26,594 nucleotides of DNA from a virus. The notes below the pieces were generated by a model that did no database searches, was not told the DNA's origin, and was given only the letters and a program-made list of their open reading frames with translations. Position 1 is the first letter of the stretch, and each line of letters begins with the position of its first letter. This document shows, piece by piece, positions 1 through 26,594 of the stretch. A program made the translations under genes and the position numbers. The stretch is taken from positions 1-26,594 of IMG/VR virus record IMGVR_UViG_3300048029_000431; one strand, written 5' to 3'.

Positions 1-147
1 GGTCAGGGCTATCTTGCTCAGCTTGGATTGGGTGGCGCACAGGTTGATGTTAATGCACAGAAGGCATCGACTGAGCTTAAGGGGAATATTATTAACTCCA
101 TCCTTGGTAACGCAGGCGGTCTTTGGAAATCAATCTTTGGAGGATAA
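1..147 (+). CDS. C-terminal end of a late virion gene (partial)
   Basis: An open frame enters from the left edge and ends at TAA 145-147, giving the last 48 residues of a protein (…GGLWKSIFGG). The tail is rich in Gly, Ala and Asn with no catalytic motif. The next gene starts 5 bases downstream and its ribosome binding site (GGAGG, 139-143) lies inside this reading frame, so the two are co-transcribed. Since two internal-virion-type genes follow, this is probably another structural or internal virion protein, but the fragment alone cannot show that. Confidence 0.6.
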   Translation, partial: GQGYLAQLGLGGAQVDVNAQKASTELKGNIINSILGNAGGLWKSIFGG

Positions 148-152
148 GTAAG

Positions 153-1460
153 ATGGCGGGAAAAGATGAGTCAGCAAGACTCCAAGGAATGCTCAGCGAG
201 ATAGCCGGGACGGTTGGCGAGATGGGTGCTGGTCGTGATTGGGGAGCTAATGCAATTCGCCAGATTGCTCGCCCTGATAATCAGGCTATGTTTCGTGGTG
301 AGGAGTTTGGTTTAGACAACTCTGCAAACCTAATGAAGATGGGGCAGTGGGCAGAGCGTAATGGCTTTGACGATAAGTCGCGTCAGTACTTGACGCTTGC
401 CGAAGATTATCGCAAGAGGGAGACTGAAGAAGAAAAGGCGAGGCGTCTCCAAGTAGGGCGGTCATCTGTAGCCAGCCTTCAAAATGAGTATATGCGCGTG
501 CTGAAAGACCCCACCCTCATCGGGAGAGACCGAGATGCAACGCTAGCCGATCTTCAGGGCAGGATGAATGCTATTGCTGGCACGGTTGAAGGCATGGACC
601 CCGTAAGGGTTGGTCAGATTGGTCAGCAATCCGAGGCCGCAGATTTGGCTCGCCGTGATCGGGAGCAGTCTATGGATCTGCAAGCGCAGGCCAATGAGAG
701 GGCTTGGGCGTCTTTTAACCTGACAGAAGAGGCGGCGGCTCGCGCGGAAGCACAGCACCAAGAATGGGTTGCAACTGCTGATTATCGCGCCACGGAAAGA
801 CTAATAAAGCAGAATGAAGGTCGCTACAACATGGGTGTTAGGGCGGCTAAAGCGCTGGCTGGAACCGAGGGCGGGAAGGAGAAATTCCTTTCCAACCCAG
901 CTTATGCGGATATGGAGGGGGTGTGGAACGCAGTCTCTCGCCAAGTTGAACAACAACAGCTTGAACTTGAAAACGCTAAAGAGCAAGCAAACCAAAACAA
1001 GTATCAGTGGACGGACAAAAAGCTAGAGGAGCTTGGGCTTGGTGAAACAGAAATTAAACAGCTTAATGCTTTAGCAGAGGTCAATCCCGGCACGGCAAAC
1101 AAGATGGTGCTTAATCATTTAGAGCGACAGTATGCGGCGGCAGAGCCTCCGACTTCTGCAATGCTTGGCCTGTTTGAAGCGGCGGCACTTGATTACATTG
1201 AAAAAGAGAACATCAATGTAGATCCGAACGGCCTTGACTCTGAGGAGGATAAAGAGAAAGCGGCGGGAACCTTGGCCCTTAAAATGGCTGATCGCTATAT
1301 GGCTACCGGAGGCAATATCCAAGAGGCTTTGAAGGTGATTAGCGCTGAGTCTGTCAGTGGAGAGAGCGCCGGAGAAGCTGAGAGCGTAGCGGAGCAGACT
1401 GCCAGAATCATAGCCGAGGCTTTGGCGGCTCAGCAAAACGCGGCTGACCCAGATCAATGA
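153..1460 (+). CDS. Putative internal virion protein (435 aa)
   Basis: The ATG at 153 is preferred over a TTG at 123 because GGAGG at 139-143 sits 9 bases before it and the previous gene ends at 147. The 435-residue product is almost entirely charged and Ala/Gln/Glu-rich, with long predicted helical or coiled-coil stretches (for example around residues 165-275) and no transmembrane segment or signal peptide. It overlaps the next gene by ATGA (1457-1460), so translation is coupled. Its position, just before a 1020-residue protein at the end of a podovirus late operon, matches internal virion (ejectosome) proteins that leave the capsid with the DNA. That function is inferred from position and composition; no specific family motif was recognised. 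Confidence 0.6.
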   Translation: MAGKDESARLQGMLSEIAGTVGEMGAGRDWGANAIRQIARPDNQAMFRGEEFGLDNSANLMKMGQWAERNGFDDKSRQYLTLAEDYRKRETEEEKARRLQVGRSSVASLQNEYMRVLKDPTLIGRDRDATLADLQGRMNAIAGTVEGMDPVRVGQIGQQSEAADLARRDREQSMDLQAQANERAWASFNLTEEAAARAEAQHQEWVATADYRATERLIKQNEGRYNMGVRAAKALAGTEGGKEKFLSNPAYADMEGVWNAVSRQVEQQQLELENAKEQANQNKYQWTDKKLEELGLGETEIKQLNALAEVNPGTANKMVLNHLERQYAAAEPPTSAMLGLFEAAALDYIEKENINVDPNGLDSEEDKEKAAGTLALKMADRYMATGGNIQEALKVISAESVSGESAGEAESVAEQTARIIAEALAAQQNAADPDQ

Positions 1461-4400
1461 GCGCCAGAGAACAGCTTGCCGAAATAACGCGGATGGAGGA
1501 GCAAGCCGCCGCGCTTGGTCTTGCCGATCAGCTTAACGAAAACTTTGCCATCATGCGGCGAGAAGCTGTTGCGACTGGTAGCGGGTGGGACAAGCAGAAC
1601 GAAGACCTTGAGGGCCAGCTTGCAGAGAAAGACCAGCGAAGCCAAGCAAACAAAAAGGATCTTGAGAGGCGACAGGAGGAAGCGCAGAAAGACCTTGATG
1701 AGATTGCCATCATGGAGGCTCAGGCAAAAGAGCTGGGCATATATGACAAGCTGGAGGAAAACTTTTCCATCATGCGGCGCGAGGCCGTTGATGATTTAGA
1801 GGTCGGCTCTGAAGTCCTTGGCTTTATTAACTCTGCCCGAGAGGGCGCATCGTTCGGCGTTCTGGGTGATGAGGCGCGGGCGGCTGGGCGACTAGCCCCA
1901 TACCTCATGCTATCTGCCTACACCAAGGCCCTGCCTACTGATCTGCTTGGCGAAAAATATACCGAGTTTGTCGGTGATGAAAGGGCAAGAGAGAAAGAGT
2001 TTGTGGATGACCACGGCGCGGCAGATTTTATTGCTCGCTTTGGGGGTGGCCTTGCGTCCGGCTCTGCTTTGAGCAGAGCATTCGGCGTGGGGCAGTCAGC
2101 TAAAGAAGGTGCGCTGAGGCAGGGCGGCGCGGCTGGAATAGAGGGTTTTCTGTACGGATTCAGCGAAGGGGATGGTGACTTTGAAAAGCGTCTAGTAGAC
2201 GGGTTGAAGCTAGGTGGCGGTACTGCACTGCTTGGCTCTGGGTTCGGCGCTATTGCTGGCAGGGCTGAAGGCAACATCGCCAAGAATGAGGCTCAGAGAC
2301 AAGAGCTGTTAAAGATCCGGCAGAAAAAAGTAGCTGAGTTAAACAGGCCAACGTCAGATAGCAATGAGGTCATAGATCAGGCGACACGCTATCTCAGTGA
2401 GGTGGCTGAAGACTACACCCGCCAGACGGGGAAGCCTTTGACCGGCGCTGACTACGGTATTGCCCTGCGGAAAATGCAACAGGAGACAGGGCTTTCTACC
2501 AAGCGCTTGCGCCATGCTGAAATGGAAACAGGCAGAGAGTTAATTGATTTCCGCAAGGCAACCCTTGAGGAGTTAAGGGCCAAGAACAGCACGCTGGCAG
2601 ATGAGGTCGGGTTTACTGGTGATGGATATAACCCCAGCAAGCTGAAGCGGTGGGTTACTAAGGCAATCAGGCCGCTAGCAAAGCACGGCGAGCAGTGGGT
2701 GAGCAAGTCGTTCGGCGGCGCTATTCAACGCACAGCAGGCAAAATTGTCCAGCGGCAGTATTTTGCTGAAGAGGCAATGAAGACTCAGCCGATACTTAAT
2801 TTTCAGAAGGTTTCCGCTCAGGACGGGGAGATACAGCGCCGCATCCTCAATATGTCCAACATTAAAAAGAAGAATCCAAACAAAAATTTTGATGAACGAA
2901 AGGAACAGCATGACGCTTTGGTTGCCCACATCAGGAGAGAGTATGGCGATCAGGCCGACGATCTTCTTGATGGAATGAAGCAGATACAGGCTCAGCTACA
3001 AAAAACCAATGCGGGGTTACGCCGGAGCGTTGACGGCGACATCCCTCAAGATCCTTATTACTGGCCCTCCGTGTTTAAAAAGGATGGCGGTTATGCAAGC
3101 GAGAGGGGGCCGTCTAGCCGCCAGAATTTTACCTCTGAATACGAGCAGAACAGAAATCTTCTAGAGGTGGGTGATTCGCTTTTGCCTAACTACGAGGAGC
3201 CTGTTATCGCGGCGATGTCTCATATCAGGAAGGCTATCGCGCAAACGGAAGCGTTCGATCAAATGAGGCTCAAAAATTACGCCGCTACTCGAGCGGAGCT
3301 GAGAGCGGCAACTCAGCAGGGAACCAAGAAGCAACGCAATGAGGCTAAGCGTAAGCTGGATTCATTTGAGAATCAGATTCGTACTGGTCAGCGCCTTCAG
3401 ATGGAGATGCAGAACGCGCTTAAAGATCAGGGCGCTGGTACGCAGGCTCAGATGGCGGCAGGCGACACGCTCAACACTCTGATTGTCTACGGTCAAAGAG
3501 GGCCGGATGCGTGGCTTTCAAACCTTAGAAAAGCCGCGTACATGGGAACAATCGGCAACCCGTACTCCGCAGTTTTAAACCTTGGTGACATTGCTAACTC
3601 GTTTGTCAACTTTGGTGCAGAGAATACTGTTGCGGCAATGAAGGATCTGTTCGCCAAGAAAGGTATTGCTATGACGGTGGAGGATGTTGGCCTTGCTAAT
3701 CAGGCAACGGGCGAGTTCCTTCAGGAAAATGTTGGCAAATGGACTCAGCGCTTCAGTGCCGCGTCAGATCAAGTGTTTCAGAAAAGCGGCTTCCGCGCAG
3801 TCGATCAGTTCGGCAAGAACGTAGCCATGAACGCGGCTCTCAAGAAGGGGAAAGAGTTAATTCGCAAGGGCAAGTTTGATGATGAATGGGGCTTTGCGTT
3901 CACGCCGAATGAGATGGCTCGCCTCAAGCGCGATTTAATGAAGGGCGAGAAAACCGATATTGTTACAGAGTTTGCCGCCGCCAACATCGCCAGACTCCAG
4001 CCTTCTAATATGGCGCAGATGCCTAAGTGGTACTTGGAGCATCCTAATTGGCGCGTACTTTGGATGCTGAAGACGTTTGCCATGAAGCAGATTGACCAGC
4101 TTGAGCGTCTTGTTGTGCAGGAATGGAAGAACGGCAACAAGAAAGACGCGATGAAGAATGCGCTGGCGTATATGTTTGTGGTCGGTGGCACTAATGCCGC
4201 GCTGATGGAGGGCAGGCAGGCAATCAAGGGTGATGTGCCTGACCCAGCAAACTTCCCTGCGCGTTACAGGGATTGGGCGCTAGGCGTTGCCTCAATTAAC
4301 TTGCTATCCAGCTACCAATTTGAGAAGTCGCGGCAGGACGGGGCGGCGGCGCTGGTTCCAAGCATTACCCCAATCGGCGAAATGGTCATGGCTCCGGCGG

Positions 4401-4519
4401 CAGACGTAATTACCTATGCCGGTGATCCTGACAAGATGGATGAGTTCTTAGAAGACAGCGAAACCCTTGGCTGGCTACCGTTTGGCAGGCTGGTTCAAAG
4501 CTGGATAGAGGATGATTAG
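1457..4519 (+). CDS. Large internal virion protein with N-terminal duplication (1020 aa)
   Basis: This is the last gene of the late operon, starting in a 4-base overlap with its neighbour. Visible parts are an N-terminal tandem duplication (residues about 7-38 and 80-111, both containing NF.IMRREAV), a glycine/alanine-rich weakly hydrophobic segment near residues 250-270 (LGGGTALLGSGFGAIAG), long charged helical regions, and a C-terminal half with two more hydrophobic patches (around YMGTIGNPYSAVLNLGDIA and AYMFVVGGTNAALMEG). Size, place and glycine-rich hydrophobic patches fit the largest ejected protein of podoviruses, the one proposed to cross the host envelope (T7 gp16-like role). No lytic transglycosylase motif was recognised. 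Function is inferred; the protein being a virion component is fairly likely. Confidence 0.65.
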   Translation: MSAREQLAEITRMEEQAAALGLADQLNENFAIMRREAVATGSGWDKQNEDLEGQLAEKDQRSQANKKDLERRQEEAQKDLDEIAIMEAQAKELGIYDKLEENFSIMRREAVDDLEVGSEVLGFINSAREGASFGVLGDEARAAGRLAPYLMLSAYTKALPTDLLGEKYTEFVGDERAREKEFVDDHGAADFIARFGGGLASGSALSRAFGVGQSAKEGALRQGGAAGIEGFLYGFSEGDGDFEKRLVDGLKLGGGTALLGSGFGAIAGRAEGNIAKNEAQRQELLKIRQKKVAELNRPTSDSNEVIDQATRYLSEVAEDYTRQTGKPLTGADYGIALRKMQQETGLSTKRLRHAEMETGRELIDFRKATLEELRAKNSTLADEVGFTGDGYNPSKLKRWVTKAIRPLAKHGEQWVSKSFGGAIQRTAGKIVQRQYFAEEAMKTQPILNFQKVSAQDGEIQRRILNMSNIKKKNPNKNFDERKEQHDALVAHIRREYGDQADDLLDGMKQIQAQLQKTNAGLRRSVDGDIPQDPYYWPSVFKKDGGYASERGPSSRQNFTSEYEQNRNLLEVGDSLLPNYEEPVIAAMSHIRKAIAQTEAFDQMRLKNYAATRAELRAATQQGTKKQRNEAKRKLDSFENQIRTGQRLQMEMQNALKDQGAGTQAQMAAGDTLNTLIVYGQRGPDAWLSNLRKAAYMGTIGNPYSAVLNLGDIANSFVNFGAENTVAAMKDLFAKKGIAMTVEDVGLANQATGEFLQENVGKWTQRFSAASDQVFQKSGFRAVDQFGKNVAMNAALKKGKELIRKGKFDDEWGFAFTPNEMARLKRDLMKGEKTDIVTEFAAANIARLQPSNMAQMPKWYLEHPNWRVLWMLKTFAMKQIDQLERLVVQEWKNGNKKDAMKNALAYMFVVGGTNAALMEGRQAIKGDVPDPANFPARYRDWALGVASINLLSSYQFEKSRQDGAAALVPSITPIGEMVMAPAADVITYAGDPDKMDEFLEDSETLGWLPFGRLVQSWIEDD

Positions 4520-4522
4520 TAA

Positions 4523-4681
4523 TCAATCCTTTTTGCGGTAGCCCTGTCGGTACAGCTCAATCAACTCCACCAGCTCAGCCGGTGGGGTTTTATCTTTGGG
4601 GTGTTCAATGATAACGGCGAATATAATCTTGCCGTCTTCGTCGCCAAACCACCATGTCTTATCAACCCATCCTTCAATCAC
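4523..4681 (-). CDS. Small protein of unknown function, last gene of early operon (52 aa)
   Basis: A GTG at 4681-4679 overlaps the NinG stop (GTGA) and has GGAGG 7 bases upstream. A longer frame from an ATG at 4738 would overlap NinG by 61 bases and is less likely. The 52-residue product has a Trp-rich beta-like start (VIEGWVDKTWWFGDEDGKII) and a helical tail ending in KKD. It is the promoter-distal gene of the minus operon and converges with the late operon, with only 3 bases between the two stop codons. The family is not recognised. Confidence 0.6.
   Translation of the reverse strand: MIEGWVDKTWWFGDEDGKIIFAVIIEHPKDKTPPAELVELIELYRQGYRKKD
4567..4591 (+). terminator. Candidate intrinsic terminator of the late operon
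   Basis: CCACC (4567-4571) pairs with GGTGG (4581-4585), and an inner GC/GC pair closes around a TCA loop. GGTTTTATCTTT follows on the plus strand. It lies 48 bases past the end of the last late gene but inside a small gene on the opposite strand, so it must serve both as terminator and as antisense coding sequence. The U-run is interrupted, so strength is uncertain. Confidence 0.45.
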
Positions 4682-5094
4682 AGAAAGTCCTCCAGCGGTA
4701 GCACTCCGGTGACGCCGCATTCTCTGGCCTGTAAGCAAATGTCATATTGATGTTTCCAGTGGGCGCTCAGCTCCCCCTTACCCTTGGTCTTGCGGTACAT
4801 CTTGGCTAGCTGAACGTCATCACGTAGCTCGCGCAGTCTCTCCCGCTCCCAATCAGTCAGGAGTCGCTCCATCCAGTGACCGCTCTCAATACGGTGACAA
4901 CCCATACAGGCTGGACGAGCATTGAGAGTCGAGAAGCGAACGCTCCAGTGGCCGCGAGAATATCCATGACTGCAATCCAATCCCTGATGATTGTGATGAT
5001 ACTTAGTCCCGCACCGGCAACAGGTCCAATCGTAGCTTTCCCGTATCGCCAAACTGAACCACTTATCCGCTTGGGTAATTTTGATGCCACCCAT
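4678..5094 (-). CDS. ninG: NinG (Rap)-like recombination nuclease
   Basis: The 138-residue protein has paired cysteines C25/C26-R-C28, then LDCSHGYSRGHWSVRF (about residues 39-54) and NARPACMGCHRIESGH (about 58-73). This is the metal-binding HNH-like signature of lambda NinG/Rap, which helps RecA-type and phage recombination by cutting branched structures. The DCsH.ySRg…R…N..a.C..C order is the key match. The start ATG at 5094 overlaps the stop of the preceding membrane microprotein as TGATG, with a G-rich ribosome site upstream. NinB lies two genes upstream, recreating part of the lambda nin region. The family call is strong; junction-resolving activity is taken from the family. Confidence 0.85.
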   Translation of the reverse strand: MGGIKITQADKWFSLAIRESYDWTCCRCGTKYHHNHQGLDCSHGYSRGHWSVRFSTLNARPACMGCHRIESGHWMERLLTDWERERLRELRDDVQLAKMYRKTKGKGELSAHWKHQYDICLQARECGVTGVLPLEDFL

Positions 5095-5225
5095 CAGAAA
5101 TACCCCCTCTCAATTAACTGAAATATCAACGTCAACAAGAAGACGCCTAGAAGCGACCACAGGGCCTCGTTATCCCAACCTATGCGATGCCATTGCCTAA
5201 GTAATATCTTCCTAGCACGGCTCAT
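5094..5225 (-). CDS. Single-pass membrane microprotein (43 aa)
   Basis: The start ATG at 5225 overlaps the NinB stop as ATGA, and the stop overlaps the NinG start as TGATG, so this frame is locked between two recognised genes. The N-terminus is strongly basic (MSRARKILLRQWHR) and is followed by one hydrophobic segment (about residues 24-37, LWSLLGVFLLTLIF), then a short charged end. This suggests an inner-membrane protein with the N-terminus inside. It is too short and too isolated from other lysis genes to call a holin. An upstream extension to 116 aa exists but runs antiparallel-free through NinB in another frame, so it is rejected as a shadow. Confidence 0.6.
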   Translation of the reverse strand: MSRARKILLRQWHRIGWDNEALWSLLGVFLLTLIFQLIERGYF

Positions 5226-5650
5226 ATACGGCCTCCTGTGGGCTGTCCTTGGAATAGTTGTGGCATTTGCATGGCAATCCCGGTGTTCTGGGCTAGTGCA
5301 TCCAGCAAAATGTCCACGGATTCGGACAGCTCCTTGGTGTCGAGGTCGGATGAGTGTTGTTTGCTGTACACCTTGTCGAGAATGGGCAGGTAGAAGATCT
5401 CCTTCACTGCTGTTTCGGAGTAGGGAATCTCCATCTTTCCCCAAGGGTGGGGTCGGGTGTAGCCAGCGTCATTCAGTTCCTCTGCAATCTGACGAAACAG
5501 CAGGTGCAGGGCATTATTTTGGGATGAGCTTCTTGTCTCGCGCTTGATGGAATAGCGGCGCTCAGTACCCTCCTCAAGCTGATCCATAACAAACTGACAA
5601 AACCTTTTTGCCGCATCACGGCTATCAACCAGCCAGCTCTCGCCGCTCAT
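5222..5650 (-). CDS. ninB: NinB-like recombination mediator
   Basis: The 142-residue protein carries the NinB/Orf arrangement: a short beta N-terminus, then R.TRSSSQNNALHLLFRQIA (residues about 38-57), then a helical segment with VKEIFYLPILDKVY and a final helix SVDILLDALAQNTGI. Lambda Orf/NinB binds single-stranded DNA and can replace RecFOR in loading recombinase. It overlaps the upstream gene by 26 bases and the next gene by ATGA. Pairing with NinG supports the call. The C-terminal dozen residues (Gln/Pro-rich) are not conserved in the family as I know it. Confidence 0.82.
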   Translation of the reverse strand: MSGESWLVDSRDAAKRFCQFVMDQLEEGTERRYSIKRETRSSSQNNALHLLFRQIAEELNDAGYTRPHPWGKMEIPYSETAVKEIFYLPILDKVYSKQHSSDLDTKELSESVDILLDALAQNTGIAMQMPQLFQGQPTGGRI

Positions 5651-5900
5651 CGGACACCCCCCATCGCTTAGTCACCCATTCTCTGCGCCAAGCCACGTTT
5701 TCATAGGTGACCCACTGCGTTACGGAGTCCTCTGCCCCTACGATGCGGAAGTAATCCTGCGAGACACCCATGACAATGGCTTGCCTAGCCCTCGCTTTCT
5801 CCCAGCCGAAATGCTCACAGAGCTGGGCATGAGTGAAGTCACGGGGGAATGCCTGACGAATCTTGGTAATGTCTTCCAGTGCTGTGCCGTTGAAGGTCAT
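5625..5900 (-). CDS. Small possible winged-helix protein (91 aa)
   Basis: The ATG at 5900 overlaps the upstream stop as ATGA, and the 3' end overlaps NinB by 26 bases. Residues about 10-45 (ITKIRQAFPRDFTHAQLCEH, then GWEKARARQAIVMG) read like a helix-turn-helix in which the second helix follows an alanine/arginine-rich turn, and the rest looks like a short wing. It has no cysteines or membrane segment. Similar small HTH-like proteins are frequent in phage replication blocks. The family is not recognised, so DNA binding is only a suggestion. Confidence 0.6.
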   Translation of the reverse strand: MTFNGTALEDITKIRQAFPRDFTHAQLCEHFGWEKARARQAIVMGVSQDYFRIVGAEDSVTQWVTYENVAWRREWVTKRWGVSDERRELAG

Positions 5901-6307
5901 ACCTCTTCACCCCGCTTGTTCTTGTCGTAGGGCAGGGCGGTCATTTTCTCTGACGCCTCGGCAACCATCCGCTTGATTGACTCAAGGTTGGCATCCTTGT
6001 GCGCCTCAATGTCCTCTGGGGTGATTGTGATGCTGTTTGGTCGGATAGGCTGACCCTCGCACCTGTTGCAAAACTCAAGCCAGCCCTCAAATTGAAGGCC
6101 GCGCCTCATGGATATCTTTGACCAATCAGGCTTACTGCCGCCGTCCCAACCGTCCAAGACGTTATGGGCATACCGCGCCCGCCACGACTCTCCTCTAGCG
6201 TGAACAACTTTAAGCATTCGCCAATCAGACTTGTCTCCGCAGGATTGGCAGACGCCGGGGGGTTGCTGAAACCCGGAAGGTTTGTAGGTGTCTGGTGCAT
6301 CAAACAT
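5897..6307 (-). CDS. Small zinc-ribbon-like protein (136 aa)
   Basis: The ATG at 6307 has GAGG 9 bases upstream and overlaps the end of the replication initiator by 8 bases; a TTG five codons earlier is the less likely start. The protein has two knuckles, CQSC (residues 20-23) and CNRC (residues 80-83), which could together bind one zinc ion, with a tryptophan-rich stretch between and a charged helical tail. It sits between the initiator and recombination genes, so a nucleic-acid role is plausible. The family is not recognised. Confidence 0.65.
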   Translation of the reverse strand: MFDAPDTYKPSGFQQPPGVCQSCGDKSDWRMLKVVHARGESWRARYAHNVLDGWDGGSKPDWSKISMRRGLQFEGWLEFCNRCEGQPIRPNSITITPEDIEAHKDANLESIKRMVAEASEKMTALPYDKNKRGEEV

Positions 6308-7007
6308 GGTATTTGCCCTCAAATATCTTTGCGTAATTGGCTGGCTTGGTTATCCACTCAAGGTCGGCACGGAACGGGGGCTTCCCGTCACGGCCCTCAA
6401 TGCCGCCGGTTAGGAATTTGGATTGGCTGACGTAGCCGAAATACTTTTCCCAGACTTCAATGCTGGGGAGGTCACCCTCGCGCCACCTCTGCTTAATGTA
6501 TCCCTCCCTCTGCTTGGTCAGCTTGCGAACAGGGGGGAGCATGGGGAGAATCTGGTGATACAGCCCGACAATCTCTTGAACGGGAATCTTTGATGGGGGA
6601 CTACAGGGGGTTATTGTTTTATGTTTGTTATCATGTAGAACAACCGGCGATTCCGCCGCTTCTGAACCGGCGATTTCGCCACTTGCATCCGGCGATTTCG
6701 CCACATGAAGAAACTCGGGGGCTACAGACCAGTACGTTGTTCGATTAAAGCGTTCGGGTTGCCTCGTAACTACATGATTAGCCTCAACTAACCCCTTCAT
6801 TATTCGCCTTAGCTGGTCTACGGACAGGTATTGATGCCACTCGGCCAGTGATTCATAGCTGTGTCGCACCCACCATCTGCCATCAAAATAGTATTCATCC
6901 CCCCCTTGGATTGCTCGCTGAGTCTGAAGGTAGCCAAGGTTGTACAGGACGATGGCCTGATTGATCCCCAAGCGAGCCGCTACCTCTGGATTAAAATGGT
7001 GTGTCAT
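6300..7007 (-). CDS. Phage replication initiator (lambda O-type, winged helix)
   Basis: The 235-residue product has an N-terminal winged-helix region: FNPEVAARLGINQAIVLYNL, then WWVRHSYESLAEWHQYLS, VDQLRRIMKGLVEANHVV and FNRTTYWSV. After a low-complexity linker (about residues 110-140) comes a C-terminal domain with WEKYFGYVSQSKFLTG, KPPFRADLEWITKPANYAKI and EGKY, typical of phage replisome organisers. Such proteins bind the origin and recruit host DnaB. No helicase or loader gene is present here, so host DnaB/DnaC would be needed. The ATG at 7007 overlaps the previous stop as ATGA; a GTG two codons earlier is possible. The call is strong at the level of role. Confidence 0.82.
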   Translation of the reverse strand: MTHHFNPEVAARLGINQAIVLYNLGYLQTQRAIQGGDEYYFDGRWWVRHSYESLAEWHQYLSVDQLRRIMKGLVEANHVVTRQPERFNRTTYWSVAPEFLHVAKSPDASGEIAGSEAAESPVVLHDNKHKTITPCSPPSKIPVQEIVGLYHQILPMLPPVRKLTKQREGYIKQRWREGDLPSIEVWEKYFGYVSQSKFLTGGIEGRDGKPPFRADLEWITKPANYAKIFEGKYHV

Positions 7008-7168
7008 TGGCACATCTGCTTCTCTTGCCGCACATACTCAGCACTGAGCCAATACTCGCGGGCCTTTTTGTATTCCTTCTTGAGCCTCCTTTTGCGCTTC
7101 TTAAGCCGCTCTATTTCTTGGATGACAAAAATCATTTCCATTTCTACTTCGTAATGATGTCTATTCAT
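7004..7168 (-). CDS. Basic coiled-coil microprotein (54 aa)
   Basis: The frame runs from ATG 7168 (GAGG ten bases upstream) to TGA 7006-7004, which overlaps the initiator start as ATGA. The product begins MNRHHYEVEMEMIF and continues into a highly basic helix (IERLKKRKRRLKKEYKKARE), ending KQMCQ. It looks like a short coiled coil that could bind nucleic acid or partner with the initiator. The exact start/stop overlap argues it is real. No family is recognised. Confidence 0.65.
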   Translation of the reverse strand: MNRHHYEVEMEMIFVIQEIERLKKRKRRLKKEYKKAREYWLSAEYVRQEKQMCQ

Positions 7169-7228
7169 ATCCGACTAGCCTCAGTTAAATGAAAGGCCGG
7201 TTTTGATAATCCAGACCGGAAACTGGAA

Positions 7229-7261
7229 TCCACGGGAGTGGAGTACACTCTGCCCCGTGGA
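7229..7261. repeat. Inverted repeat / hairpin upstream of the replication initiator
   Basis: TCCACGGG (7229-7236) pairs with CCCGTGGA (7254-7261), and inside it AGTG pairs with CACT around GAGTA. The element lies in the 156-base gap between the unknown 219-aa gene and the 54-aa microprotein, in the transcript that feeds the initiator. No U-run follows on either strand, so it is not a simple terminator. It may be a processing site, origin element or translational control structure. Confidence 0.5.
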
Positions 7262-7320
7262 CAGTGGGGGTATGCTCAGCTTTGACTTTCCACGGCCTCT
7301 GCTGGTGTATCCCCCTGTCC
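7259..7320. repeat. Second, imperfect long inverted repeat
   Basis: GGACAGTGGGGGTATGCTCAGC (as two blocks, 7259-7280) is an imperfect inverted copy of GCTGGTGTATCCCCCTGTCC (7301-7320). The core GGACAG…GGGG…TA pairs across a 20-base centre. It abuts the 7229-7261 hairpin, so nearly the whole gap is palindromic. A replication origin or an mRNA structure is possible; no iterons or DnaA boxes are visible. Confidence 0.45.
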
Positions 7321-7324
7321 GCTC

Positions 7325-7984
7325 TCAGTCATGAAGGGCGAGTTGCCCCGCCACTGTCGCGGCTCCATGACGCTCCTTCAGCTTCGCGGCTTCTTCAGAC
7401 GGAATCGCTGGACTGCTAACCATCTTCTGAATGCGATCAGAGTTGGTCTTCAGTGCGGCGCGATTAGTCTCAACAGCCTTCATAGCGTTCAGGCTCATCA
7501 GTAGGTCAGGACAGTCGGCCTCGCTTACAAAGCGAACGCCAACGGCGCGGCCCTGAAAGCCACCGTTGCCGAAACATACGATACGACCCAGCGCAATTTT
7601 GTTGATTGCCTCTTGGTCATACTGCTTCGGCGTTAGCCCATCTTCCTTGTACTCACCGGGGATGATGTCACCCACAGCAGGCAACGATGTGCCGGCGTTG
7701 GGCCGGTGAAATCGCTTTGATGTGTAGTGATAATCAACGTCCATGTCCCCAGCGGCGGCTTGACAAATATCACGGAAGCTAGAGGAAACGATGTTCCCCA
7801 CCTCTGTGAGAATCGTCGCTCGCATAGCCGGACTGACTGCGGGACTAACACTGTCATCCACCATCTGCTCCACAATCTGGTCGATTGTCGGGGCGGTGAC
7901 ACCCATTTCGTACAAGTCCGCTATGACTGACGCGGCTTCAGACACCATCCTTTTACGGTGTGTCATTCTTTCTCTGTTGGTCAT
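7325..7984 (-). CDS. Protein of unknown function following ParB-like gene (219 aa)
   Basis: The start ATG at 7984 overlaps the ParB-like stop as TAATG and has GGAGG 6 bases before the ATG. The N-terminus is helical (residues about 10-75). A glycine-rich centre, IALGRIVCFGNGGFQGRAVG (about 130-149), resembles a beta-barrel or small binding domain, and the C-terminal 60 residues are a charged helix with many Ala and Lys. The tight coupling to the ParB-like gene suggests that the two proteins act together. I do not recognise the family. Confidence 0.65.
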   Translation of the reverse strand: MTNRERMTHRKRMVSEAASVIADLYEMGVTAPTIDQIVEQMVDDSVSPAVSPAMRATILTEVGNIVSSSFRDICQAAAGDMDVDYHYTSKRFHRPNAGTSLPAVGDIIPGEYKEDGLTPKQYDQEAINKIALGRIVCFGNGGFQGRAVGVRFVSEADCPDLLMSLNAMKAVETNRAALKTNSDRIQKMVSSPAIPSEEAAKLKERHGAATVAGQLALHD

Positions 7985-9063
7985 TACTGACCTCCTATCA
8001 TCTTGACGCTTTCGCGTACTTTCTGAGCGGGGCGTTTATGCAGGGCCGCTCGTAACCCTGCACACCGAGACTCCAAGCCAGATAAGGCTAAGCTCAGGGA
8101 CTCAAGTGATTCTTCGTCGAGGTGCTTTGAGAACTTGGCAATCTCTGCCACGGCCAGCCCTTGTTGGCTGTCATCGGTCAGCAGTTTGCTCAGTGAATTG
8201 GCAAGGGACTTGGCTTTGCGGTTGATCTCTGGCAATTCCTCTGTCTTGCCGAATGGATTAGCCGCTTTGTATGCCTCCTCTGATGCGCTCCGTGTGCTGA
8301 TAGTCCCTTTGCGGAACCCGTCAGACAGGGCGGTGGTTACTTTCTTGGCTGTCTGCGCGACTTCTTTCTCAGCCTCTTTCGCAGTCGCTTCGTCGCCCCG
8401 CTTTCTGGCTATCTTGGCCCGCGTTTCAGCACCCTTGGTGTGACGCGTAACAAGCGTGTTAGTAACTGACGCCTGCCCAGCCGACAACCCTTTAAAGGTT
8501 TCTGGCTTGGCCTTTCCTGATTCAATCAGCGCAAGGGAATGAAGCGCAGTCGTAACCCTGTACTCATTCCAGCCAAGAAATTCGATCAGCATCCCGGCGG
8601 TGTACGGATGGTCACTAGGCGCCTCGGCACCATCTAAGATTGCAAAATTAGGCGCATACCGAATAGAGGTTTTTGCTGTTCTTGCAGGCAGTTTGCCAAG
8701 GTCGATGCGCCCATCGGCGTAGCCCTTGACGATTGCGCGAACAGTCTCCTGCTCAACGTCAGCATCGGAGCCCCACTCCTCCATGTTCTCAGCCGCCATG
8801 ATCTTTGCCATATCTGTATCTGATAGATCACGGATGATGAAATTAAATTCTTTGGTGGCGGGGTAGACTGATCGCAGGGCTTCAAGCCGATGATGTCCGT
8901 AGGCAATTTCGATGCCGCCTTTCACCTCTCTGGCTACGATGTTCTCCCAGAAATCAGTGTCCTGAATAGACCGCTTGAGAGCTTCAAGTTTGTCCTGCTT
9001 GCAGGGGTACGTTTCCATATCCCGAAAGGGATTTGAGCGCACGTTTTTCAGTTTAACTTTCAT
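7984..9063 (-). CDS. ParB-like nuclease-fold DNA-binding protein (359 aa)
   Basis: The N-terminal 70 residues carry the ParB/Srx signature: RSNPFRD (9-15), an L..LK.SI helix, IVAREV.GGIEIAYGHHRLEAL (about 42-63, with the G-H-H-R box at 56-59), then IRDLSDTDMAKIMAAENMEE. The middle (about 140-200, HPYTAGMLIEFLGWNEYRV…) could be the HTH that follows in ParB/RepB proteins, and the end is a long charged helix. ParB domains bind CTP and/or DNA; several phage versions are regulators or nucleases. No ParA ATPase is nearby, so plasmid-style partition is not supported. Start ATG 9063 has AAAGG 9 bases upstream. Confidence 0.78.
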   Translation of the reverse strand: MKVKLKNVRSNPFRDMETYPCKQDKLEALKRSIQDTDFWENIVAREVKGGIEIAYGHHRLEALRSVYPATKEFNFIIRDLSDTDMAKIMAAENMEEWGSDADVEQETVRAIVKGYADGRIDLGKLPARTAKTSIRYAPNFAILDGAEAPSDHPYTAGMLIEFLGWNEYRVTTALHSLALIESGKAKPETFKGLSAGQASVTNTLVTRHTKGAETRAKIARKRGDEATAKEAEKEVAQTAKKVTTALSDGFRKGTISTRSASEEAYKAANPFGKTEELPEINRKAKSLANSLSKLLTDDSQQGLAVAEIAKFSKHLDEESLESLSLALSGLESRCAGLRAALHKRPAQKVRESVKMIGGQ

Positions 9064-9085
9064 GGTTGATTACCTTTCTTTCGAT

Positions 9086-9161
9086 GCCGGTGAGCTACCG
9101 GCTGAGCATTGCCACATCCTGTGGCGAATTAGGGCCAGCATTTATCCGACAGGGGGCTGGC
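9086..9161 (-). promoter_or_regulatory. Leader with three tandem stem-loops upstream of ParB-like gene
   Basis: Three perfect 6-bp stems lie one after another: GCCGGT/ACCGGC (9086-9091 with 9097-9102), GCCACA/TGTGGC (9111-9116 with 9120-9125) and GCCAGC/GCTGGC (9134-9139 with 9156-9161). They occupy the 120-base gap between the HTH gene and the ParB-like gene in the minus transcript. A 23-codon frame (9141 to 9070 on the minus strand, beginning MLALIRHRMWQC) runs through them without a clear ribosome site. The arrangement suggests a structured leader that tunes the ParB-like gene. This is inference from pairing alone. Confidence 0.5.
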
Positions 9162-9183
9162 TAACCTGCGCTCACTGATGAGG

Positions 9184-9399
9184 TCAGCCGGATTCGATAG
9201 ACCATTCAGCGATGGAAACCTTCTCGCCGTAGCGGTTATGCACGGTCTTCATCTGGGTCTTAATGGGATGCCCGTCAGCGCGCAGTTCAGAAATGCGGGC
9301 AGGGGCTTCAAGCACTCCAAGCCGTGACCAGCTCACCAATCGGTTGAGTGTCTGTCCTTGCTGGAGGTGGTGAAGGATTCGTTCTTTCTGGCTCATCAT
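9184..9399 (-). CDS. Small helix-turn-helix protein, first gene of early operon (71 aa)
   Basis: The chosen start is the ATG at 9399 (GAGG 8 bases upstream); an upstream ATG at 9432 lacks a ribosome site. The sequence MMSQKERILHHLQQGQTLNR, then LGVLEAPARISELRADGHPI, matches the winged-helix pattern of the phage HTH_39-type family, in which the second helix carries ARISELR and the wing carries G..I.T. It is the promoter-proximal gene of the minus operon, a usual place for an early regulator, so it may act as Cro or modulate the ParB-like gene. Family-level confidence is good; the regulatory target is unknown. Confidence 0.72.
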   Translation of the reverse strand: MMSQKERILHHLQQGQTLNRLVSWSRLGVLEAPARISELRADGHPIKTQMKTVHNRYGEKVSIAEWSIESG

Positions 9400-9450
9400 G
9401 GTTGTGTCCTCATCCGTAAGCTGTATACCCAATGGTTGCTAAGTAGGGTC

Positions 9451-9480
9451 ATCATGGCACATGTTGCTAGAGGTGGTCAA
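9451..9480 (-). promoter_or_regulatory. Candidate leftward early promoter
   Basis: Reading leftward, TTGACC (9480-9475) is a 5/6 match to the sigma70 -35 box. After 18 bases comes CATGAT (9456-9451), a 4/6 match to the -10 box. The start point would fall about 45-50 bases before the HTH gene. One of two direct repeats fills the spacer, so a bound protein would block polymerase. Assignment is by motif only. Confidence 0.5.
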
Positions 9481-9507
9481 CAGTAAACAAATGTTGCGTT
9501 TGGTGGT
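9461..9507. repeat. Two direct repeats 30 bp apart (candidate operators)
   Basis: ATGTTGC-N4-GGTGGT occurs at 9461-9477 and again at 9491-9507, exactly 30 bases apart, about three helical turns. A degenerate relative (GTTGCTAAG…GGGT) sits near 9435-9449. The first copy lies inside the leftward promoter spacer and the second lies just upstream of the -35, a typical repressor/activator arrangement. Confidence 0.55.
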
Positions 9508-9516
9508 TGTAAAAGT

Positions 9517-9660
9517 TTATTGAAAATGGTTAGCTAGCCAATCTTGCAGTTCAAGCAGGTTAGCGTATTCATGCGTTATGGCATCCTGAACAGGCTGTGC
9601 AAGGTGGGATGCGTCCTCCGCATCAAGGTATTCGAGTCGTTGTTTTACTAACGTACTCAT
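9517..9660 (-). CDS. Small acidic ORF in control region (47 aa)
   Basis: ATG 9660 (with another in-frame ATG at 9666) opens a 47-codon frame beginning MSTLVKQRLEYLDAEDASHL and ending WLANHFQ. It is acidic and helical. No convincing ribosome binding site precedes it, and it would be transcribed leftward from a promoter further right, ending just before the two direct repeats. It may be a small regulator or simply a chance frame in the control region. Confidence 0.35.
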   Translation of the reverse strand: MSTLVKQRLEYLDAEDASHLAQPVQDAITHEYANLLELQDWLANHFQ

Positions 9661-9732
9661 TATCATTACGTGAGCGGAGTCAGGCATTTCAAAAGTGTCC
9701 TAATCTGTGTAAGCGGTTGGGATAAACTAAAA

Positions 9733-9747
9733 GATACACCATGTATC
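9733..9747. promoter_or_regulatory. Palindromic operator-like site before repressor gene
   Basis: GATACACCATGTATC has perfect 6-base arms (GATACA/TGTATC) around CCA. It lies 12 bases before the repressor ATG at 9760, where repressor autoregulation or Cro binding would be expected. No second exact copy was found in the control region. Confidence 0.5.
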
Positions 9748-9759
9748 GGGAATGTAAAT

Positions 9760-10116
9760 ATGCCAGACGAAAATTTGTCACCAATTGCACCGTTGATGTC
9801 TGAGGTGTTTGCCGACAATCTGAAACAGTTTATGGAGCAAAACGACATCAGCACTAACGGTGTCGCTTTACGCTCTGGGATCGCGCAGAAGACGCTGTGG
9901 GTCACGATCAACAAGAAGAACATACCGACGCTGGATACAGCAAAGAAAATGTGTGACGCGCTGAACGTCGATATGCGAGTGATGATGAGCCGTTTACTAC
10001 AGCCCTCAGAATTAAATCGCACCAAGATTATTGGCAAGGCCATCGACTCTTTGATTTCTCTCCCGACAGAAAGGGTCGCGGCGGTCCGTGAGGTCATGGA
10101 CGCCTTCTCTAAGTAA
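9760..10116 (+). CDS. C1/Cro-type repressor without protease domain (118 aa)
   Basis: The ATG at 9760 is chosen because it starts the conserved part and has a GGGA 8-9 bases upstream; an in-frame ATG at 9670 would add 30 residues that include the operator. Residues about 17-75 form an HTH_3 fold: VFADNLKQFMEQNDIS, VALRSGIAQKTLWVTINKKN, then IPTLDTAKKMCDALNVDM. The C-terminus (LPTERVAAVREVMDAFSK) is one helix, perhaps for dimerisation. There is no S24/LexA-like autopeptidase domain, so RecA-triggered self-cleavage is not expected. Divergent from the early operon and followed by a terminator, it is the best candidate for the lysogeny repressor. Confidence 0.75.
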   Translation: MPDENLSPIAPLMSEVFADNLKQFMEQNDISTNGVALRSGIAQKTLWVTINKKNIPTLDTAKKMCDALNVDMRVMMSRLLQPSELNRTKIIGKAIDSLISLPTERVAAVREVMDAFSK

Positions 10117-10161
10117 GCAAGCCTTGCATTAAGCACATCTTACTGACACAATAGTGACAAG

Positions 10162-10185
10162 CCCCGATAAGTCGGGGTTAGTTTT
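10162..10185 (+). terminator. Intrinsic terminator after repressor
   Basis: CCCCGA (10162-10167) and TCGGGG (10172-10177) form a perfect 6-bp GC-rich stem with a TAAG loop, followed by TTAGTTTT on the plus strand. It separates the repressor from the recombination/integration genes, implying that the latter have their own promoter or depend on readthrough. Confidence 0.75.
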
Positions 10186-10220
10186 GCATATCCCATGTCA
10201 CATATTGCTAGGAGGGCATT

Positions 10221-10853
10221 GTGAGCAAGAAAGATGACGGCGTGGTTAATATCCACGGAAAGCAATATCTCACTGTCGCGAGGCGAACGAACGATTTTCG
10301 CGAGCGGCATCCTGATTTCGGTATTCACACGGAAATCTTGTCTATTGATGACGCCACGGTGGTGTGTCGGGCAGTGATTACTGATGAGGCTGGTCGCCAA
10401 ATCTCTTCCGGCATTGCAGAGGAGAGTCGAACGTCCAGCCGAATCAATCAGACATCAGCGGTTGAAAACTGTGAGACATCTGCTGTCGGCAGGGCGCTTG
10501 CCTTCTTCGGTATGGCAGGTACAGAGATAGCCAGTGCTGATGAGGTGGCTGGTGCTATCAACCAGCAGAACCAGAACGCGGTTGATGAGGGGTTGATGGC
10601 TCACGCTGTTGCCGTTCGCGAAAACCTAGATGAGATCCACATGATGAAAACCGCCATGCAGGAGGAAGACTTTATGACTGCGGCTGGCATCTTTATGGAT
10701 TGGGATGAGGACACGCTACAGGCATTGCGCCGTGCGCCTTCAAAGGGCGGGGTGTGGACAACATCAGAGGTCGCATTGCTGAGGGCTGATGGCGCTGTCG
10801 GCAAGTGTGTATCAACGATTAAGAAGCAAGACTATGCGGAGGCTCGCGCGTGA
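10221..10853 (+). CDS. Probable single-strand annealing (Rad52/ERF-like) phage recombination protein
   Basis: The GTG start at 10221 has GGAGG five bases before GCATT-GTG. The first about 110 residues carry the pattern seen in phage annealing-type proteins: DFRERHPDFGIHTEILSIDD, V.CRAVITDE.GR.ISSGIAEE, then INQTSAVENCETSAVGRALAF and FGMAGTEIASADEV. The ENCETSAVGRALAF helix is the key match. The C-terminal half is acidic and helical. These proteins bind and anneal single-stranded DNA in phage recombination. It overlaps the next gene as GTGA. I am fairly sure of the family but less sure which named branch (ERF, Sak or a relative) it belongs to. Confidence 0.6.
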   Translation: MSKKDDGVVNIHGKQYLTVARRTNDFRERHPDFGIHTEILSIDDATVVCRAVITDEAGRQISSGIAEESRTSSRINQTSAVENCETSAVGRALAFFGMAGTEIASADEVAGAINQQNQNAVDEGLMAHAVAVRENLDEIHMMKTAMQEEDFMTAAGIFMDWDEDTLQALRRAPSKGGVWTTSEVALLRADGAVGKCVSTIKKQDYAEARA

Positions 10854-11089
10854 AGGCAATCAAGAAACTGATGGTTCCGAAAGGGGAGTACACCGACAAG
10901 CAGACCGGCGAGACCAAGACTAGCTGGCTCAACATCGGGGTGCTTCAGTCGGACGGTAACGGAAAGTACAAGGTCAAGCTGGACAGCATCCCTGTCGGGG
11001 AGTTCAGCGGATGGGTCGAGTGCTTTGATATTGAGCCGCGACAGGGCGGTCAGGGTGGTGGTTCTAACAAAATGGCAGGGTGGGATTAA
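10850..11089 (+). CDS. Small partner of annealing protein, possible OB-fold (79 aa)
   Basis: A GTG at 10850 overlaps the preceding stop (GTGA) with GGAGG 7 bases upstream. The product is beta-rich (MKAIKKLMVPKGEYTDKQTG, SWLNIGVLQSDGNGKYKVKL, IPVGEFSGWVECFDIEP) with a flexible glycine/glutamine-rich tail ending MAGWD. That layout, a small beta domain plus a glycine-rich acidic-tipped tail, resembles single-stranded DNA-binding proteins. Position right after the annealing protein supports a shared substrate. SSB identity is inference. Confidence 0.6.
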   Translation: MKAIKKLMVPKGEYTDKQTGETKTSWLNIGVLQSDGNGKYKVKLDSIPVGEFSGWVECFDIEPRQGGQGGGSNKMAGWD

Positions 11090-11304
11090 TGGATAACAGC
11101 GCATTTTTTAAGCACAGTGAACTGCTTGAGTTCGCAGGGGTAAAGCAAGTGGATTCGCTAATGCGATGGTTAGATAAGCAAAGTATCCCCTACTTGGTTG
11201 ATGCCAAGGGAAGACCAAAGGTAAAGTACGCATCCGTTGAGAAACATTATGTGACCAAGGATGCCGAGGAAGAAAGAATCGGGTTTGCCCCCGTACACCA
11301 GTAG
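11089..11304 (+). CDS. DUF4224-like small DNA-binding protein, possible excisionase (71 aa)
   Basis: The start ATG at 11089 overlaps the previous stop as TAATG. Residues about 5-45 (FFKHSELLEFAGVKQVDSLM, then RWLDKQSIPYLVDAKGRPKV) fit the DUF4224 pattern: E/L-rich helix, turn, R/Q-x-x-WL, short strand and a G-R-P end. Such proteins sit directly before phage integrases and are thought to be excisionase-like. The 3' end overlaps the integrase by 44 bases in another frame. The family is likely; the excision role is inferred from position. Confidence 0.68.
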   Translation: MDNSAFFKHSELLEFAGVKQVDSLMRWLDKQSIPYLVDAKGRPKVKYASVEKHYVTKDAEEERIGFAPVHQ

Positions 11305-12268
11305 GGACAAAGTTCGGGGCGTTGTTTTCCGTCCTTACATGGGGAGGGTGGATGGCAAAATCAGGTGGGGTTCTAGAGTTTGGCTCGCCCCACTTGATGC
11401 CCCTCTTTCAGAAGTCTGGGCCGAGTATGAAGCCCTCCATACAGAGCAACAGCACACCGTAACTTGGCTACTGCAAACCTATTTCGGTAGCCGTCAGTTT
11501 AATAACCTTAGAGTCAAGACCCAGACTGATTACCGCAGTCGCGCCAACACCCTACAAAATAAGCTGATGACTAACGGCAAGCCGTTCGGTCAATTGCTGT
11601 TAACACGGGTAGACCGCTACCTTTTGCGTGAATACCTAGACTTGAGCAGTCATCCGGTCAGCGCCAATCGGCAGATAGCAGTGCTGAGTTCGGCGTGGGC
11701 ATGGGCGCTAGAGCGGTACAAGATTCCCCCCAATGCCTGCAAGGAGGTGAAGCCCAACAAGGAAAAGCCGCGTACTCGGTATGTGAATGACCAAGAATAC
11801 CGCAGGGCAAAGAGCCTTGCTCCTCTCTGGTTGCAAGTCGCGATGGACTTATCGTATATCTGCCGCGCTAGGAGGGGAGAGGTGCTAGCCCTAACCCTTA
11901 ACGACATTCAAGCCGATGGCCTTTTGATTAACCGCAGTAAGGGCAGTAAGGCTGAGGTTACGCAATGGACTCCGGCGCTTCGGTCAGTGGTCGAGAGGGC
12001 GAGGGCGTTGTCAGGGTCGGGGGAATACTTGGTCAGGACTCCTGCCGGACATATCCGTGTGCCGCAGTTTGATTCCGCTTGGCGCAGGCTGATGACAAAG
12101 GTAGCTGAGGCAGGCGGCGCAAAGTTTTCGTATCACGACATCAAAGCCAAGGGCCTATCAGATATGCATGAACCTTGGGCTGGTCACAAGTCCGAATCAA
12201 TGCTGGATACTTACGTCAGAACACCAAGAAAAATCACCCCTGATTACGCAGATGATGCTGACGTTTAA
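11261..12268 (+). CDS. int: Tyrosine integrase
   Basis: The 335-residue protein has an N-terminal arm-binding part (to about 60), a SAM-like core-binding domain (about 65-160) and a catalytic domain. Catalytic residues visible are R204 (CRARRGEVLAL), a lysine near K227/K230, the H292-x-x-K295 box (YHDIKAKG, with Lys where most family members have Arg), H309 (AGHKS) and the nucleophile Y318 (LDTYVR). The HxxK form occurs in a known subgroup of phage integrases. ATG 11261 lies inside the previous gene with a poor ribosome site, so coupling is likely. The attachment core lies 82 bases past its stop. Confidence 0.92.
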   Translation: MPRKKESGLPPYTSRDKVRGVVFRPYMGRVDGKIRWGSRVWLAPLDAPLSEVWAEYEALHTEQQHTVTWLLQTYFGSRQFNNLRVKTQTDYRSRANTLQNKLMTNGKPFGQLLLTRVDRYLLREYLDLSSHPVSANRQIAVLSSAWAWALERYKIPPNACKEVKPNKEKPRTRYVNDQEYRRAKSLAPLWLQVAMDLSYICRARRGEVLALTLNDIQADGLLINRSKGSKAEVTQWTPALRSVVERARALSGSGEYLVRTPAGHIRVPQFDSAWRRLMTKVAEAGGAKFSYHDIKAKGLSDMHEPWAGHKSESMLDTYVRTPRKITPDYADDADV

Positions 12269-12273
12269 ATTCT

Positions 12274-12296
12274 GTTACCCACAGTGTTATCCCACA
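12274..12296 (+). promoter_or_regulatory. Left arm-type integrase sites (candidate)
   Basis: GTTACCCACA (12274-12283) and GTTATCCCACA (12286-12296) are near-identical direct repeats 12 bases apart, between integrase and the attachment core. Related TTATCCCA copies lie to the right of the core, as expected for arm sites bound by the integrase N-terminus. TTACCCACA also resembles a DnaA box at 8 of 9 bases. Confidence 0.45.
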
Positions 12297-12350
12297 AAGG
12301 CGAGTTAATTATTTAGCCTCCCCTCTAGGCCGCATAAACACTAGGTTTGA

Positions 12351-12397
12351 TGGCGCGGAATAGAGGATTCGAACCTCTGACCTTCGGTTTCGTAGGC
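12351..12397 (-). other. attP core: 3' half of tRNA-Arg(ACG)
   Basis: Read on the minus strand, this holds the anticodon loop CTACGAA (anticodon ACG), the 3' anticodon stem ACCGA, variable loop AGGTC, a perfect T-arm AGAGG-TTCGAAT-CCTCT, the acceptor strand ATTCCGC, discriminator G and CCA. The D-arm and 5' acceptor are missing: sequence further upstream does not pair, so it is not a whole tRNA. A tRNA 3' half immediately downstream of an integrase is the classic attP core, which restores the host gene after integration. Homology probably ends at or just before the anticodon loop. Confidence 0.85.
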
Positions 12398-12435
12398 CGA
12401 CATACAATGCTTTCAGGGCAATGCCTACAGCCCGA

Positions 12436-12502
12436 TTATGGGATAAAACGAGGGAGTATAGATTAGCTTGAAAGCTAGGCTTGGCGGGACTTTTATCCCA
12501 CA
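12436..12502. promoter_or_regulatory. Right arm-type integrase sites (candidate)
   Basis: TTTTATCCCA occurs inverted at 12439-12448 (as TGGGATAAAA) and direct at 12491-12500, the latter extended to TTTTATCCCACA. They share TTATCCCA with the site at 12287-12294 on the other side of the attachment core. A short palindrome, TAGCTTGAAAGCTA, lies between them at 12464-12477. Confidence 0.45.
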
Positions 12503-12533
12503 CAAACCTAGTAATATTTGCAACGGTTCCGCA

Positions 12534-12776
12534 TCAGGAAACGCGCCACACTCGGTAACTGTCTTCGCCTTCTGGGCGGCGACTAATCCGGTAATCCTCG
12601 GGAAGCCATCCGGCCTTTCGTTGCTGTTGCACAGCGGCCCCCACTCTGGGCGCGTCAGCGCGACTACAGGCAAAAGAATCTCCAACCTCTAGGTCAGACA
12701 GCCATGCCCATTTAGACCCCCTCACGCGCTCCGGTGTGGTCACGGGGATGCCTTTCTCAATTGGTGGTTTAATCAT
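12534..12776 (-). CDS. Small protein of unknown function, end of accessory cluster (80 aa)
   Basis: ATG 12776 has GAGG a few bases upstream and overlaps the previous gene by 8 bases. The product contains LEVGDSFACSRADAPRVGAA, VQQQRKAGW and ISRRPEGEDSYRVWRV: a short beta strand, a helix and two strands. This layout is seen in small phage proteins of unknown role that carry an E/L-VGDSF motif. It is the cluster gene nearest attP. No function can be assigned. Confidence 0.6.
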   Translation of the reverse strand: MIKPPIEKGIPVTTPERVRGSKWAWLSDLEVGDSFACSRADAPRVGAAVQQQRKAGWLPEDYRISRRPEGEDSYRVWRVS

Positions 12777-13092
12777 TGCCGCCTCTCCTCATTGCTGAAT
12801 TAATAAACCATGTTGCACGGGGCGAGTCCCCGCCTATGTTCCATCGGATAGGAACGTCAGACTCAACAGCTATACCGCCATCGTAATATTTCCATGCGTA
12901 TACAGTGGCTCGCACCGTCTCCCCTTCAGCGTCAGTGAATGACAGTCCCCACTCATGCGAGACTTTCTCGGATGGGTCGTAATCAATCCAATCAGGTTTT
13001 CCAAATGCGTGAACCAGATCAGAGTATTTCGCGGTGGTGTACCCTTGCAGGCACGTTCCCGAAATATTTTCGCATTTCTCAAATTTAAGCAT
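12769..13092 (-). CDS. Small conserved-type phage protein (107 aa)
   Basis: The start ATG at 13092 has GAGGAAATTGAA before it; an ATG at 13134 would add 14 residues and lacks a ribosome site. The sequence reads ISGTCLQGYTTAKYSDLVHA, FGKPDWIDYDPSEKVSHEW, then FTDAEGETVRATVYAWKYYD. The L.G...T.Y.DLV..FG.P…EW…F.D…..Y.WK pattern is familiar from small phage proteins in early or accessory regions, but no function is known to me. Overlap with the next gene supports co-expression. Confidence 0.62.
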   Translation of the reverse strand: MLKFEKCENISGTCLQGYTTAKYSDLVHAFGKPDWIDYDPSEKVSHEWGLSFTDAEGETVRATVYAWKYYDGGIAVESDVPIRWNIGGDSPRATWFINSAMRRGGND

Positions 13093-13102
13093 TTCAATTT
13101 CC

Positions 13103-13180
13103 TCAATTAGCAACAAGTGAATAGGCGCAGACAATAAAAAACAGAAACATCGCCGCGCCTACCCAATCCGAATTAATCAC
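13103..13180 (-). CDS. Possible membrane micropeptide (25 aa)
   Basis: A GTG at 13180 overlaps the stop of the zinc-ribbon gene (GTGA), with GAGG ten bases upstream, and the frame ends 10 bases before the next gene's start. The product is VINSDWVGAAMFLFFIVCAY followed by SLVAN, essentially one hydrophobic helix. The tight overlap and hydrophobic nature suggest a real membrane peptide, but the length makes chance possible. Confidence 0.4.
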   Translation of the reverse strand: MINSDWVGAAMFLFFIVCAYSLVAN

Positions 13181-13347
13181 GGGCGCAATTCCTCGCAATC
13201 GATGCAAGCGCCGTAATCATTTATGAAGCCAGATTCTTCAATCTCTCCGCACACTTCGCACTGGCTGAAGTTGTGCGGGATATCTTCGGCATTTGGGCAG
13301 TGGGGATGGTGACCATTTACCCGCCCGCATTCTCCGCACAGGTTCAT
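13177..13347 (-). CDS. Small double zinc-knuckle protein (56 aa)
   Basis: ATG 13347 overlaps the previous stop as ATGA. The 56 residues contain Cys at 4, 7 and 17 with neighbouring histidines (NLCGECGRVNGHHPHC), then Cys at 30, 33, 48 and 51 (CEVCG…CIDCEE). The second set is a classic four-cysteine zinc ribbon; the first could form another with a histidine. The protein is acidic outside the ribbons, so a protein-binding role is as likely as nucleic-acid binding. The family is not recognised. Confidence 0.65.
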   Translation of the reverse strand: MNLCGECGRVNGHHPHCPNAEDIPHNFSQCEVCGEIEESGFINDYGACIDCEELRP

Positions 13348-13616
13348 ATTCCCACCCCCTCGCGATAGTCGGCTGTTTGCTCGGCTTCAATTGCTCGGCG
13401 GGTAATCTCCGCGCGCGCGTCCTGAGTCAATAAGACTTGCTCGGCGTATTCGGTTTGCGGTTGATTGCGGAGCCAAAGGCGAGCGCTCCAAACCATCCGG
13501 TTTATTTGTTCGGGACTGAAGTCAGCGAGAGTTTTACCCCTCGCCGCGTCCATTGTTATCCAATAGTGGCGGGCGTCTTCCTGTAGCCCGTGAACGTATT
13601 GCCCTATCTTGCTCAT
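13344..13616 (-). CDS. Unknown small helical protein (90 aa)
   Basis: The start ATG at 13616 overlaps the previous stop as ATGA, with GGAGGGG shortly upstream; a frame extended to 13646 would run back into the neighbour. The protein is helical, with GKTLADFSPEQINRMVWSAR and a tail of Glu, Ala and Arg (EITRRAIEAEQTADYREGVG). It has no cysteine, membrane segment or known motif. Strict start/stop overlaps with both neighbours argue for a real gene in one transcript. Confidence 0.6.
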   Translation of the reverse strand: MSKIGQYVHGLQEDARHYWITMDAARGKTLADFSPEQINRMVWSARLWLRNQPQTEYAEQVLLTQDARAEITRRAIEAEQTADYREGVGI

Positions 13617-13822
13617 GCCGCGCCCCTCCGCGTTTTGGCTAAACACTCTCCGACGATGTTGCGCATGATCTCGCGCTCCTCATGATCGTGATCTAGTTGC
13701 GCGGATAGGTTTGCATTCATGGCGAGGTGCATTCCTTCGCGCTTGAGTCGGGCCAATTCCTCAACTTGCGCCAGTGTCATCTGGACAAAGGCGCGCGTGA
13801 TTAAATCGGTTTCGTTATTCAT
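13613..13822 (-). CDS. Unknown small helical protein (69 aa)
   Basis: ATG 13822 has GGAG 8 bases upstream. The whole product is predicted helix (MTLAQVEELARLKREGMHLA, then LDHDHEEREIMRNIVGECLA), ending in a basic RRGAA. It starts the run of small genes downstream of the ArdC-like gene and is separated from it by 42 bases. No family is recognised. Confidence 0.58.
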   Translation of the reverse strand: MNNETDLITRAFVQMTLAQVEELARLKREGMHLAMNANLSAQLDHDHEEREIMRNIVGECLAKTRRGAA

Positions 13823-13864
13823 GGCTAAATCTCCCTATTCAGATATTACTAGGTGGGGCCGCAA

Positions 13865-14821
13865 TTAAGCGGCCTGAGTTTGGTTTTCGGGTTGCAACCC
13901 GTGAAGATGGTTGCAAGCGTCTTGTGCGAGCTTGCCAGCGCTGAATATGTACTTGGTGTCAGACTTCAGTGCCGCCAGCCAATTGCCGATGTATTTCACA
14001 TGGTCAACCCGCATCGTTGTCTCAATGCCCAGATCCGCGCACATGAGCATTGCCCCGATCTCCGCGACTAATTCCTCAAACGCATAGCCGCGCTTGCTTC
14101 GATCATCTGAGCGATTGCAACGCGACTTGTGGCCGGTCCAGTGTGTCAGCTCATGCAAGTAAACCGAATAGTATGCTTCGGTCGCCGTGCGGGTGCTGGT
14201 AGCGTGGAATAACTCTTTGCGCGGCATGGTCACCGCATCCAGCGCTGGGGTATAATATGCGCGGCCTTGATCGCTGTGGGTGATGGTCGCGCCAAGATTA
14301 GAAATGAACGCTTCAACGTCCGCGCAAGTGTCAACATCTGAGCGCTTTTTGATCGCTGGCGGCATCCATGGTTTAGCCGGAATGGGCGACTTGTGAGCGC
14401 GCTTTAGCTTGGCGTCTGATTCGGGGGTGCGGAGCGTGACGGATTCAAATGACCAAACCGCTTTTGAAGTGAACCCGCCTACGCGCCATTCATCTTTGCC
14501 GCTGGGTGACTTGTCCGCGTCAACTTTGAATTTTTTTGGCATGGCAAGGTAAAAAGTTGCCGAGTCTGTCACCTGATAGCCAAGGCGCGCCCACCCATCA
14601 TAGGTGCTGTAAAACGTGACGCCCATCATCATCGCTGTGAAAGCATTGGTTCCGGTTGCCGCGTGTCCCGTGTCGGGGTTATACGGTCTGCACCCTGTAG
14701 ACTTGAATGGCATTTCAAATGAGTTGGGATCGAAATCCGGAGCCGATACCGCGTCCGCTATGGCTTGCAGTTTGTCCGCGATTTGATCGTTTAATCGTGC
14801 TGTGTGGTCAATCTTTGACAT
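13865..14821 (-). CDS. ArdC-like antirestriction protein with zincin metallopeptidase domain (318 aa)
   Basis: The ATG at 14821 (GAGG 9 bases upstream) gives 318 residues; a longer frame to 14932 overlaps the neighbouring gene. The N-terminal part (to about 135) matches the ArdC/TraC single-strand-DNA-binding domain (P.STGCRPYN.. at the start, TFYLAMPKKF, WSFESVTL). The C-terminal part has the zincin motif HELTHWTGH (H223, E224, H227), then YAFEELVAEIGAMLMCADLG with E254 as the likely third ligand, and YIGNWLAALK. ArdC proteins protect incoming plasmid or phage DNA from host restriction. All catalytic residues look intact. This is the only recognised function in the cluster. Confidence 0.85.
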   Translation of the reverse strand: MSKIDHTARLNDQIADKLQAIADAVSAPDFDPNSFEMPFKSTGCRPYNPDTGHAATGTNAFTAMMMGVTFYSTYDGWARLGYQVTDSATFYLAMPKKFKVDADKSPSGKDEWRVGGFTSKAVWSFESVTLRTPESDAKLKRAHKSPIPAKPWMPPAIKKRSDVDTCADVEAFISNLGATITHSDQGRAYYTPALDAVTMPRKELFHATSTRTATEAYYSVYLHELTHWTGHKSRCNRSDDRSKRGYAFEELVAEIGAMLMCADLGIETTMRVDHVKYIGNWLAALKSDTKYIFSAGKLAQDACNHLHGLQPENQTQAA

Positions 14822-14858
14822 GGTGTGATTCCTCTTTTTGTGAGCGTTGTGGGGCCGC

Positions 14859-15065
14859 TTATGCGGCGATGTTGTGGATTGTCCAAAGCTCGCCATTCTC
14901 AAAGTAAGCTTGCTCGGCAACCATGTTGGCATGCTCTATAGCGTCCGCGATGCTGTCAAAAATTCGCATTAACGGGCCAGCGTTTTGTAACAATGCGTTA
15001 TCGCACCAGCAAACTTCAAAGCCGCCTTGTGTGCTTGGCTGAATTGTTATTACTTGATCTTGCAT
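14859..15065 (-). CDS. Unknown small protein, first gene of accessory cluster (68 aa)
   Basis: ATG 15065 has TGAGG 10 bases upstream. The sequence opens with beta strands (MQDQVITIQPSTQGGFEVCW) and ends in an amphipathic helix (IADAIEHANMVAEQAYFENG, then ELWTI), a small alpha/beta fold often seen in phage and plasmid accessory proteins. It precedes the ArdC-like gene by 37 bases. Both genes share TTGTGAGCGTT (plus strand 14838-14848 and 15083-15093) just upstream of their ribosome sites. Function unknown. Confidence 0.62.
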   Translation of the reverse strand: MQDQVITIQPSTQGGFEVCWCDNALLQNAGPLMRIFDSIADAIEHANMVAEQAYFENGELWTIHNIAA

Positions 15066-15108
15066 GGTTATAAATCCTCATGTTGTGAGCGTTTGCCAGT
15101 GTTGGCAT

Positions 15109-15142
15109 CTAGAAAGCCCGCGCGGCGTCATCCGGTGCGGGC
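15109..15142 (-). terminator. Terminator-like hairpin in leader (possible attenuator)
   Basis: On the minus strand GCCCGC (15142-15137) pairs with GCGGGC (15121-15116) and is followed by TTTCTAG. It stands between two short peptide frames and the first gene of the accessory cluster. A second hairpin (TGCCA/TGGCA, 15094-15107) follows at once. The arrangement resembles transcription attenuation; the U-run is short, so strength is uncertain. Confidence 0.45.
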
Positions 15143-15158
15143 GTTGGGCTTGGTGGTA

Positions 15159-15182
15159 TTACCAGCGGCGGCGGTCAATCAT
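15159..15182 (-). CDS. Arg-rich leader micropeptide (7 aa; 12 aa from GTG)
   Basis: ATG 15182 reads MIDRRRW and stops 17 bases before the terminator-like hairpin; a GTG five codons upstream gives MSIECMIDRRRW. Three consecutive CGC arginine codons just before a hairpin are what a translation-controlled leader would show. Very short, so only a candidate. Confidence 0.3.
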   Translation of the reverse strand: MIDRRRW

Positions 15183-15186
15183 GCAT

Positions 15187-15246
15187 TCAATGCTCACCTG
15201 TTTGGTGATTGCAGATATAAATTTCATATGTGTTGTATGTGGTCAT
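15187..15246 (-). CDS. Leader micropeptide (19 aa)
   Basis: ATG 15246 has GAGG 9 bases upstream, a good ribosome site, and encodes MTTYNTYEIYICNHQTGEH. It lies about 50 bases after the candidate promoter and ends just before the arginine-rich micropeptide. It may be a leader peptide or a remnant gene. Confidence 0.38.
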   Translation of the reverse strand: MTTYNTYEIYICNHQTGEH

Positions 15247-15303
15247 ATCAAAGTACCTCTATCAGTGAGCTAGTGAATGCTGGGATAACACCCAACAATG
15301 CGA

Positions 15304-15332
15304 ACGGTACATGAACGGAAATAGTGTGTCAA
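15304..15332 (-). promoter_or_regulatory. Candidate promoter of accessory cluster
   Basis: Reading leftward, a perfect -35 TTGACA (15332-15327) is followed after 17 bases by TACCGT (15309-15304), a weak -10. A TGTTATCCCA block (15290-15281) lies near the expected start point and resembles the arm-type motif around attP. The strong -35 makes it the best candidate for transcription of the 15065-12534 genes. Confidence 0.5.
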
Positions 15333-15393
15333 GTAATAATTGAAATTATTTTTATCCCCACAGTCGCCGCTGTTATTTGGTCTTTTTATTCAG

Positions 15394-15427
15394 GCGTACA
15401 GAGAGCGTACAGAGAGCGATACAGACG
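15394..15427. repeat. 11-bp tandem repeats
   Basis: GCGTACAGAGA occurs twice in tandem (15394-15404 and 15405-15415) and is followed by a diverged third unit, GCGATACAGACG. The period is about one helical turn, as in iteron-like or terminase/regulator binding sites. GGCGT at the left and ACGCC at the right also make the block's ends inverted. Confidence 0.6.
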
Positions 15428-15828
15428 CCCCATTATTTAGCTGGTCATTGGTAGGGTGTGGCACGATCTAACCATCTGAGCGCATTGGGGAAACCTGACA
15501 GTGGGTTGGCGTCAAATCATGGGGAATGGCACAGCGTTGCCGCCAGCGTCCAGTGCTTTACTGATTACCAATACCTATAGACTGATATAGGAAGCCCCGA
15601 ATCAAACCCCCAATACCATCCAGCGGCCTTAATACTAATTGGTGGCCTTAATACATATCAGTGGGTGCTCTTCTGAAACCCACTATTCCAAGACGGGACG
15701 GGATCACAAACCGCATACGTAAGCCATTCTAACTGCCGTAAATACATGTATGAGGAAGTCACAGCTGGATTTTGCCTGACCTCGGAACCCATCAACGGTG
15801 CGGGCTTCAGCGATAGTGACCACTAGCT

Positions 15829-15851
15829 ACTTGCTTGTTGCAAACAAGTAA
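15829..15851. promoter_or_regulatory. Palindromic site, copy 1
   Basis: The core CTTGTT-GCA-AACAAG (15834-15848) has perfect 6-base arms and is preceded by an extra ACTTG. The same core with different centre recurs 233 bases downstream at the start of the late operon, with flanking ACTT and GT/AT also shared. Candidate operator or terminase site. Confidence 0.6.
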
Positions 15852-16047
15852 TTGCCTGCCTGCGTTGGGCCGGGGGGAGGGGGTTGCGCGCGCCGATTTC
15901 CTCCGGTTCCCACTCTCCCTTACTAAAGCGAAAACGCTGAAACCCACGTGGCTGTATGTCTGAGACGGCGTTAGCCTGTTCGGAGCCAAAGGCTCTGTAA
16001 CTGAATTGGGGTGTTTTTCGGAGGGGTTGCGGGGTTAGTCAGATATG

Positions 16048-16053
16048 TATACT
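16048..16053 (+). promoter_or_regulatory. Candidate -10 box of the late operon
   Basis: TATACT matches the sigma70 -10 box at 5 of 6 bases. No good -35 lies 16-18 bases upstream (GGTTGC at best), as expected for a promoter needing an activator or antiterminator. The expected start point is about 16060, a few bases before the second palindrome. Confidence 0.35.
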
Positions 16054-16061
16054 ATGGCGAC

Positions 16062-16084
16062 ACTTACTTGTTTGGAACAAGTGT
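16062..16084. promoter_or_regulatory. Palindromic site, copy 2, at late operon start
   Basis: ACTTGTT-TGG-AACAAGT (16066-16082) has perfect 7-base arms. It shares CTTGTTNNNAACAAG and outer ACTT with the copy at 15829-15851, and it sits between the candidate late -10 and the small terminase start. Confidence 0.6.
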
Positions 16085-16085
16085 T

Positions 16086-16463
16086 TTGTCCCTAGAAGAC
16101 AAGTGTGCTGAGAGAAAGGAAGTCAATGTCCGTAAGCGTGGCAGGGAGGATGCTCGCCGCGAGAAAAGGGAATTGTCTAAGCTATCTAGGGAGGAGCAAC
16201 GTCATCGGTTGTCTCTTCTGCGCACTGAGTTTCTGACTCACTCATCTTTAGATCGCTTTGTGGAAAAGCTGTTTGCCATGGCCTTGGATGACGAACACTC
16301 AGGCCAAGCCGTTGCCATTAAGATCATCTCCGAAAGAATCCTCCCTATTCAGTCTTTTACTGCTGAATCCAAGAAGTCTTCTGCGGTCAATATAAACATC
16401 ACAGGATTGAAGGTCGATGTGGAGCCGGAGAAGGATGTTAGCGAGCCGGTGTCGATCCAGTGA
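16086..16463 (+). CDS. Terminase small subunit
   Basis: The conserved part is FLTHSSLDRFVEKLFAMALD, DEHSGQAVAIKIISERILPI, then the tail VNINITGLKVDV. This matches podovirus/siphovirus small terminases with L..K..E.AMDDEH.GQ.AA.K…R.LP and an INI.GL tail. These proteins recognise packaging-site DNA and load the large subunit. The start is uncertain: TTG at 16086 (shown, 125 aa) and 16068 have weak ribosome sites, and GTG at 16011 would place the palindrome and candidate -10 inside the gene. The start of the conserved basic region (KRGREDARREKREL) is after all of them. It overlaps the large subunit as GTGA. Confidence 0.8.
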   Translation: MSLEDKCAERKEVNVRKRGREDARREKRELSKLSREEQRHRLSLLRTEFLTHSSLDRFVEKLFAMALDDEHSGQAVAIKIISERILPIQSFTAESKKSSAVNINITGLKVDVEPEKDVSEPVSIQ

Positions 16464-17707
16464 GTGATCTCAACTTACAGCTCTTGCCTTGGCAGGAAGA
16501 AGTGATGCAGGATGCCTCCCGCTTCAAGATCGTTGCCGCTGGTAGACGAACTGGGAAATCCCATCTAGCCGCTATTTCTCTCATCTTATCTGCCCTTGAT
16601 GGTCGGGATGGCAAGGTCTTTTACGTTGCCCCCACCCAAGGACAGGCTCGTGACGTAATCTGGCACACCATCTTTGATATCGCCAATGACATCATTGAGC
16701 GAAGTCACATCAACAACCTTGAAATAACACTAAGTGGCGGCAACACCATTTATTTAAAAGGCGCTGATAGGCCAGATTCCCTCCGTGGTGTGTCTTTGAA
16801 GCACCTTGTGCTAGATGAATATGCGTTTATGAAGCCGGATGTGTTTGAGTCCATCTTAAGACCGGCCCTCGCAGATAGGAAAGGCTCCCTAATCGCCATT
16901 GGAACACCAGAGGGAAGAAACCACTTCTACGATATGTTCCAAGGGGCCAGTGGCTGGGATGATTGGAACCAGTTCCACTACACCTCTTTTGATAATCCTC
17001 TTGTAGACAAGGCTGAAATCGAACACGCGCGGTCCACTCTTCCGGCATGGGCCTTCCAGCAGGAGTTTCTCGCCAGTTTCGACGCCAGAACAGGCGGGAT
17101 TTTCGACACTGACAACTTCATTTACCACGATGAGGTAAAAGATTCCGGCGATTACTACATATCCATTGACCTTGCTGGATTCAAGGCCCAAGGGCAGAGG
17201 AAGGCCAAGAAGCGGGACAACAGCGCTATCGCCGTAACAAAGGTGGCCCCCTCTGGAAAGTGGTATGTAGAGGACATCATCTTTGGTCAATGGTCACTGG
17301 ATGAGACTTGTCAAAAGATTTTTGATGCCGTGGAGAAGTACCGACCCCTGAAGATTGGCATGGAGCGGGGTATTGCACAGCAAGCCGTGATGTCCCCCCT
17401 TGGGGATTTGATGAGACGTAGGGGGAGGCTGTTCCATGTGGAGCTATTGACGCATGGCAACCAGAAAAAAGAGGATCGGATTGCGTGGGCTTTGGAGGGT
17501 AGGTTTGCCAACCAGATGATCTCCCTCAAAAACGCCGCGTGGAACGAGCGGTTTATTGATGAGGCGGCTAACTTCCCTTCTACACTTGTCCATGATGACC
17601 TGATTGACGCGCTCGCATACGCCGACCAGATAGCGCAGATCGCCTACCTAGACGGTATTGAGCTGGCAGATGACTTTGAGCCTATTGATGCTGTGGCAGG
17701 ATTTTAA
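16460..17707 (+). CDS. terL: Terminase large subunit
   Basis: The 415-residue protein has a Walker A-type loop VAAGRRTGKS (residues 25-34), a Walker B HLVLDEYAF (115-123) with E120 as catalytic glutamate, and a coupling motif region AIGTPEGRNHFYDMF (146-160). The C-terminal RNase H-like nuclease has D237 in YISIDLAG, E302 and the HDDLIDALAYA acidic pair (378-388). It pumps DNA into the prohead and cuts it at the ends. The GTG start overlaps the small subunit stop, and the portal follows directly. Confidence 0.95.
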   Translation: MSDLNLQLLPWQEEVMQDASRFKIVAAGRRTGKSHLAAISLILSALDGRDGKVFYVAPTQGQARDVIWHTIFDIANDIIERSHINNLEITLSGGNTIYLKGADRPDSLRGVSLKHLVLDEYAFMKPDVFESILRPALADRKGSLIAIGTPEGRNHFYDMFQGASGWDDWNQFHYTSFDNPLVDKAEIEHARSTLPAWAFQQEFLASFDARTGGIFDTDNFIYHDEVKDSGDYYISIDLAGFKAQGQRKAKKRDNSAIAVTKVAPSGKWYVEDIIFGQWSLDETCQKIFDAVEKYRPLKIGMERGIAQQAVMSPLGDLMRRRGRLFHVELLTHGNQKKEDRIAWALEGRFANQMISLKNAAWNERFIDEAANFPSTLVHDDLIDALAYADQIAQIAYLDGIELADDFEPIDAVAGF

Positions 17708-19786
17708 ATGGCTAAACTTGATAGCAAAGAACCTATTCTAGAACACCTTGGTGTAGAGCATGGCCTTGCAGAATGGATGGAGGGCCTTCTTCAAGAGTGG
17801 AGATGGCACTATGAAGCCAACTATGCTGACAAGCACGAAGAGTACTACCGGCTCTGGAGAGGGATTTACGCCGAACAGGACAAGACTCGCCAATCTGAGC
17901 GTTCTAAGATTATTGCGCCAGCACTACAGCAGGCTGTGGAGTCCGCTGTAGCTGAGATTGAGACGGCATCCTTCTCTCAAGGCTTCATGTTTGACATTGA
18001 AGATCATGACCAGACACAACCAACGCCCCCTCAAGGCCAACAGCCTCAGATGCAGACCCCAGATGCTTTGCAGGGGGCGGCGGTTGCTCCATCAGATGCC
18101 CCTATTATCCGTGATCAACTTCATAAAGACATGGATAGGGCTAATTACAGGGCCGCAATAGGCGAGATCCTTATCAATTCTGCTGTTTTTGGCACAGGAA
18201 TTGGTGAGTTGATGATTGAAGATTCAACAGAGTACATTCCTGCTACTCAACCCCTTAATGAAGCTAGTGGGGCGTCTCTGGTTGAGTACGGCGTAGAGGA
18301 AAGAACCCGTCCTATTATTAAGCTAAACCCTGTTCAGCCTAAAAACCTACTGGTTGACCCCAATGCAACGTGTGTATCTAGTGCAATGGGTGTCTGTGTA
18401 GAGGAGTTTGTGGGGCTACATGCTATTGAGCGACTTCAAGAGCAAGGGGTCTACCGCAGTATAGACATTGGCACAGACCCATCATGCGATGAGATTGATG
18501 CTGACCCTGAAAATGTTGTTCAGCCCCATCATAAAGTAAGAGTTCAGCGGTACTACGGGTTAGTGCCTACTGACTTACTTAAAGATGAAGGCGTTGACTC
18601 TGAATTGCTGGAAGATGGCAAGTACACAGAGGCCGTTGTTGTTGTTGGCAATGGCAAGATCCTCAAAGCTCAATCAAATCCCTATATGTGCAAGGATCGG
18701 CCTATTTGCGCCTTTCCTTGGGACGTAGTACCCAGCCGTTTCTGGGGTCGTGGGGTATGTGAGAAGGGCTATATGTCTCAGAAGGCTTTAGACGCTGAAA
18801 TGAGAGCGCGCATTGACGCACTAGCCTTGACTACGCACCCAATGATGGCGGTGGACGCAACCAGAATCCCAAGGGGAGACAAGTTTGAGGTCAGACCGGG
18901 GAAGATGCTGTTGACCAACGGCGCTCCTCAAGAGGCAATCATGCCATTTAAGTTTGGTCAGGTAGATCAGATCAGTTTTAACCAAGCCCAGAACCTACAG
19001 CTAATGGTTCAGCAGGCTACAGGGGCAATGGACTCCGCTGAGATGGCCAAGGGGCCGTCATCAGACACTACTGCCGCTGGTATTAGCATGAGCATGGGCG
19101 CTGTTATGAAGCGTCAACGCCGAACACTGGTCAACTTCCAAGAATCCTTTTTTAAGCCTCTAATCAAGAAGACTGCTTGGCGTTACATGCAGTTTGATCC
19201 AGAGAAATACCCATCAAAGGACTATCACTTCTCTGTTGTCAGCTCATTGGGCGTAATTGCTAGGGAGTATGAGGTAGGTCAGCTAGCTCAGATTCTTCAG
19301 GTAGTCCCACCAGAAGCTCCGCTACACAATATGTTGATTAAGGCCATCATTGAACACATGAACGTCACTAGCAAAGAGAAGCTATTGGCGCAGATTGATC
19401 AAATGAACCAGCCCAACCCACAGGCTCAAGCCATGCAGGAGCAACAGGCTCAACTGGCGGCGGCATTGCAACAAGCTCAATCAGCAGTACTTAATGCACA
19501 GGCCGCTGAAGCTCAATCGCGGGCTATGAAGTACCAGATGGAAACTCAGATCATGCCGCGTGAGGCACTGCTTAAGTACGCTGATGTCGACAAGGACGGC
19601 AAGGTTGATGATGACTTTGAGAAGAAGATTCGCCTAGCTCAGATGTTGCTTGAAGAAGAAAAATTTAATCTTGAGTCGGAAGAACGTCGATCAGCCATAA
19701 AGAATGCAGAATCAGAGCAAAACGCGCTTCGCCAAATGCTGGGACAGCAAGCCCCACAACCTAATGGAGAGCCTCCAATTCAATGA
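17708..19786 (+). CDS. Portal protein (head-tail connector, 692 aa)
   Basis: Immediately follows terL (AGGA 6 bases before ATG). It is long for a portal and has the podovirus form: an N-terminal helical region (W..HYEANYADKHEEYYRLWR), a Pro/Gln-rich insertion at about residues 101-132, the stem/wing region with GEILINSAVFGTGIGELMIE, VQPKNLLVDPNATC and PFKFGQ.DQISFNQAQNLQ, MDSAEMAKGPSSDTTAAGI, and a Gln/Ala-rich coiled-coil tail. A loop D-V-D-K-D-G-K-V-D-D-D (about 626-636) resembles an EF-hand/dockerin calcium loop. The portal forms the ring at the capsid vertex and docks the terminase. Confidence 0.9.
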   Translation: MAKLDSKEPILEHLGVEHGLAEWMEGLLQEWRWHYEANYADKHEEYYRLWRGIYAEQDKTRQSERSKIIAPALQQAVESAVAEIETASFSQGFMFDIEDHDQTQPTPPQGQQPQMQTPDALQGAAVAPSDAPIIRDQLHKDMDRANYRAAIGEILINSAVFGTGIGELMIEDSTEYIPATQPLNEASGASLVEYGVEERTRPIIKLNPVQPKNLLVDPNATCVSSAMGVCVEEFVGLHAIERLQEQGVYRSIDIGTDPSCDEIDADPENVVQPHHKVRVQRYYGLVPTDLLKDEGVDSELLEDGKYTEAVVVVGNGKILKAQSNPYMCKDRPICAFPWDVVPSRFWGRGVCEKGYMSQKALDAEMRARIDALALTTHPMMAVDATRIPRGDKFEVRPGKMLLTNGAPQEAIMPFKFGQVDQISFNQAQNLQLMVQQATGAMDSAEMAKGPSSDTTAAGISMSMGAVMKRQRRTLVNFQESFFKPLIKKTAWRYMQFDPEKYPSKDYHFSVVSSLGVIAREYEVGQLAQILQVVPPEAPLHNMLIKAIIEHMNVTSKEKLLAQIDQMNQPNPQAQAMQEQQAQLAAALQQAQSAVLNAQAAEAQSRAMKYQMETQIMPREALLKYADVDKDGKVDDDFEKKIRLAQMLLEEEKFNLESEERRSAIKNAESEQNALRQMLGQQAPQPNGEPPIQ

Positions 19787-22700
19787 ATGCCCCTGTTAAA
19801 CCTCAAGGGCTTGGCCTAGCTTCTATTATTGCGGTAATACGCAAGGAGATTGAGCAGGCTAAAACTGAGGGGCCACAGGGAGCAGATGGCAAAGAGGGCG
19901 CCAAAGGTGAGCGCGGTGCAAAAGGTGACACTGGCCCTCAAGGAAAGGTTGGCCCTAAAGGTGGGAACGGCAAGCAAGGCAAGGCCGGTAAGGATGGTAA
20001 AGACGGCAAGGATGGTGAGGACGGCGTTGGCATAAAAGAAATTCATCAGGATGGCGATGACACCATTGTTATCACAATGACTGATGGTGAGGTCTATGAG
20101 CTTGAAATGCCAAAGGGTGAAGGCACGGAGGTTCGCTATCACTCTTCAGGTGGCGGCGGCTCTAGTGGCACTGTTGATCTAGCCCCTTATGTATTGCGCC
20201 CAACTTCTAGGATGTCAGGCTGGCTGGCTTATCGTGAAGACGGTAGTAAGGGCGAGTGGACGCCTATAACTACTGACCTTGTCGCTGTTAACCCAAATCA
20301 GTTTAGGGATGCCAAAGGTAGGTTTGCGCCAACACCTAAAGAGCTTGAGGGCATTGATAACCAGCGCGATGTTAATGAATTCTTGTATGGGAAGATACAA
20401 GAGGTAGGCGGCGAGCATGAAGACTTTGCTACTCAGGAATCTTTGGCTAATGAAGCGGAGATGCGCCGCACGAAGGATGATCTTCTTCAAGACCAGATCA
20501 ACAGCAATCAAAGCCAGATAGATCAAATACAAGAGAAAGGCTACGACGATACTGAAATCCGCGCTCTGATTGATGACGAGGTTCTCAATCGCTCGCTTGC
20601 GGACATTGGTGTGCGTGACGGCTTGCAACATCAGATTGACATCCTCAAGCAATATTCGTTTAGCGAGTTAGATGACAAGATCAACATTGAGAGCGAGACT
20701 CGCCGCGTTGCTGACCAAGGATTGCAAGCTGAGATTACTTCACTTGCTATCACCTTGTCAGAAGAATCAAATCAAAGAAAAAGCACCGATACTGAGTTAC
20801 AGGGTCAGATAGATTCTCTTGAAGCATACGATGACACAGAGATTAAGGAAGGGCTTTCTGCTGAGATCACTGCTAGGGAAGAAGGTGATACCAACTTACA
20901 GAGCCAGATAGATGCTATCTCTGAAAAAGGCTATGACGATACCGAGATCAGAGAAGGACTTGCCAAAGAGTCTGAAGACAGGAAAGAAGCAGATCTGGCC
21001 CTTGCCAAGCAAGTACAGGATGAAAAGACTGAGAGATCACTAGCCGACATTGGTTTGAGAGACAGCCTACAGGCTAACATTGATGCCATTGAGATCCCCA
21101 GCTTAGATGGTTACGCCACGGAAGAATATGTAGACGGGGCAATCGACGCCATTGAGTTCCCTGAGACAGACTTATCAGAATACGCAAAGGCTGAGTATGT
21201 TGATGCTGGTGACGCAAACCTACAGACTCAGATAGATAACATAGAAATCCCCAGTATTGATGGTTTAGCTACAGAGGAGTGGGTCACTGGAGAGATTGAA
21301 GCAATAGAATTTCCTGAGACAGACTTAACTAACTACTACACCAAGGGCGAGGTTGATAAGTCTCAGCAAGACCAAGATGCCTTAATAGCTGAGAACACAA
21401 AATCCATTGGGGATGAGGCTCAAGCCCGATCCGAAGCTGATGCGGCCCTTGACGCAAAGATTGATGCAATCGAAATACCCAGCCTTGAGGGTTATGCCAC
21501 CGAAGAGTACGTTGATGACGCAGTAGGGGCAATAGAATTTCCTGAGACTGATCTCACTGCCTACGCAAAAACGGAGTACGTTGACGCAGGCGATAGCAAC
21601 CTACAAGAGCAAATCGACGGGATTGAAATACCCAGCCTTGATGGGTACGCCACAGAAGGATGGGTATCTGACCAGATAGACGCTATCCCCGAAACAGATC
21701 TTTCTAATTACTACACTAAGACTGAGGTTGATGAGTCTCAAAGCACTCAAGATGACAGGATTACTGTTAACGAGGGCGGGATAGCTTCAAATGCTCAGTC
21801 TATTGAAGTAGAGGCAGAGGTTAGGGAGCAGGAGGACAATCACCTACAGGCAGAAATAGATCAGATAGCACTGGCGCTTGAGGCGCTACTGGTTCAAAGG
21901 GAAGCAGGCCAGTGGAAGTACATTGGCTTTTCTGGTGACAACATCCCCCGAAATCCCGGAGAGTTTTCTCTCCTATCTGATGATCTCTCATCTTCTGAGA
22001 ATAACATCACAATCAACCAGACTGACCTTGGTGATAAGTTTCATGGGTTTGCTGGTGTAGCTGTAGGCGATTATGTAGAGATTGTTGACCTTGATAAGCC
22101 AGATGAGTACGCCCTGTTTATTGTAGACAGCGAGCCTAATGGTACTGGCATTGTCTCAATGAACCTGAAGCTCAAGGACAAGGGTAATAACTTCCTTGTC
22201 GGCACTACCTGTGAGATTAGATTTTTCCAGTTAAACGAGCAGGATCTGGACTTAACAGAGCTTGATGCTAGATACCTAACAAAGAAGGGCGGAAAGACTG
22301 ACGGTATTCTTATCCTTGGATATGATGAGGAAGTAACAAACAATGAGGCGGCGGCTCAGATTGGCTTTGTTAAGACGCATGTTGACGAAGCCATACAGAG
22401 AATCCCGCCACCTGACCTGTCTGCTTATGCGTTAACAGAGTACGTTGACGATGCTGATCTAAGCCTCCAGCAACAGATCGACGCCATTGAAATCCCTAGT
22501 CTTGATGGCTATGCCACAGAGGAATACGTGGATAGCGCCGTCGATAGCATTGAATTCCCTGAGACAGACCTTTCTAATTACTACACCAAGCAGGAAGTGA
22601 ATGAGTCACAGCAGTCCCAAGACAGCCTGATAGCTGGGAATACAAGCTCTATTGAAGGCGAAGCGCAAGCCAGAGCAGATGCTGACACTGCCCTTGATGC

Positions 22701-24531
22701 GAAGATCGACGCCATTGAGATACCCAGCTTAGAGGGCTACGCGACAGAGGATTACGTTGATACTGCAATTGAGGGGATTGAATTCCCTGAAACTGACCTT
22801 ACCGAATATGCCAAAACAACCTACGTTGATTCCGCTGATGCGTCATTGCAGGGGCAGATTGACGCGCTTGAAGCGTATGATGATTCTGGCATTAAGCAGG
22901 GACTTGCTGATGAGGTTGTTGCAAGGGAGACGGGTGACGCTGATCTACAGGGTCAAATAGATGCTATAGAAATCCCCAGCCTAGATGGGTATGCAACGGA
23001 AGAATGGGTATCTGGTCAGATAGATGCCATCCCTGAGACTGATCTAACTGAGTATGCCAAGACTGATTATGTTGATGTCGCTGATCAGGGCCTGCAATCC
23101 CAGATTGATGCGCTTGAAATACCTAGCCTTGAGGGTTACGCCACAGAGGAATATGTTGATACAGCTATCGACGCTATTGAATTCCCTGAAACTGACCTGT
23201 CAGCGTATGCAAAGACCGAATATGTTGACGCCGCTGACGCTTCATTACAGCAACAGATAGATGATATTGATATTCCTAGCTTAGAAGGCTATGCAACTGA
23301 GGAATATGTCGATACTGCTGTTGATGCAATAGAGTTTCCAGAGACAGACCTATCTGACTATTACACAAAGGGAGAGGTTGACGCCTCTCAGCTATCTCAG
23401 AACGAGAAGATTACAGCCAATGAGCAGGGCGTTGCCAAGAACAAAGGCGATATTGCTTACCTTCAGACGGGCATTGACGCAAACGCGGCGGGCGTTGATA
23501 AGAATAAAGGCGATATCGCTTTCTTACAGTCATCCATTGACACTAATGCGGAGGGTGTCGAGAAGAATAAGAATGACATTGCGTATTTGCAGACCGGGAT
23601 TGACGCCAATGCAGGAGGGATAGAGAAGAACAAAGGCGACATTCTCATCCTTGATGGGGATATTAAAGACAACACGGCGGCTATTGAGGGTGAGGCACAG
23701 ACAAGGGCTGATGCTGATGCTGGCTTACAGAGCCAAATTGACGCCATTGAAGTACCCAGCATTGATGGGCTGGCTACTGAAGACTATGTTGATGGTGCGA
23801 TTGACGCCATTGAGTTTCCAGAGACAGACCTTTCTGGTCTGGTCAGCAAGACCGGCGGCGATGACATGGAGGGGCCGCTTCATGTTAAGGGCCACAGCGG
23901 TGACAGTCGAGGCACTAGCCGAGTTAAGACCCTTGGCGTTTTCTCTGATTCAAGCTCCGCTCTCCGTTTAGGGACTACGACTGACCGCGTTTACATTGAA
24001 GACGATAACACTAAGTTTAACGGTGGTGTGCTGGTCAACAACATTGGCCCCAAGACTGAAGACGGCAGGGGCGTCACGCTCAATGTCGAGGGAACTAACG
24101 ACAAGCATCTGGTAACTAAAAAGTACGTTGATAATGCGGTTGACGCTATTGAGATTCCTGAGTCTCCCGACCTATCTAATTACGTTTCCAAGACAGCCGG
24201 TGACCAGACCATGACAGGGCCGCTCACGATAAGTGGGCTTGGCACATGGAAGGGGTCACGGATTAAGCTTGATTACGTTACAGCGAACAGCGAGTCAAGC
24301 ATTCTGAAATTCGGCACGCCAGAAAACGAGGAAAATCTGCGGGTCTACAAAGACAAAGTTAAAATAAGCTCCGTGCCGCTCCTCTTAAAAACAATTCACG
24401 GGTTTGCGAGCGGTCATGGAACTTATTACGAGGGAGCGTATACCGAGCCCAATCACATAGCCACAAAGAAGGATGTAGACGAGGCTATGCGACAGATCCA
24501 AGCCCTTAAGGACGAGCTGAGGAAAACGTAA
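19783..24531 (+). CDS. Collagen-like modular tail/virion fibre (1582 aa)
   Basis: Starts in a 4-base overlap with portal. In order: an N-terminal helix (1-29), 17 collagen-type Gly-X-Y triplets (G30 to G81), a beta region with GGGGSSG linker, coiled-coil repeats with YDDTEI, ten copies of a module around SLDGYATEEYVD..IDAIEFPETDL (from about residue 436 to 1335), an inserted globular domain (about 702-870), three to four 21-residue NKGDIAYLQTGIDANAAGV units (about 1219-1288), then beta-rich end domains with TGPLTISG and a short C-terminal coiled coil. Trimeric fibres use exactly these elements to bind host surfaces. Placement between portal and scaffold is unusual. Receptor and enzyme activity are unknown. 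Confidence 0.85.
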   Translation: MNAPVKPQGLGLASIIAVIRKEIEQAKTEGPQGADGKEGAKGERGAKGDTGPQGKVGPKGGNGKQGKAGKDGKDGKDGEDGVGIKEIHQDGDDTIVITMTDGEVYELEMPKGEGTEVRYHSSGGGGSSGTVDLAPYVLRPTSRMSGWLAYREDGSKGEWTPITTDLVAVNPNQFRDAKGRFAPTPKELEGIDNQRDVNEFLYGKIQEVGGEHEDFATQESLANEAEMRRTKDDLLQDQINSNQSQIDQIQEKGYDDTEIRALIDDEVLNRSLADIGVRDGLQHQIDILKQYSFSELDDKINIESETRRVADQGLQAEITSLAITLSEESNQRKSTDTELQGQIDSLEAYDDTEIKEGLSAEITAREEGDTNLQSQIDAISEKGYDDTEIREGLAKESEDRKEADLALAKQVQDEKTERSLADIGLRDSLQANIDAIEIPSLDGYATEEYVDGAIDAIEFPETDLSEYAKAEYVDAGDANLQTQIDNIEIPSIDGLATEEWVTGEIEAIEFPETDLTNYYTKGEVDKSQQDQDALIAENTKSIGDEAQARSEADAALDAKIDAIEIPSLEGYATEEYVDDAVGAIEFPETDLTAYAKTEYVDAGDSNLQEQIDGIEIPSLDGYATEGWVSDQIDAIPETDLSNYYTKTEVDESQSTQDDRITVNEGGIASNAQSIEVEAEVREQEDNHLQAEIDQIALALEALLVQREAGQWKYIGFSGDNIPRNPGEFSLLSDDLSSSENNITINQTDLGDKFHGFAGVAVGDYVEIVDLDKPDEYALFIVDSEPNGTGIVSMNLKLKDKGNNFLVGTTCEIRFFQLNEQDLDLTELDARYLTKKGGKTDGILILGYDEEVTNNEAAAQIGFVKTHVDEAIQRIPPPDLSAYALTEYVDDADLSLQQQIDAIEIPSLDGYATEEYVDSAVDSIEFPETDLSNYYTKQEVNESQQSQDSLIAGNTSSIEGEAQARADADTALDAKIDAIEIPSLEGYATEDYVDTAIEGIEFPETDLTEYAKTTYVDSADASLQGQIDALEAYDDSGIKQGLADEVVARETGDADLQGQIDAIEIPSLDGYATEEWVSGQIDAIPETDLTEYAKTDYVDVADQGLQSQIDALEIPSLEGYATEEYVDTAIDAIEFPETDLSAYAKTEYVDAADASLQQQIDDIDIPSLEGYATEEYVDTAVDAIEFPETDLSDYYTKGEVDASQLSQNEKITANEQGVAKNKGDIAYLQTGIDANAAGVDKNKGDIAFLQSSIDTNAEGVEKNKNDIAYLQTGIDANAGGIEKNKGDILILDGDIKDNTAAIEGEAQTRADADAGLQSQIDAIEVPSIDGLATEDYVDGAIDAIEFPETDLSGLVSKTGGDDMEGPLHVKGHSGDSRGTSRVKTLGVFSDSSSALRLGTTTDRVYIEDDNTKFNGGVLVNNIGPKTEDGRGVTLNVEGTNDKHLVTKKYVDNAVDAIEIPESPDLSNYVSKTAGDQTMTGPLTISGLGTWKGSRIKLDYVTANSESSILKFGTPENEENLRVYKDKVKISSVPLLLKTIHGFASGHGTYYEGAYTEPNHIATKKDVDEAMRQIQALKDELRKT
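21088..23835 (+). repeat. Tandem coding repeats of the fibre gene
   Basis: Ten diverged copies of a roughly 50-residue unit (IEIPS.[DE]GYATE…AIEFPETDL, followed by either YAKTEYVD..D..LQ.QID or YYTK.EVD.SQ) lie in this stretch, interrupted by one globular domain and a block of 63-bp NKGDIAYLQ units (about 23437-23645). Neighbouring units keep high nucleotide similarity, so recombination between them is likely to change fibre length. Confidence 0.85.
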
Positions 24532-24710
24532 TGTCAGTGCTTTCAAAGAAACAGTTTGATGAGCTTGTAGAAAACACAACAACTTATCTGCAAGAGCATT
24601 CAATGCAGATTGCTAGGCTAGAGCGTCAGGTTTCTGAGCTGAATGCTCGCTTGACTCACATGGAGAACAGGAAAAAGCCGGGGCCAAAGCCAAAGGTAGA
24701 GGCCGCGTGA
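24531..24710 (+). CDS. Small coiled-coil protein after fibre (59 aa)
   Basis: ATG 24531 overlaps the fibre stop (TAATG) and the frame ends in the GTGA start of the next gene. It begins MSVLSKKQFDELVENTTTYL, continues as a heptad-like helix (IARLERQVSELNARLTHMEN) and ends in a Lys/Pro-rich tail (KKPGPKPKVEAA). It may be a fibre chaperone or a small head protein, by position only. The exact junctions on both sides support it. Confidence 0.68.
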   Translation: MSVLSKKQFDELVENTTTYLQEHSMQIARLERQVSELNARLTHMENRKKPGPKPKVEAA

Positions 24711-24943
24711 GCTTAACAGACAAAGAATTTGATGAGGCAGTTGACCTTTTTTCTATGCCGGGGTGGAAAACTCTTATGCAGGAAATTGAAGATCAGCTTG
24801 ACCTTTGCACTATTGATGCCTGTAACTCGCTGGAGGATTTACATTTCACCAAAGGCAGGGCGGCAGTGCTAAGAATGCTATTAAATTACGAGAACTACGT
24901 TCGGAATTTAGAAGACGGGGAGCGGGACTATGAGCTTCAATAG
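24707..24943 (+). CDS. Small conserved podovirus-type head-region protein (78 aa)
   Basis: GTG start at 24707 overlaps the previous stop. The acidic helical product includes FSMPGWKTLMQEIEDQLDLC, LEDLHFTKGRAAVLRMLLNY and ENYVRNLEDGE. The GW..L..ei…L..L...KGR..vL..lL pattern is familiar from small proteins between portal and scaffold in marine podoviruses, where their role is unknown. A terminator follows before the scaffold gene. Confidence 0.65.
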   Translation: MSLTDKEFDEAVDLFSMPGWKTLMQEIEDQLDLCTIDACNSLEDLHFTKGRAAVLRMLLNYENYVRNLEDGERDYELQ

Positions 24944-24984
24944 CTTTTTTGCTCCCCTTGTTAGCAACATATGTATAGAGAATT

Positions 24985-25001
24985 TGGCTCGCCGGGAGCC
25001 A
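24985..25001 (+). other. Hairpin before terminator
   Basis: TGGCTC (24985-24990) pairs with GAGCCA (24996-25001) around GCCGG. It has no U-run and stands just before the terminator at 25005-25037, so it may protect transcript ends or assist termination. Confidence 0.4.
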
Positions 25002-25004
25002 GAT

Positions 25005-25037
25005 CAGGGACTATCCGTGAAAGCGGCCCCTGTTTTT
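25005..25037 (+). terminator. Intrinsic terminator between connector block and scaffold
   Basis: CAGGG (25005-25009) pairs with CCCTG (25028-25032), an inner CCG/CGG pair closes a TGAAAG loop, and TTTTT follows (25033-25037). It lies 31 bases before the scaffold start. Partial termination would let the capsid and scaffold genes be expressed at a different level, or they have their own promoter. Confidence 0.6.
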
Positions 25038-25068
25038 GTAATCCGAATAACCCTATGAGGAGCGGATA

Positions 25069-25884
25069 ATGGGCGCGGAAATTATTGACGATGTGCTAGA
25101 GGAAGAGAATCTTCAAGAAGGAGAAACTTTTGCCGATCCAGCCGAAGACGAACCTGTCGAACAGGAGCTTCAGGAGCCGGTACAAGAGCCAGAAGAAGAG
25201 GATGTTCCTGATGAGTTTAGAGGCAAGTCTGCCGCTGAATTAGCAAGGATTATCCAAGACAGAAATCAAACGATTGACCGTCAAGGATCTGAGCTTGGCT
25301 ATATGCGGAAGACTTTTGACTCTGTAGCTAATCAAAATGCACAGCAGTCTGTTCCAGCACAACCGGAACCGGTGTCTGATGAGCCGGTAGATTTCTTTGT
25401 TGACCCTCAAAGGGCTGTTGATCAGCGGATTGCTAGTCATCCCGCTTTAAAGCAGGCCGAAGAGACATCAAAGAAGCTACATCAAGCTCAAGGTCAGCAG
25501 TACATCTTGGCTAAACACCCTGATGCAAAGGAAATTTTGTCTAGCAATGAATTTGCTAGCTGGATACAAGGCAGTCCAGCGCGATTGCGGCGGTTTCAGT
25601 ACGCAGATTCACAGGGGGATATTGAAGAAGCTGATGACCTTCTTACTACCTTCAAGGAATTGAAGGGATCTGTCAGCAATGCAAGACAGGCAGAAGCTCA
25701 GGCCCAAAAGAAAGCCGTTAGTGCCGCCGCTGTTGGTAGCACTCGCGGTAATTCAGACGCAGTAACGTCAAAGCGTATATATCGCTCTAGCGATTTACGT
25801 AAAATTATGCGTGAAAACCCTAAGCTCTATGAAGAGCGAGAAGATGAATACACCTTAGCTTATATAGAAGGACGGGTTCGCTAA
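25069..25884 (+). CDS. Scaffolding protein (271 aa)
   Basis: GAGGAGCGG precedes ATG 25069. The N-terminal 50 residues are strongly acidic (EDEPVEQELQEPVQEPEEED), followed by a helical part (KSAAELARIIQDRNQTIDRQ), a middle region with FFVDPQRAVDQRI, and a C-terminal segment where YRSSDLRKIMRENPKLYEE stands out, the usual capsid-binding-like end. Composition and position directly before the capsid gene are typical of podovirus scaffolds, which shape the prohead and then leave. Confidence 0.85.
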   Translation: MGAEIIDDVLEEENLQEGETFADPAEDEPVEQELQEPVQEPEEEDVPDEFRGKSAAELARIIQDRNQTIDRQGSELGYMRKTFDSVANQNAQQSVPAQPEPVSDEPVDFFVDPQRAVDQRIASHPALKQAEETSKKLHQAQGQQYILAKHPDAKEILSSNEFASWIQGSPARLRRFQYADSQGDIEEADDLLTTFKELKGSVSNARQAEAQAQKKAVSAAAVGSTRGNSDAVTSKRIYRSSDLRKIMRENPKLYEEREDEYTLAYIEGRVR

Positions 25885-25900
25885 CTTATAGGAGGCCATC

Positions 25901-26594
25901 ATGGCTTTAGATGAATCATACGCTAAAGGTTCGAGCGTAAATAACACGAACCACGCTACGTTCATTCCCAAGTTGTGGAGTGATGAGATCATTGCTGAGT
26001 ACGAGAAGTCTCTCGTAATGAAGCCGCTGGTCAAATCAATGAAGATGACAGGCAAGAAGGGAGACACTATCAACATCCCTATGCCTGTACGTGGCGAAGC
26101 AAACGCAAAGGTAAAAGAGACTCAGGTAACACTGGTTGCTGATACCTCTACTAACAAGGCGATCTTGATTGATCAGCACTGGGAGTACTCACGTTTTATT
26201 GAAGACATCACTGACGTTCAGGCGTTGTCTTCAATGCGTAAGTTCTACACTCAGGATGCTGGTTATGCCTTGGCTACTAAGGTTGACAGTGATCTGGTTG
26301 CCGATGCACTGGCTGGTTGGACTGTAAAAGGTCACATGACTGACACTGGCTTGGTTGTGCCTGCTGTTGCTGGCTCTGCCGGTGACTTCTCTGACCAAGG
26401 GTTCCGTGATGGCATTCAGATTCTGGATGACGCTAACGTGCCTATGGACAATCGTAAGTTGGTAATCCCTCCCTCAGCGCGTAACCACATCATGGGCATT
26501 GATCGCTATGTATCTAGCGACTTTGTTAATGGTCGTGGTGTTGTTAACGGCAAGATTGGTGAGCTGTATGGCGTAGATGTTTACGTCAGCACTA
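25901..26594 (+). CDS. Major capsid protein, N-terminal part (runs off window)
   Basis: GGAGGCCATC precedes ATG 25901 and the frame stays open to the right edge (231 codons). It begins MALDESYAKGSS and includes HATFIPKLWSDEIIAEYEKS, GDTINIPMPVRGEAN, IDQHWEYSRFIEDITDVQAL and PPSARNHIMGIDRYVSS. These are features of HK97-fold coat proteins of the P22/N4-gp56-like and podovirus groups. It follows scaffold by 16 bases. The exact coat family needs comparison. Confidence 0.88.
   Translation, partial: MALDESYAKGSSVNNTNHATFIPKLWSDEIIAEYEKSLVMKPLVKSMKMTGKKGDTINIPMPVRGEANAKVKETQVTLVADTSTNKAILIDQHWEYSRFIEDITDVQALSSMRKFYTQDAGYALATKVDSDLVADALAGWTVKGHMTDTGLVVPAVAGSAGDFSDQGFRDGIQILDDANVPMDNRKLVIPPSARNHIMGIDRYVSSDFVNGRGVVNGKIGELYGVDVYVST

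Follow-up and report, generated by a model that had tools for sequence, protein, structure and literature searches.

An ArdC-like gene in an exchangeable leftward operon beside the terminase genes of uncultivated tailed phages

Eight leftward genes (15065 to 12534), one of them encoding an ArdC-like protein, lie between the attachment site and the late genes of a phage and raise the question of what such a cluster is for: cargo picked up by a prophage, part of the replication machinery, or a set of genes directed at the host. The window analysed here, i.e. the whole stretch of 26,594 bp, is a linear IMG/VR virus contig, and its gene content is that of a temperate phage. The closest relatives of its TerL are metagenomic, with isolates matching weakly, and the group is one of new, uncultivated tailed phages. 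Neither a host nor a prophage emerged from two scans of GTDB genomes (by terminase alignment and with a 37-bp attP core), and searches of the window with Rfam and with PADLOC, which covers defence systems, returned nothing. The landmarks around the cluster are the following:

9432 to 4678, leftward: replication operon (ParB-like, replication initiator, NinB, and NinG)
9670 to 12268, plus strand: repressor-like gene, recombination/SSB-like block, and integrase
12345 to 12390, minus strand: attP core, a 46-bp tRNA 3' end (tRNA-Arg-like)
from 16011: late genes, beginning with the terminase small subunit

Within the cluster, the genes are, in order of reading:

14859 to 15065, minus strand: 68-aa protein, the first substantial gene of the operon; sub-threshold DUF2761 match only
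13865 to 14821, minus strand: ArdC-like protein of 318 aa, with a divergent ArdC N-terminal (ssDNA-binding-type) domain and a C-terminal zincin metallopeptidase domain
13613 to 13822, minus strand: 69-aa helical protein with a homologue in L013 (72%); dN/dS 0.15
13344 to 13616, minus strand: 90-aa protein with a W-x-A-R-L-W-L-R motif; dN/dS 0.10–0.28
13177 to 13347, minus strand: 56-aa zinc-ribbon-like protein (CxxC pairs), 70% in L012 and L034; dN/dS 0.14; sub-threshold DUF7695/DZR matches
13103 to 13180, minus strand: 25-aa single-pass membrane micropeptide, its GTG start overlapping the stop of the preceding gene
12769 to 13092, minus strand: 107-aa protein from an orphan family that is widespread in phages; dN/dS 0.05–0.14
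12534 to 12776, minus strand: 80-aa final gene of the operon, with homologues in L011, L013, L047, L019, L005, and L030; dN/dS 0.08–0.21

All of the minus-strand reading frames named in the initial annotation are present, and their spacing fits the single transcript proposed there: ATGA overlaps join the 69- and 90-aa genes and the 90- and 56-aa genes, a GTGA overlap joins the 56-aa gene to the membrane peptide, the 107- and 80-aa genes overlap by 8 nt, and spacers of ~40 nt flank ArdC, as would be expected of genes transcribed together. Every small gene that could be judged is under purifying selection against relatives (dN/dS 0.05–0.28), ArdC stands at 0.03, and because these values are low, we regard the 80-, 107-, 56-, 90-, and 69-aa genes and ArdC as real. 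The membrane micropeptide singled out earlier recurs in three relatives (L011, 80%; L047, 81%; L013, 55%); its dN/dS of 1.7 derives from one synonymous and five other differences in a peptide too short to judge. A search for homologues of the 68-aa gene found none outside near-identical copies. What had been called a double zinc knuckle is indeed a protein with Cys pairs (56 aa), but its CxxC pairs resemble a zinc ribbon and are not zinc knuckles of the CCHC type.

The ArdC-like protein is the only member of the cluster with a known anti-defence function. Its program-listed frame of 355 aa starts too far upstream, because homologues begin at ATG 14821 (318 aa). The HELTH motif occupies H223–H227, and H223-E224-H227 and E254 are invariant in 14 sequences; with a match to PF18818 (MPTase-PolyVal) of 139.6 bits (E 7e-41), the C-terminal zincin domain is certain on sequence grounds. 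The N-terminal domain reaches 14.9 bits against Pfam ArdcN, under the cut-off of 22.6, whereas relatives occupying the same slot score 51–73 bits. An AlphaFold model built with 14 relatives (mean pLDDT 78) nevertheless matches the ArdC of R388 (6I89/6SNA; Foldseek) over its full length and both domains, with an E of 1e-16 and TM of 0.69–0.71, which places the N-terminal domain there by predicted fold rather than by profile. The earlier description of an intact ArdC-like peptidase with HELTH and E254 thus holds, the two domains being supported by PF18818 and the predicted fold.

With the ArdC of R388/pSa (6I89, 6SNA), the window protein shares both domains, the HExxH and glutamate-helix residues, and a length of ~300 aa, at 25–26% identity in the structural alignment with R388 ArdC; it differs in its divergent N-domain and in being carried by a dsDNA tailed phage. 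It also matches the anti-restriction proteins of phrog_7245 (E 7e-52; e.g. in the Caulobacter phiCbK group), which are of the same sequence family at ~33% identity, although these belong to another phage type and gene neighbourhood. The window ArdC is therefore an additional member of a known family, already annotated in other phages. R388 ArdC binds ssDNA and counters HsdRMS, its protease activity being dispensable (PMC7213743); by analogy, the protein of the window phage may bind ssDNA and protect against type I restriction. One ArdC among the relatives is broken: that of G007 is split into two frames (L123:6907-7763), by sequencing error or decay. G011 seemed to carry two ArdC genes; we discarded the second, which stems from a duplicated contig end (95.8% over 3 kb).

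How stable is this gene set? Comparison of the locus across relatives, a check suggested with the initial annotation, revealed strong turnover: in 20 related loci, the 193 operon genes fall into 103 families, of which 72 are singletons, these counts being approximate owing to a simple gene caller and to some contigs being near-duplicates or cut short. The cluster is not freely random; several families hold a fixed order, the recurring one being ArdC, the 90-aa protein, the zinc ribbon, the 107-aa protein, and the 80-aa protein (families 0, 1, 2, 4, and 3). The 90-aa family is among the commonest in the slot (14 of the 20 loci) and is in some of them fused to the zinc-ribbon protein.

ArdC is present in 15 of the 20 loci, and the gene itself is swapped between phages, its identity not tracking that of TerL in sequence comparisons: the window and L025 agree at 80% in TerL and 32% in ArdC, L025 and L124 at 77% and 96%, and the window and L013 at 90% and 96%. 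No ArdC domain was detected across the whole contigs of L011, L012, and L034, whose terminase genes are closely related. Near the 5' end, three ArdC-less contigs of two phage types (L011 of one, L016 and L047 of the other) carry another orphan family, phrog_10208/12228, absent from every ArdC carrier in the set; its members at L047:2378-2716 and L011:8471-8830 have the motif HHExFNxDYYIIGTYxAxxWL, and the family also occurs in Lactococcus and Enterococcus phages. Two further proteins of the slot may be recorded. A 298-aa DGQHR/ParB-like protein (phrog_5931) ends the operon in five relatives (L012, at 5922-6818, L025, L034, L123, and L124), and a small operon protein with a conserved Cys near its start (phrog_3754; L013:7051-7416, L070:4180-4605) possibly has a cysteine-peptidase-like fold.

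This pattern bears on whether ArdC is anti-restriction at all, or instead serves replication or recombination as a DNA-binding or peptidase factor, or is a polyvalent-type protein packaged in the virion. The typical setting of ArdC-N domains is the handling of ssDNA during conjugation, and zincin domains are common among phage proteins that are injected (PMC5512222); moreover, where the integrase is missing, the operon adjoins annealing-protein-like and SSB-like genes. Yet a gene absent from the siblings L011, L012, and L034 and swapped in others is unlike a replication factor, and the protein stands alone with two domains, in no large fusion and outside the late operon. We consider such a role doubtful, at about one chance in five.

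The position of the cluster is the next point at issue. It had been placed between attP and the late operon, in a common spot for exchangeable cargo. The attP itself is well founded, since its 46-bp core is identical in the window, L011, and L047 while the flanks have diverged, and both position and turnover are as described, but the tie to attP does not hold. Integrase was not detectable in G001, G007, G008, G012, G015, or G016 by searches with the protein and phrog_1 (used in place of PF00589, which misses the integrase of G004), and all six retain the operon. These relatives appear complete or nearly so, and in them the operon occupies an unchanged position next to the terminase genes; what stays constant beside it is thus the packaging region. 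In L013 (4128-4993), inverted SSB-like and annealing-protein-like genes directly follow the operon where the window has its integrase.

These observations weigh against the idea that the genes are morons, lysogenic-conversion cargo that was acquired at the attachment site and benefits the lysogen, e.g. by excluding other phages. A location between attP and the late genes, a composition unlike that of the late genes, and variable gene content would all suit such cargo, but the operon keeps its place in relatives with no detectable integrase, including both contigs with exact terminal repeats, and its genes are packed into one unit behind a common promoter, where morons would be single genes, each with a promoter and terminator of its own. 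We consider this origin improbable.

The compositional difference was confirmed along the window: CGCG plus GCGC amount to 27.3/kb in the operon vs 3.9–13.9/kb elsewhere (rank 3 of 241 sliding positions), richer than the late genes as first reported, and not above the expectation from the operon's own trinucleotides. The figure is 16–27/kb in the close relatives L011, L013, L017, L019, and L047 and 0.6–9/kb in distant ones; being confined to close relatives, the bias is a signature of the genes' lineage and not of the slot. A separate feature is the repeat TGGGATAA(A/C)A, which flanks attP on both sides (12285-12294, 12439-12448, and 12491-12500), recurs near the operon promoter (15281-15290 and 15350-15359), and has 12 matches in the window at up to one mismatch vs 2.8 expected; these are possibly integrase arm sites or operators.

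If the packaging region is the fixed neighbour, the 945-bp gap between operon and terminase genes deserves attention. It contains the following elements:

15187 to 15246, minus strand: 19-aa reading frame with a ribosome-binding-like site; in L011 and L047, the start codon of an operon gene lies there
15278 to 15295, minus strand: inverted repeat GTTGGG-TGTTA-TCCCAGC, which follows closely on the promoter, found with small changes in the window, L011, and L047
15304 to 15332, minus strand: candidate sigma-70-type promoter, TTGACA-17-TACCGT
15931 to 15966, plus strand: 36-bp element containing the palindromes CCACGTGG and GTCTGAGAC; the terminase small subunit gene lies downstream of it

The promoter-like sequence TTGACA-17-TA(C/T) is conserved before different first genes: the operons of L011 and L047 open with genes other than that of the window, and there the -35 box is invariant and the spacing is kept. 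The loose pattern occurs once in the window vs 0.45 expected, and a stricter promoter scan did not report it. The inverted repeat is a possible operator or leader hairpin, and the 19-aa frame may encode a leader peptide or be what is left of a gene since replaced. The 36-bp element is conserved at 84–100% in seven relatives (L013, L014, L011, L016, L023, L039, and L047) and partially in L017 and L037, where the remaining gap hardly aligns; it is a candidate packaging site.

Genome ends may also lie in this gap. Exact direct terminal repeats fall there in two relatives without integrase, of 211 bp in G001 (37,421 bp) and 179 bp in G007 (36,202 bp), although exact overlaps may also come from circular assembly. 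Both ends are in the gap for 4 of the 11 contigs of at least 33 kb (G001, G007, G012, and G016), while the near-complete G004, G008, G010, and G015 end elsewhere; because the gap is also hypervariable, contig ends in it support, but do not prove, genome ends there. A common terminus at the contig ends of short relatives was sought and rejected, as these share no single end sequence. In lambda and T7, packaging starts at the terminase side; if genome ends lie in the gap and packaging proceeds likewise, the ArdC side would therefore enter the cell first. In T7-like marine phages, ArdC is the second gene of the HTVC011P record and the first of CRP-804, ahead of integrase and RNA polymerase and with terminase near the opposite end, although these record starts may be linearised by convention.

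Taken together, we think it probable, though by no means assured, that the operon is an early-expressed, fast-exchanging host-takeover region beside the packaging site, behind a conserved promoter, in which ArdC guards incoming DNA. Transcription would run leftward, away from the packaging region, from the promoter in the gap, presumably early in infection. The N-terminal domain of ArdC would bind incoming phage DNA and hold off type I (and perhaps other) restriction enzymes until that DNA has been modified or replicated. As in R388, the peptidase domain would probably not be needed for this protection. The small neighbouring genes, swapped among phages, would probably tune other host functions or defences. 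If, as two relatives suggest, the genome ends fall within the gap, the operon would be first into the cell and would correspond to T7 gene 0.3 (Ocr) and to the leading region of conjugative plasmids. A point against this reading is that the DNA on which R388 ArdC acts comes in single-stranded, while that of the phage is double-stranded.

The T7 early region with gene 0.3 likewise has small exchangeable genes and an anti-restriction gene near the front, pointing away from the terminase side; unlike in T7, the anti-restriction protein here is ArdC and not a DNA mimic, the phage has an integrase, and the order of entry is deduced. The anti-defence islands of plasmid leading regions (PMC11541004) also place an anti-restriction gene amid many small uncharacterised genes near the presumed entry end, but the window is a phage with one recognised anti-defence gene, where such an island would have two or more: among the anti-defence families sought in the operon and the relatives' versions tested, ArdC alone was recognised. 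Only ArdC has a known anti-defence function, and we infer roles for the other genes. That the small genes are unrelated filler at a recombination-prone gap, with ArdC alone mattering, suits the 72 singletons among 103 families but is very unlikely given the purifying selection on all those that could be judged and the conserved order of families 0, 1, 2, 4, and 3.

That the ArdC gene is genuine and its arrangement fits a known strategy is a solid, mostly expected finding; what is new is the exchange pattern and the integrase-independent slot. In a large group of uncultivated phages, a plasmid-type anti-restriction protein is encoded in an exchangeable operon of early type, and its gene keeps one position although phages swap it. 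With a conserved promoter and ~100 gene families, the slot is a promising place to look for new host-takeover and anti-defence proteins.

Within the operon, the best new candidate, and a concrete one for such proteins, is the 107-aa orphan family (consensus GT..L...FG.P....KV..EW....TxYxWK....W.IGG), found in at least 41 viral contigs of up to 319 kb. In the alignment, K43, W48, Y65, W67, K68, and G87 are near-invariant. The confident model of the window protein (pLDDT 86) has no solved-structure match in the PDB (best E 0.17); the proteins that it does match are all viral and either unnamed or uncharacterised. In phage ct2os315, a family member comes directly after ArdC in an operon divergent from TerL, and in L048 the two share one operon; these cases are suggestive only, because none of 16 other carriers has a detectable ArdC domain, so that a wider association found no support. 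Tentatively, the family may be a virus-specific fold in unrelated tailed phages, serving host takeover or anti-defence and acting beside ArdC, here and in ct2os315, against the same defence.

Farther along the window, 19783-24531 encodes a fibre protein of 1,582 aa with a collagen-like start and many repeated YATEEYVD-type units.
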